NCBI RefSeq assembly: GCF_001020565.1
Contig: NZ_LDAS01000001.1
Location: 968,402 to 1,032,401 of the forward strand
Reading direction: 5' to 3'
Source of the DNA: Maribacter thermophilus
Lineage (GTDB): Bacteria > Bacteroidota > Bacteroidia > Flavobacteriales > Flavobacteriaceae
Length of the DNA stretch: 64,000 bases
In this document: positions 1 to 64,000 of the stretch, piece by piece
How positions within the stretch are numbered: position 1 is the first letter of the stretch
How the letters are laid out: every line of letters begins with the position of its first letter
Notes under the pieces: model-generated
Told to the model about the DNA's origin: nothing
Seen by the model: the letters and a program-made list of their open reading frames with translations, nothing else
Database searches by the model: none
Position numbers and translations under genes: made by a program

Positions 1-557
1 TTATCTTTTTCGAGCCATAACGGATGACCTTCGAACAGGGTATATTCGTAATGACCTATCAGATAATCGATATCATACTTTTCTGCAAGGTAGCGTACCA
101 ACCATATATTCGATTTTAATTGGGCCTTAGTCAAAGGTTGGCCTGTATCACCACCCACGTTTTCAACCCCAATGGCACAATGGTTTAGGCCGATTACATG
201 TCTTGCCATGGTAGTTTCGGGCATTAATCTATAAATGGTACCATCTCTATCTACCATAAATTGCGATGAAACATTTAAGCCGCTTACATTTTTGATATCG
301 GGGCGCCAATTTGGTAAAGAGGGATTGTTGAAGGCTTCAAAAGACTTTTCAAGGGTTGGTATTACCGTCCAATGCAGCACAATCATTTTTGGTTCTATTT
401 CTGGAGTGTCCTTCTCTAATCCATATCTTTTAGAGAGGTATTCCAACGTCAATATTTTCCTTTCTTCGTTGAAGACAATGGGTTTGTCCACAATGTTATT
501 GGTAGTCTTGCAAGCCGTAAGTAATAATATCAGGGTAACGGAAATAGATATTCTCAT
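1..557 (-). CDS. N-acetylmuramoyl-L-alanine amidase, lipoprotein (3' end outside window)
   Basis: The first 185 residues are visible and the C-terminus lies beyond base 1. The N-terminus is a lipoprotein signal with lipobox LLTAC (Cys16), so the enzyme is probably anchored in the envelope. An Amidase_2 (PGRP-like) fold is indicated by MIVLHWT (His62), a conserved GVENVGG stretch near 130-136, and IGHYEY (His169). Such enzymes cut the amide between muramic acid and the stem peptide. The ATG overlaps the stop of the upstream 3D-domain gene by four bases (ATGA), so the two are co-transcribed and translationally coupled; both look like cell-wall proteins. Confidence 0.85.
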   Translation of the reverse strand, partial: MRISISVTLILLLTACKTTNNIVDKPIVFNEERKILTLEYLSKRYGLEKDTPEIEPKMIVLHWTVIPTLEKSFEAFNNPSLPNWRPDIKNVSGLNVSSQFMVDRDGTIYRLMPETTMARHVIGLNHCAIGVENVGGDTGQPLTKAQLKSNIWLVRYLAEKYDIDYLIGHYEYTLFEGHPLWLEKD

Positions 558-979
558 TGATCGTTCTTATTTATTGAATCCTTTTTTTTAACTGCATATT
601 GGATCTGAATTTTTCTTCTGCCCCATTCTTTGGCTTTCTTTATATCCTCGCCCATGTATATATCAATACGGTTTCTCCATCTAGGGTGCATTTTGTCCTT
701 CACTAAATATACCCCTTCAAAAGTATCAATTTTAACCATGGTATTGTGTTTAAGTCCTTTCCTAATTAAATCTCTGGAAACAGCGATCCACTTCATGCCC
801 GGTTTAATGGAATCTCCCCAAGCGGTAATAGTAGGGTGTTCATGTGAAGTTTGGCCGGGAACGGAATTATATGCCGTGGCCGTAACCTGTATGGGAATCC
901 AATCATAAGTGGGTTCCATTGGCTGGTTTTCTCGGCAACCGAAAAAAAATAACCCAAAAACCAACAAGTTTCTTAACAT
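554..979 (-). CDS. 3D-domain lipoprotein
   Basis: A small protein (about 141 residues) with a hydrophobic start ending in FFFGC, a likely lipobox. The rest resembles the 3D (Asp-Asp-Asp) double-psi beta-barrel domain seen in MltA-like and Rpf/YabE-like wall enzymes: VTATAYNS near the start, then TAWGD, and VKDKMHPRWRNRIDIYMG with two of the Asp residues. It is the first gene of a two-gene unit with the amidase. I chose the second Met (MLRNLL) because it begins directly before the hydrophobic core; an alternative ATG lies three codons upstream at 988. The exact substrate is not known. Confidence 0.75.
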   Translation of the reverse strand: MLRNLLVFGLFFFGCRENQPMEPTYDWIPIQVTATAYNSVPGQTSHEHPTITAWGDSIKPGMKWIAVSRDLIRKGLKHNTMVKIDTFEGVYLVKDKMHPRWRNRIDIYMGEDIKKAKEWGRRKIQIQYAVKKKDSINKNDQ

Positions 980-1141
980 AGTGTACAATTAGAGTATTAA
1001 TATAAGTAATATCAAAATTATCTCTTCATTTGTTTTCTATACCAGGTTGCACAAGAAGTATAGTTCTTGGTTTTATAGGCAAAATAAATTAAGGAATCTT
1101 TCTTTTTTAATAAATTTACGTCAATACAAAAATCCTCTACA

Positions 1142-2476
1142 TTGAAAAAAATAAAATGGCTATTGGGATTCCTTCTAATAGGAATTCTTGTTTTCGCATA
1201 TCTAAACTACCCTAAACTTAATTTAATATCTGGTTACGCATCCAAAAATATGGCCTCTAGTGTGTACATAGCACATAGAGATGCCCATGAGGTTGAGAAA
1301 GTGGACCACGATATGCCTTTGATCAAACTGGCAGGATCCAAGGTGGAACCCAGCGACCAATCTGCTACCGCGAGTGTTTTTGGTTTAATGAAACGAAAAG
1401 CGGTATATAAGGAAGGTGTTGGAGCCGTTTTGACCAATAGCGAGTATAAGAAGCATAATTTTGATTTAGTACCCCACCGATCAAAAAGAATAGACACCTT
1501 GCCTTTTCCATATGGCAACAATGGAATTATGGATACTATTTTAACAGATGTTGATTATGATAAATTGGAGCATGTGCTCAACGAGGCTATGGCAGATTCG
1601 CTTCAAAGAACACGTAGTCTGTTGGTAGTTTACAAAGATCAAATTGTTGGTGAAAAATATATAGACGGGTTTTCTAAAGACACCCCTATTCTTGGTTGGT
1701 CCATGACTAAAAGTATTTTGGCAACCTGTTACGGCATTCTTGAACACCAAGGCAAAATAAATATGGATTACCTTCCTTTTAAAGGAGAAGTTTCGGATAA
1801 AGACCCAAAAATGAATATCACTTTAAACCATTTGTTGCGTATGCAGAGTGGTTTGGCTTGGGAAGAAGATTATTTTAAGATCTCGGATGTTACCCAAATG
1901 TTATTTTTAGACTCAGATATGACCAAGGCACAAGCTGATAATGAGGTCATAGCAGCCCCTACCGAAATTTGGAACTATTCATCGGGTACCAGTAATCTGC
2001 TTTCGGGAATATTAAGAAGACAATTTAAATCGCACCAAGAGTATTTAGATTTTCCGTATGAGCAATTTATTGATCGCATAGGAATGTACTCTATGCTAAT
2101 AGAAACCGATTTGGAAGGAAATTTTGTGGGTTCTTCATATGGGTGGGCCAATACCCGCGACTGGGCAAAATTTGGTCTACTGTACCTTCATAAAGGAGAT
2201 TGGAACGGAGACCGTTTGTTTTCTGAGGAGTGGGTCGATTATATAACCAAACCAACGGTACATTCCAACGGAACCTACGGAGCCCATTTTTGGTTGAACG
2301 CAGAAGGAAAATACCCCGACCTACCTAAAGACCTCTATTCCGCAAATGGTTTTCAGGGGCAACGTGTATTCATTATACCATCTAAGAACATGGTCGTTGT
2401 ACGCACCGGATTAAAAGAACAATCCGACGAGCAGTTCAACACATTATTAAGGAATATATTGGAAGCTATTCGCTAA
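1142..2476 (+). CDS. Serine hydrolase, class C beta-lactamase family
   Basis: A 444-residue protein with one N-terminal membrane segment (about residues 5-21). The catalytic domain has the SxxK tetrad SMTK (Ser187-Lys190) and the Tyr motif WNYSSGTSN (Tyr279), as in penicillin-binding-protein-like esterases and 6-aminohexanoate-dimer hydrolases. The C-terminal part (GFQGQRVFIIPSKNMVVV) fits that fold. The protein is probably held in the inner membrane with its enzyme domain in the periplasm. The substrate cannot be inferred. It stands alone, divergent from the 3D/amidase pair. Confidence 0.85.
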   Translation: MKKIKWLLGFLLIGILVFAYLNYPKLNLISGYASKNMASSVYIAHRDAHEVEKVDHDMPLIKLAGSKVEPSDQSATASVFGLMKRKAVYKEGVGAVLTNSEYKKHNFDLVPHRSKRIDTLPFPYGNNGIMDTILTDVDYDKLEHVLNEAMADSLQRTRSLLVVYKDQIVGEKYIDGFSKDTPILGWSMTKSILATCYGILEHQGKINMDYLPFKGEVSDKDPKMNITLNHLLRMQSGLAWEEDYFKISDVTQMLFLDSDMTKAQADNEVIAAPTEIWNYSSGTSNLLSGILRRQFKSHQEYLDFPYEQFIDRIGMYSMLIETDLEGNFVGSSYGWANTRDWAKFGLLYLHKGDWNGDRLFSEEWVDYITKPTVHSNGTYGAHFWLNAEGKYPDLPKDLYSANGFQGQRVFIIPSKNMVVVRTGLKEQSDEQFNTLLRNILEAIR

Positions 2477-2732
2477 AAAGTGTTTAAAATAAGTATTTTA
2501 CGGGTGTATTTTTTCTAAACTACATCTTGTCTTACGTTTACCACAAATCTGTCTTGACTGACAACAATAGTTTCGATAAACAGTACATCCTATCTACTTT
2601 TACAGTGTTATAAAAAACGAATAAATTTTTTTCATTTTCATATAGTGTTCTCGTAAAGGAGTCTGGTCTTAGTTGGTCGGGCTCTTTTTGGTTTAAAGCA
2701 CTTTGGCCCTAAAAACCAAAAAGAAACAAGAT

Positions 2733-3575
2733 TTAAGGAATCCAGTTGTCTTTTCCGAAATTGGGCTTACGCTTTTCTAAAAATGCATTTCTCCCTTCTT
2801 TGGCCTCCTCTGTCATATAGGCCAATCGGGTAGCTTCTCCGGCAAAAACCTGTTGCCCTACCATGCCATCATCGGTAAGGTTCATGGCAAATTTTAGCAT
2901 TTTGATGGACGTTGGCGATTTTTCTAAAATCTCTTGAGCCCATTGAAAGGCGGTATCTTCTAGCTCAGCATGTGGTATAACGGCATTTACCATACCCATT
3001 TCAAAAGCTTCTTGGGCCGAATAATTGCGGCCTAAGAAAAAGATTTCCCTTGCTTTTTTCTGTCCCACCATTTTTGCCAGATAGGCAGAACCATACCCAC
3101 CATCAAAGCTAGTAACATCGGCATCGGTCTGTTTAAAAATGGCATGTTCCTTACTCGCCAAGGTCATATCGCAAACAACGTGTAAACTATGACCACCACC
3201 TACTGCCCAGCCCGGTACAACGGCAATAACGACTTTTGGCATAAAACGGATCATACGCTGTACCTCTAAAATATTAAGTCTGTGCTGACCATCTTCGCCC
3301 ACATAACCTTTATGCCCCCTAGCCTTTTGGTCTCCTCCACTACAGAACGACCAAATACCGTCTTTGGTAGAAGGCCCTTCGGCGGATAGCAAAACAACAC
3401 CAATGGATGTGTCCTCTTGCGCATCATAAAATGCTTTTATAAGTTCACTCGTGGTATTGGGCCTAAAAGCATTACGAACATTAGGGCGGTTAAACGCAAT
3501 GCGCGCAACACCATCACATTTTTTATAGGTTATGTCTTCAAATTCAATGGCAGTTTGCCAGTTGGGTGATTTCAT
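2733..3575 (-). CDS. menB: 1,4-dihydroxy-2-naphthoyl-CoA synthase
   Basis: A crotonase-fold enzyme that closes the second ring of the menaquinone precursor (o-succinylbenzoyl-CoA to DHNA-CoA). Characteristic segments are NRPNVRNAFRP, FCSGGDQKARG (oxyanion hole), PGWAVGGGHSLHVVCD and QTDADVTSFDGGYGSAYLA, all MenB-specific; length about 280 is normal. I start at MKSPNWQ (3575), although the frame stays open to 3626, because a promoter at 3595-3627 would place the transcript start near 3588. No other men gene is in the window. Confidence 0.93.
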   Translation of the reverse strand: MKSPNWQTAIEFEDITYKKCDGVARIAFNRPNVRNAFRPNTTSELIKAFYDAQEDTSIGVVLLSAEGPSTKDGIWSFCSGGDQKARGHKGYVGEDGQHRLNILEVQRMIRFMPKVVIAVVPGWAVGGGHSLHVVCDMTLASKEHAIFKQTDADVTSFDGGYGSAYLAKMVGQKKAREIFFLGRNYSAQEAFEMGMVNAVIPHAELEDTAFQWAQEILEKSPTSIKMLKFAMNLTDDGMVGQQVFAGEATRLAYMTEEAKEGRNAFLEKRKPNFGKDNWIP

Positions 3576-3594
3576 CTGATTCAATTTTATGCCA

Positions 3595-3627
3595 TAAAGA
3601 TAGAAGTTACTAGGCAAGACTACCAAA
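3595..3627 (-). promoter_or_regulatory. menB promoter
   Basis: Read on the minus strand: TTTG at 3627-3624, 21 bp spacer, TATCTTTA at 3602-3595 (one mismatch to TAnnTTTG). It predicts a transcript start near 3588 and a leader of about 13 bases before the chosen ATG. Confidence 0.5.
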
Positions 3628-3761
3628 TGCTACTTTGAAAGATTGGAATAGATAATAGCCATTATGGAAAAACATGGTATAGAAAATGTCCTTTGGTAAA
3701 AAGCAAAATACCATATATACCAAAGACTTAAAGCGATAAAATGATGGAATGCCGTTCGTTG

Positions 3762-3796
3762 TTGAATTACATTTCTATCTTTTTAAAGTAACTTTG
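3762..3796 (+). promoter_or_regulatory. arsR operon promoter
   Basis: TAACTTTG at 3789-3796 matches the Bacteroidota -7 consensus TAnnTTTG exactly. A TTG at 3762-3764 is the best -33 candidate, with a rather long 24-bp spacer. It predicts a start near 3803 and a leader of about 68 bases. Confidence 0.55.
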
Positions 3797-3836
3797 TTTT
3801 AGGATAAAAGTACCTTTATCTTGTTTGATAAAATAA

Positions 3837-3858
3837 TTCATCGTAATATTGCAATGAA
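3837..3858. promoter_or_regulatory. Putative ArsR operator palindrome
   Basis: A 22-bp imperfect palindrome centred on AATATT, with outer arms TTCAT and ATGAA; 9 of 11 base pairs match. It lies between the predicted transcript start and the arsR start codon, a usual place for an autoregulatory ArsR site. Confidence 0.5.
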
Positions 3859-3870
3859 ACAATTAATAAT

Positions 3871-4203
3871 ATGGGTCTAGCTAAAACAGAAATGTTTACC
3901 GACAATCAAAATGAGATAGCTCTTTTTGCAAAGGCATTTGGCCATCCTGCGAGAGTTGCCATTTTACAACATTTATTTAAGATAAATAGTTGTGTATGTG
4001 GAGATTTGGTAAATGAAATAGGCTTGGCACAACCTACCATTTCTCAGCACCTCAAAGAATTGAAAAACTTAGGGCTTATCAAAGGAGATGTTGAAGGTAC
4101 AAGTGTTTGTTATTGCATAAATGATGCAAGTTGGTCTAAAATGAAAAGAGTGATGTCAGAATTTCTTGATCAAGACCTTACCAAAAATGGGGATTGTTGT
4201 TAA
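3871..4203 (+). CDS. arsR: ArsR/SmtB-family arsenic-responsive repressor
   Basis: A 110-residue winged-helix repressor. The recognition helix is around QPTISQHLKELKNLGLI (54-70). The metalloid site is the alpha-3 motif with Cys41 and Cys43 (CVCGDL), as in ArsR proteins that release DNA on binding As(III) or Sb(III). Further cysteines are Cys80 and Cys82 (VCYC) in the wing, and the protein ends with Cys109-Cys110. It is the first gene of a four-gene arsenic operon and probably represses it through the palindrome at 3837-3858. Confidence 0.92.
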   Translation: MGLAKTEMFTDNQNEIALFAKAFGHPARVAILQHLFKINSCVCGDLVNEIGLAQPTISQHLKELKNLGLIKGDVEGTSVCYCINDASWSKMKRVMSEFLDQDLTKNGDCC

Positions 4204-4220
4204 AAAATTTGAATCTATTA

Positions 4221-4234
4221 ATCGCATAATCGCA
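4221..4234. repeat. Two ATCGCA direct half-sites before the DUF6428 gene
   Basis: ATCGCA occurs at 4221-4226 and 4229-4234. It resembles one arm of the palindrome upstream of arsR (ATTGCA at 3848-3853). It may be a weak second ArsR contact or chance. Confidence 0.25.
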
Positions 4235-4250
4235 ATAAACTAATATAAGC

Positions 4251-4718
4251 ATGAAATTATCTGAAGTAAAATCTATTTTAGGAAAATTGGAAACAATAGC
4301 ATTTCAATTACCAAATGGCGAATTGGTGCCAAATCACTTTCATGTAACGGAAGTAGGTAAGGTAACAAAACATTTTATCGATTGTGGGGGAACAGTCAGA
4401 AATGAGGAAGTAGTTAACTTTCAGTTGTGGAACGCCAATGACTATGATCACAGATTGCATCCCGAAAAACTATTGAATATTATAGAGTTATCTGAAAAAA
4501 CCTTGGAAATAGGAGATTTGGAAGTAGAGGTAGAATACCAAGGTGTAACCATTCAGAAATTCGGAATTGATTTTGACGGTAAAAACTTCTTGTTGACCAC
4601 CAAACAAACCGATTGCTTGGCCAAAGACAAATGTGGTATTCCCGAAGAAAAACCAAAATTGAATTTAGCTGATTTAAGTAGTGAACCTTGTTGTTCTTCG
4701 GACGGAAACTGTTGTTAA
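4251..4718 (+). CDS. DUF6428 family protein, arsenic operon
   Basis: A 155-residue soluble protein of the DUF6428 type, commonly found next to ArsR and arsenate reductase in Bacteroidota. No catalytic motif is recognised. The C-terminal third is cysteine-rich: a TDCLAKDKCG segment, then EPCC SSDG NCC at the very end (Cys147, 148, 154, 155). The tail resembles the Cys-Cys end of the ArsR encoded just upstream. It lies 47 bases after arsR and 13 bases before the phosphatase. A role in arsenite binding or transfer is inference only. Confidence 0.8.
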   Translation: MKLSEVKSILGKLETIAFQLPNGELVPNHFHVTEVGKVTKHFIDCGGTVRNEEVVNFQLWNANDYDHRLHPEKLLNIIELSEKTLEIGDLEVEVEYQGVTIQKFGIDFDGKNFLLTTKQTDCLAKDKCGIPEEKPKLNLADLSSEPCCSSDGNCC

Positions 4719-4731
4719 TAAATATAGAAAA

Positions 4732-5361
4732 ATGATTACTACATCTACATTATTTATTGGTATACAAGATTTTATACAAGATATGGATGCCGGCACAATT
4801 AGCGATGAACGGAAGGCCGTTCTTGCCCCTTTGATAGACTTTATTCAGCATAAAATTACCAACGACCAAGCGGTACGTATCAATTTTATCTGTACCCATA
4901 ATTCTAGAAGAAGTCACTTGTCGCAGGTATGGGCGCAAACCATGGCTCATTATTTTAATATCAATAGGGTATCTTGCTATTCTGGGGGAACAGAGGCTAC
5001 CGCACTATTTCCGATGGTTGCGGAAACGTTAAAAAATAAGGGCTTCGAAGTTAAGACCCTTTCAAGTGGCGAGAACCCGGTTTATAGTATTAAGTATGCT
5101 GCAAACGAGCATCCGGTTATTGGTTTTTCAAAAAAACTGGATGATGATTTTAATCCAAAATCAGAATTTGCAGCTATCATGACCTGTGATTCGGCCAATG
5201 AGGCATGTCCTTTTGTTCCGGGTGCGGAAAAACGGATTCCTATTACTTTTGAAGACCCGAAAGCTTTTGACAATACACCACAGCAAGCAGAAAAGTATTA
5301 TGAAAGAAGCACACAGATAGCAAATGAAATGTGGTATGTTTTTTCTAAAATCAAATCATAA
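4732..5361 (+). CDS. Low-molecular-weight protein-tyrosine-phosphatase-like arsenate reductase
   Basis: The P-loop FICTHNSRRS contains the C-X5-R signature (Cys54 and Arg60) of the LMW phosphatase fold used by thioredoxin-type ArsC proteins to reduce arsenate to arsenite. An MTCDSANEACP segment further on carries additional cysteines that could act as the resolving pair. At about 209 residues it is longer than classical ArsC (about 135), a form common in Bacteroidota arsenic operons. I start at ATG 4732; the frame is open to a GTG at 4681 inside the preceding gene. The ACR3 pump gene follows after three bases. Confidence 0.88.
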   Translation: MITTSTLFIGIQDFIQDMDAGTISDERKAVLAPLIDFIQHKITNDQAVRINFICTHNSRRSHLSQVWAQTMAHYFNINRVSCYSGGTEATALFPMVAETLKNKGFEVKTLSSGENPVYSIKYAANEHPVIGFSKKLDDDFNPKSEFAAIMTCDSANEACPFVPGAEKRIPITFEDPKAFDNTPQQAEKYYERSTQIANEMWYVFSKIKS

Positions 5362-5364
5362 ATA

Positions 5365-6414
5365 ATGGCTACGAAAAAATTAAGTTTCCTTGATAGAAAT
5401 CTAACATTGTGGATTTTTGTCGCAATGGCCCTAGGTGTGGGTATTGGTTATTTTGTGCCCACTTTTCCAGATTTTATAAATTCCTTTAGCAGCGGAGCTA
5501 CCAATATTCCTATTGCCATTGGGCTCATATTAATGATGTATCCTCCTTTGGCAAAGGTTAATTATGCGTTGTTACCAAAGGTTTTTACCAATACTAAAAT
5601 TTTGTCCATATCATTAATACTGAATTGGATCGTTGGCCCGGTTTTAATGTTCATATTGGCCATTACCTTTTTACGTGATTACCCAGAATATATGGTCGGC
5701 CTTATATTGATAGGATTGGCACGTTGCATTGCCATGGTATTGGTCTGGAACGATCTTGCCGACGGTAGTAGCGAATACGGTGCCGGTTTAGTGGCTTTAA
5801 ATAGTATTTTTCAAGTATTCGCATATAGTTTTTATGCCTGGATCTTCATTACCGTGCTCCCACCCTATTTTGGTTTTGAAGGGGCCATTGTAGATATCTC
5901 CATAGGAACCATTGCAGAAAGTGTAGCGATTTATTTGGGTATTCCCTTTTTAATGGGAATTTTAAGTAGGGTTATTTTGGTTAAACTAAAGGGAGAAGAA
6001 TGGTATACAAAGAAATTTATCCCCACCATTTCTCCGTTGACTTTAATAGCGCTGTTATTCACTATTGTAGTAATGTTCTCATTAAAGGGTGAGTTGATCG
6101 TACAAATACCTATGGACGTGTTGATCATTGCAGTTCCACTGCTTATTTATTTTACATTAATGTTCATTATTGGCTTTTTCTTTACGAAGGCTATGGGAGC
6201 CGAATATGATAAAACGGCCTCCGTTGCCTTTACGGCGGCAGGTAACAATTTTGAATTGGCCATTGCCGTTGCCATAGCAGTTTTTGGCCTTAATTCGGGT
6301 CAGGCTTTTGCCGGTGTCATTGGCCCATTGGTAGAAGTGCCTGCGTTGATTTTACTGGTACGTGTTTCTTTTTGGTTAAAGAAAAAGTATTACGATACCC
6401 CCAAGTTGACATAA
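5365..6414 (+). CDS. arsB: Arsenite efflux pump, ACR3 family
   Basis: A 349-residue integral membrane protein with about ten membrane segments. The ACR3 signature is clear: [15 protein letters not shown] carries the membrane Cys needed for arsenite transport, and [20 protein letters not shown] is the conserved late helix. It exports As(OH)3 made by the reductase encoded just upstream, completing the detoxification route. It is the last gene of the operon, followed by a strong terminator. Confidence 0.94.
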
Positions 6415-6437
6415 ACAATTGGCGATATAGTATTAAG

Positions 6438-6468
6438 AACGGTTTGGGGCAGCTCAAACCGTTTTTTT
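6438..6468 (+). terminator. Terminator of the arsenic operon
   Basis: A 9-bp perfect stem (AACGGTTTG at 6438-6446 with 6455-6463) with an 8-base loop is followed by a run of T. It begins 24 bases after the pump gene and overlaps the 3' end of the convergent glycosyltransferase gene. Confidence 0.85.
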
Positions 6469-7683
6469 ATTCTTTTCTTCGATCCACTTCGACATATACT
6501 TGGTGCTGGCCATAGTTTGTTGTTGCAACATAGCTCCGGTAAAATTATGTATACGATGTGTTTTTAGATTCTTTTCCAAATACGTTAGTCTTTTCAAAAA
6601 GAGAGTAGTCAAAGCTTCTTTATCATATAACTGATTTATGATAGCCACTCCATTTTTCTGAGCTTTTTTCCATTTTTCTTTATACCTATATAAAGTGATG
6701 GCCGATCTAGCAAAATCTTTTACATTTAGAGCAATAGAACCACTCCATTCCATAGAACCGTGCATACCCTCTGCCCCTATTGGTGTTGTCACACTGGGGG
6801 TTCCAGCCTGCATGGCATCTATAAGTTTTCCCTTTATTCCTGCCCCAAAACGTAACGGTGCCAAATTTACCCTGGCGTTCATAAAGACCTCTTCTTTGTC
6901 ATGGACCCATCCATATATCAAGAAGCCTTGTTTTGGTTGGTGCATTTGCTTTATGTGTTCTGGTAAATAAGCACCGTAAATATGTAAATTGGCCTGTGGA
7001 ATTTCTTTTCGGATCAAGGGCCATATTTCTTTTTTTAACCAAACTATGGCATCAACATTAGGGGAATGCATGCCATTTCCAATACAGATAAAGTCTTTGC
7101 GCTCTTCAAAAAGTGGCCACGAATCTATATTATTGTCCGTTATTTTATCTATCAAAAAAGGTAGGTGCAATAACAAGCATTTATCAATACCGATAGTATT
7201 TTGCAACAATTCTGTTTCGTAACTCGAAATAATTAAAGAAAGGTCGGATCTATACAAACTTGCAATCTCTCGTTTTGTCTTGTCGTTTTGTAACCAAGCA
7301 TTGGTTGTAAAGGGCACTCCTTTTTTTAAGCACTGTTCCCTTACATGACGAAGGGAGTGCAGGTCTTCGGTATCTACGATCCGCAAAGCATCCGGACATT
7401 GTTCTGCCACCCGCCAACCATACTGTTCTTCTGTCAAATAGCGGTCGAACATTACTACATCTGGTTTAAGGGTCTTGACAAAAACATCAAATGAAGCACT
7501 ATTAAGCCTTATAAATTGCAAGTTTACATTCCACCTTTTTAAGTCTACAGAATGTTCAGAAACTGCTGCAGATGATGCAAATGTGATATCATAATTAGCC
7601 TGATGGAATATCTCCAATAATTGCACCATACGAGCCCCTGCCGCCGTGGTGTCCGGTTCTGGCCATACAAAACCGATTACCAA
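6454..7683 (-). CDS. Glycosyltransferase (GT-B fold), specificity unknown
   Basis: About 409 residues. The N-terminal domain begins VIGFVWPEPDTTAAGARM, and the C-terminal half has the GT4-like donor-site pattern GAGIKGKLIDAMQAGTPSVTTPIGAEGM, with GAG, a Lys, and a Glu-type end motif. No neighbour suggests which sugar or acceptor is used. The frame has no ATG near its start: 7683 is a TTG, and the frame stays open to a stop at 7723-7725 with plausible residues, so the start is uncertain by up to 13 codons. It is convergent with the arsenic operon. Confidence 0.8.
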   Translation of the reverse strand: MVIGFVWPEPDTTAAGARMVQLLEIFHQANYDITFASSAAVSEHSVDLKRWNVNLQFIRLNSASFDVFVKTLKPDVVMFDRYLTEEQYGWRVAEQCPDALRIVDTEDLHSLRHVREQCLKKGVPFTTNAWLQNDKTKREIASLYRSDLSLIISSYETELLQNTIGIDKCLLLHLPFLIDKITDNNIDSWPLFEERKDFICIGNGMHSPNVDAIVWLKKEIWPLIRKEIPQANLHIYGAYLPEHIKQMHQPKQGFLIYGWVHDKEEVFMNARVNLAPLRFGAGIKGKLIDAMQAGTPSVTTPIGAEGMHGSMEWSGSIALNVKDFARSAITLYRYKEKWKKAQKNGVAIINQLYDKEALTTLFLKRLTYLEKNLKTHRIHNFTGAMLQQQTMASTKYMSKWIEEKNKKTV

Positions 7684-7803
7684 TAAGGTTTTATGTGATT
7701 TTTGATGATCGATGAGTAGTTCTTATTTAAGATCCATTAAAATTACAAAGTACGGGTATTTTTAAGAATCAGGAATAGATCCATTTGTCATTGTCCATTT
7801 TAT

Positions 7804-9987
7804 TTAGTTGCTCACCCCTATATCGTCCAAAACAATGACTCCCATATTGGTTTGATCAAAAACCAACGAGATTTTAGAAACTTTGGCGGCGTCAAATTCA
7901 TTCTCTTTTTCTGTAAAGTTATACAATGGAAAGTGAAAAGTCTGCAATTGTACCTCCCATGCACTACCAATCATACTTTTGTCGAGAAAATTGAATTTGG
8001 TAAACTTCGATTTCAGGGGGTTTGTAATCCTTTTTACATCGCTGACCTTGATGCTGGCGGTATTTTCGTCAATATCCGTAAGCACTATGGTGAAATCTAA
8101 CTGAATTGGATCTTTTATATTTTCTGTCCCTTTAACATTGTTGAGCCAAGTAAGGTCCCCAGCGCCAACGGTCATTTGTAATTGTAGCGAATCATTTTTC
8201 CAAAGCTCTTTGTTTCCTATAATCTCATAAACCGCCAACGAATCTTTTTCCAAACCCTCTTTCTCTTTGTAGTTCCATCCCAAAACCACGGCCGTATTAT
8301 CTTGTTTGCCCCCATCACGAGTGGTAAGGGGCTGCTCTTTCCATAAATTCATGTTTTTGGCGGCAATAACAATACTGTCAGGAGCTGTGGTAATATTTAT
8401 ATCTTCCTCGAAATTCACGATCGGTTTAAATTTGGAAGAAGCATAGTTGGTTAGAAAATACTCATTTGGAAGCCAATCTTGTCCATAGGCCACATTTTTA
8501 AAAATGGGCAAATAAGAATTGTTTCCTTTAAGGGTGGCTTCTGCAAAGGCACTTATAAATACCTTGGCCACCTCTTGTTGCTCTTCTTCTGATAAGAGAG
8601 GCTCTAGATTTAACAACCACTTAGAAGGTGCTCCAAAATCGGAATTCCCCCAGGTAGAATTAAATTGTCCATGATTGGCATGATGCACATAAACCCCTGC
8701 CTTAAATCGGTTTATGCTGTCTGTATATTGAAGCCTGCGATATGGACGCATTCCCCAAAAACTAACTTCATCCGAATCGTAAGAACCTTGCAGACTTAAG
8801 TAGTTGATATTTTTCAATACAATTTTACGATCATATCTATAATCGGTCGGCGCTATGGACACAATACCCTTTATATTAAAATTAAAATCGAATTTCTCTT
8901 TTGCAGTATCTGGTAAATACGGAAGAATATTGTAAGCTCCTGCTATAGTTACCGCCTCTCCGCCTCTAGAGTGCCCCATAAGCATTATATTGTCTGTATC
9001 AACTTTATTTGCCAATTCATGCTCGGCGTCGTTGTTCCAGGTTTGCCATTGCTCTATATGTTTTAAGAGCAACCACGCCCTTACGGGCATTTCTTTGCCC
9101 CTAAAATCGCCTGACCAGTGCCCATTCACAAAGTTTTCGTCAACAGAGACGGTAATAATCCCCCTGCTGGCCAATAACGAACCCAAATAACCATAACCAT
9201 CATCGGAATAATCGATCATGCTATGATTTCCATGTACTACAATGGCCAAAGGAAACGGCCCTTTGCCTTCTGGCATATATACACGTCCATTCAATGGCAA
9301 TTTATCAACCCCAAAACCCCAGAATTGTTCTCTCCACCTTTTTTTCTTGCCTTTCCAATCGGGCAATAGGTTTGTAGCATCGACGGTAGGGGTTATAAAT
9401 TTGACCCCCTCTGCGTATTCCGGTCTTTTTATATCCGTACCACTACCATAGGTAAAGGTTTTTACCTTAAAACTTCCCGGAGTAGTGGGGTTTTCAACTC
9501 CCTGCGCTTCTAAACTAATCTGGTCTTTACCCAAGGCCATGGTAGATACTTCTTTTGTATAGGGATCATCGCCCATGTCTGCCAATAAAAAGAACATGAC
9601 TCCAAAACCGATTATGGACATGATTAAAAACAAACCGATCCATACCGTTTTCTTTTGAAAAAAGGCATGTAGTAAAAGCATAACCAATATGGCTAAAATA
9701 CTTATTGGGTAGTAAATAATGTCTGGCCATCCAAATCCATACATCTTTAAGGCAATAAGACTGGCAAGACCACTAAGGCCTACCAATACATAGGAAGATT
9801 TAAAATTTTTAAATAGAATTCTTAGCAGTTTAAAGAAAAGATAAAAGAGTAGTTGAACGGCTACACCTACGATTATCGCCAAACTCATCATTAAAAGTGG
9901 CGGTAAACCCGTTAGAAAATGATAGCCATAAATGCCAAACAAAATAATGGTAGGTACAATGGAGAATAAAAAGAGCCTGTTTTTCAT
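7804..9987 (-). CDS. Membrane-anchored alpha/beta hydrolase
   Basis: A 727-residue protein. Residues 1-137 form about five membrane segments; the remainder is a large extracytoplasmic domain. The hydrolase core shows AIVVHGNHS near 249 (oxyanion-hole region) and the nucleophile elbow GHSRGG (Ser340), as in platelet-activating-factor acetylhydrolase, cutinase and chlorophyllase-like esterases. A later HANHGQFNSTWG may supply the catalytic His. The C-terminal roughly 200 residues look like a beta-rich accessory domain. The substrate is unknown. It is monocistronic as far as can be seen. Confidence 0.75.
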   Translation of the reverse strand: MKNRLFLFSIVPTIILFGIYGYHFLTGLPPLLMMSLAIIVGVAVQLLFYLFFKLLRILFKNFKSSYVLVGLSGLASLIALKMYGFGWPDIIYYPISILAILVMLLLHAFFQKKTVWIGLFLIMSIIGFGVMFFLLADMGDDPYTKEVSTMALGKDQISLEAQGVENPTTPGSFKVKTFTYGSGTDIKRPEYAEGVKFITPTVDATNLLPDWKGKKKRWREQFWGFGVDKLPLNGRVYMPEGKGPFPLAIVVHGNHSMIDYSDDGYGYLGSLLASRGIITVSVDENFVNGHWSGDFRGKEMPVRAWLLLKHIEQWQTWNNDAEHELANKVDTDNIMLMGHSRGGEAVTIAGAYNILPYLPDTAKEKFDFNFNIKGIVSIAPTDYRYDRKIVLKNINYLSLQGSYDSDEVSFWGMRPYRRLQYTDSINRFKAGVYVHHANHGQFNSTWGNSDFGAPSKWLLNLEPLLSEEEQQEVAKVFISAFAEATLKGNNSYLPIFKNVAYGQDWLPNEYFLTNYASSKFKPIVNFEEDINITTAPDSIVIAAKNMNLWKEQPLTTRDGGKQDNTAVVLGWNYKEKEGLEKDSLAVYEIIGNKELWKNDSLQLQMTVGAGDLTWLNNVKGTENIKDPIQLDFTIVLTDIDENTASIKVSDVKRITNPLKSKFTKFNFLDKSMIGSAWEVQLQTFHFPLYNFTEKENEFDAAKVSKISLVFDQTNMGVIVLDDIGVSN

Positions 9988-10184
9988 TTAAAATAGAGGT
10001 AGTTGGTTAATTAGTCTCTTAAATTAACCATCTTTAGGCTAAAAAGACACATTGACCGTAATTTTTGGCAATCACTTAAAAAAACAATGTTATTTAAAGG
10101 AAAGTTCATTTTTAGCCTCTAGAAACCGCTATAAGATTATTTTCGTTTCGCAGTAAAGAAAAATCGGATTTCGTAAGGCGGGAA

Positions 10185-11696
10185 CTACATTTTTTCCGCA
10201 AACATTTTAGAGATCTTGGACCTAAGTTTACGCTCATAATCCTCTTCTAGCCATTCTTTGTAGTTCTTGGTATTGTTCATGATACAATAGGAATATTGTC
10301 TTACACGATAGGCGATTTCCTCTTTTAGCTTTTTGGCCAATATTCGAGCTTCAAAGACATCTTCAGAGTTTTCTACGCAGATTTTTGCATGTTGCTCAAT
10401 ACTCTTTTCCAATACCAATTTAGATTTTTCGCCATTGGCAAAACTTTTCTTGTACTCGGCCTTTATATCAAATTCAATAGTCTCCGATTTGGAAAATTGA
10501 TCCCTCAGTTCTTGTGGCATTTCATACACGAACTCCCGTTCTATCTCTTCGTCATTTTTAATGTTCTCCAAATAAAAATCTGGAAAATGAAAAATTTCCT
10601 GCCAATCAATTTTAGCGTCCCACATGCCAAAACGGGCAATGTTGTTGCCCATATCTATAACGGTGAACTCTTCTTTGTGGGGAAGGTACCTAGAACCCCG
10701 GCCTATCATTTGAAAATACAGTGTAAGAGAACGTGTGGCCCTATTTAGAATAATGGTCTCTACCGAAGGCTCATCGAACCCGGTTGTTAATATACTTACC
10801 GAAGTCAATATAGCATCTGGCGTAACCTTAAACCATTCTAAGATCTCTTTACGTTCCGATGCGGTGTTCTTATTGTCTAAATGCCGAATGTTATAACCAG
10901 CTTTCTTAAAGGTTTCGTACACATATCTAGAGGTGTTGATCCCATTATTAAAGATTAGGGTCTTGGTACCTTTGGCAATTTCGTTATACGCATTTACCAA
11001 TTTGCCGAGCATACTATGGTTGCTGTATAGTTCATCGGAAGATTTAACGGTATAATCGCCGTTAATGCCCAATTTTAAACTTTGTAGGCTAACATCATAA
11101 TTGTACATGTTCGCCTTTGCCAAAAACTTTTTCTCTATTAAAGAACTGATGGACTCGCCAATGATCAACTTTTGGTAGTTGTCTTTCATCGGAAGCTTTA
11201 TATTGGAGCTTAATGGTGTGGCGGTTACCCCAAGAATCACAGCATTTTCAAAGTATTTAAAAAGTTTTCTGAAAGAATTGTAATGGGCCTCATCTATAAT
11301 TACAAGCCCAATATTGTTTATTTCGACCTTGTCTTCTTGTAATCTATTGTTTAAGGTCTCTACCATGGCAACGAAGCATTTGAACTCATTCTGGTCATAA
11401 AGTTCTTTTACCTCGCTATTGATAATCTTGTTTTTTACCCCAAAGCTATGCAGCATTTTCGAGGTCTGTAAACTTAGTTCTATTCGATGGGTAAGAACTA
11501 CTACCTTTTTTTGTGTTTTTTCTATATACCTTCTTGCAATCTCTGAAAAAACCACGGTTTTGCCCCCTCCGGTAGGTAGTTGGTATAGCAAATTTGAATT
11601 ATCGGGGTTCTCTTCTAAATACTTGAATATATTCTTGAGGTCTTCCTCCTGATAATCATATAACTTCTTTTCGACAATTTCTTCTGTAGATTTCAA
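10185..11696 (-). CDS. Superfamily 2 DEAD/DEAH-box helicase
   Basis: A 503-residue SF2 helicase with a Q-motif-like start (LYDYQEEDL), motif I PTGGGKT (41-47), motif II DEAH (in VIIDEAHYNS), motif III ATPLSS, and in the second RecA domain TTGFDEP and QMIGRGSRYLP (motif VI). This resembles the helicase core of type I/III restriction and UvrB/RAD25-like proteins, but no nuclease or methylase gene is adjacent. The last roughly 150 residues are charged and unassigned. A role in DNA or RNA repair is possible but not shown. Confidence 0.85.
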   Translation of the reverse strand: MKSTEEIVEKKLYDYQEEDLKNIFKYLEENPDNSNLLYQLPTGGGKTVVFSEIARRYIEKTQKKVVVLTHRIELSLQTSKMLHSFGVKNKIINSEVKELYDQNEFKCFVAMVETLNNRLQEDKVEINNIGLVIIDEAHYNSFRKLFKYFENAVILGVTATPLSSNIKLPMKDNYQKLIIGESISSLIEKKFLAKANMYNYDVSLQSLKLGINGDYTVKSSDELYSNHSMLGKLVNAYNEIAKGTKTLIFNNGINTSRYVYETFKKAGYNIRHLDNKNTASERKEILEWFKVTPDAILTSVSILTTGFDEPSVETIILNRATRSLTLYFQMIGRGSRYLPHKEEFTVIDMGNNIARFGMWDAKIDWQEIFHFPDFYLENIKNDEEIEREFVYEMPQELRDQFSKSETIEFDIKAEYKKSFANGEKSKLVLEKSIEQHAKICVENSEDVFEARILAKKLKEEIAYRVRQYSYCIMNNTKNYKEWLEEDYERKLRSKISKMFAEKM

Positions 11697-11811
11697 AAGG
11701 GCAAGAAAATTTTAATTTAGTAAAAAGCAAGACCTTAAAATTAGAAGATTTTTATGGGTTAAGAAAATATAAACCCATTAATGCCAAAAATTGAATAAAA
11801 ACGTAAAATAA

Positions 11812-12741
11812 TCAATATCTTTTTATACGGTCCACTTGATTCAAAAGCACTGTGCCGATTTGGAGTCTCTCATAGTTTTCTATAATCTGGGGCACGACCG
11901 AATTTGTGTCGGAAACACTGGCATAATGTGGTGTCATAAATATTTTTGGATGATTCCAAAAAGGGTGGCTTACCGGTAAAGGTTCTTGGTGGTATACGTC
12001 TAAACTGGCCCCGGACAGCAAGTTGTTGTCCAAAGCCGCTATTAAATCATGGTCTACCAGGTGTCCGCCTCTTGCCACATTTATAATGTAGGCTCCTTTC
12101 GGCAATTGTAAAAAAAGTTCTTTGTTCAAGATTCCTTCGGTTTCTGGTGTTAAGGGTAATAAACAAACCAGTATTTGTGAAGAACTCAAAAAAGGTTTCA
12201 ACCCTTCTTTTCCAGAAAAGGTGCTTACATCTTTCAAATCCTTTTTTGTTTTTGACCACCCTTGTACAGAGAATCCAACTTTTTTTAGATCCAAGGCTGT
12301 TAAGGAGCCCAACTCCCCTAGCCCCATTATGCCCACTGTTATATCTTTTATACGTTTATAATTTTTAGGCTTCCATTCTTGGGACGCTTGTTGTACTCTA
12401 TACGTATTAAAATTCTTGATTTCTGCTAAAATCAAAGCTAATACATGCTCAGACATGTCACTGGCCAAAAAAGGATCTATCACTCGTGTTATAGGAACAT
12501 GTTGAGGCGCGTCAGGGTCATCAAAAATATAGTCTACCCCTGCACCGGCAGAGGCGATGCACTTTAGATTCGGATATTGGGCCAAACTACCTATCGGATG
12601 TTTCCAGATAAGGGCCATGGTTATTTCTTCTTTGGGGTGTTCCTCTAAATAACTGTACACTTTTAAATTGGGAGACCTATTTAACAGTGCTTGCTTCCAT
12701 ACATCAATTTTATCATCCTGTCTTATAATAACTATTGCCAT
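11812..12741 (-). CDS. D-2-hydroxyacid dehydrogenase, glyoxylate/hydroxypyruvate reductase A type
   Basis: A 309-residue NAD(P)-dependent dehydrogenase. The Rossmann motif is GIMGLGELGSLTA, the substrate-binding Arg is in NVARGGHLVD, and the catalytic Glu and His are in DVYHQEPLP and MTPHYAS. This set matches the GhrA branch, which reduces glyoxylate and hydroxypyruvate. It lies 11 bases after the DUF6155 gene on the same strand, so the two are probably co-transcribed. Confidence 0.87.
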   Translation of the reverse strand: MAIVIIRQDDKIDVWKQALLNRSPNLKVYSYLEEHPKEEITMALIWKHPIGSLAQYPNLKCIASAGAGVDYIFDDPDAPQHVPITRVIDPFLASDMSEHVLALILAEIKNFNTYRVQQASQEWKPKNYKRIKDITVGIMGLGELGSLTALDLKKVGFSVQGWSKTKKDLKDVSTFSGKEGLKPFLSSSQILVCLLPLTPETEGILNKELFLQLPKGAYIINVARGGHLVDHDLIAALDNNLLSGASLDVYHQEPLPVSHPFWNHPKIFMTPHYASVSDTNSVVPQIIENYERLQIGTVLLNQVDRIKRY

Positions 12742-12752
12742 ATTTTAATCTA

Positions 12753-13262
12753 TTAATCCAATATATCCAAAGCCCTTGAAAAATCTTCCATGTATAGCCA
12801 ATTATCGGATTGTGTTCGTTCATAAACCTGGATCAACCGCTCTTTGTACTCCGACAACAAATTGTTTTGTGAAATAAAGGTGGTCATCTCCACAAAAGAG
12901 TTTAACATACTTTTGTAAAAAGCATCGGGTACATTTCGTTCAGAGGCGAAGGTTTGTGCAATTTCTAAATTATATAACATAACGTCGGCCACTAAATTAG
13001 GGGCTACACCGAGCTTTATAAAATGTTTTATATACTTCTGGGCTACCGACCGTCTGGCTTTTGGCCTTTTTCGTTTTAACGGAAAATATTCATTGGAGAT
13101 TTTGGTCTTGGCCTCTTGTACCAACTTGTCCTCTTTTGGGTTAAAGGCAAAGTCGTAATATGTCTTTACTGCCGGAAACTTATCGTACAGTTCTATAATC
13201 TGCTCCTGTAATTCTGATTTGTTTAAATCGGACAAGTATGATTTGAGTGCTCTTTTGCTCAT
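12753..13262 (-). CDS. DUF6155 family protein
   Basis: A 169-residue, largely helical and basic protein starting MSKRALKSYLSDLNKSELQE. It matches what I know as DUF6155, a Bacteroidota family with no assigned function. A central KRKRPKARRS patch is strongly basic. No membrane segment or catalytic motif is seen. It probably shares a transcript with the dehydrogenase downstream and is divergent from the sigma factor gene. Confidence 0.7.
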   Translation of the reverse strand: MSKRALKSYLSDLNKSELQEQIIELYDKFPAVKTYYDFAFNPKEDKLVQEAKTKISNEYFPLKRKRPKARRSVAQKYIKHFIKLGVAPNLVADVMLYNLEIAQTFASERNVPDAFYKSMLNSFVEMTTFISQNNLLSEYKERLIQVYERTQSDNWLYMEDFSRALDILD

Positions 13263-13432
13263 GGTAATAACGATTGGGTCAAAAATAAGTCATGAAACTT
13301 CAATAGCCTAAAAGGTTGAAATATTATACGATAGGTTATAATTTTTGTAAAACATTATGTGTTTCCCTTTGGAAAAGACGTAATAAAAATGTATAATGTA
13401 GACTTGTACAATAACTAAACACAAAATAATAT

Positions 13433-14296
13433 ATGAGGCAACTAAAGATTATCAAGCAGGTAACCAATAGGGAATCAAAATCTTTGGACAAATACTTGCA
13501 AGATATCAGCAAAATAGACTTAATAACGGCGAATGAAGAAGTTGAATTGGCCCAAAGAATCCGCGAAGGTGATCAAGTTGCTTTGGAAAAATTGACAACC
13601 GCAAACCTAAGGTTTGTTGTTTCTGTAGCTAAACAATATCAAAATCAAGGGTTAAAATTACCCGACTTAATAAATGAAGGAAATCTAGGTTTGGTAAAAG
13701 CGGCGAAACGTTTTGATGAAACCCGTGGTTTTAAGTTTATATCTTATGCCGTTTGGTGGATCAGGCAATCTATTTTACAGGCTTTGGCGGAGCAGTCCAG
13801 GGTAGTGAGGCTTCCTTTGAACAAAATTGGATCCATAAACAAAATTAAAAAGACTTTTTCTTATCTAGAGCAAACACATGAGCGTCCGCCTTCTGCAGAA
13901 GAAATTGCCAAAGAACTGGAAATGACCGTAAGTGAAGTAAAACAGTCATTAAAAAATTCTGGCAGACATGTATCCATGGATGCGCCACTTCGTGAAGGGG
14001 AAGACTCTAATCTATACGACGTATTGCGTTCTGGAGAATCTCCAAAACCGGATAATCACTTGTTGCAACAATCTTTGAATACCGAAATTAATAGGGCGTT
14101 GGAAACATTGTCTCCAAGAGAGGCTGATGTGGTTAAATTGTATTACGGAATCGGTGATCAGCAATCTATGACCTTGGCAGAAATCGGGCACACTTTTGAT
14201 CTTACCAGAGAAAGGGTAAGACAAATTCGTGAAAAAGCGATCCGTAAACTTCGCCATAATTCAAGAAGTAAATTATTAAAGACTTATTTGGGATAA
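13433..14296 (+). CDS. rpoD: Primary RNA polymerase sigma factor (RpoD/SigA type)
   Basis: A 287-residue sigma-70 protein lacking the long N-terminal 1.1 region, as usual for the Bacteroidota housekeeping factor that reads TTTG/TAnnTTTG promoters. Region 1.2 includes SLDKYLQDI. Region 2 has [16 protein letters not shown] and the DNA-melting helix [14 protein letters not shown]. Region 3 follows [10 protein letters not shown]. Region 4.2 is [20 protein letters not shown]. It stands alone, with a strong terminator 24 bases downstream. Confidence 0.95.
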
Positions 14297-14320
14297 TTTC
14301 CTATAAATAGCCTCTCATAT

Positions 14321-14355
14321 AAAAGCGCCCCTATTGTTCAATAGGGGCGCTTTTT
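14321..14355. terminator. Strong bidirectional terminator
   Basis: A perfect 15-bp stem (14321-14335 with 14340-14354) with loop GTTC. Runs of T on the plus side and A on the minus side let it stop rpoD on the plus strand and the microprotein unit on the minus strand. Confidence 0.9.
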
Positions 14356-14373
14356 CAATAATGAACACTAAAA

Positions 14374-14475
14374 TTATGAATGAGATAGTTTGTTGATATT
14401 AAAATCAACAAGAATGTTGTTCAAATCCTGAATAAAATTCTGATAAGAGGTATTTTCTTGATTTTGATGCGCCAT
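14374..14475 (-). CDS. Predicted microprotein 1 (33 aa)
   Basis: A 33-codon ORF starting MAHQNQENTS and ending LSHS. Its centre, YQNFIQDLNNIL (11-22), matches the core of the neighbouring 32-codon ORF at 8 of 12 positions. Hydrophobic residues at 11, 14, 15, 18, 21, 22 and 25 give an amphipathic-helix pattern. The 11-mer TTAAAAAATTA ends 4 bases before the ATG and recurs at nearly the same place before the second ORF. It is followed by the terminator at 14321-14355. I do not recognise a family. Being real is inferred from duplication and context, not homology. Confidence 0.6.
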   Translation of the reverse strand: MAHQNQENTSYQNFIQDLNNILVDFNINKLSHS

Positions 14476-14510
14476 GATCTAATTTTTTAAAGGTTTACTA
14501 CCAGGCTAGG

Positions 14511-14609
14511 CTACATATAGTCTAGTTCCGATAATTCGTTTAAGCTTAAAATTTCGTTTAAATCTTGAAGGAACACTAAGTACTCTTCGCCGTAGGTATC
14601 GTAAAGCAT
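14511..14609 (-). CDS. Predicted microprotein 2 (32 aa)
   Basis: A 32-codon ORF starting MLYDTYGEE and ending SELDYM. The core YLVFLQDLNEIL (10-21) is the counterpart of microprotein 1. It is strongly acidic, with eight Asp/Glu and no Lys or Arg, and also patterned as an amphipathic helix. It is the first ORF of the pair; the second starts 35 bases after its stop. TTAAAAAATTA lies 5 bases upstream of the ATG. A promoter at 14662-14692 gives a leader of about 45 bases. Confidence 0.6.
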   Translation of the reverse strand: MLYDTYGEEYLVFLQDLNEILSLNELSELDYM

Positions 14610-14661
14610 ATGGTTAATTTTTTAATAATTGATCTGGGTTAATCACTAACTAAATACAGGA

Positions 14662-14692
14662 TAAATGTAACCATGTAATACTATAGACACAA
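14662..14692 (-). promoter_or_regulatory. Predicted promoter of the microprotein pair
   Basis: On the minus strand, TTG at 14692-14690, a 20-bp spacer, then TACATTTA at 14669-14662 (one mismatch to TAnnTTTG). The predicted start is near 14655. Confidence 0.5.
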
Positions 14693-14701
14693 TTAATTGT
14701 G
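14688..14701. promoter_or_regulatory. Perfect 14-bp palindrome over the -33 element
   Basis: CACAATTAATTGTG is a perfect inverted repeat that covers the TTG of the microprotein promoter. That position suits a repressor site. The binding protein is unknown. Confidence 0.45.
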
Positions 14702-14895
14702 GTGTAGGTGCCCATTTCTGTTGTAAAAAATATGATTGTTATAGGTGAACGATAAAAACTTGCAAAACCATATATTTTATTAGGGTTTCAAGAGTTTTCC
14801 GTTCGTCGATATTACCTGTTTTTCATCGATATTGGACATTGGTGTCTTGTATATGTACAGGCTATGGCCATAAAAACGATTAAAATACCATACGG

Positions 14896-16653
14896 TTATA
14901 TTTGTCTATTTTTTATTTCCTCTAGAGACCTATTGATCAATTTTTCACTTTGGGGATAATATTTAAGAAACATGTCAAAGAGATTACTTACCTCTTCCTT
15001 ATTTTCCTTTTTACAGTTTTCTTGCATATCTACCATCATTTGGGTAAGGTCGTTTAACCTAAGCATGGTAAGACCTGCTTTAAGTTTATGTGCCGATAGG
15101 CCTATTTCGTCCAAATTGTTATGGCTTAGGCCAATCTTGACCGTGCCAATAAACTCATAAACATTTTGTTTAAACAGTCTGATCAATTCTTCTAGCACAC
15201 TGATTTCTCCACAACAATCCTTAAGCACACCGTTTAGGTCCAGTGTTTTTTCCGATTTAGTGATGGGTTCTTTTTTCAATAGGGCAATACTGTCCTTTGA
15301 AAGAGATTTCTCGTTTTTCCCTTTCAGCATTTTTACAAGCAATTCGTTCAAAGTATATGGTTTTAATAGAAAATCGTTAATACCGGATGTGATACAGTTT
15401 TCTTCATCTTGAGCAGTAAAATCTGCACTGATTGCAATTATGGGAACTTGATTAATGGTTTTATCGGACCTTATTTTTTGAGAAACCTCAAATCCGCTCA
15501 TATTCGGCATCTTTAGGTCCATTAATATTAAATCTATTGATTGTGTCTTTAATATACCTATTCCATTATCGGCTTCTGAAGTAACAAATACCTTACAGCC
15601 CCATCTTTTTAATTGTTCTTTGATCAAATGTTGGTTCATCTTGTTGTCTTCGAAGACCAATATTTTGGTTCCGTTCAAAAGCTCTTTGCCTTTTTTTACG
15701 TTAACATTGTAGCGATGGGTCTTGGGTATGTTTTTAAGGTTTCCCTTGGCAAACGGAATGGTAAATTTAAAAGAGGTGCCCTCCCCCAACTTGCTGGTAA
15801 CGTTGATGCTGCCTCCTTGTTTTTCCACCAATTCTTTGACAATACTAAGCCCTAGGCCCGTACCCCCATATTTGTAATATGTATTTCTATCGGCCTGTTT
15901 AAAGCTTTGAAATATATTTGCCAGTTGTTCTTCTGAAATACCTATTCCGGTATCTTCTATATTGAATAATAGTACATAATCACCTTTACTTTGTTCCAGT
16001 ACTTCAACCTTTAGTTTAATGAATCCCTTCTCAACGAATTTCACCGAATTTCCCAAAAGGTTCAACAATATCTGGGAAAGTTTAGAGGGGTCACCGACCA
16101 ACGTAGTGGGTATTTTTTTATCCACTTCTAGTTTTAGGTCTACGTTTTTGTCAATGATCAATGTTTGACATAGAAAAACAACATCATTGATCAATCCGTG
16201 AAAATTAAAATCGATAATATTAAAATCACCGATCCCTGATGTAAGTTTAGAATACTCCAACACTTCGTTTATAATTTCTAAAAGGTTCTGCGATGCCGAG
16301 TGTATGGCTTCTACCTTTTTTTGTTGTCCTGGAGTAAGTTTTTCTTCCCTTAATAGATTGGTGAAACCAATAATTCCGTTCAGGGGAGTCCTTATTTCAT
16401 GGCTTACATGGGCTATAAAATTCTTATCATTGCCGACATCTTTTTGTTTCTTGATAATAGACAATGGTTTAGCTTCTGGTTTTTTTTCGACCACGGTGCC
16501 ATTGTCAAATATTTTGTTTTCCAATTTATTCTTGAAATCGGAAAAAGAAGCCTTTAAAGCCGCCGCTTCTTCTGTGTTCAACGACTCGAACGCAAAGTGG
16601 GTCAGGTTAGACTCTAAATTGTTTACTTGACTAAGAATATCTTGTGTTTTCAA
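14896..16653 (-). CDS. Soluble hybrid histidine kinase (HisKA-HATPase-REC-HPt)
   Basis: A 585-residue protein with no membrane segment. The order is a short N-terminal region (1-75, partly helical), HisKA with HVSHEIRTPLNG (phospho-His85), HATPase with NLLGNSVKF, DTGIGI and GGTGLGLSI, a receiver with DLILMDLKMPNMSG (Asp near 386), and a C-terminal HPt domain with SAHKLKAGL (His near 532). It is a complete internal phosphorelay without a recognised sensor domain and without an adjacent output regulator. It lies upstream of the microprotein pair on the same strand, about 290 bases away. Confidence 0.9.
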   Translation of the reverse strand: MKTQDILSQVNNLESNLTHFAFESLNTEEAAALKASFSDFKNKLENKIFDNGTVVEKKPEAKPLSIIKKQKDVGNDKNFIAHVSHEIRTPLNGIIGFTNLLREEKLTPGQQKKVEAIHSASQNLLEIINEVLEYSKLTSGIGDFNIIDFNFHGLINDVVFLCQTLIIDKNVDLKLEVDKKIPTTLVGDPSKLSQILLNLLGNSVKFVEKGFIKLKVEVLEQSKGDYVLLFNIEDTGIGISEEQLANIFQSFKQADRNTYYKYGGTGLGLSIVKELVEKQGGSINVTSKLGEGTSFKFTIPFAKGNLKNIPKTHRYNVNVKKGKELLNGTKILVFEDNKMNQHLIKEQLKRWGCKVFVTSEADNGIGILKTQSIDLILMDLKMPNMSGFEVSQKIRSDKTINQVPIIAISADFTAQDEENCITSGINDFLLKPYTLNELLVKMLKGKNEKSLSKDSIALLKKEPITKSEKTLDLNGVLKDCCGEISVLEELIRLFKQNVYEFIGTVKIGLSHNNLDEIGLSAHKLKAGLTMLRLNDLTQMMVDMQENCKKENKEEVSNLFDMFLKYYPQSEKLINRSLEEIKNRQI

Positions 16654-16808
16654 AATAGAAATTGGTTAAGGATAACTTTATAAAGCGGCTTTAAATATGA
16701 ATGATAATCTAAAAGTCCTTCTTTCCTGTCCTTACGGCAATTAAATGTTCCCTAGGCTTCCTTTTTTGTTGTGAATTAGCTTTATTTGTAGGTATAAATC
16801 CAACCATC

Positions 16809-18092
16809 ATGAAACAAGTCGTTTATTTATTCAGTATTTTAACATTGATTGCGTGTAAGCAAAAAGAAGAAGCTCCAAAAGAGAGTATGGAGGAAATGGC
16901 CAAACGTATACATGAAAATGTAATAACGATTGATACCCACAACGACATTAATGTCGCCAATTTTACCGACAGTATAAATTACACCCAAAGGTTGAATACC
17001 CAGATAAATCTTCCTAAAATGAAGGAAGGCGGTTTAGATGTAACGTGGTTGATCGTTTACACAGGGCAAGATACTTTAACGGCGGAAGGTTATGCGAAAG
17101 GCAAAGAGAATGCCATGGCCAAATTTGAAGCCATACATAAACTATGTGAAGAGATCGCACCTAATGAGATAGAGTTGGCACTTACCTCCGATGATGTAAA
17201 AAGAATAAGTGCATCGGGCAAAAAGGTTGCGATGATAGGTGTTGAAAATGCCTATCCTATGGGTGAGGACTTGGCCGAATTTGAACGTTATTACAACCTA
17301 GGGGCAAGGTACATTTCATTGGCGCACAATGGCCATAGTCAGTTCAGTGATTCCAATACGGGAGAAAAAGATTCTGTTTGGCTTCACAACGGACTAAGTG
17401 AGCTAGGGAAAAAGGCAGTTGCTGAAATGAACCGACTTGGAATTATGATCGATGTTTCGCATCCATCCGAAGAAGCTATGAAACAAATGATAGCCCTATC
17501 GAAAGCTCCAATAATTGCATCTCATTCGTCGGCAAGAGCTTTATGTGATCATAGTAGAAACCTTACCGATGAGCAATTAAAACTGATGAAAGAAAATGGT
17601 GGTGTTGTGCAAACCGTGGCTTTTAGTTCTTATTTGAACACTAAAAAGCATGAAGCCCGATCAGCCTACATGAAAGAAGTTTATAAAGAGGTTGCCGATT
17701 CTTTGGGCGTAGAATGGTTTGAACGTTCTCAGTTTAAGACCCTTACAGATGCCCAAAGAAAGGCGTTTATGGAAAATTACCCCAAAATAAAGGAGATAGG
17801 CGAGCAATTGGTTGTCAATAGAACCGATGCTCCTGAACCTGTAAATGTTTCCGATTTTGTGGATCATATAGATTACATGGTCGATCTTATAGGCATAGAT
17901 CATGTGGGCATTAGTTCAGATTTTGATGGTGGCGGGGGAATTGACGGCTGGTCCGACGCTTCTGAAACCTTTAACGTTACGTTAGAATTGGTTAAGCGAG
18001 GATACTCCGAAGAAGATATCGCCAAGTTATGGGGCGGCAATCTTCTTCGGGTATTGGATGAAGTTCAGAAAGTAGCAGAAACCCTTTCATAA
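16809..18092 (+). CDS. Membrane dipeptidase-type metallopeptidase, family M19, lipoprotein
   Basis: A 427-residue protein with a lipoprotein signal ending LIAC (Cys at 17). The M19 (renal dipeptidase) metal-binding set is visible: TIDTHNDIN (His and Asp), a bridging Glu in IGVENAYPMG, DVSHPSEEAM, ASHSSARAL, and HVGISSDFDGG. These enzymes hydrolyse dipeptides, often with D-residues, in the periplasm. The gene is monocistronic and convergent with the thioesterase gene. Confidence 0.92.
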   Translation: MKQVVYLFSILTLIACKQKEEAPKESMEEMAKRIHENVITIDTHNDINVANFTDSINYTQRLNTQINLPKMKEGGLDVTWLIVYTGQDTLTAEGYAKGKENAMAKFEAIHKLCEEIAPNEIELALTSDDVKRISASGKKVAMIGVENAYPMGEDLAEFERYYNLGARYISLAHNGHSQFSDSNTGEKDSVWLHNGLSELGKKAVAEMNRLGIMIDVSHPSEEAMKQMIALSKAPIIASHSSARALCDHSRNLTDEQLKLMKENGGVVQTVAFSSYLNTKKHEARSAYMKEVYKEVADSLGVEWFERSQFKTLTDAQRKAFMENYPKIKEIGEQLVVNRTDAPEPVNVSDFVDHIDYMVDLIGIDHVGISSDFDGGGGIDGWSDASETFNVTLELVKRGYSEEDIAKLWGGNLLRVLDEVQKVAETLS

Positions 18093-18108
18093 CTTCTAAT
18101 TACAAGTT

Positions 18109-18510
18109 TTATTTGTCATTGGCAGCGGCCAAACGGTCCTTTACGAACTCAACTTTTGTTTTTCCGTGAGGGGCCGGTTTACCATCTTCCCCAAGATTTA
18201 CCATGATGATATTATCAACGGTTACAATGGTTTCATGGTTCATTTTGTTTCTTACCTCACAATTTAAGGTCAAAGAGGTTTTTCCGAATTTAACTACCTG
18301 AATACCAATTTCAACAATATCACCTTGTACCGCGGCACTCATGAAGTTGATTTCTGACATAAATTTGGTGACTATCTTACTATTCTCTAACTGAATAATA
18401 CTATATAGGGCAGCCTCTTCATCTATCCAGGCCAATACTTTTCCTCCAAACAAAGTTCCATTAGAATTTAAATCTTCAGGTTTTACCAATTTTCTTGTGT
18501 GAAATCTCAT
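18109..18510 (-). CDS. Acyl-CoA thioesterase, hot-dog fold (YciA-like)
   Basis: A 133-residue single hot-dog domain. The motif NSNGTLFGGKVLAWIDEEAAL carries the GG-x-W-D of the YciA/BACH group, with Asp as the likely catalytic residue. KFMSEINFMSAAVQGDIVEI is the usual second strand-helix block. It hydrolyses fatty acyl-CoAs in the cytoplasm. It is monocistronic, with its 3' end 16 bases from the dipeptidase stop. Confidence 0.88.
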   Translation of the reverse strand: MRFHTRKLVKPEDLNSNGTLFGGKVLAWIDEEAALYSIIQLENSKIVTKFMSEINFMSAAVQGDIVEIGIQVVKFGKTSLTLNCEVRNKMNHETIVTVDNIIMVNLGEDGKPAPHGKTKVEFVKDRLAAANDK

Positions 18511-18738
18511 AATACTAAAATTTATGGTTCAAAATTAAAACGAAAAGACCAACCCTACCCTACACAAAATGGTTTTAACATGCAGAATTGTCAACATCTA
18601 AAAACATGTAGAGGAGTAATGGACATTTGATAAATTGTAGCATTAAAAAATTCCATAATCAAAGTTTATGGCGTATGTTTTTAACCGCATTAACATTTAC
18701 ATGGTAATAATTGATAATGAGGTGTTTACAATGTGTGT

Positions 18739-19638
18739 TTAAAATAAAGAAGGTGGTGGGGCTAGAGTGTTCGGCACGGTTAAGTTGTAATGAAACCTGC
18801 GGTTTAATTTTTTTATTAGATAACTGGCCAAAAAAGGTGATTCTACCTCCATATTCTGGTGTACGAAAAAATTAATGTTCGATAGCCCATTTTCTTTCCA
18901 TACAGTTAATTTTTCGACCCAATCGTCCAATCTTTCATAATCACTTTTATGATTGGCGCCCACAAATCTTATAAAAGCTTCATTATTTGTTAACCGCATG
19001 TGCATAATATCTCTTCTGCCTGCCGTATCTACCAAAATATTGGCGATATTGTTCTCTTCCAATAAATGATATAGCTCTTCGGCAATAACAGTGTCGTTAA
19101 ACCAATCTGTATGTCTAAATTCTATGGCCAAACGATATTCTTTAGGCCAGTGCTCTACAAATTTCACTACCCTGTCCCAATCTTTAGGACTAAAATTATT
19201 ATGCATCTGTAAAAAGATGGTCCCTAGCTTATGTTCCAAATTGGAGGTGACTGCCAAGTAAGATTCCAAAACCGGATAAGCCTGATCGTTCAACCTTCTT
19301 AAATGACTCACATTTTGAACAATTTTGGGAAAGAACATAAAATTTTCTGGAGTCTTTTCTTTCCATTTTTGATAGGTCTCAATTGGGAAAATACGATAGA
19401 ACGTCGCATTCAACTCAATACAATTAAATTGTGATGAATAGTAGCCCAATTCATCTCGGGTACCTTTGGGATAAAAATTCTTAAGGTCCTGTTTGTTCCA
19501 TTTGGCGCATCCCACGTGAATCTTTAAAGGGGCATGGGAACCTATCTTATCCAGTAAGGTTTTGGTTCCCTTATGATCATTAGGTAACGAAAAGTCTATT
19601 AATTCCGGTCTTTCTACCTTTCCAAATTTCATGCTCAA
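18739..19638 (-). CDS. DUF72 family protein (YecE-like TIM barrel)
   Basis: A 299-residue protein with the DUF72 pattern: KIHVGCAKWNKQDLKNFYP at the start of the barrel, NCIELNATFYRIFP, FFPKIVQNVSH and LAIEFRHTDWF. The fold is a TIM barrel; function is not established. Either Met1 or Met3 may be the start. No operon partner is seen. It is divergent from the 136-residue hypothetical gene. Confidence 0.88.
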   Translation of the reverse strand: MSMKFGKVERPELIDFSLPNDHKGTKTLLDKIGSHAPLKIHVGCAKWNKQDLKNFYPKGTRDELGYYSSQFNCIELNATFYRIFPIETYQKWKEKTPENFMFFPKIVQNVSHLRRLNDQAYPVLESYLAVTSNLEHKLGTIFLQMHNNFSPKDWDRVVKFVEHWPKEYRLAIEFRHTDWFNDTVIAEELYHLLEENNIANILVDTAGRRDIMHMRLTNNEAFIRFVGANHKSDYERLDDWVEKLTVWKENGLSNINFFVHQNMEVESPFLASYLIKKLNRRFHYNLTVPNTLAPPPSLF

Positions 19639-19779
19639 TATTTAATAATCATATAAAAATAGACAAACTATATGATTTGTTGCCCGTGTTCATTTTTGTT
19701 TATAACACCGTTAAAAACTAATATTTTTATTTAAAAGTGAAGTGTTTATAAAGTATATCTTTATAAAAACAAGATTAAA

Positions 19780-20190
19780 ATGAACGACAGATCCCAAAAG
19801 TTGCTTCAGATTCGTCCTGAGATTTCTTCCGCAAAAATTCTTCCTAATATGAGTTCTGACGAGCGTTTTCAAAACGAGACCTTGCGGCCTATTTTAAAGT
19901 TACAGAACGATTTGTTTCTTGCCTCCTTTCAGAATTATATCGTTAAAGGAAAAAACTACTTCTATAACTTAGACATAGAAAACAGACTAAACTATATTAC
20001 GAATGCCATTCAAAAGGACATAAAATATAGAAACTCCCTAAAAGGTATCATCATAGGGCAATTTACTCTAGAGGAGTATGAATCTTATATAAAAAATTCA
20101 TCTTCCCTTAATAAAAGAATGATGAATATGGTTATTAAGAGGCTACAGGATCAAATTCAATATTTTGATCAGGCCGCCGTATTAGTCTAA
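19780..20190 (+). CDS. Conserved hypothetical protein
   Basis: A 136-residue, soluble, mostly helical protein starting MNDRSQKLLQIRPEIS. I do not recognise a domain with confidence. Similar small Bacteroidota proteins are sometimes labelled glyoxalase in databases, but no glyoxalase metal ligands are visible here. Its last nine bases overlap the 3' end of the convergent DUF2461 gene. Confidence 0.65.
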   Translation: MNDRSQKLLQIRPEISSAKILPNMSSDERFQNETLRPILKLQNDLFLASFQNYIVKGKNYFYNLDIENRLNYITNAIQKDIKYRNSLKGIIIGQFTLEEYESYIKNSSSLNKRMMNMVIKRLQDQIQYFDQAAVLV

Positions 20191-20862
20191 CAACGATTCG
20201 CCATTAAGATCGGTGGTAAGTATTTGGCTCATAAGGTCAAAATAGGGTCTAATCAGCCTAAAGGCTTCCGATATCTTCTCTGTAAAATCGGGTTCTAGGA
20301 CTTCTTTATCCGTGAATTTTTTGACAAAAATAAATTGCTTTTTTCTAATTAGGTCAATGTTAGGGTGTTCTTTATCAAATCCTTTGGGAGCTGTTTTAAG
20401 TTCTTCTCCTGCCAATGTACCCCAAACCGATCTAAATTTTTTGTCGGTCATTATTTCCCTTAGTTCAGAGGCATCTATTTCCCATTCTTTACGAATACGC
20501 AAAAGGTCTTCTTTTTCGGGGTTCCAGAAGCCTGTTGCAATAAAACTGCCTTCCGGTTGTATATGTACATAATAGCCTCCCCTTCGCTGGGCGCCAGACC
20601 GTGCATAAGAAGCGGAAAAATTATATTTATAAGGGGTTTTGTCCTTTGAAAACCGTACGTCCCTATAAATACGGAACACTTTCATTTTTTCTATATCATC
20701 ATGGGTTTCCAACTGGTCTAGAATACCTTTAAAAAATTCCTTTGACTCATTTTGGCGGGTTACAAACCGTTTTTTGTTATCAGTGAACCATTCTCTATTG
20801 TTGTTCTTTTTTAACTCATTTAAAAATTCAAGGGTTTCCTTGGTAATTATAGGATATAACAT
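20182..20862 (-). CDS. DUF2461 family protein
   Basis: About 226 residues from MLYPIITKETLEFLNEL. The family hallmark is seen: NNREWFTDNKKRF near the start, KVFRIYRDVRFSKDKTPYKYNFSASY and GGYYVHIQPEGSFIATGFW. This matches the DUF2461/TIGR02453 family, whose function is not established. The frame is open to an ATG at 20907, but the family usually begins a few residues before the TLxFLxxL helix, so I prefer 20862. Confidence 0.85.
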   Translation of the reverse strand: MLYPIITKETLEFLNELKKNNNREWFTDNKKRFVTRQNESKEFFKGILDQLETHDDIEKMKVFRIYRDVRFSKDKTPYKYNFSASYARSGAQRRGGYYVHIQPEGSFIATGFWNPEKEDLLRIRKEWEIDASELREIMTDKKFRSVWGTLAGEELKTAPKGFDKEHPNIDLIRKKQFIFVKKFTDKEVLEPDFTEKISEAFRLIRPYFDLMSQILTTDLNGESLLD

Positions 20863-20930
20863 ACGACCTAAGGGTTGTGATTTTAAGCTAAAGTTAACCA
20901 TTTGCAAGAAAGCACTTTTAAATTAATGGT

Positions 20931-20938
20931 TAATTTTG
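20931..20938 (+). promoter_or_regulatory. -7 element of cysE-cysM
   Basis: TAATTTTG matches TAnnTTTG exactly, 17 bases before the start codon. The nearest TTTG upstream (20901-20904) has a long 26-bp spacer. Confidence 0.4.
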
Positions 20939-20955
20939 AAATATAAACGAAGAGA

Positions 20956-21747
20956 ATGAACCATCAGTCTATTGTCGATAAAATCAACATTCATAAAAAA
21001 CAGCCTAATCTAAGATATCGGTTGAAGGAAGAGGTTGAAGTATTTACGAACTTATTGTTCTATACCCTGTTCGATATTGAAACTCCAGTGCAGAAAAATT
21101 TAGATAAACTAGAAGAACTATTTGATAGTTTAGTGGATCTGGCTTGTTGGCAAAGTGATAAGCCCTGTAAAAAGGTATGGGCCAATTACGTTGAAAAATT
21201 ACCCACCATATTGGAAAATTTGAATATGGATGCAGAGGCGACGGTAAATTGCGATCCGGCCTCTTTATCTATAGAAGAGGTATATATGGCCTATCCAGGA
21301 TTTTATGCGATTGCCATTTACAGGTTAGCCCATGAACTATACAAAATAGGGTTTCCACTAGTACCAAGATTAATGACGGAATATGCGCATCGCCAAACCG
21401 GGGTAGATATAAATCCAGGTGCTCGAATAGGCAATTATTTTCACATAGATCATGGTACGGGGGTGGTTATAGGGGAAACAGCCATTATAAAAGACCATGT
21501 TAAAATTTATCAGGGAGTAACATTGGGTGGCTTATATGTAGCAAAACATTTGCAACAAACTAAAAGACACCCCACAATAGAAGATAATGTAACCATTTAT
21601 GCCAATGCTACCATTTTAGGTGGTAAAACGGTTATTGGTGCCAATAGTATTATTGGAGGCAACTCTTGGTTAACAGCCTCTGTACCGCCAAACTCTACCG
21701 TATATCATTCTCCTGAAATTAAAATAAAAACACAGACAGATGTCTAA
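20956..21747 (+). CDS. cysE: Serine O-acetyltransferase
   Basis: A 263-residue enzyme that acetylates L-serine with acetyl-CoA for cysteine synthesis. A helical N-terminal half precedes a left-handed beta-helix of hexapeptide repeats (GVDINPGARIGNYFHIDHGTG, VTLGGLY, VTIYANATILGG). The His and Asp of HIDHGTG match the catalytic site. It is of the EpsC type, without the long C-terminal tail of enterobacterial CysE. It overlaps cysM by 8 bases, so the two steps are translationally coupled. Confidence 0.93.
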   Translation: MNHQSIVDKINIHKKQPNLRYRLKEEVEVFTNLLFYTLFDIETPVQKNLDKLEELFDSLVDLACWQSDKPCKKVWANYVEKLPTILENLNMDAEATVNCDPASLSIEEVYMAYPGFYAIAIYRLAHELYKIGFPLVPRLMTEYAHRQTGVDINPGARIGNYFHIDHGTGVVIGETAIIKDHVKIYQGVTLGGLYVAKHLQQTKRHPTIEDNVTIYANATILGGKTVIGANSIIGGNSWLTASVPPNSTVYHSPEIKIKTQTDV

Positions 21748-22624
21748 GAATATAATAGACCTTATAGGAAATACGCCTTTGGTAGAATCCAGAGTGCTCA
21801 ATACCAACCCGAACGTAAAATTGTTTTTTAAAATGGAAGGGCATAACCCTGGTGGTAGCGTAAAAGATCGGGCTGCGTATAATATGATCAAAAACGGACT
21901 GGCTACTGGTCGTTTTAAACCATCTGACCAATTAATAGAGGCCACTAGTGGTAATACGGGTATAGCCTTGGCTATGATCGCAGGTTTTTACAATCTAGAC
22001 ATAGAATTGGTGATGCCAGAGAATTCTACAAAAGAAAGGGTACAGACCATGAAAGCTTACGGTGCCAAGGTAACTCTTACACCTGCGGATGTGGGTATTG
22101 AAGGAGCTCGAGACTATGCAGAGAACAAAGTTAAAAACGAAGGGTTTGTAATGCTCAATCAATTTGCAAATGATGATAATTGGAAAGCGCACTACAAAAC
22201 TACGGGACCCGAGATCTGGAAAGATACCGACGGAGCCATTACCCATTTTGTTTCTGCCATGGGAACTACAGGTACCATTATGGGAACATCCACATTTTTG
22301 AAAGAAAAGAACAAAGATATTAGCATTGTGGGGGTACAACCTACCGATGATTCTAAAATACCCGGTATTCGTAAATGGCCGCAGGAGTATTTGCCAAAAA
22401 TATTCGATCCCAGTAAAGTAGATAGCGTAATGGAAGTTAGTACAGAAGAAGCAAAGGCCATGGCCAAAAGATTGGCAAAGGAAGAAGGTATTTTTTCTGG
22501 CATGAGCTCTGGCGGTGCTGCTACAGTTGCCTTAAGACTTGCCGAACAATTAGATGAAGGTGTAATTGTTTCTATTATCTGCGACCGTGGAGATCGTTAT
22601 TTGTCTTCCGATCTGTTCGATTGA
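21740..22624 (+). CDS. cysM: Cysteine synthase B (O-acetylserine sulfhydrylase)
   Basis: A 294-residue PLP enzyme converting O-acetylserine and sulfide (or thiosulfate) to cysteine. The PLP Lys is in GGSVKDRAAYNM, the substrate loop is EATSGNTGIALAM, and the phosphate loop is MGTTGTIMG. Length and the C-terminal SIICDRGDRYLSSDLFD indicate the CysM branch. It uses the O-acetylserine made by the overlapping cysE product. Confidence 0.93.
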   Translation: MSKNIIDLIGNTPLVESRVLNTNPNVKLFFKMEGHNPGGSVKDRAAYNMIKNGLATGRFKPSDQLIEATSGNTGIALAMIAGFYNLDIELVMPENSTKERVQTMKAYGAKVTLTPADVGIEGARDYAENKVKNEGFVMLNQFANDDNWKAHYKTTGPEIWKDTDGAITHFVSAMGTTGTIMGTSTFLKEKNKDISIVGVQPTDDSKIPGIRKWPQEYLPKIFDPSKVDSVMEVSTEEAKAMAKRLAKEEGIFSGMSSGGAATVALRLAEQLDEGVIVSIICDRGDRYLSSDLFD

Positions 22625-22650
22625 CAATATGTACAAAAATATATTCATAA

Positions 22651-22683
22651 AAAAGGGGAGCTATATTATAGCTCCCCTTTTTT
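22651..22683 (+). terminator. Terminator of cysE-cysM
   Basis: A 10-bp perfect stem (GGGGAGCTAT at 22655-22664 with 22668-22677), 3-base loop, flanked by A and T runs, 31 bases after the cysM stop. The A run makes it able to act on both strands. Confidence 0.88.
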
Positions 22684-22746
22684 TCTCTTGTAAAATAACT
22701 GCTCTACCCAAACTGTGATACTTATGGATATTTATAGTACACAACA

Positions 22747-23841
22747 TTATAGCCAATCTTTTCTTTTAAAGTAAATAAGCAAACCGATAGAAATAACGAT
22801 CATTACAACCCAAACAGTAATGTATCCATATTTATAGTGCAGTTCTGGCATATGTTCAAAATTCATACCGTAGATACCGGCTATAAAGGTTAACGGAATA
22901 AATATGGAGGCCATGATGGTAAGCACTTTCATTACCTCGTTCATTTTATTGCTCATATTGCTCATGTACATTTCCATGAGGCTCATGCTCATTTCCCTAT
23001 AAATTTGTAGACTTTCGTTTATTTCCAGCGAGTGGTCCAAGGCGTCCCTTAAAAAAAGTTTGGTGTCTTTGTGTATCAAATGACTTTCAGAGTCAATTAG
23101 CCTACTAACCAGTTCTTTAACAGGATAGATCCATCTTCTTACCTTCAACACTTCTTTTTTTAGCAGTTGAATATTTTGTGCCACGATCGGTTTTGGATTT
23201 AAATATACCTCGTCTTCCAAGGCTTCTATTCTATGGTTTATTTGTTCCAAAACCAAAAAATAATGATCTATGATCGCATCTAAAAGAGCAAAGAAAAGAT
23301 AATCGGCTCCCCTAGCCCTAATTCTACCCTTAGGGGAAGCTAATCTATTTCTTACCCCGTCAAAAACATCTTCTTTTACTTCTTGAAAAACCAATACGGT
23401 ATTCTCCATAAGTACAAAGGCCATATGTTCTGGTACGATCTCATCTTCAGAATTTAAATACAACATTCTAAAGACTCCAAAAATATACCCATCGTACTCG
23501 TCTATTTTAGGTCTCTGATCGGTATTTACAGCATCTTCCAATAATAAAGGGTTTAGACCAAAGCCCTTGCCCAGCCCTTCAATAAATTTTTCATCGGTGA
23601 TACCCACCACATTGATCCAAGTTGTTTTTTGGGGGGATCTATATTTTAAAACATCTTCGAGATTACTTGTTTCGTTGATTTCAATAGATTCTTCGTTATA
23701 CTCGGTAATGGTAACTACACTTTGTGTTTTTTCTTTACTGCCCAAATAACTGACCGTACCTGGAGCGGTTCCCATTTTACCTTGTACCCTAGATACTTTT
23801 TTCTTTCGTTTTGGTATGCCTACTTTCCTCCTTGCGGCCAT
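22747..23841 (-). CDS. corA: CorA magnesium/cobalt transporter
   Basis: A 364-residue protein with a large cytoplasmic N-terminal domain, a long helix and two C-terminal membrane segments. The hallmark YGMNF follows the first membrane helix (FIPLTFIAGIYGMNF), and the MPELHYKYG stretch is the periplasmic loop. The C-terminus is basic (KRKDWL). It forms a pentameric Mg2+ channel in the inner membrane. The N-terminus is Lys/Arg-rich. It lies 33 bases downstream of truA. Confidence 0.93.
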   Translation of the reverse strand: MAARRKVGIPKRKKKVSRVQGKMGTAPGTVSYLGSKEKTQSVVTITEYNEESIEINETSNLEDVLKYRSPQKTTWINVVGITDEKFIEGLGKGFGLNPLLLEDAVNTDQRPKIDEYDGYIFGVFRMLYLNSEDEIVPEHMAFVLMENTVLVFQEVKEDVFDGVRNRLASPKGRIRARGADYLFFALLDAIIDHYFLVLEQINHRIEALEDEVYLNPKPIVAQNIQLLKKEVLKVRRWIYPVKELVSRLIDSESHLIHKDTKLFLRDALDHSLEINESLQIYREMSMSLMEMYMSNMSNKMNEVMKVLTIMASIFIPLTFIAGIYGMNFEHMPELHYKYGYITVWVVMIVISIGLLIYFKRKDWL

Positions 23842-23874
23842 ATTTGCTTGTGTTTTTTTTAAAGATAAATAACC

Positions 23875-24660
23875 TTACCCAAAATTTACTTCATTTAATA
23901 ACAATCCTGATCCGGGTGCAATAGTTGTCATTTTAATATTATTATTCGGCATCAATGATGCTTTGATATCCTCTTCACTTAGATTGCCCATTCCTACTTG
24001 TAACAGGGCTCCCATAATCATACGTATTTGATATCTCATAAAACCTTGTCCCCTTACCGTTAGTGCATAGCTTGTGTCCGGAAAAAAACTGGCATAGAGC
24101 AAGGTGTTTCTGTCAATTCCGCAAAAGTCTATTGTTCTGACCACTTTTGTATTGGGGCGTAATCTGGCGGTATATGAAGAGAAATCATGGGTGCCTTCAA
24201 ATAATTTTGCCATTTTGGTCATTGATTCTATATCCAATTCATCTATAACATTGGTTAGGTATGGCGCACAAAACGGGTGGTTCTTTTCTCCATAAGAGAA
24301 TAGATAAACGTACTCTTTAGATTTACTGTGCTGAATTATATTAAAATCGGCAGTAGTCGGGGTTATTTCGGTAACCCTGATATCTTGGGGCAAATTTTTA
24401 TTAAGCAGTAACAAAAATTCGCTCAAGTCCGTAATTTCTTTTTCTTCTACAAAAAGTTCAAAAACGCCATCCAAAGCAGAAACTTTAGCATCTGTACGCC
24501 CCGCCCCCAACAATTTAAACTTGGTATCCTTAAAAACAAAATTCAAGGTTTTGATCAACATGCCCTCTATAGTCAACTGATCCGGTTGTTGTTGCCATCC
24601 ACTGTATCTAAAACCCAAATATTGAATGCGTACCAAGTAATAAAATCTAGAGCGTCTCAT
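23875..24660 (-). CDS. truA: tRNA pseudouridine synthase A-like protein
   Basis: About 261 residues from MRRSRFYYLVRIQYLG. TruA makes pseudouridine at tRNA positions 38-40. The family frame is visible: YLGFRYSGWQQQP, GAGRTDAKVSALDGVFEL with catalytic Asp, HDFSSYTA, and GQGFMRYQIRMIMGALLQVG. Two strongly conserved motifs are altered: the usual GRTDxGVHA reads GRTDAKVSA, and the usual RHQVRRMVG reads RYQIRMIMG. It may be a divergent paralogue. The frame is open to 24741, but homologues start at MRRSRFY. Confidence 0.82.
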   Translation of the reverse strand: MRRSRFYYLVRIQYLGFRYSGWQQQPDQLTIEGMLIKTLNFVFKDTKFKLLGAGRTDAKVSALDGVFELFVEEKEITDLSEFLLLLNKNLPQDIRVTEITPTTADFNIIQHSKSKEYVYLFSYGEKNHPFCAPYLTNVIDELDIESMTKMAKLFEGTHDFSSYTARLRPNTKVVRTIDFCGIDRNTLLYASFFPDTSYALTVRGQGFMRYQIRMIMGALLQVGMGNLSEEDIKASLMPNNNIKMTTIAPGSGLLLNEVNFG

Positions 24661-24777
24661 GGTAAAATCTAATATTTTCTGTAACTTATTGAAAATTAAC
24701 CGGATAAAATAAACCAATTTATCCCTCACGAAAAATAACAATTACTAATCTAAACCAAACATTAAAACCAATACATT

Positions 24778-25215
24778 ATGAACACAGAAACTAAAATAAA
24801 ACCACCTATGTGGTTTTGGATCGTAAGCATTGTAGCATTGTTATGGAACCTTATAGGGGTTGTTTCTTATTTGGGACAGGCTTTTATGACCGATGAGGAT
24901 CTTGCCCTGCTAAGCGAGGCAGAACGAGAGCTTATTGAAACACAGCCAGCATGGGTTACCGCGGCTTTTGCACTAGCAGTTTGGGGCGGAACCTTGGGAT
25001 GCATATTTCTTTTGTTGAGAAAAAAATGGGCAAAACCTGTTTTCATCATCTCTTTGATAGGCATCTTGGCCCAGTTCGGCTACTCACTTCTTTTAAGCAA
25101 CAATATGGATGTATATGGAGCCAGCGCTGTAGTTTTTCCCATTATAATAATTGTGGTAGGTGTATTGTTATTACTATTCGCAAACGCCTCTATACGTAAA
25201 CAATGGCTAACATAG
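24778..25215 (+). CDS. Conserved four-helix membrane protein
   Basis: A 145-residue protein with about four membrane segments: WFWIVSIVALLWNLIGVVSYLG, AAFALAVWGGTLGCIFLLL, FIISLIGILAQFGYSLLL and a last one near 118-138. The acidic loop EDLALLSEAERELIE lies between the first two. Bacteroidota homologues are sometimes labelled sugar transporter without support. It is probably read alone and divergent from truA. Confidence 0.7.
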   Translation: MNTETKIKPPMWFWIVSIVALLWNLIGVVSYLGQAFMTDEDLALLSEAERELIETQPAWVTAAFALAVWGGTLGCIFLLLRKKWAKPVFIISLIGILAQFGYSLLLSNNMDVYGASAVVFPIIIIVVGVLLLLFANASIRKQWLT

Positions 25216-25361
25216 AAAGCCCACAAATAGAGGACTTTAGATAAACAAAATATTAATTTTATAGATAGAGTTGGTCTTTTATCGAATTTTTGGAACAAAA
25301 AAAAACTATACGCATTTTTAGTCTTATTTTTTGACTCTAAAAGAACCCGAAACCAAACATT

Positions 25362-25844
25362 ATGAAATTTATTAAAGGCATTTTTCCATGGAAACGAACC
25401 CTGATAACGTCTCTATTAGTTATACTATTATTGAGCGTTTTTAATTTCTATGGCCTTTACACCAATAAGTTTTATTTTTTTAAAATAAGCAACTATATAT
25501 TTCCCTTACTTGCTTTAGGTCATCTACTGTTTTTGTATGTTATGTGGTTTAAGATCAAGGAAGATGAATTGAGTGATCCTCCTATGCGAAATCTAGAATA
25601 TATACTTTATTTTATAAGTTTGGTTTATATATATAAACTTATAGAGACGTTAACTACCTTATTTTCTTACGGCCAGTACGACAATCATCTTATTCCTGCA
25701 TCATTTTTACCCATGGGTATATTTATAGTCCTTTTATATGTATTACTATTATTGCTCACTTTTTTAACTTTTAGCTATAGAAGGGAAATTGTGGGGACCT
25801 ATACTTTTGATGAAATGAACCAGCATGTAGACAATTGGAATTAA
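25362..25844 (+). CDS. Hypothetical four-helix membrane protein
   Basis: A 160-residue protein with about four membrane segments at 12-32, 42-62, 78-98 and 114-136. The C-terminus, TYTFDEMNQHVDNWN, is soluble. I recognise no family. It lies 147 bases after the previous membrane-protein gene on the same strand and ends just before a bidirectional terminator. Confidence 0.6.
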   Translation: MKFIKGIFPWKRTLITSLLVILLLSVFNFYGLYTNKFYFFKISNYIFPLLALGHLLFLYVMWFKIKEDELSDPPMRNLEYILYFISLVYIYKLIETLTTLFSYGQYDNHLIPASFLPMGIFIVLLYVLLLLLTFLTFSYRREIVGTYTFDEMNQHVDNWN

Positions 25845-25866
25845 TAAAAGAGCATTCTTAACAATA

Positions 25867-25898
25867 AAAAGGCCTCCCTTTAAAAGGGAGGCTTTTTT
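25867..25898. terminator. Bidirectional terminator
   Basis: A 9-bp stem (25872-25880 with 25884-25892, loop TAA), flanked by A and T runs. It separates convergent genes ending at 25844 and 25918. Confidence 0.88.
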
Positions 25899-25917
25899 GT
25901 TTATTATTATGATGAAT

Positions 25918-26799
25918 TTATCTTGTGACCGTACCAGTAGGGAAACTACCAGATACATTACTCCCTATTTCTTGTACACCCATGGCGTCGGCAGCAATCA
26001 TACCTGCCAAAGGTTTTAAGACAAATGGCGCGGCACTGTTATCTGGATAAGGTTCTATGCTTATTACCGCTATTTTACCTCGTATATCGGTAGGGAACAT
26101 TAGTCCATCTGGAGCATTTACCAAAAAGTCTTCACCAGGGAACGGCGGACCTGGGTTTGCCCCACTAAAAGGACTCGCATCATCGCTGCCCGTAACAGAA
26201 GTGAACGTACCTGTTGTTACCGGAATACCGTCCATAACAACCCACCCTTCATATTTCCATCCTGGTTCAAGTATCGGCAATTCCAATCCATTGATAGCAC
26301 TTCCACTGCTATTGTCTAAAAACCATATGCCACTATATTTCTCTTCTTCGGCACCTGTACCCGTTGGTGCCGCAACAATAAATTTACCTTCTATAGTATC
26401 AAATGAAGAGGCAACCGTACCAGTGCCCAAGCTTGCCGAATTGCCATTGAAATCACCAATGAAAAGTTTTGTGTCGGCAGGATCGGCCGAAGGATCCGGA
26501 TTCGGTTCAATTGAAAGTACAAAGCTTGTTGCACTTGCCAATGTGGAGGCGTCCATTTCAAAAGAGGATTGTGAGAGATCACCATTGGAGTTTACAGAAA
26601 ATGTTCCTGTACTTACCGGTGCTCCATCGACAATTATCCATCCTTCATAAAGAAAATCAGGACCTAAATCCTCTAATCCATCTATATTCAAAGAAATAAA
26701 TGAATTTTCTGGTATATCGGCATCGTCGTTTACACTACATGATGAAATCAGTAGTACCGATACCATAATCAGCGCATACTTAAAGTTTAATTTTTTCAT
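25918..26799 (-). CDS. Lipoprotein with two anti-sigma-factor-like repeats
   Basis: A 293-residue lipoprotein with signal ending LLISSC (Cys21). The mature protein is an internal duplication: YEGWIIVDGAPVSTGTF (about 51-67) and YEGWVVMDGIPVTTGTF (about 184-200), each followed by an S-I-E-P-x-P-D strand (VLSIEPNPD and VISIEPYPD). The YEGW-DG-P pattern resembles the C-terminal domain of RskA-type anti-sigma factors, but no sigma-binding helix is present. It faces outward and is divergent from a two-component system, its likely regulator or partner. Confidence 0.7.
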   Translation of the reverse strand: MKKLNFKYALIMVSVLLISSCSVNDDADIPENSFISLNIDGLEDLGPDFLYEGWIIVDGAPVSTGTFSVNSNGDLSQSSFEMDASTLASATSFVLSIEPNPDPSADPADTKLFIGDFNGNSASLGTGTVASSFDTIEGKFIVAAPTGTGAEEEKYSGIWFLDNSSGSAINGLELPILEPGWKYEGWVVMDGIPVTTGTFTSVTGSDDASPFSGANPGPPFPGEDFLVNAPDGLMFPTDIRGKIAVISIEPYPDNSAAPFVLKPLAGMIAADAMGVQEIGSNVSGSFPTGTVTR

Positions 26800-26852
26800 T
26801 TCTAATGTTTTTTAGTTATGAAACAAACTAACACAGAGCAGGTTACAGAAGA

Positions 26853-26895
26853 ATCACAAAAGAGTAAACTTTTTATAAAGAATGATCACAAAAGA
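26853..26895. repeat. 11-bp direct repeat in the lipoprotein/regulator divergent spacer
   Basis: ATCACAAAAGA occurs at 26853-26863 and 26885-26895, 32 bp apart (about three helix turns), with a further AATCAC at 26895-26900. The copies lie 50-100 bp upstream of the lipoprotein start and could be response-regulator sites. The 297-bp spacer 26800-27096 holds no convincing gene. Confidence 0.4.
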
Positions 26896-27096
26896 ATCAC
26901 GGGGTATAGCTTTTTAATTGAAATAAAGCCAAGTTTCAGTGTATTATCTGTAAGGAATATCCCTATAATTCAACTACTTAATGGACCAACTAATCGTTTA
27001 ACGACTTTATTTAGACGGCAATCAAAGGTTTTAACATGAAATAATATTGCTGTGATATTTATGTGATAACTTTTGATTTTATTCGTAGGTACGATT

Positions 27097-27795
27097 ATGA
27101 AAAATATATTGATAATAGAAGATGATCTTGAGATAATCAAATTATTGGAGATTCATTTAACAGATTTAATCTATAGGACATCCAAAGCAACGGATGGCGC
27201 TATAGGACTCCAAATGGGCTTGGAGAACGACTATGATATGATTCTTTTGGATTTGACCCTACCTACAATGGATGGTGTAGAAATCTGTAAAAAACTTAGG
27301 GCCGTTAAAAACACACCTATAATAATGCTAACGGCAAAATCAGAAGAGATAGATAGGGTTCTTGGGTTGGAAATTGGTGCTGATGACTACATTACCAAAC
27401 CTTTCAGTATTCGTGAGCTACTGGCTAGGATCAAAGCTGTATTAAGAAGGGCTGACATAAAGGAAGTTAAAGGGAAAGACACGACGAGCATCAATGCAGA
27501 GGGCTTACAAATAGATATTGATAAAAGAAAGGTAGATCTAAACGGACAAAGAATAGAGCTTAGCCCAAAAGAGTTTGAATTATTGGTGTTAATGGCTTCC
27601 AATCCAGGACGTAATTATACGCGCTCAGAATTATTGAATATGATATGGGGATATAATTTTGAAGGTTATGAACATACCGTTAACTCACATATAAATAGAT
27701 TAAGGGCCAAAATTGAATCTGATATGGCAAATCCCACTTTTATTTTGACGACTTGGGGTGTAGGTTATAAATTTAATGAAGAAATTGTAGAATGA
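27097..27795 (+). CDS. OmpR/PhoB-family response regulator
   Basis: About 232 residues. The receiver domain has DD at 9-10, phospho-acceptor Asp52 in MILLDLTLP and Lys in DDYITKPF. The C-terminal winged helix shows ELSPKEFELLVLMASNPGRNYTRSELL and HTVNSHINRLRAKIE. It binds DNA as a phosphorylated dimer, usually to direct repeats. I start at MKNILIIEDD (27097) rather than an ATG at 27073. Its last four bases overlap the kinase start (ATGA). Confidence 0.92.
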   Translation: MKNILIIEDDLEIIKLLEIHLTDLIYRTSKATDGAIGLQMGLENDYDMILLDLTLPTMDGVEICKKLRAVKNTPIIMLTAKSEEIDRVLGLEIGADDYITKPFSIRELLARIKAVLRRADIKEVKGKDTTSINAEGLQIDIDKRKVDLNGQRIELSPKEFELLVLMASNPGRNYTRSELLNMIWGYNFEGYEHTVNSHINRLRAKIESDMANPTFILTTWGVGYKFNEEIVE

Positions 27796-29282
27796 GTACC
27801 GATAAAACTTTAACGCCCAGACTGGTCAAGAAATTATGGCTTGCTTTTATTGTTTTGATTGCAATTATAGGTGCCTCGTACATTTTTATAACCGGTTATT
27901 TTAGCAATAAACATAGTGAGGCTACCATTCAAAAGATGAACGCCAGTTTAGCGGAACACCTTATCGAGGAAAAATTTCATGATGCCTCGCCCTTTTTGGA
28001 AGACGGCAGTGTAAACAAAGCATTGTTTGGGGATTTAATGCACGATATGATGGCAGTAAACCGTAGTATAGAGGTTTATTTGTTAGATAAGAGCGGAGAC
28101 ATTCTTTATTCGGTGGTTTTAGATCATGGTGATGGTTCTGAAACCAAACATGTGTCATTGGATCCAATAAAGTCTTTTATAGCCTCCAATGGGCAAGAGT
28201 ATATACTTGGTGATAACCCAAGAAACCCAAAAGAACAAAAAATATTTTCGGCCGCACCATACAATGTAAATGGAAAAGAAGGTTTTATTTATATTGTCTT
28301 GGCAGGACAAAAACTACAACTGGTAAGCGATACGTTACTTGGCCGTTATTATTCGAACCTAGGTATTGGAGGGTTTTTACTGGCTATCCTCTTTGCGGGA
28401 CTTATAGGTTTTTTAAGTATCTGGTTCCTAACCAAGAACCTCAGATTAATGACAGGTACGGTAAAAAAATTTCAGGAAGGTGATCTTGAAGCCAGAATAG
28501 AAAACCCCAAAGGGTCCGATATAGAGGTTTTTGCAAACGCTTTCAATGAAATGGCCGACTCTATAGTTGAGAATATGGATAAGATGAAATCTGTTGATTT
28601 GTTAAGGCGAGAGCTTATTGCCAATGTGTCACACGACCTTAGGACGCCTTTGGCCATTTTAAAGGGATATATAGAAACCATGCAAATGAAGAAAGATTCC
28701 CTAACGGAAAAGGAAAAGCAGGAATATCTTCAAATCACCTATGATAATGTGGACAAACTATCCAAATTAATCAATCAATTGTTTGAATATTCGAAGCTGG
28801 AAGCCGAACAGATCACCCCTATTAAAGAACCGTTTTCAATCACCGAATTATCGCATGACCTTATTGCTAAATTCAAGGTTTTGGCAGAACGGAAACAAAT
28901 TGATCTGCAATTAAAAAATGACCAAAAAAACGCTATGGTATTTGCAGATGTCGGACTTGTGGAGAGAGCTTTACAGAATCTTTTGGAGAATGCCATAAAA
29001 TACACACCATCAGGTGGTAAAGTAACACTTTCTATCCATCCCAAGAGCGACCAGGTCGAAATAAGTATTCGAGATACGGGCACCGGAATTCCTATTAGCG
29101 ACCAGCCTTTTATATTTGATCGTTATAAGCAGGTGGCCACAGGTTCTAAAAAACAAGGTCATGGTTTGGGGTTGGCCATTGTGAAGAAAATAATGGAATT
29201 ACATGACACGACCATTACGGTATTGAGCAAACCTCGAGAAGGAAGTTCGTTTATATTTCAATTACCCGCATATCAAGTATAA
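27792..29282 (+). CDS. Membrane sensor histidine kinase
   Basis: A 496-residue kinase. Membrane segments at about 16-37 and 189-212 enclose a periplasmic sensor region of about 150 residues. A HAMP linker follows (LTKNLRLMTGTVKKFQEGDLEARI), then HisKA with NVSHDLRTPLAILKGY (His281), and HATPase with NLLENAIKYTPSGG, DTGTGI and GHGLGLAIV. It phosphorylates the overlapping OmpR-type regulator. The signal is unknown; the divergent lipoprotein is a candidate target or sensor partner. It ends at a terminator. Confidence 0.92.
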   Translation: MSTDKTLTPRLVKKLWLAFIVLIAIIGASYIFITGYFSNKHSEATIQKMNASLAEHLIEEKFHDASPFLEDGSVNKALFGDLMHDMMAVNRSIEVYLLDKSGDILYSVVLDHGDGSETKHVSLDPIKSFIASNGQEYILGDNPRNPKEQKIFSAAPYNVNGKEGFIYIVLAGQKLQLVSDTLLGRYYSNLGIGGFLLAILFAGLIGFLSIWFLTKNLRLMTGTVKKFQEGDLEARIENPKGSDIEVFANAFNEMADSIVENMDKMKSVDLLRRELIANVSHDLRTPLAILKGYIETMQMKKDSLTEKEKQEYLQITYDNVDKLSKLINQLFEYSKLEAEQITPIKEPFSITELSHDLIAKFKVLAERKQIDLQLKNDQKNAMVFADVGLVERALQNLLENAIKYTPSGGKVTLSIHPKSDQVEISIRDTGTGIPISDQPFIFDRYKQVATGSKKQGHGLGLAIVKKIMELHDTTITVLSKPREGSSFIFQLPAYQV

Positions 29283-29304
29283 AAGATAGTTGACTATTAG
29301 AAAT

Positions 29305-29337
29305 AAAAAAGCTCCCTATAAAAGGGAGCTTTTTTTT
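29305..29337. terminator. Bidirectional terminator
   Basis: Stem GCTCCCT (29311-29317) with AGGGAGC (29323-29329), loop ATAAA, A run before and T run after. It serves the kinase gene and, on the other strand, the MoxR-like gene, whose stop overlaps the T run. Confidence 0.85.
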
Positions 29338-30805
29338 AAATATCATTTAAAAAATTACTGTATAAGTCTTTAAAATAGTATCCTTCGGAAAAACGCTGTT
29401 TGTTCAATTTTTTATAGCACACCAATCCCCATAACAATAATTCTTTTAAGAAATTAAGGTCTTTTTCCGGATATTCCGGTTGGTGTTCCTTTACTAGTTG
29501 GTTCAATGCAGGAATACTGTCCAAGGCACGTTTATATTCCTCATCTGTAAAATCGTCCAAGAGTTCAAAACCTTCTCCCTGAAAAAACCAGGATAATAGC
29601 TCATCGTACACGGTTTCCTCATCTTTACGTTCCAACTTATTTATTTTTGGAAAGTACCTTGGAAACAGTGATTTTACGGCATCGTCTATTAATATTTCGG
29701 CAACACCGTCCGCACCTTCTTGTTCACCTTCATATACCAATTCTATTTTTCCTGTAATGGCAGGTATAATACCAACAAAATCACTTAGCCGTACTGCAGT
29801 GTTTTCGGCATCGGTCAGTAAGGCCCTTCTTTCTGCGGTACTTAATAAATTTTCAAAAGCCGTAATACTTGTACGGGCACTTACACCACTTTTGGCATCC
29901 ACGTATTCGCTGTTACGGGCTTCAAAAATCACCTGTTCCAACAAATCTTTTGCGAGATCGGGAACATATACCGAACTGGTTTGACGCTCGTCTAAATTGG
30001 CTTCTTGCTCCGTAATTTTACGGGCGGTCTCAATATCATCCGGATAATGGGTAAGAATTTGAGAACCTATCCTATCTTTTAATGGAGTTACAATACTGCC
30101 CCTATTTGTATAATCTTCGGGGTTTGCAGTGAAAACAAATTGTATATCGAGGGGTAACCTTAGTTTAAACCCACGGATCTGTATGTCTCCTTCCTCTAAA
30201 ATATTGAACAACGAAACCTGAATACGGGCCTGAAGGTCGGGCAACTCGTTAATAACAAAAATACAACGATTGGCCCTTGGGATCATCCCAAAATGAATTA
30301 CCCTATCATCTGCATAGGATAATTTAAGATTGGCCGCTTTTATGGGGTCTACATCCCCGATCAAATCTGCCACGGTAACATCTGGTGTGGCTAGTTTTTC
30401 AGCAAAACGTTCATCTCTGTGCAACCAAGAAATAGGGGTGTCGTCCCCTTTTTCCTTAATAAGCTCCATCGCGTATCTAGACATGGGCTCAAATGGATCG
30501 TCATTAATTTCAGACCCCTTTACTACGGGAATATATTCATCCAGAAGATTTACCATTAGGTGGGCCAAACGTGTTTTTGCCTGTCCGCGTAAGCCCAATA
30601 AGTTAATATTATGCCGAGATAATATAGCCCTCTCCAATTCGGGGATCACAGAATCTTCATAACCCCAGACCCCGGTAAAAGTTTCTTCTCCCTTCTTTAT
30701 TTTTAGAATAAGGTTGTCACGAAGTTCATCTTTTATACTTTTGGTTTTATACCCGAGAGATTTTAGTTCGCCTAGGTTATTTACTTTTTTATAGTCTATT
30801 TTCAT
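29336..30805 (-). CDS. MoxR-like AAA+ ATPase (magnesium-chelatase subunit I type)
   Basis: About 489 residues. AAA+ features are the P-loop LLGLRGQAKTRL, Walker B CIFVINELPDL, a sensor-1 QFVFTANPEDYTNRGSIVTPLKDR (with the arginine finger), and a C-terminal helical lid. It resembles ChlI/MoxR chaperone-like ATPases that act with VWA proteins. The VWA gene lies 18 bases upstream on the same strand, the usual pairing. The frame is open to a TTG at 30814, but ATG 30805 is the better start. The client protein is unknown. Confidence 0.85.
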   Translation of the reverse strand: MKIDYKKVNNLGELKSLGYKTKSIKDELRDNLILKIKKGEETFTGVWGYEDSVIPELERAILSRHNINLLGLRGQAKTRLAHLMVNLLDEYIPVVKGSEINDDPFEPMSRYAMELIKEKGDDTPISWLHRDERFAEKLATPDVTVADLIGDVDPIKAANLKLSYADDRVIHFGMIPRANRCIFVINELPDLQARIQVSLFNILEEGDIQIRGFKLRLPLDIQFVFTANPEDYTNRGSIVTPLKDRIGSQILTHYPDDIETARKITEQEANLDERQTSSVYVPDLAKDLLEQVIFEARNSEYVDAKSGVSARTSITAFENLLSTAERRALLTDAENTAVRLSDFVGIIPAITGKIELVYEGEQEGADGVAEILIDDAVKSLFPRYFPKINKLERKDEETVYDELLSWFFQGEGFELLDDFTDEEYKRALDSIPALNQLVKEHQPEYPEKDLNFLKELLLWGLVCYKKLNKQRFSEGYYFKDLYSNFLNDI

Positions 30806-30823
30806 ATATAACAATCTCTATTC

Positions 30824-31978
30824 TTATTTCAATCTTTTTCGTCTGTTGGTCTCGTAGTCCTCAAAAATCATTTCTCCCAACCCTTTTAATCCCGTAAAGA
30901 AGGCCTTGCCTTTGTTGGCTTCCGTAAAATGACGGATAAACTGCATTAAATAAGGGTCTTGGGCAATCATAAAAGTTGTAATGGGAATATGTAATTTTCT
31001 GGCCTGCCGGGCCATGTTGTAACACTTTTCTACGATATAGTCATCAAGTCCGACACTGTTTTTATAATAAGTGCCATTTGGAAGTCTTAGACAACTGGGC
31101 TTACCGTCCGTAATCATAAATATCTGTTTGTTGGTATTACGTTTACGGCGCAATATATCCATTGCCAATTGCAGTCCTGCCACAGTATTTGTATGGTACG
31201 GCCCTACTTTTAAATACGGAAGGTCTTTTATTGGTATGGGCCAAGCATCGTTACCAAAAACAAGAATATCCAAAGTGTCCTTTGGGTAACGCGTGGTGAT
31301 CAACTCCGCCAAGGCCATGGCTACTTTTTTAGCAGGGGTAATACGGTCTTCACCGTACAAAATCATACTATGGCTTATATCGATCATCAATACAGTGCTC
31401 ATCTGTGCCTTATATTGAGTGTCCTCTACTACCAGATCTTCTTCATTTAATTGAAAACTACCTACCCCGTGATTGATCTGTGCATTTTTTAGACTTTCGG
31501 TCATAGAAATGTGCTCTAGACCATCGCCGTAACGGTATTCACGAAAATCTCCGGTATGTTCATCTCCTTGACCAGATTTACCTGTTTTATGGTTGCCCGA
31601 ACCACTTCGTTTTATCTTTCCGAAAATCTGGTCTAGAGCCCGTTGCCGGATAAGGCGCTCCATTTTGGCGGTAATTGAAATGTTTCCTTTCCCCCCATTT
31701 TCATTTCCTTCGTCCCCTTCTCCTCCAGCACCATCTTCAAACTCTTCCCTAATGTATCCTTTTGCTTTTAGTTCCTCTATAAAATCGTCAATAGTATAAT
31801 CATCGGTGGTGAGTTCATATTCCTTGTCCAGTTCCCTTAACCAATCGATAGCCTCGTCAAAATCACCTGAAGTATGTGTAATCAATTCCTGGAAAACTTC
31901 GAACAGTTTATCAAAAACAGATTGCTCGGGAGCCTCATAGGTCTGAAAACGATATCCTTTTCTTATATTCATAGCCAT
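30824..31978 (-). CDS. VWA-domain protein, partner of the MoxR-like ATPase
   Basis: A 384-residue soluble protein. The N-terminal 90 residues are helical and acidic; a Gly/Glu/Asn-rich linker follows (about 98-112). The C-terminal von Willebrand A domain has an intact MIDAS: VLMIDISHSM (DxSxS), a Thr in VAGLQLAM, and ITDGKPS. This matches CoxE/ChlD-like partners of MoxR ATPases, which use Mg2+ at the MIDAS to recruit clients. The start is either Met1 or Met3. Confidence 0.85.
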   Translation of the reverse strand: MAMNIRKGYRFQTYEAPEQSVFDKLFEVFQELITHTSGDFDEAIDWLRELDKEYELTTDDYTIDDFIEELKAKGYIREEFEDGAGGEGDEGNENGGKGNISITAKMERLIRQRALDQIFGKIKRSGSGNHKTGKSGQGDEHTGDFREYRYGDGLEHISMTESLKNAQINHGVGSFQLNEEDLVVEDTQYKAQMSTVLMIDISHSMILYGEDRITPAKKVAMALAELITTRYPKDTLDILVFGNDAWPIPIKDLPYLKVGPYHTNTVAGLQLAMDILRRKRNTNKQIFMITDGKPSCLRLPNGTYYKNSVGLDDYIVEKCYNMARQARKLHIPITTFMIAQDPYLMQFIRHFTEANKGKAFFTGLKGLGEMIFEDYETNRRKRLK

Positions 31979-32060
31979 ATTATAAAATTAACACATTTCG
32001 GTTGGATGCCATTCGTATTTAAGAAATGTTAACGTTGTTGTTTAAGAAGTTGGTTCTATG

Positions 32061-32088
32061 ATGTTGTTTGATGTTTGCTGTTGATAAT
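32061..32088 (-). repeat. Heptad array, minus orientation
   Basis: Read on the minus strand, four phased 7-mers of pattern A(Y/C)nnnnA, including ACAGCAA and ACATCAA. ACAGCAA recurs exactly in the plus-strand array at 32270-32304. Confidence 0.45.
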
Positions 32089-32171
32089 TGTTCGATTGCG
32101 GTAAAAGCTTTGCACTAGACGCCGAGCCCATATATATTGGGTATATCGTTTTGCCCAGAGCATTATAATAA

Positions 32172-32252
32172 AGTAACTTCGGCTTCACTCAGTTACCGGA
32201 CTTAATTCTTTTTAAATGATACTTAAGTTGGTTACTGAACGTAGCGGAAGTA
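32172..32252. repeat. REP-like imperfect inverted repeat
   Basis: Arm CTTCGGCTTCACTCAG starting at 32178 is matched by a reverse-complement arm at about 32231-32250 (16 of 21 positions). CTTCGxCTxCxxTCAG-type sequences are, from memory, scattered in flavobacterial spacers. Confidence 0.45.
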
Positions 32253-32269
32253 CAACAACTAAATAAAAC

Positions 32270-32304
32270 ACCATCAACAGCAAACCAACAATCATTAACC
32301 AAGC
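32270..32304 (+). repeat. Heptad array, plus orientation
   Basis: Five phased 7-mers, among them ACCATCA and ACAGCAA. It is the inverted counterpart of 32061-32088; the 13-mer ATCAACAGCAAAC occurs in both in opposite orientation. The array runs into the apparent N-terminal coding extension of DUF1853. Confidence 0.45.
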
Positions 32305-32356
32305 CATAGGCTTTTTAAATACCCCACCAATTTGGGAACATACCCGGTTTGATATT

Positions 32357-33094
32357 ATGCAGTTTGAATTTCCAAAAATGGATTTGTCAAACTTCACCCC
32401 TGCTCCCATACCCGAAAATTTACGTTTAGGACATCAATTGGAAAATGTGTGCAAGCAGTTATTGGACCATTCTTCACAGTATGAAGTACTAGTTTATAAC
32501 TTACCTATTCGGGAAGGAAAACAAACGTTAGGAGAAGTTGATTTTATACTGAGGGATGTTGCAAACGAACAACTTATACATATAGAACTGACTTATAAAT
32601 TCTATATTATAGATACAGATGTTTCAGAACCGTTACACCAATTGATAGGCCCTAATATACGAGATGCTTTCTTCTTGAAAATGGAGAAAATAAAGAACAA
32701 ACAATTCACCCTTTTACATACTGAAGCGGGTACAAAAGCGTTGGCTGGCTTAGAGCTTGATGTTTCTTATTTAATACATCAAACATGTTTTAAGGCTCAA
32801 TTATTTAAACCTTATAAAACGGATATTTTACAAGTACACCCATTAAACGAACAATGTATTGTTGGCTATTGGTTACGATTACAAGACTTTAACACCAATG
32901 CCTTTACCTCTTATCAATTTTACATTCCCCGTAAAAGAGAATGGATTTTAAACCCCGATACCAACAGCGAATGGACTTCACACAAAGAAATCATAGTTAA
33001 AATAGAAGAACAGCTCCTTAAACAGAATTCACCTTTGGTATGGATGAAGAAAAATAATACTGCATTTGAGAAGTTTTTTGTGGTGTGGTGGTAG
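32357..33094 (+). CDS. DUF1853 family protein
   Basis: 245 residues from the first ATG. The pattern GEVDFILRD followed by HIELTYKFYI resembles a PD-(D/E)xK nuclease core, as proposed for DUF1853; KEIIVKIEEQLL and FFVVWW are near the end. Function is unknown. The reading frame continues upstream of the ATG with protein-like sequence (GFLNTPPIWEHTRFDI), which looks like the missing N-terminus of the family, but no ATG, GTG or TTG precedes it before a stop at 32264. The true start may be a rare codon (ATC/ATT at 32291-32296) or may have been lost. Confidence 0.7.
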   Translation: MQFEFPKMDLSNFTPAPIPENLRLGHQLENVCKQLLDHSSQYEVLVYNLPIREGKQTLGEVDFILRDVANEQLIHIELTYKFYIIDTDVSEPLHQLIGPNIRDAFFLKMEKIKNKQFTLLHTEAGTKALAGLELDVSYLIHQTCFKAQLFKPYKTDILQVHPLNEQCIVGYWLRLQDFNTNAFTSYQFYIPRKREWILNPDTNSEWTSHKEIIVKIEEQLLKQNSPLVWMKKNNTAFEKFFVVWW

Positions 33095-33178
33095 TAAAAA
33101 ACATCTTTATAAAATAAAAAAAGGTTGCGCATTTTTATAATGAACACCCTTTTTTTAAAATCATGTATGTAATAAGAT

Positions 33179-33787
33179 TTACTTTTTTCGCTTTATCAAT
33201 TCCGCTTCAATATCCTTTAAAGTATACCCTTTTGCCTGTAAGAGCATAAGATAATGGAACAATAGGTCGGCACTTTCGTAAATGAAAAGTTCATCATTGT
33301 CATCCATAGCTTCAATAACCGTTTCTACAGCCTCTTCCCCTACTTTCTGGGCAACCTTATTAATGCCTTTTTCAAACAGCGAAGCTACGTACGACTTGTT
33401 GCCATCTGCCGATGTTCGCCGTTGTTCTATAGTAGCTTCCAATTCTGAGAAAAAACCAAAATTTGGGTTATTGTCTTCTCCCCAACAAGTAGCTGTTCCT
33501 GTATGGCAAGTTGGGCCTACAGGATTGACCATTATCAAGAGTGAGTCGTTATCACAGTCGTTCTTAATACTTACAAGATTCAAAAAATTACCACTTTCCT
33601 CTCCTTTCGTCCATAATCGTTTTTTAGAACGGCTGTAGAAGGTAACCTTACCCGATTCTTGGGTCTTCTTTAATGCTTCGGCATTCATGTAACCCAGCAT
33701 TAATACATTTTTTGTACGTGCATCCTGAATAATCGCAGGTACTAGGCCATCGCTCATTTTCTCCCAATTAGGTGTGTTAAAATTCAT
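33179..33787 (-). CDS. hisIE: Bifunctional phosphoribosyl-AMP cyclohydrolase / phosphoribosyl-ATP pyrophosphatase
   Basis: A 202-residue fusion for steps 2 and 3 of histidine synthesis. The HisI part (1-105) has VLMLGYMNAEAL, SRSKKRLWTKGE, and the metal-binding DCDNDSLL and GPTCHTGTATCW. The HisE part has GNKSYVASLFEKG and KVGEEAVETVIEAM. It is the last gene of the his operon, 61 bases after hisF. Confidence 0.95.
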   Translation of the reverse strand: MNFNTPNWEKMSDGLVPAIIQDARTKNVLMLGYMNAEALKKTQESGKVTFYSRSKKRLWTKGEESGNFLNLVSIKNDCDNDSLLIMVNPVGPTCHTGTATCWGEDNNPNFGFFSELEATIEQRRTSADGNKSYVASLFEKGINKVAQKVGEEAVETVIEAMDDNDELFIYESADLLFHYLMLLQAKGYTLKDIEAELIKRKK

Positions 33788-33848
33788 AATACATTATTTT
33801 TAAATGTGCCCTTGGCACAAATGTTTGAGGTATATAAGGGTACAAGGG

Positions 33849-34604
33849 TTACAACCTGACCGGAATACCGTTTTCCTTTAATTCTTCTTTTAGTTCCTTT
33901 ATTCCTATCTCTTTAAAGTGAAATACACTGGCCGCTAAAGCAGCATCGGCTTTTCCTTTGATAAATGTATCGGTAAAATGTTTCTTTCTTCCCGCACCAC
34001 CAGAAGCAATGATCGGAATATTTAATTCAGTCGATAATTTTGCCAATGCTTCATTGGCAAAGCCATCTTTAGTTCCGTCATGGTCCATAGAGGTAAATAA
34101 TATTTCTCCTGCTCCCCTTTTCTCAACTTCCTTGGCCCACTCAAACAATTTACGTTCTGTAGGTACTTTGCCTCCTACCAAATGTACGACCCATTCTCCA
34201 TCTATCTGTTTGGCGTCTATAGCGACCACAATACATTGTGAGCCGAATTTAGCCACCAAATCGTTAATCAACTGTGGGTTCTTGACCGCCGACGAATTTA
34301 TAGATACCTTGTCCGCTCCATTTTTAAGCAGTATGTCTACATCTTCTATTGATGAGATTCCTCCTCCAACGGTAAAGGGAATATTTACGTTTTCTGCTAC
34401 ATGGTAGACCAAATCCGCTAAGGTCTTCCGTTTTTGTTCGGTTGCAGAAATGTCTAAGAACACCAGTTCATCTGCCCCCTCTTTACTATATATTTTCGCC
34501 AATTCTACAGGGTCTCCGGCATCTCGTAAATCCACAAAATTTACACCTTTAACAGTTCTACCGTCTTTAATGTCTAAACAGGGAATGATTCTTTTTGCTA
34601 GCAT
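33849..34604 (-). CDS. hisF: Imidazole glycerol phosphate synthase, cyclase subunit
   Basis: A 251-residue (beta/alpha)8 barrel. It starts [23 protein letters not shown], with catalytic Asp11; the second catalytic Asp is in [12 protein letters not shown], and phosphate-binding loops are TVGGGISS and IASGGAG. It uses ammonia from HisH to make imidazole glycerol phosphate and AICAR. A 172-base spacer containing heptad arrays separates it from the DinB gene upstream. Confidence 0.96.
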
Positions 34605-34610
34605 TTTTTT

Positions 34611-34645
34611 AGTGTTAAGTACTAAGTCAACAGTACTAAGTATTA
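34611..34645 (+). repeat. Heptad array A
   Basis: Five perfectly phased 7-mers, each starting AGT; AGTACTA occurs twice and AGTATTA is the last. It begins seven bases from the hisF start codon. Confidence 0.7.
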
Positions 34646-34725
34646 TAAAATCAATATTATGTAAGTTTTTTTATACTTGATGCTGTATACGATTTACCTT
34701 TTTTATCCATTTGGCTCTACTAATT

Positions 34726-34760
34726 CTGTATTTTGAACTTCGTACTTGGTACTCTGTACT
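34726..34760 (-). repeat. Heptad array B, inverted to A
   Basis: Read on the minus strand, five phased 7-mers: four start AGT (for example AGTACCA, AGTACGA) and the fifth starts AAT. It faces array A across 80 bp. Confidence 0.65.
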
Positions 34761-34776
34761 TTATAGTATTTAATTG

Positions 34777-35292
34777 TTACTTATTTTTTATATTCAAATC
34801 GACACTGTCATAAAAACCTAAATCGGTATTCTTCAACTGTTTTACCCAAAAGGCAATTTGCCCTGTATGGTATGAATAATGCTCAACAGCATGGAGAATA
34901 ACCCCGACACCAGAGAAGGTAAATCCTTGAACCGACCTTAGTTTTAACAATTGGTCTGTGTTCGCATCAAAAATAATACGCTTTGCAGTATCTACCGTGT
35001 CTTCCAACTTGTCTAAAACTTCTGATTTTGTGAGACCGCCCACGGTCGAGAATTCGGTATCCCGCTGTCTGGTATCTTCATTTTCACCTAAAGACGATAT
35101 AATGTATTGCGAAATGTTTCCACATAAATGCAACATCAAATTGGCGATACTGTTAAGTGACTCGTTCGGTTTTAACCAAAGTTCCTCTTCAGAAATATCC
35201 ACCAAGCTTTTCTGTATCATGCGGGTGCTTTCATCCATACGATACAATGCATTTTTCACCAATTCTTCAACTAATTGTGCCTCTTTATCCAT
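34777..35292 (-). CDS. DinB-like protein within the his operon
   Basis: A 171-residue four-helix protein of the DinB/DUF1572 group. The metal-site pattern is seen in [14 protein letters not shown] near residue 53 and in [16 protein letters not shown] near the end. These proteins often act as metal-dependent thiol transferases, but the substrate here is unknown. It overlaps the 3' end of hisA by 8 bases, so it is translated with the operon although it has no known step in histidine synthesis. Confidence 0.82.
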
Positions 35293-36013
35293 GACTTAAA
35301 ATATATGTCTCCAGCTGTTTTAGACTGATTCTGTTTTCGTAAATGGCTTTTCCTATTATTGTTGCCTCACAACCTATTTCTGCTAATTCTGGCAACTCGT
35401 CAAAGGCGGATATGCCACCTGAAGCTATTAATTTTAAATTCTCTGTTTGGTCCAATATCCTTTGGTACAATTCAAAAGAAGGACCTTCTAACATACCATC
35501 TTTACTAATATCGGTACAAATAACATATTGAATTCCCTTTTCTTGGTACGATTGAATAAATGGAATCAATTCTTCTTTAGATTCTTCTAACCAGCCCGAA
35601 ACAGCAACTTTTTCGTCCATAGCATCGGCTCCTAATATTATTTTATCGGCACCATGCTTTTCTATCCAGCCAATAAATGTTTCAGCATCCTTTACTGCAA
35701 TACTACCACCTGTAATTTGCTTTGCGCCACTTTCAAAAGCGATACGCAAGTCTTCATCTGTTTTTAACCCCCCTCCAAAATCAATTTGTAAACCGGTCTT
35801 GGTTGCAATTTGCTCCAAAACTTTATGGTTAACAATATGCTTGGATTTTGCACCATCTAAATCTACTAAATGCAAATGTTTTATTCCGTGGGCTTCGAAC
35901 TCTTTCGCAACTTCTAACGGGTTTTCATTGTATATTTTTTTGGTATCATAATCCCCTTTAGAAAGGCGTACGCACTTACCGTCTATGATATCTATGGCTG
36001 GTATAATTCTCAT
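35285..36013 (-). CDS. hisA: Phosphoribosylformimino-5-aminoimidazole carboxamide ribotide isomerase
   Basis: A 242-residue (beta/alpha)8 barrel. It starts [22 protein letters not shown] with catalytic Asp8; [14 protein letters not shown] holds the second Asp, and phosphate loops are DFGGGLKT and IASGGIS. It opens the ribose ring of ProFAR. Its first 38 bases overlap the GNAT gene and its last 8 overlap the DinB gene. Confidence 0.95.
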
Positions 36014-36437
36014 TTATTCTAAAATTTTGCTTATCAATTGACATCCATAATGCTGAATCTCCTATTTTATTAAATCCGTACCGCTCATACAGCTTGTGGG
36101 CATCTTTGGTTTTTAATGCTATCGTTTTCAGATTTTTTATAATAGGGTCATCTAACATAAATGTTACAAGTTTTTTACCGAAACCCTGACCTTGAAATTT
36201 ATCGAGGATAATAACATCCATAAAATATCCAAAGTAGATGTAGTCGGTTACTACCCGAGCGAAACCAATTTGTTCATTTTCTGTGGTGTATATACCAAAA
36301 CAGTACGAATGTTCAATGGTTGTTTTGACATCTTCGATAGTTCTATTATTTCCCCAATAAGAATTTGCGATAAACCCCTGTATGGCTCTTACATTTAATA
36401 GACTTTTATCTTTTGATATAAAGTAATTTGGCTTCAT
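35976..36437 (-). CDS. GNAT-family N-acetyltransferase within the his operon
   Basis: A 153-residue GNAT domain. The acetyl-CoA loop is [18 protein letters not shown] (Q/RxxGxG/A), followed by [13 protein letters not shown] near the C-terminus. The acceptor is unknown. Its ATG overlaps the hisH stop by one base and its last 38 bases overlap hisA, so it is tightly embedded. The C-terminal tail [10 protein letters not shown] is probably a by-product of the overlap with hisA. Confidence 0.85.
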
Positions 36438-37018
36438 TACATTTTTAAAAAATTTTCTAAAATCTTTTCACCAACATCACTAGATTTCTCTGGGTGAAAT
36501 TGCGTGCCATAAAAATTATCTTTTTGTAGTGCCGCGCTATAGTTTAGTCCGTATGAACACTCAGCTATTGTTTCGGCACATAACGGAGCGTAAAAGCTAT
36601 GGACCAAGTAAATATGCTCATTCTCCACAACCCCCTTGAACAAATCTGACCTAAGGTTCGTAATTTGATTCCAACCTATTTGTGGAACTTTCACCTGGTC
36701 ACTAAATTTTATTACATCCACATTAAAAATCCCCAGCCCTTCTGTATCGCCTTCTTCTGATGACTTACACATTAATTGCATACCAAGGCAAATGCCCAAT
36801 ACTGGTTGTTTTAGGGTTGGTATAATCTTATCCAGACCACTGCCCCTTAATTTTTTCATGGCGCTACTTGCCTCGCCTACTCCCGGGAAAATTACTTTAT
36901 CGGCATTTTGTATTTCATCGGAATCACTACTTAAAACCGCATCAAAGCCCAACCGTTTTATGGCGAACTTAATACTCTGAATATTGCCCGCCCCGTAATC
37001 AATTATTACTATTTTCAT
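36437..37018 (-). CDS. hisH: Imidazole glycerol phosphate synthase, glutaminase subunit
   Basis: A 193-residue class I glutamine amidotransferase. The nucleophile Cys is in LGICLGMQLM, and the His-Glu pair is in GTQFHPEKS. It starts MKIVIIDYGAGNIQSI. It produces ammonia for HisF, whose gene lies three genes downstream. An 83-base spacer made almost wholly of inverted heptad arrays separates it from hisB. Confidence 0.95.
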   Translation of the reverse strand: MKIVIIDYGAGNIQSIKFAIKRLGFDAVLSSDSDEIQNADKVIFPGVGEASSAMKKLRGSGLDKIIPTLKQPVLGICLGMQLMCKSSEEGDTEGLGIFNVDVIKFSDQVKVPQIGWNQITNLRSDLFKGVVENEHIYLVHSFYAPLCAETIAECSYGLNYSAALQKDNFYGTQFHPEKSSDVGEKILENFLKM

Positions 37019-37025
37019 TAAAACT

Positions 37026-37060
37026 AGTATTAAGTAATTAGTATGAAGTACAGAGTAAAT
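37026..37060 (+). repeat. Heptad array C
   Basis: Five perfectly phased 7-mers, all starting AGTA (for example AGTATTA, AGTACAG). It begins seven bases from the hisH start codon. Confidence 0.75.
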
Positions 37061-37065
37061 CTTAA

Positions 37066-37100
37066 AACGACTATATACTTTGCACTTAATACCTTATACT
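37066..37100 (-). repeat. Heptad array D, inverted to C
   Basis: Read on the minus strand, five phased 7-mers, four starting AGT and one GGT (for example AGTATAA, AGTGCAA). It begins one base after the hisB stop and faces array C across 5 bp. Confidence 0.7.
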
Positions 37101-37101
37101 A

Positions 37102-38244
37102 TTATAGAACTCCTTTGGTACTTGGTAACACCATCTTCTCAACATCTCTTTTTACCGCCATTTTTATACTTTTTGCAAAAGCCTTAAAAATAGCTTCTAT
37201 CTTATGATGCTCGTTGGTACCTTCTGCCTTAACGTTCAGGTTTGCTTTTGCTCCGTCAGTAAACGATTTAAAGAAATGATGGAACATTTCGGTTGGCATA
37301 TCCCCCACCTTTTCTCTTTTAAATTCAGCATCCCAAACCAACCAGTTTCGTCCACCAAAATCGATAGCGACCTGTGCCAAGCAGTCATCCATAGGCAAAC
37401 AGAAACCATAACGTTCTATTCCTAGTTTATTCCCTAGGGCATTGTTAAACACTTCTCCTAGGGCAATACCTGTATCTTCAATGGTATGGTGCTCATCCAC
37501 CTCTAAATCACCGTCTACCTTAATAGTTAAATCCATTTGTCCATGACGGGCCAATTGATCCAACATATGGTCAAAAAATGCCAAACCTGTTTTAATATTG
37601 CTTTTTCCAGTACCATCTAGGTTTAGCTTTATAAAAATATCCGTCTCGTTCGTTTTTCTATGGTACTCCGCCGTTCTATCCTTTAATTTCAAAAACTCGT
37701 AAATCTTTTCCCAGTCATTGTTTTCCAGTGCAATAACATCGTCCAATTCTGTTCTCTTTACCGTAATTTCATCAGTTCCCAAATTTGTATTGTCATTTAT
37801 GAAAATACCTTTAGAGCCAAGGTTCTTGGCCAATTCCATGTCCGTTAAACGATCGCCGATCACGAAAGAGTTTTTTAAGTCGTAGTCTTCAGAAAAGTAT
37901 TCGGTTAACAATCCTGTTCCAGGTTTTCTGGTATCGGCATTTTCATGCGGAAAAGTACGATCCAAAAAAACCTTGTCAAAAACTACACCTTCATTCTCAA
38001 AAGATTTTAGGATAAAATTGTGTACCGGCCAAAAAGTATCTTCGGGAAAAACATCGGTACCCAAACCATCTTGGTTGGTGATCATTACAAGTTCATAGTC
38101 CAACTCCTTAGCTATTTTACCTAAATAGGTAAAGGCCTTTGGGTAGAAGATCATTTTTTCGAAGGCATCTATTTGCTCATCTGCTGTTTCTTTGATTATG
38201 GTACCGTCACGGTCTATAAACAATACACGTTTTTTAGTTTTCAT
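37102..38244 (-). CDS. hisB: Bifunctional histidinol-phosphatase / imidazoleglycerol-phosphate dehydratase
   Basis: A 380-residue fusion. The N-terminal HAD phosphatase has [18 protein letters not shown] and RKPGTGL. The C-terminal dehydratase (from about 190) has the metal-binding repeats [39 protein letters not shown] and [14 protein letters not shown]. It catalyses steps 6 and 8 of the pathway. The gene starts 3 bases after the hisC stop. Confidence 0.96.
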
Positions 38245-38247
38245 GTT

Positions 38248-39291
38248 TTACGATAATGCTTTTAAAGCCTTGATTAATTTTTTATTTTCATTGGATGTAC
38301 CCACGGTAAACCGCAACGTGTTTTTACACAAAGGCTGCGTGGTCCTATTTCTCACTACAATACCTTTTTCCAACAATTGGTTGTACCGTTTAGTGGCATC
38401 ATCGACCTTCGCCAGTATAAAATTAGCATCTGTCGGAAAAATATCGGTCACAAAGGAAACTTCCGATAAAGCTTTGTTCAATTTTTCTCGTTCCTCCAAA
38501 ATATTGGAAACTTCTTGCTGTACCCCTTTTTGATCTATAACTCTAGAAATAGCCCTTTGCTGCGTTAATTCGTTTACGTTATAAGGTGGTTTTATTTTAT
38601 TTAAGACCGCAATAATTTCTTTGGAAGCCATACATATTCCTAGACGTATACCTGCCATTCCGTATGCTTTTGACAAGGTTTGAGTAATAACCAGATTGGG
38701 ATATTCCCCTAGTCTGGAAACCCAACTTTTTTGTGATGAGAAATCTATATAGGCTTCGTCTATTATCACTAGACCATTGAAAGATTCCAAAAGTTGTTCA
38801 ATCCTTTTTTGGGAAAAACTGTTTCCTGTAGGGTTGTTTGGAGAACAGAGGAATAATAATTTGGTATGGTTATCTATACTTTCTAAAATTTTGGAAATAT
38901 TGGGCTGAAAATCATGATCTAACAGTACTTCCTTGTTTTCTACTAGGTTGATGCCAGACAATACTTTATACATGCCATAGGTTGGTGGCAAAGTAAGGAT
39001 ATTGTCTTCTTTAGGTTCACAGAAGGCCCTAAACAACAAATCTAACACTTCGTCGCTCCCATTGCCCAAAAGAATGTTTTCTTCCTTGATACCTCTCTGA
39101 TTGGCCAAAATAGACTTTAAACCTCTTTGTTGAGGGTCTGGATAACGGTTGACCCCATTATCATAAGGATTCTCATTCGCATCTAGAAAGACCATGGTAG
39201 AACCGTCAGATACATACTCGTCTCGTGCCGAAGAATACGGACTAAGCCCTTTTACGTTCTCTCTTGTTATTTTATCTAGGTCAAAACTCAT
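38248..39291 (-). CDS. hisC: Histidinol-phosphate aminotransferase
   Basis: About 347 residues, a PLP fold-type I aminotransferase. Motifs: RENVKGLSPYSSARDEY at the start, LGNGSDEVLDLLFRAF, CSPNNPTGN, VIIDEAYIDF and the PLP Lys in TLSKAYGMAGIRLG. It makes histidinol phosphate. I start at MSFDLDK (39291), matching family length; an in-frame ATG at 39312 would add seven residues and lie seven bases after the hisD stop. Confidence 0.94.
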   Translation of the reverse strand: MSFDLDKITRENVKGLSPYSSARDEYVSDGSTMVFLDANENPYDNGVNRYPDPQQRGLKSILANQRGIKEENILLGNGSDEVLDLLFRAFCEPKEDNILTLPPTYGMYKVLSGINLVENKEVLLDHDFQPNISKILESIDNHTKLLFLCSPNNPTGNSFSQKRIEQLLESFNGLVIIDEAYIDFSSQKSWVSRLGEYPNLVITQTLSKAYGMAGIRLGICMASKEIIAVLNKIKPPYNVNELTQQRAISRVIDQKGVQQEVSNILEEREKLNKALSEVSFVTDIFPTDANFILAKVDDATKRYNQLLEKGIVVRNRTTQPLCKNTLRFTVGTSNENKKLIKALKALS

Positions 39292-39318
39292 TGATTCTAT
39301 AGTACTATTCAACCACTT

Positions 39319-40602
39319 TTATTTTATACTTTTTAATCTCAGTGTCACTGCATTTTTATGTGCTTGCAAACCTTCTGCTTCCGCCATTGTTTCAATAGCT
39401 TTTCCGATAGCGGATATACCTTCTTTACTAATTTTTTGAAACGTCATGCTCTTCATAAAACTGTCTAGGTTTACTCCGCTATACTGCTTTGCATACCCAT
39501 TTGTTGGTAGCGTATGGTTTGTACCTGAGGCATAGTCTCCAGCACTTTCAGGTGTATAGTTACCTATGAACACCGACCCGGCATTTTGGGTGTTCTCCAC
39601 ATAAAAATCCTCATTGTCCACACATACGATATAATGTTCAGGACCATATTCGTTGATTAGGTCTATCGCCGTACTATCATCTTCAACAAATATGAGTTTA
39701 CTGTTGGCAATAGCCTGTTCGGCAATCTCTTTTCGAGGTAGAGCATCTAACTGTAATGCCACTTCTTTTTCTACCGCATCGATCATGGTTTTAGAGGTCG
39801 ATACCAAAATAACCTGACTGTCGACCCCATGTTCTGCTTGACTGAGTAAATCAGATGCCACAAAAGCTGCATTTGCGGTATCATCGGCGACCACCAATAA
39901 CTCTGAAGGTCCGGCAGGCATATCTATAGCCACCCCGTACTTAGTAGCCAGTTGTTTGGCCACTGTTACATACTGATTTCCAGGTCCAAAAATTTTATAG
40001 ACCTTTGGAATGGACTCCGTACCAAATGTCATACCGGCAATGGCCTGTATACCACCCACTTTTACAATTTTGGTAACACCACACAAATTGGCCGTATATA
40101 GAATAGCGGGATTCAATTTCCCTTCCTTATCTGGAGGAGAACACAATACGATTTCTGAACAACCTGCTATAGTGGCCGGTATAGCCAACATTAATATGGT
40201 AGAAAACAAAGGTGCTGTGCCCCCAGGAATGTAAAGGCCTATTTTTTGAATAGGTCTTTTTTCTTGCCAGCAAGAGACTCCTTTTGTGGTTTCCACTTCA
40301 ACACGATCCGTCTTTTGTGCTTTATGAAACTTTTCAATATTGTTTTTGGCCAATTCAATGGCCATTTTCAAATCATCGGATACTAAGTCGGTAGCCTCTT
40401 TTATTTCGGTATCGGAAACCAAGCAGTTTTCTAAAGTAACTTTGTCAAATTGTTGGGTATATTTTTGCAATATACTATCCCCATTCGTTTTAACTTCCTC
40501 AAAAATACCGGTTACCAATGCCTCAATATCGGCAACTGTTTGCGTAGGACGTTTAAGAACGTCTTTCCAGTCTTCTCTTTTAGGGTTATAAATTTTATTC
40601 AT
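39319..40602 (-). CDS. hisD: Histidinol dehydrogenase
   Basis: About 427 residues, NAD- and Zn-dependent; catalyses the last two oxidations to histidine. Motifs: PGGTAPLFSTILMLAIPA, GPGNQYVTVAKQLA, DMPAGPSELLVVADD, LLSQAEHGVDSQVILV, YGPEHY and the GDYASGTNHTLPT zinc region. I start at MNKIYNPKRE; the frame extends upstream into the 3' end of hisG. It therefore overlaps hisG slightly less than the open frame suggests, with a 20-base gap. Confidence 0.95.
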   Translation of the reverse strand: MNKIYNPKREDWKDVLKRPTQTVADIEALVTGIFEEVKTNGDSILQKYTQQFDKVTLENCLVSDTEIKEATDLVSDDLKMAIELAKNNIEKFHKAQKTDRVEVETTKGVSCWQEKRPIQKIGLYIPGGTAPLFSTILMLAIPATIAGCSEIVLCSPPDKEGKLNPAILYTANLCGVTKIVKVGGIQAIAGMTFGTESIPKVYKIFGPGNQYVTVAKQLATKYGVAIDMPAGPSELLVVADDTANAAFVASDLLSQAEHGVDSQVILVSTSKTMIDAVEKEVALQLDALPRKEIAEQAIANSKLIFVEDDSTAIDLINEYGPEHYIVCVDNEDFYVENTQNAGSVFIGNYTPESAGDYASGTNHTLPTNGYAKQYSGVNLDSFMKSMTFQKISKEGISAIGKAIETMAEAEGLQAHKNAVTLRLKSIK

Positions 40603-40622
40603 TTCTTTTCTTATAAAGCCCA

Positions 40623-41480
40623 CTACAATACCATTTTCTCTATTGGGCAAACTAAAATACCTTCTGCACCTGCGCTTTTTAACTCATCTATGACTTCCCA
40701 GAATTTATCTTTGTTTATCACTGTATGAACAGAGCTCCAGCCTTCATCGGCCAGAGGTAAAACCGTAGGGCTCCGCATGCCCGGTAATAATTTCAAGATG
40801 CCGTCTAACTTTTCATTGGGCGCATTTAACAAGACATATTTAGAACTTCTAGCCCTTAACACCGATTGAATTCTGAACTGTAATTTCTGTAGCAATTCTC
40901 TTCTTTCGACCGAAATTTTAGGGGACACGGCCAATACGGCCTCACTTGTAAGCATAATCTCTACTTCTTTCAAATTATTCTTGAACAAAGTGCTACCACT
41001 GCTTACAATGTCACAAATAGCATCTGCCAAGCCAATATTCGGTGCGATCTCTACAGACCCATTAATTATGTGTAAATCAGCATTTACCCCTTTTGCTTTT
41101 AAGTAATTTAGAACTGTATTGGGATATGAAGTGGCTATTCGTTTGCCTTCCAAATCTTTTACGGAATTATATTTGACGGATTTCGGAACCGCTATTGACA
41201 CCTTGCATTTAGAAAAACCTAGTTTTTCGGCTATCGATATATCCTCACCTTTTTCTATTAATACATTCTCGCCAATAATGGCGATATCTACTACACCATC
41301 TCTTAAATACTGTGGAATATCTCCATTTCTTAGGTAGAACACCTCTATGGGGAAATTTCTGGACGAAGCTTTTAACTGATCCTTTCCATTATCAATAGAA
41401 ATTCCACAATCTTTTAAAATTTGAAGGGATTCTTCGTTTAACCTTCCTGATTTTTGAATAGCGATCCTAATTTTTGTCAT
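40623..41480 (-). CDS. hisG: ATP phosphoribosyltransferase (long form)
   Basis: A 285-residue long-form HisG, which needs no HisZ and carries a C-terminal ACT-like regulatory domain for histidine feedback. Motifs: IRIAIQKSGRLNEESLQIL, GDIPQYLRDGVVDIAIIG, RIATSYPNTVLNYL and DIVSSGSTLFKNNL (PRPP loop); the regulatory part includes NAPNEKLDGILKLLPGM and VHTVINKDKFW. It is the first and committed step and the first structural gene of the operon, preceded by an attenuator. Confidence 0.96.
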   Translation of the reverse strand: MTKIRIAIQKSGRLNEESLQILKDCGISIDNGKDQLKASSRNFPIEVFYLRNGDIPQYLRDGVVDIAIIGENVLIEKGEDISIAEKLGFSKCKVSIAVPKSVKYNSVKDLEGKRIATSYPNTVLNYLKAKGVNADLHIINGSVEIAPNIGLADAICDIVSSGSTLFKNNLKEVEIMLTSEAVLAVSPKISVERRELLQKLQFRIQSVLRARSSKYVLLNAPNEKLDGILKLLPGMRSPTVLPLADEGWSSVHTVINKDKFWEVIDELKSAGAEGILVCPIEKMVL

Positions 41481-41518
41481 TATCTTTTTATTGTGCTTGA
41501 ACGATCAAACCGAAGTTT

Positions 41519-41554
41519 AAAAAGAAAACCCGTTTGATTGCTCAAACGGGTTTT
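41519..41554 (-). terminator. his attenuator terminator
   Basis: A perfect 13-bp stem (41525-41537 with 41542-41554) with a 4-base loop; on the minus strand it is followed by TTTT, C and TTTTT. It sits between the His-rich leader peptide and hisG, 38 bases before the hisG ATG. Confidence 0.85.
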
Positions 41555-41583
41555 TAAATATGTTGCACTACTACAATACATTC

Positions 41584-41637
41584 CTACCTCGCCTGAGCGT
41601 GTGTATGGAAATGATGATGTATAGTTCTGTTTCTCAT
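41584..41637 (-). CDS. hisL: his operon leader peptide (17 aa)
   Basis: A 17-codon ORF, MRNRTIHHHFHTHAQAR, with five His in seven codons (residues 7-13). This is the classic design of a transcription-attenuation leader. If charged His-tRNA is scarce, ribosomes stall at the His codons and the downstream terminator cannot form. It is about eight bases downstream of the predicted transcript start and 30 bases upstream of the terminator stem. I did not resolve the antiterminator pairing by eye. The sequence is unlike E. coli HisL apart from the His run. Confidence 0.85.
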   Translation of the reverse strand: MRNRTIHHHFHTHAQAR

Positions 41638-41651
41638 TATGTGGTAAAAGT

Positions 41652-41680
41652 AAAAGGTATTTTTGATATCACAAAACAAA
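41652..41680 (-). promoter_or_regulatory. his operon promoter
   Basis: On the minus strand, TTTG at 41680-41677, 17-bp spacer, then TACCTTTT at 41659-41652 (one mismatch to TAnnTTTG). The start is predicted near 41645. Confidence 0.5.
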
Positions 41681-41716
41681 AGTTAAAAATGAAACAAAAA
41701 GTTTTTACTACGTGTT

Positions 41717-42532
41717 TTAGTTGTTTCCTAATATCAATGGTAAACCAGAGTCTCCACTACCCACCACCACTACTTTGGCATTGGGCGATTTGGCAAGTTC
41801 CAGAGTAGCATCTATACCTTTGTCCTGCAATATTTTATCTGTTAATGAAGCACTTAGTATTTTGTTCGCATCGGCCTTACCCTGTGCTTCTATACGTACC
41901 TTCTCTGCTTCTTTTGAAGCCGTTACCAGTCTAAATTCATACTCCAAAGACTCTTGTTCTTGCTTTAGCTTTCTTTCTATAGCTTCCTTAATAGTATTAG
42001 GCAAGGTAACGTCACGTACCAATATTTCATTTAATTGAATATACTGACCGTCTACAATCTTTTTTGTTTCCTCATAAATCTCTGCTTGAATGGCATCTCT
42101 TTTACTGGAATAAAGTTGCTCGGGCGTATATCTACCTACAACGCTTCTTGCTGCACTACGTATAGCAGGTAACAAAATACGTTCTTTGTACATTTCACTT
42201 TTTTCTTTGTGCAATTTGCCAAGGTCTTCATACTTTGGCTGAAACCAAGTAGAAGCCTCTAACTGAATATCAAGGCCATTGCTAGAAAGTACTTTCATTT
42301 TTTCATAAACTTCTTGTTGCCGAACCTCATATACGAAAACCTTGTTCCAAGGTGCAACAATATGAAAACCTTCTCCCAAAGGTGGCTCATCGGTTACAAC
42401 ACCGCCACCAAATGTCTTATATAGCACCCCCGCCTCTCCGGAACCTATTGTTACGGCAGATTTTGAAATTAAAATAATAATAAGAACTAATGCGAAGATT
42501 ACAGGTAATGCGATTTTTGGTAATTTGTCCAT
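41717..42532 (-). CDS. Prohibitin-like SPFH-domain protein
   Basis: A 271-residue protein with an N-terminal membrane anchor (about 7-27) and an SPFH/band-7 domain (VLYKTFGGGVVTDEPPLGEGFH, NGLDIQLEASTWFQP, VGRYTPEQLYS). A coiled-coil region follows (KRKLKQEQESLEYEFRLVTASKEAEKVRIEAQGKADA). Such proteins form large ring assemblies on membranes and often control FtsH-type proteases. It lies 10 bases after the VWA membrane-protein gene, so they are probably co-transcribed. Confidence 0.87.
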   Translation of the reverse strand: MDKLPKIALPVIFALVLIIILISKSAVTIGSGEAGVLYKTFGGGVVTDEPPLGEGFHIVAPWNKVFVYEVRQQEVYEKMKVLSSNGLDIQLEASTWFQPKYEDLGKLHKEKSEMYKERILLPAIRSAARSVVGRYTPEQLYSSKRDAIQAEIYEETKKIVDGQYIQLNEILVRDVTLPNTIKEAIERKLKQEQESLEYEFRLVTASKEAEKVRIEAQGKADANKILSASLTDKILQDKGIDATLELAKSPNAKVVVVGSGDSGLPLILGNN

Positions 42533-42542
42533 ATATTTTTGT

Positions 42543-44570
42543 TTAAGTTAATCCGTTATATTTTCTAATAAACCACTCTATAGTGAAGGATGACATAATT
42601 AATGCCAAGAGTATTCTGAAATCTATCAAAGATACAATATTTTCAGAGCTCTTTTGGGTCGGCACAAAAACATCACTGGAAGTAAGCTCAGCGGACAAAT
42701 TACTATGGTTGGCCGTAAAATAGCTTTTGCCCCCTGTATTTTGTGCCAGTAAGGCCATTTTACGGTAATCGCTAGAAATAAACTGTTTTTCCAAATCAAA
42801 ATCGGAGATTACAAAACTGCCGGTTTTAGAGAGGTTTTCGTTGATTACGTGCACTTTAAAGTTATATGTTCCAGGTATTAAATTGGTTAAGTCCACTTCA
42901 TAATATCCATTCTTCAATAGCATCGGAAGCGTTAGTTCCTCATTGGTCTCTTTGTTCTTTATGTCTATGTTTATGCTTGCATTGGGGTCAAAAACAAAGG
43001 TTTCATCAAAATAGGTGGCCGAAACGAAGGCCGTATTGCTGCCTTCGTACAAAGGACTGTATTGTAAACCAAATCTCTCTCTTTTCGAATTACCCGACAT
43101 GTACCTCATTAGCTTTCCAAAGAACTTATCGAAGTTTTCGAAATTTCCCCAATTTCGATAAGATTGCATTCTCCATTTCCAAATACCAGAACCCATCCAT
43201 ATGCCTTTTTTCCATGAATTATCGCTTAAAACAGTTAACATTGGCGAGTTGATGTCCACTCCCCTAACCTGTGTATTTAATAGAATTTCATGTGATTTGT
43301 TTATTGCTAGAGGCCCTGCATCACTTCGTAAGGGAGGAAAATCATTGATATCAAAATCAGTGATGTCAAATTTGGAAAAAACAGAATTTACACTGCCAAA
43401 TATTTCTTGAACAGGATATCCCAATTCAATATTAAAATCATTTTGAACTTTGTTCAGGTAGGCATAATCGGTATTTACACCCGTAAATACGATATAATTA
43501 CTTTGCTTATTGGAAATAAATTCAAATATGTTATTAAAGACACTGGTAGGTTCATATAACAAAAACAGATCCATTTCCTCCAATTCCTTTAATGACACTG
43601 TTGGCTTTAAAATTGTAACCACTCGTTGCTCATTGCTCTCAATAGCCTTTTTAAGCGTGCCCAAATCTGGATGTAGAACATTGGAAATTATGGCTATACT
43701 TGTTTTTTCATCGATAACCTCTACCGTGGTCTTTCTTGTATTGTTAATAAGGTTTCTCTCATTGGACAAGGGCTCTACGCTAACTTCAATATTTTTTACA
43801 CCTACACTATTGGCATCGACAAGGGTCTCAATTGTTTTAAGATTGTTCGATTTTGACAAACTTACTTTTTCCTTAAAAACATTGGTACCATTCACACGAA
43901 TGTTCACGTTAGTCGAAATAGCACCTTCTCCTTGATAGGTAACATATGTTTCAAGAGGATATTTATTTTTTAAGAAAGCAAACTTGTTCGTATTGATGTT
44001 ACCAACGCCTATGTCTTCATATCGTGTAGTGTCGCCCACCGTAACGGTATATACGGGATTTTTACTGTTGCCAGAGATAAAGGTATAATCACGGCCTATA
44101 GTTTGGTTTCCATCAGAAATAAGTACAAAAGCCGTTTCTCTTCTTTTGTATACCTCTTGCAGGGAACTGAGCGATTTATCTATATTGGTAAGCTTTTCTT
44201 TATAATCAAGGCTATCGCCAGACTTTAAACTTTCACCAAAGGTGTAGGCTTCTACATTAAACTTATCAAGAATTTCCCCTGAGGTTTTAAAGGTCAAAAG
44301 TATGGAGCTTATCTCATCGTCATTTTGTTGCACAGACGATGAATTGTCCAACAATAGAACCAAATTCGGTTTTTCTATTGAATAAGTAGTTTTTGAAAAT
44401 TTCGGATTAATAATCAACAATAAAATCGAAAAAAAACCTAAAAACCTTAGTAAGGATAATAAATAGAAGAGTTTACCTTTCTTTTTTTTCTTAACGACAT
44501 ACTGAAACAGTGATACTCCCATAGCTACGATTGCAGCCATAATAATAAGCAATACTGTTTCAGTTTGCAT
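42543..44570 (-). CDS. VWA-domain membrane protein
   Basis: A 675-residue protein. Two N-terminal membrane segments (about 5-25 and 35-58) precede a VWA-like domain with a MIDAS LVLLLDNSSSVQ (DxSxS) and FVLISDGNQT. A large beta-rich region follows and one C-terminal membrane segment (about 648-668, SLIDFRILLALIMSSF). This is the layout of BatA/B-like or glutamine-amidotransferase-like membrane proteins of Bacteroidota. The function is not known. Confidence 0.75.
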   Translation of the reverse strand: MQTETVLLIIMAAIVAMGVSLFQYVVKKKKKGKLFYLLSLLRFLGFFSILLLIINPKFSKTTYSIEKPNLVLLLDNSSSVQQNDDEISSILLTFKTSGEILDKFNVEAYTFGESLKSGDSLDYKEKLTNIDKSLSSLQEVYKRRETAFVLISDGNQTIGRDYTFISGNSKNPVYTVTVGDTTRYEDIGVGNINTNKFAFLKNKYPLETYVTYQGEGAISTNVNIRVNGTNVFKEKVSLSKSNNLKTIETLVDANSVGVKNIEVSVEPLSNERNLINNTRKTTVEVIDEKTSIAIISNVLHPDLGTLKKAIESNEQRVVTILKPTVSLKELEEMDLFLLYEPTSVFNNIFEFISNKQSNYIVFTGVNTDYAYLNKVQNDFNIELGYPVQEIFGSVNSVFSKFDITDFDINDFPPLRSDAGPLAINKSHEILLNTQVRGVDINSPMLTVLSDNSWKKGIWMGSGIWKWRMQSYRNWGNFENFDKFFGKLMRYMSGNSKRERFGLQYSPLYEGSNTAFVSATYFDETFVFDPNASINIDIKNKETNEELTLPMLLKNGYYEVDLTNLIPGTYNFKVHVINENLSKTGSFVISDFDLEKQFISSDYRKMALLAQNTGGKSYFTANHSNLSAELTSSDVFVPTQKSSENIVSLIDFRILLALIMSSFTIEWFIRKYNGLT

Positions 44571-44643
44571 TTAAAAAACTTATTCAGAATTAGTAATAAT
44601 TACCCTAGTAGATAACGTACACCTACCCTAAAACCAACAAAGG

Positions 44644-45393
44644 CTAGGTCAGCATTCCGCCATCCACGTTTAAAACCTGTCCCGTTACATAGGAAGATAG
44701 GTCAGAAGCAAAAAATAGACAGGCATTGGCAATATCTTCGGTAGAGCCACCTCTTTTTAAAGGTATGGCATCTCTCCAGCCCTGTACTACCTTTTCATCC
44801 AACTTACCGGTCATTTCGGTTTCTATAAAGCCAGGGGCTATTGCATTGCAACGAATGTTTCTAGATCCCAATTCAAGGGCAATAGATTTGGTAAAACCTA
44901 TCATACCAGCTTTTGAGGCCGCATAGTTGGCCTGCCCGGCATTTCCTTTTACCCCTACTACACTACTCATATTTATGATAGAACCTTTACGTTGCTTTAA
45001 AAAAGTCCGCTGTGCCGCTTTTGTCATATTAAAAACCGACTTAAGGTTAATGTCTATAACCTGATCAAAATCAGCCTCGGACATTCGCATAAGAAGGTTG
45101 TCTTTCGTAATTCCCGCATTATTGATCAATACATCTATGGTACCGTCAAAATCGTTTAGCACATCGGCAATTAGTTTTTCTGACTCTTCATAACTGGCGG
45201 CATTACTTTTGTATGCTTTTGCATTTACCCCCATACCTTTCAATTCTTCCTCTAGTTCCAAAGCAGGGGCTTCACTAGCACTATAAGTAAATGCTATGTT
45301 TGCACCATGTTGGGCAAAAACCCTGGCTATACCTTTTCCTATTCCACGACTGGCACCTGTAATAATTACGTTTTTTCCTTCTAATAATTTCAT
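44644..45393 (-). CDS. fabG: 3-oxoacyl-[acyl-carrier-protein] reductase
   Basis: A 249-residue short-chain dehydrogenase. The NADPH loop is GASRGIGKGIA, followed by NNAG; the catalytic Ser is in INMSSVVG and Tyr-Lys in YAASKAG. The IETEMTGKL loop and C-terminal LNVDGGM are typical of FabG. It reduces 3-oxoacyl-ACP in fatty acid elongation. A terminator lies upstream, so it is probably read separately from sucD. Confidence 0.93.
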   Translation of the reverse strand: MKLLEGKNVIITGASRGIGKGIARVFAQHGANIAFTYSASEAPALELEEELKGMGVNAKAYKSNAASYEESEKLIADVLNDFDGTIDVLINNAGITKDNLLMRMSEADFDQVIDINLKSVFNMTKAAQRTFLKQRKGSIINMSSVVGVKGNAGQANYAASKAGMIGFTKSIALELGSRNIRCNAIAPGFIETEMTGKLDEKVVQGWRDAIPLKRGGSTEDIANACLFFASDLSSYVTGQVLNVDGGMLT

Positions 45394-45450
45394 CTGGTCA
45401 CTATTTGTAAGGTCTTATGTCAAATATAAGTTTTGTTTGATATATAGGCG

Positions 45451-45477
45451 AAAAAAAATCCCGCATGAACGGGATTT
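45451..45477 (-). terminator. Terminator downstream of sucD
   Basis: An 8-bp stem (45456-45463 with 45470-45477), 6-base loop. On the minus strand it is followed by a run of T. It starts 21 bases after the sucD stop. Confidence 0.82.
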
Positions 45478-45497
45478 AAGTATATTTTAATAGGATA

Positions 45498-46370
45498 CTA
45501 CCCCATTACCTCTTTTACTTTAGCTCCGATTTCCGCAGGAGAATCAACTACATGAATACCATGTTCTCTCATGATTTTCTTTTTAGCTTGTGCAGTATCA
45601 TCACTACCTCCTACGATAGCTCCGGCATGTCCCATAGTTCTACCGGCAGGTGCAGTTTCACCGGCGATAAATCCTACGACCGGTTTTTTACTTCCACTTT
45701 CCTTATACCATTTTGCGGCATCAGCTTCTAACTGACCACCTATTTCACCGATCATAACCACACATTCTGTTTCTGGATCATTGATCAAAAGCTCAACAGC
45801 TTCTTTTGTAGTGGTTCCGATAATCGGATCTCCACCAATACCAATGGCAGTTGTAATACCCAACCCTTGTCTTACCACTTGGTCGGCAGCTTCATAGGTT
45901 AAAGTACCCGATTTAGAAACGATTCCAATATTTCCTTTTTTGAAAACAAAACCTGGCATAATACCTACTTTTGCCTCACCTGGTGTAATTACTCCTGGGC
46001 AGTTTGGCCCTATCAACCTACAATCTTTATCTTTTAGGTAATTGGCGACCATCACCATATCGGCAACAGGAATACCTTCTGTAATAGTAATAATAACTTT
46101 GATTCCCGCATTGGCGGCTTCCATAATAGCATCGGCAGCAAATGCAGGCGGCACAAATATAATGGTCGTATCCGCTCCTACTTTTTCGACCGCTTCGCTA
46201 ACTGTATTAAAAACAGGCTTTCCTAAATGTTCCTGACCTCCTTTACCAGGTGTTACACCACCAACGATGTTGGTACCGTACTCGATCATCTGTTCGGCAT
46301 GAAAAGTACCTTCACTTCCTGTAAATCCTTGTACAATTATTTTGGAATCCTTATTTACTAAAACGCTCAT
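45498..46370 (-). CDS. sucD: Succinyl-CoA synthetase, alpha subunit
   Basis: A 290-residue TCA-cycle enzyme subunit. The CoA-binding Rossmann part has [21 protein letters not shown] and [10 protein letters not shown]; the ligase part has [21 protein letters not shown], and the active-site His is in [12 protein letters not shown]. It forms succinate, ATP (or GTP) and CoA with SucC, whose gene is not in the window. It follows the lpxD-like gene by 69 bases. Confidence 0.96.
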
Positions 46371-46439
46371 ACTTCTGTTTGGTTTTTATTTCTACGCAAA
46401 AATATATGTTTGTCAATGAATACTAAAGAATTCTTCTTC

Positions 46440-47375
46440 TTATTTATCCTCTAGCTTTTTAATTATATCCGGAATTTTCTTGATATATGCCAATTGTTTT
46501 AATTTTTCCCTGGACTCTTCTATAGGAGTTCCAAAATAACTTTTACCTCCGGCTACAGATTTTGTAACTCCCGTTTGCCCCATAACCACAGACTTTTTAC
46601 CGATCGTGATACCACTGTTGGTACCTACTTGTCCCCAAAGGGTAACTTCATCCTCAATAATTACACAGCCCGCTATACCTGTTTGGGAAGCTATAAGGCA
46701 TTTTTTACCTATAACGGTGTCATGCCCTACATGTACTTGGTTGTCTATCTTTGTTCCTTCTCCAATCGTTGTATCTCCGGTAACTCCACGGTCTATAGTA
46801 CATAATGCACCAAGATCTACATTGTCTTTTACGACTACTCTACCGCCCGACAATAATTTATCGAAACCTTCTGGTCTGTTCTTGTAATAAAAAGCGTCGG
46901 CTCCAAGTACACTTCCTGCATGTATGGTAACATTATTACCTATAATACAATTGTTATAAATGGATACGTTCGAATGAATTTTACAATCATCGCCTATAAC
47001 CACATTGTTTCCTATGAACACATTGGGCTGTATTATAGTATTCTTACCAATTTTGGCCGAATCTGAAATGGCACTGGCAGAGGATACAAAAGGACTAAAA
47101 TAACGGGTTAACTTATTAAAATCACGAAAAGGGTCTTCTGAAATCAACAGCGCCTTACCTTCAGGACAATCTACTCTTTTGTTTATTAGAACAATAGTGG
47201 CTTTTGAGGCCAAAGCCTTGTCATAATACTTTGGATGGTCCACAAAGACAATCTCACCTTCCTGTACCACATGAATTTCATTCATTCCCAGTACTGGAAA
47301 ATCATGGGGACCCACATACTCTGAATTTATAATTTCAGCTATCTGGTTGAGCGTAAATGTTGTCGGAAATCTCAA
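46440..47375 (-). CDS. LpxD-like UDP-3-O-acylglucosamine N-acyltransferase, second copy
   Basis: A 311-residue left-handed beta-helix protein. The N-terminal domain (about 1-95) is followed by hexapeptide repeats (ISDSAKIGKNTIIQPNVFIG and onward). The LpxD catalytic His is present in the IDNQVHVGHDTVIG block. A fuller LpxD is encoded at 50212-51234 in the lpx cluster. This copy is shorter (311 against 340) and may act on another nucleotide sugar or modify a lipid A variant. It is 11 bases after efp. Confidence 0.85.
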   Translation of the reverse strand: MRFPTTFTLNQIAEIINSEYVGPHDFPVLGMNEIHVVQEGEIVFVDHPKYYDKALASKATIVLINKRVDCPEGKALLISEDPFRDFNKLTRYFSPFVSSASAISDSAKIGKNTIIQPNVFIGNNVVIGDDCKIHSNVSIYNNCIIGNNVTIHAGSVLGADAFYYKNRPEGFDKLLSGGRVVVKDNVDLGALCTIDRGVTGDTTIGEGTKIDNQVHVGHDTVIGKKCLIASQTGIAGCVIIEDEVTLWGQVGTNSGITIGKKSVVMGQTGVTKSVAGGKSYFGTPIEESREKLKQLAYIKKIPDIIKKLEDK

Positions 47376-47386
47376 AGATTGAAATT

Positions 47387-47953
47387 TTATTCTTTAACCC
47401 TTTCCATATAGGAACTGGTAGAAGTGTCTATTTTAATTTTATCGCCCTCATTTATAAATAAGGGAACATTTACCTCTGCTCCAGTTTCAACTTTTGCAGG
47501 TTTGGTAGCGTTGGTTGCCGTATTTCCCTTAACTCCGGGCTCCGTATAAGTTACCTCAAGTATAACACTGGCAGGCATATCAACGGATAAAGGCATGCTG
47601 TCTTCGGTATTGAACATGATCTTAACGACTTCCCCTTCTTTTAACAATCCTGGTGCATCCAAGGCACTTTCTTGAAGGGTAATCTGGTTGTAATCGTCCG
47701 TATTCATAAAATGATACGTTTCTCCTTCCGCATATAAAAATTGATAAGATCTTGTCTCTACACGTACGTCATCAATTTTATGTCCTGCAGAAAACGTGTT
47801 GTCCAACACTTTTCCGGTAGATACACTTTTTAATTTTGTTCGCACAAAAGCAGGACCTTTACCAGGTTTTACGTGTAAGAACTCTATAATTTTATAAATG
47901 TCATTATTATATCTAATGCACAATCCTTTTCTAATATCTGATGTAGATGCCAT
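47387..47953 (-). CDS. efp: Elongation factor P
   Basis: A 188-residue protein with three beta-barrel domains. The loop HVKPGKGPAF carries the Lys that is the modification site in many EF-Ps. The C-terminal GDKIKIDTSTSSYMERVKE is typical. EF-P relieves ribosome stalling at polyproline. It lies between lpxA and the second lpxD-like gene on the same strand. Confidence 0.96.
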   Translation of the reverse strand: MASTSDIRKGLCIRYNNDIYKIIEFLHVKPGKGPAFVRTKLKSVSTGKVLDNTFSAGHKIDDVRVETRSYQFLYAEGETYHFMNTDDYNQITLQESALDAPGLLKEGEVVKIMFNTEDSMPLSVDMPASVILEVTYTEPGVKGNTATNATKPAKVETGAEVNVPLFINEGDKIKIDTSTSSYMERVKE

Positions 47954-48016
47954 TTTGCTTAAAACTTAATTATTAAAATAGTCGCCATAAATATGGCTTA
48001 CACTTTTTGTTTATCC

Positions 48017-48802
48017 TTAATTATTACTAAAATATCCTTTCATAATACCTCTTTGAGAGTCTCTTATGAACTGAAGAATTTCGTCTCTTTCCGGGGTAGC
48101 CTCCATTTCGGCCTCTATTATTTGAGCCGCTTGGGAGTTATTGTAACTCTTTTGATATAAGATACGGTAGATGTTTTGTATTTCACGTATTTTTTCTGAC
48201 TGAAATCCCCTTCTTCTTAGTCCTACGGAATTGATACCTACGTACGACAAGGGCTCTCTCGCCGCCTTTACATAAGGGGGCACATCTTTTCTAACCAAAG
48301 AACCTCCGGTAACAAATGCATGCTGGCCAATAGACACAAATTGATGTACGGCCACCAAACCTGCTAAAATTACATTGTCGCCAATGGTTACATGTCCGGC
48401 CAATGTAGAATTATTTGAAAATATACAATTATCACCTACGACACAGTCATGTGCCACATGGCAATAGGCCATTATCAAACAGTTTTTTCCTATAACCGTT
48501 TTCATCCTATCAGAAGTACCTTTGTGTATGGTAGCACATTCGCGAATGGTGGTTCCATCTCCAATGATTACCGTAGTCTCCTCTCCTTCATATTTCAAAT
48601 CTTGTGGAGAAGCCGAAATAACCGCTCCGGGAAAGATATTACAATTTTTACCAATTCTAGCGCCTTCCATAATAGTAACATTAGAACCGATCCATGTGCC
48701 ATCCCCAATGGTTACATTGTTATGGATGGTGGTGAAAGGCTCTATCACAACATTTTTTGCGATTTTAGCGCCTGGGTGAACATAGGCAAGGGGTTGATTC
48801 AT
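48017..48802 (-). CDS. lpxA: Acyl-[ACP]-UDP-N-acetylglucosamine O-acyltransferase
   Basis: A 261-residue left-handed beta-helix acyltransferase, first step of lipid A synthesis. Motifs: hexapeptide repeats from VHPGAKIAKNVVIEPFTTI, the TIRECATIHKGT segment, and MAYCHVAHDCVVGDN with the catalytic His. The C-terminal helices contain VGLRRRGF. It is the third gene of an lpxD - lpxC/fabZ - lpxA series and starts 9 bases after the fusion gene. Confidence 0.95.
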   Translation of the reverse strand: MNQPLAYVHPGAKIAKNVVIEPFTTIHNNVTIGDGTWIGSNVTIMEGARIGKNCNIFPGAVISASPQDLKYEGEETTVIIGDGTTIRECATIHKGTSDRMKTVIGKNCLIMAYCHVAHDCVVGDNCIFSNNSTLAGHVTIGDNVILAGLVAVHQFVSIGQHAFVTGGSLVRKDVPPYVKAAREPLSYVGINSVGLRRRGFQSEKIREIQNIYRILYQKSYNNSQAAQIIEAEMEATPERDEILQFIRDSQRGIMKGYFSNN

Positions 48803-48811
48803 GCTACTATT

Positions 48812-50209
48812 TTATTTTGATTTAACTATTTGTGCCATTAGTTCCGCTTCTGAAACCAATTTATCATTGGCATAAGCATAGGCCTGCATATGACATATTC
48901 CTCTACGTATGGGAGATATTAAATCACATTTAAAAATCAACGTATCGCCTGGAAGTACTTGTCTTTTAAATTTCACATTATCCATTTTCATGAAAAATGT
49001 CAAATAATTTTCTGGATCTGGCACGGTGCTCAATACAAGAATTCCTCCTGTTTGGGCCATTGCTTCTACCTGTAAAACACCGGGCATTACCGGAGCCCCG
49101 GGAAAATGACCTACGAAAAAAGGCTCGTTCATGGTTACATTCTTCACTCCTACTACATGGGAGTCGGACAACTCAAGAATCTTGTCCACCAATAAAAAGG
49201 GAGGCCGGTGAGGCAACATGTTCATGATTTGAGTAACATCCATTAAAGGTTTTTGGGTCAAATCGTATTGAGGAACATTGTTGCGACGTTCCAATTTTAT
49301 GATCTTAGATATTTTTTTTGCAAATTGTGTATTCACAAAATGACCAGGTTTACTAGCTATAACCTTACCACGTATTCTGGTTCCTATTAGGGCCAAATCA
49401 CCTATTATATCCAACAACTTATGTCTTGCGGCTTCATTTGGGTGATGTAAAGTTAGGTTGTCTAAAATACCATTTGGCTTAACAGAAAGTTTCTTTTTGT
49501 TAAACGCTTTTTCTAACTTTTTCATAGTAGCTTCGGAAATCTCCTTATCTACATATACTATGGCATTATTTAGGTCCCCTCCTTTAATCAGTCCATTTTC
49601 CAAAAGCATTTCCAGCTCATGTAAAAAACTAAAAGTACGAGCATCGGCTATTTCTTCTTTAAAATCTGATAATTTTTCCAAATTGGCATTTTGAGTACCA
49701 AGAACCTTGGTACCAAAATCTACCATAGTGGTAATCTGATATTCATGTGAAGGTATAATCGTAATCTCACTTCCGCTAGCTTCATCCCTATAAGAAATAA
49801 CATCTTTTACAACATATTCTTCTCTATAAGCATCTTGTTCAACGATTCCCGCTTCTTCCAATGCTTCCACAAAAAACTTTGAAGATCCGTCCATAATTGG
49901 AGGTTCTGGAGAATCCAATTCTATAAGAACATTATCAATTTCCAAACCTACAAGTGCCGCCAAGACATGCTCCGATGTTTGAATTTTGACGCCATTTTTC
50001 TCTAAATTGGTACCTCTTTGGGTGTTTACCACATAATTGGCATCGGCCTCGATTACGGGTGTACCTTCCAAATCCACACGCTTAAAAGCGTACCCATGAT
50101 TTTCGGGAGCTGGCAAAAATTTAACGGTAACATTACCACCTGTATGTAATCCAACTCCGGTCAAAGAGACCTCTTTATTTATTGTTCTTTGTTTAAATGC
50201 TGTTTTCAT
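48812..50209 (-). CDS. LpxC-FabZ fusion: UDP-3-O-acyl-GlcNAc deacetylase and 3-hydroxyacyl-ACP dehydratase
   Basis: A 465-residue fusion common in Bacteroidota. The LpxC part (about 1-305) has TGVGLHTG and the zinc ligands in TSEHVLAALVGLEID and in HKLLDIIGDLALIG, plus the catalytic His of ASKPGH. The FabZ part (about 320-465) has MLPHRPPFLLVDKI and the HFPGAPVMPGVLQVEAMAQ dehydratase helix. It links lipid A synthesis to fatty acid elongation. It is 2 bases after lpxD. Confidence 0.95.
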   Translation of the reverse strand: MKTAFKQRTINKEVSLTGVGLHTGGNVTVKFLPAPENHGYAFKRVDLEGTPVIEADANYVVNTQRGTNLEKNGVKIQTSEHVLAALVGLEIDNVLIELDSPEPPIMDGSSKFFVEALEEAGIVEQDAYREEYVVKDVISYRDEASGSEITIIPSHEYQITTMVDFGTKVLGTQNANLEKLSDFKEEIADARTFSFLHELEMLLENGLIKGGDLNNAIVYVDKEISEATMKKLEKAFNKKKLSVKPNGILDNLTLHHPNEAARHKLLDIIGDLALIGTRIRGKVIASKPGHFVNTQFAKKISKIIKLERRNNVPQYDLTQKPLMDVTQIMNMLPHRPPFLLVDKILELSDSHVVGVKNVTMNEPFFVGHFPGAPVMPGVLQVEAMAQTGGILVLSTVPDPENYLTFFMKMDNVKFKRQVLPGDTLIFKCDLISPIRRGICHMQAYAYANDKLVSEAELMAQIVKSK

Positions 50210-50211
50210 CG

Positions 50212-51234
50212 TCAGTCCTTATTTTCCAAGTTGTCGATTCTACTAATAATTTTAGGTAAGTTTTTAAAGTGTACATAAGACTTATTGTAATCTCCGTAAT
50301 TAAGGGCTGGAGACCCCTGTAGCACTTCATTATCTTTTACATTTCTTCCAATTCCCGATTGGGCCTGTATCTTAACATTGTCTCCTATAACTATATGGCC
50401 AACAATACCAACTTGCCCACCAATCATACAATGTTTTCCTATTTTGGCAGAACCTGCAATACCGGTTTGGGCGGCTATTACCGTATGTTCCCCTATTTCT
50501 ACGTTGTGGGCAATTTGGATCTGATTATCCAACTTCACCCCTTTTCGTAAAATTGTTGATCCTAAAGTAGCCCTGTCTATCGTAGTACCGGCCCCAACAT
50601 CAACATTGTCCTCAAGAATTACATTGCCGGTCTGCGGAACTTTTGTAAACTCCCCTTGTTCATTGGGTGCAAAACCAAAACCATCGGCACCTATAATAAC
50701 ACCGCTATTAACAACACAGTTGTTTCCGATAACGGTTTCTGAATAAATTTTTGCTCCAGCAAAAATAACCACATTGTTACCAATGGTTACATTGTCTCCA
50801 ATATAGGCGTTAGGATATATTTTGACATTATCGCCAATTACCACATTATTGCCCACATAGGCAAACGCCCCCAAATAAAGGTTTTTCCCGTAGACCGCCG
50901 ATTGGGCCTTGAAAACGGGTTCCTCTATACCTATTTTATTATTTTTTACCTCATTATAATATTCCAAAAGTTTGGAAAAAGACTTGTAGGCATCCTCTAC
51001 TTTAATTAATGTAGTACTTAGTTCCTGATCCGGAACAAAATCTTTGTTCACTATAGTGACCGACGCTTTTGTCTTATATATAAAAGAAGTATATTTTGGA
51101 TTGGCCAAAAAAGTCAGAGACCCTTTTTCACCTTCCTCAATCTTTGCAAGTTTATGGACGGCTATCTCTGGATTTCCATGGACTTCACCTTCCAATATAC
51201 CTGCAATTTGACCTGCTGTAAATACCATGGGCAC
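50212..51234 (-). CDS. lpxD: UDP-3-O-acylglucosamine N-acyltransferase
   Basis: A 340-residue trimeric beta-helix enzyme that adds the second acyl chain in lipid A synthesis. The N-terminal uridine-binding domain (about 1-100) includes LTFLANPKY; the hexapeptide core follows, with the catalytic His in the [14 protein letters not shown] block. It has the full family length. It is the first of the lpx genes, 17 bases after the HD hydrolase gene. Confidence 0.95.
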
Positions 51235-51251
51235 AAATGTAAGAAAAATTG

Positions 51252-52481
51252 TTAAACGGCTTCTTTTGGGTAACAGATATAATATTTGGTAACGGTATTT
51301 GAAAGTGCATTCAAATTTAAATGGTCCGACAACTTTGCAACATCCACGATTTTACCGTTTTTTCTAAGAATATTAATATTCTGATGGTTACGGTTGTAGG
51401 CTCTGTTTTCCAGTTTTCCGGTAAAAACGAAATAGGATATCTCATCGTCGTTTTTTAAACCAAGCCTTTGTTGCACTTTTCTCTTTTTGTTATCCAACTT
51501 TTTCTTGGTTATCGGCTCTTTGCGAACTTTAATATGTAATAATTTACGGTCTATTAACATCTGACATAATGTGGACAATACAAAATCATCTGAATCTTGC
51601 CATTCTTTAACAGCGGATAAGATATCTATATCGTCCAATTTTGAAAATTGATCAAGTACTTTTGTGTCAAAATTATCCATTCTTACTTCGTTCGACAAAA
51701 AAAACATCAGTGCATTACTGGCGTTTAGTTGATGGTTTTTGTCTAATAAAAACCGTGCTCTCTTCAAAATACTGATCAAAATCTGTTCGGCCACAACCGA
51801 GGTCTTGTGCAAATAAACCTGCCAATACATAAATCTACGGGCCATCAGGAATTTTTCTACGGAATAAATCCCTTTTTCCTCTAGCACTAAATTGCCGTCG
51901 ACTACATTAAGCATCGTAATTAAACGATCTGCATTGGTATTTCCTTCGGCAACCCCGGTATAAAAACTATCCCTTTTAAGATAGTCCAAACGATCCATGT
52001 CCAATTGACTGGATACTAGTTGGTTTAAGAACTTTTTAGGATGTTTACCTGTAAATATTTCAATTGCCAAAGTTAGTTTGCCATCGAACTTCCTGTTTAA
52101 CTCGTGCATAAATTGGAGCGAAATATGCTCATGACTTATATCTTTTACGATACTATGCTCCATCGCATGTGAAAACGGGCCATGCCCTATATCATGTAAT
52201 AATATAGCACATAACAATCCTATTTCCTCCTCTTCGGAAATTTCAACGGCCTTATAGCGGAGTGCCAAAATTGCTTTTTGCATCAAGTACATACACCCCA
52301 ACGCGTGGTGAAACCTTGTATGATGAGCCCCTGGATATACCATATAAGAAAGCCCCATTTGAGATATTCTCCGCAACCTTTGAAAATAAGGATCGGCGAT
52401 CAAATCAAAAATCAAATCATTGGGGATTCTAATAAATCCGTAAATTGGATCATTAAATATTTTTAGCTTGTTGTATTTCAT
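51252..52481 (-). CDS. HD-domain phosphohydrolase (dGTPase-like)
   Basis: About 409 residues from [17 protein letters not shown]. The HD metal site is complete: [10 protein letters not shown] (His), [18 protein letters not shown] (His-Asp pair) and [13 protein letters not shown] (Asp). This is the YdhJ/SAMHD1-like family of dNTP or nucleotide hydrolases. The frame extends three codons to 52490. It lies at the head of the lpx operon, a frequent position in Flavobacteriia. Confidence 0.88.
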
Positions 52482-52610
52482 TAAAAACACAGTAGTTGTT
52501 CACAAAGCCCCAAAGTTATGCAATTGTAATTACTCACATAGGGCCTTTATGAATAGTTTTTACCAATGATATCATAATTAACGCAAGCTTATAGACCATA
52601 AATTTCTTAA

Positions 52611-54155
52611 ATGAACAAGATAAAAATACTTTGGGTAGATGATGAAGTGGATCTTTTAAAACCACACATCTTATTTTTAGAAAACAAGAATTATGAGGTT
52701 ATTACTTCAAAAAGTGGACAAGAAGCACTAGAGGAATTAAGAAAAACCCGGGTAGATATTGTTTTTTTAGATGAGAATATGCCCGGCATTTCAGGTTTGG
52801 AAACCTTAGGCGAGATCAAGCTCATAGACTCTTCTTTACCCGTTATCATGATTACAAAAAGTGAGGAAGAGTTTATTATGGAAGAAGCCATTGGGTCTAA
52901 AATAGCCGACTATTTAATTAAACCTGTAAACCCTAATCAGATATTGCTTGCGCTTAAAAAAAGCTTAGACCACTCTAGATTGGTGTCGGAAAAAACCACT
53001 AGTAACTATCAACAAGAATTTAGAAAAATTGCCATGGATATGTCTATGGTGAACACCTACGCAGAATGGGAGGAGCTTTATAAAAAATTGATATATTGGG
53101 AATTGCAGTTAGAAGAGATAGAAGATAGTGGAATGTTCGAAATTCTGGAGTCTCAAAAAGTAGAGGCCAACAATCAATTTGGAAAGTTCATTGACAAAAA
53201 CTACGCCGATTGGTTTACCAATCCGGATGCCCCCGTCATGTCACATACCCTTTTTAAAAAGTGGGTAGCCCCCGAGATCAAGGATCAAAAAACATTAATG
53301 GTAGTGGTAGACAATCTTCGTTACGATCAGTGGTACGCCTTTGAAGAAACGGTTGGTTCGTTTTACAAAAAAAACAAAGAGAAATCATATTGTAGCATCT
53401 TGCCAACCGCGACCCAATACGCTAGAAATGCCATATTTTCAGGACTCACACCTCTGGATATGGAAAAAAAATATCCTGATTGGTGGAAAAACGATACCGA
53501 AGAAGGGGGCAAGAACCTATTTGAGGATAAATTTTTAGAAGAACAGCTCCGACGATTGGGATGCGATATAAAATGGGAGTATCATAAAATCAGTAGTTTA
53601 AAACAAGGTAAGCAACTTTCTCAAAATTTTAAATCACAAAAAGATAACGACCTCACGGTAATTGTCTATAATTTTGTGGACATGCTCTCACATTCCAAAA
53701 CGGAAATGGAAGTAATAAAAGAATTGGCATCCAATGATAAGGCTTATAGATCCCTTACTCAAAGTTGGTTTAAAAATTCTCCCTTACTGGAAATAATTCA
53801 GCAAGCACAGGCCATGGGATTAAAACTTATAATAACGACCGACCATGGTACCATTAATGTAAAGTCTCCCTCAAAAGTGGTAGGTGACAGGGAAACAAGT
53901 TTAAATTTAAGATATAAGACAGGGCGAAGCCTGAGTTATGAAGAGAAAGACGTAATGGCCGCCAAAGATCCAAAATCAATTTTTCTTCCAAGCATAAACG
54001 TCAGCAGTTCTTTTATTTTTGCTAAAAATGACCTTTTCTTTGCTTACCCAAACAATTACAATCATTATGTTAGTTATTATAGAAATACCTATCAACATGG
54101 AGGGGTATCTTTAGAAGAAATGATCGTACCATTTATTGTCTTATCGCCAAAATAG
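52611..54155 (+). CDS. porX: PorX response regulator with alkaline-phosphatase-like (PglZ) domain
   Basis: A 514-residue protein. The receiver domain (1-120) has the phospho-acceptor Asp54 in DIVFLDENMPG and ITKSEEEFI. A helical linker leads to a PglZ/alkaline-phosphatase fold (from about 200) with VVVDNLRYDQW, LPTATQYARNAIFSGL, TTDHGTINVKSP and NTYQHGGVSLEEMIVPFI, holding the metal ligands. This is PorX, which with the kinase PorY controls type IX secretion genes. No other por genes are in the window. tsaE follows after 7 bases. Confidence 0.95.
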   Translation: MNKIKILWVDDEVDLLKPHILFLENKNYEVITSKSGQEALEELRKTRVDIVFLDENMPGISGLETLGEIKLIDSSLPVIMITKSEEEFIMEEAIGSKIADYLIKPVNPNQILLALKKSLDHSRLVSEKTTSNYQQEFRKIAMDMSMVNTYAEWEELYKKLIYWELQLEEIEDSGMFEILESQKVEANNQFGKFIDKNYADWFTNPDAPVMSHTLFKKWVAPEIKDQKTLMVVVDNLRYDQWYAFEETVGSFYKKNKEKSYCSILPTATQYARNAIFSGLTPLDMEKKYPDWWKNDTEEGGKNLFEDKFLEEQLRRLGCDIKWEYHKISSLKQGKQLSQNFKSQKDNDLTVIVYNFVDMLSHSKTEMEVIKELASNDKAYRSLTQSWFKNSPLLEIIQQAQAMGLKLIITTDHGTINVKSPSKVVGDRETSLNLRYKTGRSLSYEEKDVMAAKDPKSIFLPSINVSSSFIFAKNDLFFAYPNNYNHYVSYYRNTYQHGGVSLEEMIVPFIVLSPK

Positions 54156-54162
54156 TTTTTTG

Positions 54163-54570
54163 ATGGAATTAATTTATTCGGAACGCGAGATTCAAGAAGT
54201 AGCAAAAAAGATAATTACCAGCATACCAAATAAGACGGTAGCATTCTATGCTCCTATGGGAGCGGGCAAAACAACATTGATAACAGCTATTATAAAAGAG
54301 CTTGGAAGCGTTGACAAGGTAAGCAGCCCAACTTTTGGGCTCGTAAACGAATACGCCGACCAAGAGGGAGGCCTATTGGCCTACCATTTCGATTTTTATC
54401 GCTTAAAAGATGAAATTGAAGCCTTGGATATGGGAATCGAAGATTATTTTGATACCACGAGCTGGGTTTTTATGGAATGGCCAGAAAAAATACCTTCTTT
54501 TTTGCCAACAAATACAACCGACATTAAAATTGAAATTTTAGACACCGATAAACGAAAAATAATTTTCTAG
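54163..54570 (+). CDS. tsaE: tRNA threonylcarbamoyladenosine biosynthesis ATPase
   Basis: About 135 residues from MELIYSEREIQEVAK. The P-loop APMGAGKTTLI, a FDFYRLKDEIEALDMG stretch, and FMEWPEKI with the Walker B-like Glu are the family features. TsaE drives the TsaBD complex that makes t6A37 in tRNA. The frame opens at 54136 within porX; ATG 54163 is the normal family start. Confidence 0.94.
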   Translation: MELIYSEREIQEVAKKIITSIPNKTVAFYAPMGAGKTTLITAIIKELGSVDKVSSPTFGLVNEYADQEGGLLAYHFDFYRLKDEIEALDMGIEDYFDTTSWVFMEWPEKIPSFLPTNTTDIKIEILDTDKRKIIF

Positions 54571-54680
54571 TCCTTTGGGGGTCACAGCTTCTTTTAACAA
54601 AAATTCAAAATCACATCGTTTTTCAATCGTTATTATTGTTTTTTTTCGACGAAATACCTGAAATTCGATTAATTGCTTGA

Positions 54681-54748
54681 TTTTTACGTTAAAAGGTACA
54701 TTTTTTACGTTTAAAGACATTTTTTTTGTACATTTTTTCTTACGTTTG
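54681..54748. repeat. T-rich direct repeats ending at the 54785 promoter
   Basis: TTTTTACGTT-type units start at 54681 and 54702 (about 20 bp apart) and continue in degraded form to TTACGTTTGTA at 54740-54750, where the last copy contains the -7 element. They could be regulator sites. No gene is seen in 54571-54784. Confidence 0.45.
54741..54748 (+). promoter_or_regulatory. -7 element of the small secreted-protein gene
   Basis: TACGTTTG matches TAnnTTTG exactly. A start near 54755 would give a leader of about 30 bases before ATG 54785. No well-spaced TTTG was found. Confidence 0.45.
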
Positions 54749-54784
54749 TAATAAGATTATTTTAATGTTTAACCCAAACCCCTA

Positions 54785-54928
54785 ATGAAAATGAAAAACA
54801 AAAGAACATTTTTAGCATCGATCGCTTTAGGAATTTTTCTTTTAGCCACAGTGGCACCTATTGTTAATTTGGACGACAATGGACAACAAATAGGAATTGA
54901 GAAAAGAAAACTTACCAAAAAAATATAA
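54785..54928 (+). CDS. Small exported peptide (47 aa)
   Basis: A 47-codon ORF. A basic start (MKMKNKR) is followed by a hydrophobic stretch FLASIALGIFLLATVAPIV (9-27) and a short polar tail rich in Lys/Arg (ending EKRKLTKKI). It could be a secreted peptide cleaved near residues 24-27 or a single-span membrane peptide. A promoter element lies upstream and a terminator 22 bases after the stop, so it looks like a self-contained gene. I do not recognise a family. Confidence 0.65.
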   Translation: MKMKNKRTFLASIALGIFLLATVAPIVNLDDNGQQIGIEKRKLTKKI

Positions 54929-54949
54929 GTTTTTCTTGAAACGTAATTG

Positions 54950-54981
54950 AAAAGGAGTGATAAAATCGCTCCTTTTTTTTA
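54950..54981 (+). terminator. Terminator of the small exported-peptide gene
   Basis: A 7-bp stem with one G-T pair (54954-54960 with 54966-54972), loop TAAAA, followed by eight or more T. Confidence 0.82.
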
Positions 54982-55029
54982 TACTAATAATAATAATTGA
55001 CCGTTAGCAAATAGTAATTAATACAACTA

Positions 55030-55680
55030 ATGGTCTCAAGAACTAACAAAAGAAAGGCGAAGAAGAAAATTTTTATAGAATCTCTTCTTGTTTTTTTTAT
55101 TGCTATTTCGCCCTTTTTATACAAAGTATATGAGTATATACCTTTGAACGAAGAGGGTATTTCAACGTTTTTGGGAATAGAGATTTCTCCACAAGGTTTT
55201 GAAGATGCTTCTGTATACATCTGGTTTCTAGCAAGTAAAATCATCCCTCTTTATTTATTGATAATTTGGTTTCTTACATCGAGAGATTGGTGGTATCACA
55301 TTATTTTAATACCGGTAGCGATGTATGCATTTCAATTGTTCGAGGTTGTTTTTGACTCTGATGACAATATTGATACTGAGAATATTTGGTGGATCATTCC
55401 TATTTGTATGATTACCATCCCGTTCGTTTATTTAATAAGGTTAAAACTTTACGACAAACATGTCCACGGAATAGACCTAGAAGCCATGGAGCAAGAACTT
55501 AATCAGTTAAAAACAGAAACATCAGAAAATAAGAAAGAAGAATCTTTAAAAAAAAATGATGTTACTGAAACTCAAGAACATGATTCAAAGCAAGGAAACC
55601 TCCAATTTTCCTATAATAGGATCGAGCAAATTTTAAAACAATTGCAAACAAGGCTTCAAGGGTTGCTTAATATTAGATAG
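55030..55680 (+). CDS. Hypothetical membrane protein with C-terminal coiled coil
   Basis: A 216-residue protein. A basic start (RTNKRKAKKK) leads to about four membrane segments (about 14-32, 66-85, 91-109 and 121-138). After residue 150 it is soluble, Gln/Glu/Lys-rich and coiled-coil-like (LEAMEQELNQLKTETSENK). I recognise no family. It is on the same strand as ald, 107 bases upstream. Confidence 0.6.
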   Translation: MVSRTNKRKAKKKIFIESLLVFFIAISPFLYKVYEYIPLNEEGISTFLGIEISPQGFEDASVYIWFLASKIIPLYLLIIWFLTSRDWWYHIILIPVAMYAFQLFEVVFDSDDNIDTENIWWIIPICMITIPFVYLIRLKLYDKHVHGIDLEAMEQELNQLKTETSENKKEESLKKNDVTETQEHDSKQGNLQFSYNRIEQILKQLQTRLQGLLNIR

Positions 55681-55739
55681 GTTATAACATTCAATTGCCC
55701 ATAATTCAAATTCAGATATTTCAATTTATCTAAAAATTG

Positions 55740-55747
55740 TACATTTG
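55740..55747 (+). promoter_or_regulatory. -7 element of ald
   Basis: TACATTTG matches TAnnTTTG exactly. The start would be near 55754, about 34 bases before the ald ATG; no good -33 element was seen. Confidence 0.4.
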
Positions 55748-55787
55748 AGATTAGGATCGATAAGTCCTTATTTATATAGTGTCGATA

Positions 55788-56987
55788 ATGAACGAACCAT
55801 CTTCTCCCTTTAGTAAGCTACAGTTAATACCGCAAGAAGAAACACTTGAGATTCTAAAGCAAAAAGGGGAGCTTTACATTGGGCTTCCAAAAGAAAACCA
55901 ATATCAGGAAAAGCGAATTTGCCTAACTCCAGATGCGGTAAACGCGATTACGGCCAACGGTCATCGGGTGTTAATAGAATCAGGTGCCGGTGAAGGCGCA
56001 CATTTTTTAGATTCCGATTATGTTGCCGCCGGGGCAGAGATTACCAGAGACACTAAAAAAGTATTTTCGTGTCCACTACTCTTAAAGGTTGAACCCCCTA
56101 CCCTTGCAGAGATAGACATGATCAATCCACAAACAACGATTATTTCTGCCCTACAGATAAAAACACAGGATAAATCTTATTTTGAGAAATTGGCCAAAAA
56201 AAGAATAACAGCCATTGCTTTCGAATATATAAGGGACGAAGATGGAAAATATCCGGCCGTAAGATCACTTAGTGAAATAGCAGGTATATCATCGGTTTTA
56301 ATAGCATCGGAGTTAATGGCGGCCACAAATAAGGGAAACGGACTCATGTTCGGCAATATAAGTGGAGTGCCTCCTGTAGAGGTTGTTATAATCGGTGCCG
56401 GAACCGTTGGGGAATATGCAGCACGGTCTGCAATTGGTCTAGGCGCCAATATCAAGGTCTTTGACAACTCTATCACCAAACTAAGAAACATACAGACCAA
56501 TCTTAAACAAACGATCTACACCTCTACTATTCAGCCAAAAAACTTACTTAAGGCCCTAAAAAGATGTGATGTTGCCATAGGCGCGATCAGAGGTGAAGAC
56601 AGAGCCCCTGTAATAGTTACCAGTACCATGGTAGAACACATGAAGAAAGGAGCTGTTATTATAGATGTAAGTATAGACACGGGCGGCTGTTTTGAGACGA
56701 GCGAGGTCACCAATCATCACAAACCTATAATAGAAAAATACGGCGTTATACATTATGGTGTTCCTAATATTCCGTCAAGGTATCCTAAAACCGCTTCGGT
56801 TTCCATTAGTAATATTTTTACACCCTATTTGTTGAAAATTGGGGAGGATGGAGGTTTAGAAAACTCACTTAGATTCGATAAAGGCCTAAGAAGCGGACTG
56901 TACATGTATCACGGCATTTTAACCAACAAGTTCGTTGGGGAATGGTATGATCTGCAATACAGCGATATCAACTTTTTGATTTTTTAG
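55788..56987 (+). CDS. ald: Alanine dehydrogenase
   Basis: About 399 residues. The catalytic domain has YIGLPKENQYQEKRICLTPDAV and a Lys in LLLKVEPP; the NAD domain has VVIIGAGTVGEYAARSAIGLGANIKVFDN and VIIDVSIDTGGCFETS. It converts alanine to pyruvate and ammonia with NAD. The N-terminal extension MNEPSSPFSKLQLIPQEETLE is characteristic of the Bacteroidota form. I start at ATG 55788; an in-frame GTG at 55779 would add three residues. Confidence 0.92.
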   Translation: MNEPSSPFSKLQLIPQEETLEILKQKGELYIGLPKENQYQEKRICLTPDAVNAITANGHRVLIESGAGEGAHFLDSDYVAAGAEITRDTKKVFSCPLLLKVEPPTLAEIDMINPQTTIISALQIKTQDKSYFEKLAKKRITAIAFEYIRDEDGKYPAVRSLSEIAGISSVLIASELMAATNKGNGLMFGNISGVPPVEVVIIGAGTVGEYAARSAIGLGANIKVFDNSITKLRNIQTNLKQTIYTSTIQPKNLLKALKRCDVAIGAIRGEDRAPVIVTSTMVEHMKKGAVIIDVSIDTGGCFETSEVTNHHKPIIEKYGVIHYGVPNIPSRYPKTASVSISNIFTPYLLKIGEDGGLENSLRFDKGLRSGLYMYHGILTNKFVGEWYDLQYSDINFLIF

Positions 56988-57026
56988 ATTTTTGGTCCCA
57001 AACTTCCTATATCAGTTTTAAAGCTA

Positions 57027-57034
57027 TAATTTTG
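57027..57034 (+). promoter_or_regulatory. -7 element upstream of the 57055 gene
   Basis: TAATTTTG matches TAnnTTTG. The start would be near 57041, about 14 bases before the ATG, supporting start 57055 over 57046. Confidence 0.4.
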
Positions 57035-57054
57035 CGGGATTATTTGTGATAATT

Positions 57055-57441
57055 ATGGCATTTTTAAAACGTTTGGGTTTTTATTTATTCGGTTTGTCCG
57101 TAGGACTCGTATTTCTTTCCATGTTCTTAAAAAAGAAATCGGAGGAAACCGGTGTTTCTTTCTGTTATTTGCCTAATTGTAGAACACTGAAGGATATACG
57201 GTCTAAACCACTATATTATTCCGATAATGTTAGCAAACAATTAGCGAACAAAGAGATAGATTCTTTAGATATTAGCTATTTGCTTAATGAAGGAGATGTA
57301 GATTTTAGCAAAAGCGATACAAAGTCTGTGCCCTGTAAGACCTATATAATAGAAGGGCCTATAAAAGAGAAAGAGGTTCGGGTGGTAGTAAAGAACTGTA
57401 GCAACAAAGCTATGGTCGAAAGTATTACGCCCAAACAATAA
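57055..57441 (+). CDS. Small membrane-anchored protein, DUF4258-like
   Basis: About 128 residues from MAFLKRLGFYLFG. One N-terminal membrane segment (about 6-24) is followed by a soluble domain with three conserved-looking Cys (FCYLPNCRTL) and later PCKTYIIEGP and VVKNCSNKA. It resembles Bacteroidota DUF4258 proteins. Function is unknown. It is downstream of ald on the same strand but has its own -7 element. Confidence 0.65.
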   Translation: MAFLKRLGFYLFGLSVGLVFLSMFLKKKSEETGVSFCYLPNCRTLKDIRSKPLYYSDNVSKQLANKEIDSLDISYLLNEGDVDFSKSDTKSVPCKTYIIEGPIKEKEVRVVVKNCSNKAMVESITPKQ

Positions 57442-57471
57442 GACAACCTCTTTCGTTTTTACGTTCTTCCC

Positions 57472-58638
57472 TTAAATCTTTCTTCTTTTCCTTTCTTTTT
57501 TCAAAAGAGACAACTCTCTACTGGTTTGTCCGGCAACAGAGGTATTCTCTTCTGCCCTGCGTATAAGATATGGCATTACATCCCTTACAGGTCCAAAAGG
57601 CAAATATTTAGCAACATTATATCCATTGGCGGCCAAGTTAAAAGATATATGATCGCTCATTCCATATAATTGACCAAACCAAATACGTTCATCATCTTTT
57701 TCGATTCCACGTTCTGCCATCAAATCCATTAATTTGTAACAGCTTATTTCGTTATGTGTACCAGAAAAAATAGAAATATGTTCTAAGTTGTCTATAATAT
57801 AACTAACCGTAGCATCAAAATTTTCATCGGTAGCTACTTTAGATGCGCATATTGGAGAGGGATAACCTTTTTCTTTGGCACGTTCGTTTTCTTTTTCCAT
57901 ATAGGCTCCTCGCACTACTTTTACCCCGATCTTAAAACCTTGGCTTATGGCCCGTTCTTGCAACTTTTTTAAATAGTCCAATCGGTCCCACCTATAAGTC
58001 TGCAGGGTATTGAACACCACTGGCTTACTCTTGTTATACTTGCGCATCATTTGTTCGGCCAGGTCATCTGCGGCATCTTGCATCCAGCTTTCTTCCCCAT
58101 CTATTAAAAGGGCCACGTCTAAATCATGAGCTTTTTTACATACTTTATTGTATCTATCTACAACTCTATGCCATTCGGCCTCTTCTTTTCCGGTAAGTTT
58201 TTTACCCTCCCCTATTTTTTGAAATAGCGCAAATCTACCAAACCCAGTAGGTTTAAAAACAGCAAAGGGAATAGCTTCTTTCTCCTTGACAAAATCAAGA
58301 ATCTTTAAAATTATTTCGGTAGCATTGTCCAAGGGGTCCTCTTCGTCCTTTCCTTCCACCGAATAGTCCAATACGGAACACACACGTTTTTGGTACATTT
58401 TATCCACCACCGACAAACAGTCCTCTTCATTGACCCCGCCACAAAAGTGATCGAATACCGTAGCTCTAATTAACCCATCAACAGGAAGATGGGCCTTTAG
58501 GGCAAAATTCGTCATGGCCGTACCAATTTTAACCAAAGGCTCGTTGGCTATCATTTTGAACAAAAAATAAGCCCTTTCTAACTCAGAATCCGTCTTCAAG
58601 GAAAAAGCTGTTTCAGTATTCTCGAAAATACCCTCCAT
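57472..58638 (-). CDS. Proline dehydrogenase
   Basis: A 388-residue FAD-dependent (beta/alpha)8-barrel enzyme, the monofunctional PutA N-domain type. Motifs: PFAVFKPTGFGRFALFQKI, LLIDGEESWMQDAADD, VFNTLQTYRWDRLDYL, VKVVRGAYMEKENERAKE (the FAD/substrate Arg region), GTHNEISCY and YLPFGPVRDVMPYLIRRAEEN. It oxidises proline to pyrroline-5-carboxylate. The P5C dehydrogenase gene is not in the window. Confidence 0.93.
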   Translation of the reverse strand: MEGIFENTETAFSLKTDSELERAYFLFKMIANEPLVKIGTAMTNFALKAHLPVDGLIRATVFDHFCGGVNEEDCLSVVDKMYQKRVCSVLDYSVEGKDEEDPLDNATEIILKILDFVKEKEAIPFAVFKPTGFGRFALFQKIGEGKKLTGKEEAEWHRVVDRYNKVCKKAHDLDVALLIDGEESWMQDAADDLAEQMMRKYNKSKPVVFNTLQTYRWDRLDYLKKLQERAISQGFKIGVKVVRGAYMEKENERAKEKGYPSPICASKVATDENFDATVSYIIDNLEHISIFSGTHNEISCYKLMDLMAERGIEKDDERIWFGQLYGMSDHISFNLAANGYNVAKYLPFGPVRDVMPYLIRRAEENTSVAGQTSRELSLLKKERKRRKI

Positions 58639-58756
58639 TTTTACAACATTTTTTACCGGCCAAATATAAACACAGAATTTCTATTCTTATTGATTAAAAT
58701 AACCTTTATTTTGTGCTTTGAAATTTATTTAACCGGGAATATAAAATCGAACATCA

Positions 58757-59818
58757 ATGCAGTCTATAGTTTCTGAATCTTATGCGGTACATTTTAACGA
58801 AACATCTTACCAAGAGCTAAACACTCATTTAAAAACAAAGGGGTATTCTACCATTTTTATTCTAGTGGACGAAAACACCCATGAACTGTGCCTTCCTCAA
58901 TTTATGGCTGAGATTTATGGTGATTATCATTTTGAAATTATAGAAATAGCATCGGGTGAAGAAAATAAGACCATAGATACTTGTGTCGGGGTCTGGGAAG
59001 CTTTATCTGAACTCGGTGCCGACCGAAAAAGTTTAATGATCAACTTAGGGGGCGGGGTTTTAACCGATTTAGGCGGTTTTGTAGCTTCTACGTTTAAAAG
59101 AGGTATTGATTTTGTAAATGTGCCTACTACCCTATTATCTATGGTAGATGCTTCTGTAGGTGGTAAAACCGGGGTGGATCTAGGTAATCTTAAAAATCAA
59201 ATAGGTGTTATTAACCAGCCACAAATGGTACTAATAGTAACCCGTTTTTTAGAAACTCTGGAAGAAAGGCAAATTAGAAGTGGGTTTGCCGAAATGTTGA
59301 AGCATGGTTTGATCAAAGACAGCAACTATTGGCAGGCATTGAAACAAACAGAAAACTTTGCCGAATTAAAAGAGCACATATACACATCGGTAGAAACAAA
59401 GAACCATGTCGTATTGCAAGACCCTACCGAACAGAATATTAGAAAAATATTAAACTACGGCCATACATTGGGCCATGCGATCGAATCTTATTTTTTAGAA
59501 AACGAGGACAAGAAAACCCTTCTTCATGGAGAAGCCATTGCCGTTGGTATGATTCTAGAAGGGTACTTATCCAATAAATTAACAGGACTATCTACAGAAG
59601 AGCTAAAGGATATAAAAGAGACGTTTTTAAAATATTATGATAAGATATCTTTTACCCCCGATGATATTGAAAAAATCGTGTCTCTTTTAAAGTATGACAA
59701 GAAAAATTCGCATGGGAATATAAATTTTGTGTTGCTCAAGACGATAGGGGAAACACAAACCGATGTTCAAATAGAACCTGATTTGTACAAAGAGGCTTTT
59801 GCTTACTACATGGAATAA
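58757..59818 (+). CDS. aroB: 3-dehydroquinate synthase
   Basis: A 353-residue shikimate-pathway enzyme (DAHP to 3-dehydroquinate, NAD and Zn or Co). Motifs: SGEENKTIDT, INLGGGVLTDLGGFVASTFKRGI, PTTLLSMVDASVGGKTGVD, SGFAEMLKHGLI (Glu metal ligand) and the His ligands in LNYGHTLGHAIES and LLHGEAIAVGM. It is divergent from the proline dehydrogenase gene. Confidence 0.95.
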   Translation: MQSIVSESYAVHFNETSYQELNTHLKTKGYSTIFILVDENTHELCLPQFMAEIYGDYHFEIIEIASGEENKTIDTCVGVWEALSELGADRKSLMINLGGGVLTDLGGFVASTFKRGIDFVNVPTTLLSMVDASVGGKTGVDLGNLKNQIGVINQPQMVLIVTRFLETLEERQIRSGFAEMLKHGLIKDSNYWQALKQTENFAELKEHIYTSVETKNHVVLQDPTEQNIRKILNYGHTLGHAIESYFLENEDKKTLLHGEAIAVGMILEGYLSNKLTGLSTEELKDIKETFLKYYDKISFTPDDIEKIVSLLKYDKKNSHGNINFVLLKTIGETQTDVQIEPDLYKEAFAYYME

Positions 59819-59930
59819 AAACTTTACATACTAAAATGAAGGGTTTCACAACTCTTTGCCATCGTCTTTAAATAAAATAACTAGTTTAGGTACAAGTAAT
59901 TAAAAACCAAATAATTAACCTTTATCAGTT

Positions 59931-60254
59931 ATGACCAGACGACTAATAGACTACAAAAAATTAGACCGTACACTTGCTTCTTTATTAATTGAAAGTTACC
60001 CACATGGCTATGGCGACGAAGATGTTATAACCTTTAAGGATATAAACGGAAACATTGTCGAGGCAGTAGAACTAAGAACGGAAGACACGCTTTATTTAGT
60101 TAAAATAAGCAAAAGCCTTTCTAATTTCATTGCCAATTTCGAGGAGAATATTGAAAAAGAGTTAGAATCAAAATCTCCCAAAGATATTATGGTAAACGGC
60201 CGAATAGGATATGAAATGGAAAGTGATTTTAAAATCACTGACGACGAGTTTTAA
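59931..60254 (+). CDS. Conserved hypothetical protein (107 aa)
   Basis: A small soluble acidic protein beginning MTRRLIDYKKLDRTLASLLIES. It shows a beta-hairpin-like stretch YGDEDVITFKDINGNIVEAVELRTEDTLYLVKIS, then a helix. I recall similar Bacteroidota proteins without assigned function. It lies 112 bases after aroB on the same strand. Confidence 0.65.
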   Translation: MTRRLIDYKKLDRTLASLLIESYPHGYGDEDVITFKDINGNIVEAVELRTEDTLYLVKISKSLSNFIANFEENIEKELESKSPKDIMVNGRIGYEMESDFKITDDEF

Positions 60255-60271
60255 CAAAACCACCCTTTTAT

Positions 60272-60787
60272 CTACAGATATCTTTCTTTAAGAATATTTA
60301 CGTGGTGTTTTTGGTGCCCACTAATAACAAACCCTATGGTTGCAACGCTCCATGGCAAATCACTAGCGGTACCTACCCTTTTCAATTGTTCGTTTGTCAT
60401 ATTCTTAAAAAGGAAAATAGTCGAGTTTCTAACGGCCAGATATTCGGCAAGGATATCTTCTTTTTTTCTTGTTAGGCTATCACTTTCTATAATATAGGTA
60501 TCTTGGTCAAAGCCTGGTAATACCGTCTTGTCATTTCTAGAAAACCTGAATGCACGGTATTGAAAAATACGTTCCGTATCCATAATATGCAATAAAACTT
60601 CAGCAACGGTCCATTTCTGGTCCGCATAGGCGAATCCAAGTTTTTCTGAAGGTAATTTGTTTATTAATTCTATGAACCGCTCTCTGCCGTCATAAAGGGC
60701 ATCCATTAGATTTACATCTTCTAGGGCATTTAGGTAGGTTTCATAAAAATAGGTAGTCCCTAAGTTTTGCAATTCTGATTTTTTCAT
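60272..60787 (-). CDS. DinB-family protein
   Basis: About 171 residues from MKKSELQNLGTTYF. The DinB metal triad is seen: the first His in KWTVAEVLLHIMDTERIFQYRAFRF, the other two in VISGHQKHHVNILKERY. It is a four-helix bundle, typically a metal-dependent thiol transferase; the substrate is unknown. The frame opens at 60829 within a terminator-like hairpin, so ATG 60787 is preferred. It differs clearly from the DinB protein in the his operon. Confidence 0.85.
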   Translation of the reverse strand: MKKSELQNLGTTYFYETYLNALEDVNLMDALYDGRERFIELINKLPSEKLGFAYADQKWTVAEVLLHIMDTERIFQYRAFRFSRNDKTVLPGFDQDTYIIESDSLTRKKEDILAEYLAVRNSTIFLFKNMTNEQLKRVGTASDLPWSVATIGFVISGHQKHHVNILKERYL

Positions 60788-60810
60788 AACCGTGATTTCA
60801 TTTTTTTTCA

Positions 60811-60845
60811 ATAAAAAAAGCCCAATCATAAAATGACCGGGCTTT
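60811..60845 (-). terminator. Terminator of the Lrp-family gene
   Basis: A minus-strand hairpin: AGCCC / GGGCT outer stem, two mismatched pairs, a 3-bp inner stem and a TTTTA loop, followed by a T run. It lies 21 bases after the lrp-type stop. Confidence 0.7.
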
Positions 60846-60865
60846 CATATAAGCTTTTCATTTGA

Positions 60866-61345
60866 TTACAATTCGTTAAAAATTGTATGCATCAATCGCT
60901 TTTTGTCATTAAAACTTTCTTCTAAAGATATCATCGTCTCCGTTCTACTAATACCATCGATATCATCTATTTTAAAAATGATATTTTTTGCATGCGTGGT
61001 ATCCTTTGCTCGTATTTTACAGAAAATATTGAATTTTCCCGTAGTAATATGCGCAATAGTAACGTTAGGAATTTGATTTAACCTCTCCAAAACAAATTTT
61101 GTCTGATGTGTTTTTTCTAGGAAAATACCAACGTAAGCGATAAAAGCATATCCTAGCTTTACGTAATCTAAAGTAAGTGACGAACCTTTAATGATGCCCG
61201 CCTCTTCCATCTTTTTAACCCTAACATGGACTGTTCCTGCTGAAATTAAAAGTTTTTTTGCAATATCTGTAAAAGGAGTTCTGGTATTATCAATTAACAT
61301 ATCCAGAATCTGGTGGTCAATTTCGTCTAATTTAACTTTTCCCAT
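60866..61345 (-). CDS. Lrp/AsnC-family transcriptional regulator
   Basis: A 159-residue regulator. The N-terminal helix-turn-helix is LDEIDHQILDMLIDNTRTPFTDIAKKLLISAGTVH, and the C-terminal RAM (ligand-binding) domain includes VTIAHITTGKFNIFCKIRAKD. It binds DNA as a multimer and senses an amino acid. It lies 106 bases downstream of the M14 peptidase gene, both on the minus strand with the same -7 sequence. Confidence 0.92.
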   Translation of the reverse strand: MGKVKLDEIDHQILDMLIDNTRTPFTDIAKKLLISAGTVHVRVKKMEEAGIIKGSSLTLDYVKLGYAFIAYVGIFLEKTHQTKFVLERLNQIPNVTIAHITTGKFNIFCKIRAKDTTHAKNIIFKIDDIDGISRTETMISLEESFNDKKRLMHTIFNEL

Positions 61346-61362
61346 GCTTGATTAATTTTGTG

Positions 61363-61370
61363 CAAAAATA
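61363..61370 (-). promoter_or_regulatory. -7 element of the Lrp-family gene
   Basis: TATTTTTG on the minus strand, start predicted near 61356, about 11 bases before the ATG. No clear -33 element. Confidence 0.4.
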
Positions 61371-61451
61371 AAAAATATTAAAAAGAATAATAATAAAACT
61401 TGATTTATTGTATAGATAATACAAGCCTTTAATGCATATCTACGGTAGTTT

Positions 61452-62558
61452 TCAGGAAACCAAGTCGATAATTTTAGTGGTTTCCAACCAATTTAAATCT
61501 TCACTTACCAAGCAATCTACCATTTTATGTCCAAAAAAACTATTAGGTTTAAAACCTTTTTTCTCAATTTTAGGCTCAAATACAATTTTATTGTCGCGTA
61601 ACACTTCCTTATATAGTACTCCTATACACTCATCTTTATTCAATGTTTTGTCAATTACAGAAGCATTCAATAATACAATATCAAAATATAGCTTTTTGTT
61701 TTCTGGTATTGCGATGTAATCTTCCACTTTATAATCTGATAAGCTATCTTCCTGTATTGTTTTAATCGCCGTTCGGAGTGCATAATAGATAAACTCCCGA
61801 GTTTTTTCCCTTTCATAATCTTCTTGATAATGTCCGGCCTCAAAAAGTATAGTGGGCGTTTTTTCCATTTGAAAGGCATCACCAATACAATTAGGGTTAA
61901 AAGAGTCATCAAACCTCGCAACTTGTCCAGGAATAATACGCTGTAAGGCATTGTTCATGGCTGCGATTACCTGCATACTTTTTTTACGTGAAGGAGAATT
62001 GTTTCTATCGTAATCAAAAGCCGGCGCCAAAAAAGCCACGGTGGCAGGTTTATCATTTTTACCAACATTAAAGATGGTTCTTTGATCATGTAGATTAAAA
62101 CAAAAATTTGGTCTAAAATCCTTAAATGTCTTTCTGAGAACCAAACTTTCTTTTTGAGTTCGTTTTTGGGCATCCCTATTTAAATCTACCCCATTCGCAT
62201 TAAACCTAGTATAGGCCTGTGCTCCATCAGGATTTAAAATAGGTATAATCTGTAAGGTACATTCGTTCAAAATGGTCTTGGCCTCATCAGAACCCATTCG
62301 AAAGAAATTAAGCAAATCCAAAACTGCTTTTGTAGTGGTAGATTCGTTGCCGTGCATTTGTGACCACATAAATATTTTCTTTTTACCACTACCAACAGTC
62401 AATCCATAAATGGGCAAGCCATTTTCAGATGAACCTATAGTCTGTAAACCAAAAGAATTATCCAATTCATTTAAAAAATCATTTATGTGCGAATTGGTCA
62501 CATAACGCCCAACTACATCTTGGACTTTTACCTGCGAATATTGTGAGTGATCTAACAT
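61452..62558 (-). CDS. M14-family zinc carboxypeptidase-like peptidase
   Basis: A 368-residue protein without signal peptide. The zinc site is MWSQMHGNESTTTKA (His-x-x-Glu) and FCFNLHDQRTIFNVG (second His); the catalytic Glu is probably in PTILFEAGHYQED. The substrate Arg/Asn region NANGVDLNRDAQ is present. It may be a cytoplasmic peptidase or deacylase; the substrate is unknown. The neighbouring Lrp-type regulator may control it. Confidence 0.88.
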   Translation of the reverse strand: MLDHSQYSQVKVQDVVGRYVTNSHINDFLNELDNSFGLQTIGSSENGLPIYGLTVGSGKKKIFMWSQMHGNESTTTKAVLDLLNFFRMGSDEAKTILNECTLQIIPILNPDGAQAYTRFNANGVDLNRDAQKRTQKESLVLRKTFKDFRPNFCFNLHDQRTIFNVGKNDKPATVAFLAPAFDYDRNNSPSRKKSMQVIAAMNNALQRIIPGQVARFDDSFNPNCIGDAFQMEKTPTILFEAGHYQEDYEREKTREFIYYALRTAIKTIQEDSLSDYKVEDYIAIPENKKLYFDIVLLNASVIDKTLNKDECIGVLYKEVLRDNKIVFEPKIEKKGFKPNSFFGHKMVDCLVSEDLNWLETTKIIDLVS

Positions 62559-62577
62559 TGTTAATTTATAAGAACCG

Positions 62578-62585
62578 CAAAAATA
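62578..62585 (-). promoter_or_regulatory. -7 element of the M14 gene
   Basis: TATTTTTG on the minus strand, identical to the one before the Lrp-family gene. The predicted start is near 62571. Confidence 0.4.
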
Positions 62586-62598
62586 CTATGTTATAATG

Positions 62599-62662
62599 TT
62601 ACAATTGTAAACAATTGAGTTAAATTAGGTCTACGATGTTATACAATAATTTACAATTATAA
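62599..62662. promoter_or_regulatory. Two related palindromes in the M14/XRE divergent spacer
   Basis: TTACAATTGTAA (62599-62610, perfect) and TTACAATTATAA (62651-62662, one mismatched pair) lie 52 bp apart, about five helix turns. They may be operators of the XRE protein. The rest of the 235-bp spacer is very AT-rich. Confidence 0.4.
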
Positions 62663-62754
62663 ATATTACATAGTTAAATAATTTATAATCAACATTTTAA
62701 AACTAATTATTTAAAATATTGATTTAATATAATGATTAGTTATAAACTCTTTTT

Positions 62755-62787
62755 TTTGAATTATTGACATATGTTTGTTTAACTTTG
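62755..62787 (+). promoter_or_regulatory. Promoter of the XRE gene, likely leaderless
   Basis: TTTG at 62755-62758, 21-bp spacer, TAACTTTG at 62780-62787 (exact TAnnTTTG). The start would fall at about 62792-62796, on the ATG at 62794. Confidence 0.6.
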
Positions 62788-62793
62788 TATACG

Positions 62794-63159
62794 ATGGTAG
62801 AACTGGAAAACATTGTTAAACGGATAGAACGGATACTCGATTATTATGAGCTGTCCGCATCGTCATTTGCTGATAAAATAGATGTTCCCCGCTCAAGTAT
62901 CTCCCACTTACTTAAAGGCAGAAATAAACCTAGTTTAGAATTTGTCATGAAGGTGGTCGAAGCTTTTTCGGAAGTAAATCTATATTGGTTATTGTACGGA
63001 AAAGGAACATTTCCCTACAAGGAAACTACCCTACCCGACCAAAAGAAACCATCCATTGAAACAAAAATTAAAAAGACAACCCATAACAAACATTCTCAAA
63101 AAGTCATCGTATTGTACAGTGACGGCACTTTTGAAGAATACCACCAAAATCCCTCTTGA
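62794..63159 (+). CDS. XRE-type helix-turn-helix regulator
   Basis: About 121 residues from MVELENIVKRIERIL. The HTH_3 domain is at about 5-60: LSASSFADKIDVPRSSISHLLKGRNKPSLEF. The C-terminal part is basic (KTTHNKHSQKVIVLYSDGTFEEYHQ) and has no recognised domain. The frame opens at 62764, but the promoter overlaps that part, so 62794 is the start. Targets are unknown; palindromes upstream suggest autoregulation. Confidence 0.88.
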   Translation: MVELENIVKRIERILDYYELSASSFADKIDVPRSSISHLLKGRNKPSLEFVMKVVEAFSEVNLYWLLYGKGTFPYKETTLPDQKKPSIETKIKKTTHNKHSQKVIVLYSDGTFEEYHQNPS

Positions 63160-63222
63160 CATTTCAACTTAATTTGGTTTCTTTTTTTTAAAGATCACCT
63201 CTTTTTTGATTAATTTGCAATC

Positions 63223-63600
63223 ATGTTTAAAAGGATAGTTTTTACCGGTTTTTTATTATCCCTGCTAATCTCTTGTTACGAACCAGAGAGAAACTGTAGC
63301 GATTACAGAACAGGAGAGTTTATTTTTAAATACAAGATTGACGACACCGAAAAAACGGCAAAGTTCATTAGAGGTGAAGAATATAGTGTAGACTATTTCG
63401 ATGGTCAAATAGACAGCTCTACCGTTAGATGGATCAACGATTGTGAGTTTGTACTACAAGATTTAAAAAGTAAAGTAGGCATCCACTACAAAATAATTAG
63501 CACTACGGACAGCTCTTATACTTTTGAATATAAAACCGCGATAAAAGACCCCAATCGTCCGCAAATAGTAAAAACAGGAACCGCTTATAAAGCTGAATAA
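63223..63600 (+). CDS. Small lipoprotein of unknown function
   Basis: A 125-residue lipoprotein with signal FLLSLLISC (Cys18). The mature part has ERNCSDYRTGEFIFKYKID, TVRWINDCEFVLQ and SYTFEYKT, a beta-rich pattern with two conserved-looking Cys. Homologues in flavobacteria are, from memory, sometimes wrongly labelled DNA topoisomerase IV. A TTTG-type -7 ending at 63217 lies only five bases before the ATG, so a very short leader is likely. Confidence 0.75.
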   Translation: MFKRIVFTGFLLSLLISCYEPERNCSDYRTGEFIFKYKIDDTEKTAKFIRGEEYSVDYFDGQIDSSTVRWINDCEFVLQDLKSKVGIHYKIISTTDSSYTFEYKTAIKDPNRPQIVKTGTAYKAE

Positions 63601-63903
63601 CCTATTTGTAACATCTTTTAAAACCACACTTCATAGATTTCAAGGTTTACAAGCGCCCTAGCGTCAAGACCGTCCATTAGACCAAAAATATCATCAATTT
63701 AAATTTTCCTTCGAATCTTTTTGCGAGGTACTCTTTGCACTATTCTTAATTAACACCTTGCGATGGAATGAAAATTCTTGAATTTTAATAGAATTTATAC
63801 ACATGCCATAGTTTGCGGTCTTTTTTAACTACAATAAATTCTTATCTTCAAAAGAAAACAAACAAACCTCTAAAATCATAATAAATAACAACTACACATT
63901 AAA
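63601..63903. other. 303-bp spacer with no gene seen
   Basis: No ORF, hairpin terminator or RNA gene was recognised. The last 100 bases are AT-rich and probably carry the promoter of the next gene. Confidence 0.5.
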
Positions 63904-64000
63904 ATGAAAAATCACAAAAAAAACCAGAAAACGATTAGCCGTAGGTCTTTTGTAAAGAAAGGGGCTATTGCATCGTCCATTTTTATTGTACCAAGACACG
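63904..64000 (+). CDS. Start of a Tat-exported protein (cut by the window end)
   Basis: Only the first 32 residues are visible. A twin-arginine signal is clear: ISRRSFVKKGAIASS, followed by IFIVPRH. That ending is common in Tat-exported Gfo/Idh/MocA-family oxidoreductases of Bacteroidota (often IVPRHVLGG), but other Tat substrates cannot be excluded. Confidence 0.7.
   Translation, partial: MKNHKKNQKTISRRSFVKKGAIASSIFIVPRH

What the first reader, a model, noticed from the sequence alone, without database searches (positions are those of the whole stretch)
14321..14701. Two-gene microprotein operon with its own promoter, operator-like palindrome and terminator
Seen: on the minus strand, two ORFs of 32 and 33 codons lie in tandem (14609-14511 and 14475-14374). 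Their centres align as YxxF(I/L)QDLNxIL, 8 identities in 12. Both have the identical 11-mer TTAAAAAATTA 4-5 bases before the ATG. Both have hydrophobics spaced as in an amphipathic helix. Upstream is TTG-N20-TACATTTA, with the perfect palindrome CACAATTAATTGTG covering the TTG; downstream is a perfect 15-bp terminator. Inference: a duplicated, regulated microprotein pair of about 335 nt transcript, next to the housekeeping sigma factor and a sensor-less hybrid kinase. I know no described family with this core.
Basis: partly seen in the sequence, partly recalled or inferred. Interest (0 to 1): 0.82.

Follow-up and report, generated by a model that had tools for sequence, protein, structure and literature searches.

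The report
Conserved microprotein operon with sRNA regulon
Two tiny, previously undescribed bacterial proteins, made from one short operon, are strongly preserved across a group of marine flavobacteria and share their control switch and RNA motifs with a third tiny protein and a family of small RNAs, which hints at an unrecognised regulatory circuit.

Summary
The two ORFs are real genes. A is 32 aa and ATG-started in 80 of 80 loci and B is 33 aa in 73 of 77; within-genus median dN/dS is about 0.03 and 0.05. A occurs in 46 of 249 sampled family genomes, normally followed by B, a terminator and convergent rpoD. The B profile detects A, so they are paralogues. No Pfam, NCBIfam, PHROGs, PADLOC or PDB family fits A or B.

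The conserved element is a 21-bp-period direct repeat (TTTNACAACA-N12-TNCAC[C/A]ACA) at fixed distance from the -7 box, the layout LytTR regulators use. It recurs elsewhere: 80 sites versus 3 for a control pattern in 13 genomes (12 of the 80 are this operon). It precedes a third microprotein (C) in 22 of 22 C loci picked without it, and ORF-less small RNAs, kinases, two LytTR regulators and surface proteins. C occurs in the same genomes as A+B. A and B leaders and the small RNAs share CCCAAAT and ACCTA(C), rare in ordinary leaders.

Best reading: a microprotein operon inside a LytTR-type regulon whose small RNAs may titrate an RNA-binding factor. The peptides' partner is unknown; no expression data were available.

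The parts
14511..14609 (-). microprotein A gene, 32 aa, MLYDTYGEEYLVFLQDLNEILSLNELSELDYM
   Evidence: 32 aa and ATG in 80 of 80 loci; median within-genus dN/dS 0.03
14374..14475 (-). microprotein B gene, 33 aa, paralogue of A
   Evidence: 33 aa in 73 of 77 loci; B profile detects A
14719..14728 (-). direct repeat 1, TTTTACAACA
   Evidence: 0 mismatches to the operator pattern; ACAAC at 96-100% per column in 121 aligned loci although repeat 1 was not part of the anchoring pattern
14698..14706 (-). direct repeat 2, TACACCACA (21 bp from repeat 1)
   Evidence: this stretch anchored the alignment
   Evidence: 97-100% per column in 121 aligned loci (part of the anchoring pattern)
14662..14669 (-). 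-7 box TACATTTA (TAnnTTTA)
   Evidence: 19 nt after TTGT in 111 of the 113 loci in which a box was recognised (8 of 121 had none recognised)
14631..14638 (-). 5' leader motif, here CCCAGATC, a variant of CCCAAATC
   Evidence: CCAAAT in 86 of 125 A leaders versus 23 of 467 generic leaders
14321..14354 (.). terminator hairpin between B and convergent rpoD, perhaps serving both
13433..14296 (+). rpoD/sigA-type sigma factor, convergent neighbour; conserved synteny, functional link not shown

Best explanation
A and B are genuine paralogous helical microproteins translated from one short terminated mRNA. Transcription is probably activated by a LytTR-type response regulator bound to a 21-bp-period direct repeat next to the promoter. 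The operon belongs to a clade-specific regulon that also holds microprotein C, multicopy ORF-less small RNAs, histidine kinases, LytTR regulators and surface/adhesin genes. Shown by sequence: coding constraint, paralogy, promoter module, recurrence of the module (independently confirmed for C), co-occurrence of A, B, C and the small RNAs, shared RNA motifs. Inferred: that a LytTR protein binds the module; that the small RNAs titrate an RNA-binding factor which also binds the CCCAAAUC/ACCUAC motifs in the A and B leaders; that A and B act by binding a strongly conserved cytosolic partner in this circuit (kinase, LytTR regulator or RNA-binding factor) rather than as enzymes or secreted peptides. 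Rough weights: operon and regulon membership 0.95 (raised from 0.9), LytTR 0.7, titration logic 0.3, a partner inside this circuit 0.3.
For: Frame, length and start fixed, dN/dS 0.03 and 0.05. B's stop lies 120-162 nt after A's stop in 45 of 50 loci printed. The B profile hits A in many of the same genomes at E 5e-4 to 0.05 (list cut). Second repeat plus TTGT in 121 of 125 distinct loci at 11 or more of 14 positions, versus 14 of 625 shuffles; repeat 1 and the -7 box then line up without gaps. Module recurs: 80 sites versus 3 control hits in 13 A-B genomes, 12 of the 80 being A-B itself; the -7 box lies at the A-B offset or one base on in 44 of 66 other sites, none recognised in 21, elsewhere in 1. 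Independent test: 22 of 22 C loci found by protein search score 16-18 of 18, versus at most 14 in 220 shuffles, with the -7 box at the same offset or one base on in 21 of 22. LytTR receivers 47 and 114 nt behind two one-mismatch sites. Small RNAs: CCCAAAT 23 times in 16 transcripts versus 0.3 in shuffles, ACCTAC 19 versus 0.8. CCAAAT and ACCTA together in 46 of 125 A leaders versus 0 of 467 generic leaders. C in 45 of 259 genomes, all with A or B; small RNAs at E<=1e-5 in 33 genomes, all C-positive. CCCAAAT is downstream of 28 of 66 sites, upstream of 3, and its reverse complement downstream of 1, so the motif is shared rather than complementary.
Against: No RNA-seq, Ribo-seq or mass spectrometry. 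LytTR genes were found behind only two sites, both in one genome (G285); downstream proteins were mostly read by eye, 11 were scanned. Co-occurrence could be common descent of one clade. 12 of 45 C-positive genomes have no small RNA at E<=1e-5, and 6 of the 33 positive genomes supplied sequences to the model. 39 of 125 A leaders lack CCAAAT, 12 of 22 C leaders too, and the window's own is a variant. ACCTA alone is hardly enriched behind the 66 sites (28 versus 21 upstream). One ORF-less type (L323, L331, L338) lacks the motifs. Solo-A genomes G131 and G150 lack C. AlphaFold2 of a read-through A-B fusion gave pTM 0.28 and mean pLDDT 64, so no evidence of A-B packing.
Confidence: 0.65

Rival explanations
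1. A and B act on the housekeeping sigma factor or RNA polymerase: their operon sits convergent to rpoD in most genomes.
For: rpoD convergent within 1500 nt in 78 of 86 loci, over many genera.
Against: Neighbours on the far side of rpoD (helicase-like, DUF6155) are often kept too, so vertical inheritance of the segment can explain it; A-B loci L069, L100, L166 and L173 and the three solo-A loci have no rpoD hit nearby.
Confidence: 0.15
2. The transcript is mainly a regulatory RNA of the same class as the ORF-less small RNAs, with A and B as add-ons (dual-function sRNA).
For: Same promoter module, leader motifs and terminator design as ORF-less transcripts.
Against: Protein-level constraint is very strong (dN/dS 0.03 and 0.05) while third positions vary: entropy 1.08 (A) and 1.19 (B) bits at position 3 versus 0.15 and 0.46 at position 2.
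Confidence: 0.15
3. The direct-repeat module is bound by another regulator family (or works with an alternative sigma factor), not LytTR.
For: The -7 box is TAnnTTTA rather than the TAnnTTTG reported for sigmaA (PMC9723704, passages); the repeat letters were not matched to a published LytTR consensus.
Against: Two repeats about 12 bp apart just upstream of the promoter is the reported LytTR layout (PMC6193735, passages); LytTR regulators right behind two sites.
Confidence: 0.25
4. Toxin-like pair or secreted signal peptides.
For: Small size, tandem duplication; C is basic and partly hydrophobic.
Against: A has 8 acidic and no basic residues, B 3 and 1; no long hydrophobic stretch visible by eye; widespread through the clade; no phage hit for A (B not searched there); no PADLOC match.
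Confidence: 0.05

Closest known systems
LytTR-type regulons (AgrA, HdrR/BrsR)
   Same: Pair of direct repeats with a gap of about 12 bp just upstream of the promoter; regulator genes themselves behind such sites (PMC6193735, passages).
   Different: Other repeat sequence; flavobacterial TAnnTTT promoter; the regulon is rich in microproteins and ORF-less RNAs.
Gac/Rsm-Csr circuit (RsmY/Z, CsrB)
   Same: Two-component-type control of small RNAs carrying a repeated short motif that also occurs in mRNA leaders (recalled; starts of abstracts seen in the listing).
   Different: GGA is not enriched: 7 versus 13.1 expected; the motif is CCCAAAUC/ACCUAC; microproteins are co-regulated; no CsrA was looked for.
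FopS sRNA family and RbpB of Bacteroides
   Same: Multicopy paralogous sRNAs in Bacteroidota tied to an RNA-binding protein (PMC11697453, passages, one from the abstract).
   Different: Our RNAs have no Rfam match at threshold; FopS sRNAs base-pair with targets, whereas here the motif is shared, not complementary; not compared letter by letter with FopS.
Sda-type helical antikinase microproteins (recalled)
   Same: Small helical regulatory protein; kinases are in the regulon.
   Different: No PDB sequence match for A or B better than E 0.5; interaction untested.

Membership tests
LytTR regulon | two direct repeats (about 9 bp, recalled), 11-13 bp apart | tested here: met
   TTTCACAACA-N12-TTCACAACA, period 21 bp, in A-B loci and 66 other sites; spacing rule from PMC6193735
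LytTR regulon | repeats just upstream of the promoter at fixed distance | tested here: met
   5 nt between repeat 2 and the -33 TTG in the window
LytTR regulon | binding by a LytTR protein | not testable with these tools
   only circumstantial: LytTR genes behind two sites
Gac/Rsm-Csr | repeated GGA (ANGGA) motifs in the small RNAs | tested here: not met
   GGA 7 versus 13.1, ANGGA 1 versus 4.6 in shuffles
Gac/Rsm-Csr | CsrA-type protein | not tested
   no search for CsrA was made
FopS/RbpB | multicopy paralogous sRNAs in one genome | tested here: met
   for example 4 strong matches in G036 and several each in G202, G300, G309; some positive genomes have one
FopS/RbpB | FopS R1 seed and RRM-1 partner | not tested
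   FopS letters were not in the passages read; no RRM search made
known protein families (Pfam, NCBIfam, PHROGs, PADLOC, PDB sequences) | significant profile match of A or B | tested here: not met
   best is PHROG tail assembly chaperone at E 0.11 for A, not significant
known protein families (Pfam, NCBIfam, PADLOC, PDB sequences) | significant profile match of C | tested here: not met
   best E 0.045, seen in 2 of 7 members; PHROGs not searched for C

The most novel reading that the evidence does not exclude
A previously undescribed post-transcriptional circuit in marine flavobacteria, analogous to Gac/Rsm but unrelated in sequence: kinase-LytTR signalling switches on multicopy small RNAs with repeated CCCAAAUC/ACCUAC sites and three microproteins (A, B, C). 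The RNAs titrate an unknown RNA-binding protein that also sits on microprotein and surface-gene leaders, and the microproteins bind and tune the same factor or its kinases, controlling surface adhesion and matrix genes.
Probability: 0.25. Interest if true: 0.88.

Novelty: new variant of a known kind. Interest (0 to 1): 0.76.

Why it matters
It adds two microprotein families (A/B and C) without a match in the curated libraries searched, and a multicopy small-RNA family without an Rfam match at threshold, all joined by one promoter module. Post-transcriptional control in Flavobacteriia is little known; here are named sites, RNAs and peptides that can be deleted, tagged and pulled down directly. 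A 32-residue peptide kept at 71-97% identity over 43 sampled genera implies a conserved binding partner waiting to be found.

Tried and rejected
Palindrome as operator: rejected (4 of 125 loci). Shared 11-mer: rejected. Hybrid kinase as conserved neighbour: rejected. Second genomic copies suggested by three weak DNA matches: they are the start of a gldL-like gene with a similar leader (gldL named from recall), not paralogues. Rfam hits in the A-B region: all far below gathering score. First bipartite operator search had a gap one base too long and was of no use; repeated with the right gap. Homologues outside the clade: nothing convincing in 296 order genomes (best outside the family E 0.003). 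Weak hits in frames of about 360-390 aa in another genus were not followed. AlphaFold2 of fused A-B: uninformative. RNAalifold of the small RNAs: no consensus structure. An MscS label that I first gave some proteins was wrong: they are TPR-HisKA_2 kinases. RNase R as a regulon member is uncertain: the site lies about 560 nt upstream of it, beside a divergent gene in two of the three loci. Literature: no paper found by searches for the A/B core strings, for operator/leader strings together with microprotein or Maribacter, or for flavobacterial microproteins (listings only). Catalogues of small proteins (listed) were not searched and may hold these peptides unnamed.

Selections to know: dN/dS medians use only pairs with finite dS (A 385 of 595, B 303 of 595). 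The E<=1e-5 cut for the small RNAs was set after seeing the table; 16 further genomes matched at 1e-4 to 0.01, 13 of them outside the A-B set. The 16 transcripts are the ones I classed as two ORF-less types; a third type (L323, L331, L338) and the G150 ones were left out, one kept transcript was too long (trimmed), and the motif was first noticed in some of them, so one search is descriptive. One search is more independent; its generic starts are first ATGs, hence rough. 'ORF-less' means no convincing ORF of 25 or more codons; in L342 and L346 an ORF runs on through the terminator. In 8 genomes without A-B (one of them, G056, with a divergent A) one search gave 5 sites versus 2; four of these five and three of the 80 share the string ATCATCCAC[C/T]ACAATA, probably coding (not checked).

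Full report
What was checked. The two minus-strand ORFs, their shared core, the promoter-like string, the palindrome and the hairpin are all present as described.

The genes are real. The 381-base query finds the locus in 35 of 36 genomes of the genus (own one included) and in three further genera at E below 1e-22. A is found at E<=8e-10 in 46 of 249 sampled family genomes, 43 genera. In the GTDB species collection 246 stretches matched the peptide pattern and 242 encode a relative; the best 80 were kept: Maribacter, Arenibacter, Zobellia, Pricia, Muricauda/Allomuricauda/Flagellimonas, Kriegella, Croceivirga, Croceitalea, Poritiphilus, Ulvibacterium, Cerina and unnamed ones. In 80 loci A is always 32 codons from ATG; B was recognised in 77, with 33 codons in 73. 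Median dN/dS within the genus is 0.029 for A and 0.047 for B, on the 385 and 303 of 595 pairs with finite dS. In 296 order genomes nothing outside the family scored better than 0.003.

A and B are paralogues. A profile of B finds B in 70 of 397 family genomes below 1e-11 and finds A in many of the same genomes at 5e-4 to 0.05. Three divergent loci (G131, G150, G056) have an A-like gene without a recognised B, which fits a single ancestor, though loss is not excluded.

Neighbourhood. rpoD lies convergent within 1500 nt in 78 of 86 loci with enough sequence; the kinase of the window is not a conserved neighbour. Upstream neighbours vary and often belong to an operon with kinase, receiver, glycosyltransferase-like and outer-membrane-type genes (labels partly from recall). 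Because genes beyond rpoD are often conserved too, synteny alone does not make rpoD the partner.

The control element. Aligning 121 of 125 distinct loci on the second repeat shows, without gaps, TTTTACAACA before it and TTG(T), 19 bases, TA..TTTA(C) after it; columns inside the anchoring pattern are conserved by construction, repeat 1 and the -7 box are not. The exact pattern CACCACAWTTNNTTGT occurs once in 7 of 10 genomes tested, each time at this operon. The looser two-part pattern, one mismatch allowed, occurs 80 times in 13 A-B genomes against 3 for the reversed control (12 of the 80 are the A-B operon itself); 5 versus 0 in G150, which has a solo A; 5 versus 2 in 8 genomes without A-B. 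In 66 such sites outside A-B the consensus is TTTCACAACA-N12-TTCACAACA, and the -7 box falls at offset 35 or 36 in 44. Published LytTR-regulated operons have two direct repeats mostly 12 bp apart immediately upstream of the promoter (PMC6193735, passages).

What else the module controls. Behind inspected sites (families): microprotein C (33-35 aa, ending like VYRNDFFSGIVLLTKKLFML); ORF-less transcripts with terminator, sometimes in tandem about 300 nt apart; PAS and TPR-HisKA_2 kinases; two LytTR receivers in G285; leucine-rich, collagen-repeat, Ig-like and IgGFc-binding-like proteins; less surely RNase R, about 560 nt away. The own genome has five sites at one mismatch or less: A-B, three ORF-less transcripts (L323, L324, L326) and the RNase R one (L325).

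An independent check. C had been found through the module, so I took 22 C loci found by protein search alone (20 new, plus L364 of the own genome and L366): all 22 have the module within 230 nt upstream at 16-18 of 18 positions, versus at most 14 in 220 shuffles, and 21 of 22 have the -7 box at offset 35 or 36 (four loci missed by the first parser were read in the second). The own genome's C gene lies at G000:C1:2908843-2908932. No Pfam, NCBIfam, PADLOC or PDB family fits C.

Co-occurrence. C is in 45 of 259 family genomes. The 46 A genomes and the 45 C genomes differ only by G131 and G150 (A, no C) and G331 (C; not among the positives, but B-positive). A sequence-only model of the ORF-less RNAs hits 33 genomes at E<=1e-5, all C-positive (6 of them supplied model rows); 12 C-positive genomes have no such hit. 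This is what one circuit would give, but also what descent in one clade would give.

RNA motifs. In 16 ORF-less transcripts CCCAAAT occurs 23 times and ACCTAC 19 times, against 0.3 and 0.8 in shuffles. The leaders of A contain CCAAAT in 86 of 125 and both CCAAAT and ACCTA in 46 of 125; 467 ordinary leaders have 23 and 0. B leaders have CCAAAT in 36 of 122, C leaders in 10 of 22. Downstream of the 66 sites CCCAAAT is in 28, upstream in 3, its reverse complement downstream in 1; ACCTAC 16 versus 3; ACCTA alone 28 versus 21. The same strand of the motif in RNAs and mRNAs argues for a common binder rather than antisense pairing. GGA, the CsrA-type motif (recalled), is not enriched. No Rfam family reaches threshold in 14 of these loci; no consensus secondary structure was found.

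Mechanism. I commit to this: signal -> kinase -> LytTR-type activator -> small RNAs and microproteins A, B, C; the RNAs titrate a factor that binds CCCAAAUC/ACCUAC, and the peptides tune a protein of the circuit. Membership of the operon in a regulon is well supported by sequence, the regulator's identity is likely, the rest is inference. AlphaFold2 on a read-through fusion gives helices (residues 2-37 and 54-69) but no confident packing. A carries 8 acidic and no basic residues, C 5 basic and 2 acidic, so an A-C contact is worth testing.

Place among known things. It works like LytTR regulons at the promoter and perhaps like Gac/Rsm or FopS/RbpB at the RNA level, but it is not filed as a member of the last two: GGA motifs are not enriched, and the FopS seed and RRM partner were not tested.

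Noticed in passing
L273 (two), L330 (two), L333 (two): Tandem ORF-less small-RNA genes about 300 nt apart, each with its own direct-repeat promoter.
   Followed up: partly
L275, L279, L280, L285, L287, L288, L340, L363-L366, L375-L394: Microprotein C, 33-35 aa, basic, C-terminus KLFML nearly invariant; in several loci followed by an acetyltransferase-like gene or a small lipoprotein (labels from recall).
   Followed up: partly
L323, L331, L338: Another short ORF-less transcript type with a conserved string TTTTTCATTTTCATATAGTGTTCTCGTAAAAGAG before the terminator and without the CCAAAT motif.
   Followed up: no
L059, L060, L061: Leader of a gldL-like gene (name recalled) carries ACCAAATC and AAACCT elements like the A-B leader.
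   Followed up: no
L286, L291, L325: A direct-repeat site about 560 nt upstream of an RNase R gene; if real it would tie RNA decay to the regulon.
   Followed up: partly
window 62069-62164 (-): Weak match to the small-RNA model (E 0.0018 in 168 kb); the operator scan of the window shows no site there.
   Followed up: no
window 12753-13262: DUF6155 protein on the other side of rpoD begins with a similar-looking YLSDLNKSEL string; often kept in synteny, likeness not tested.
   Followed up: no
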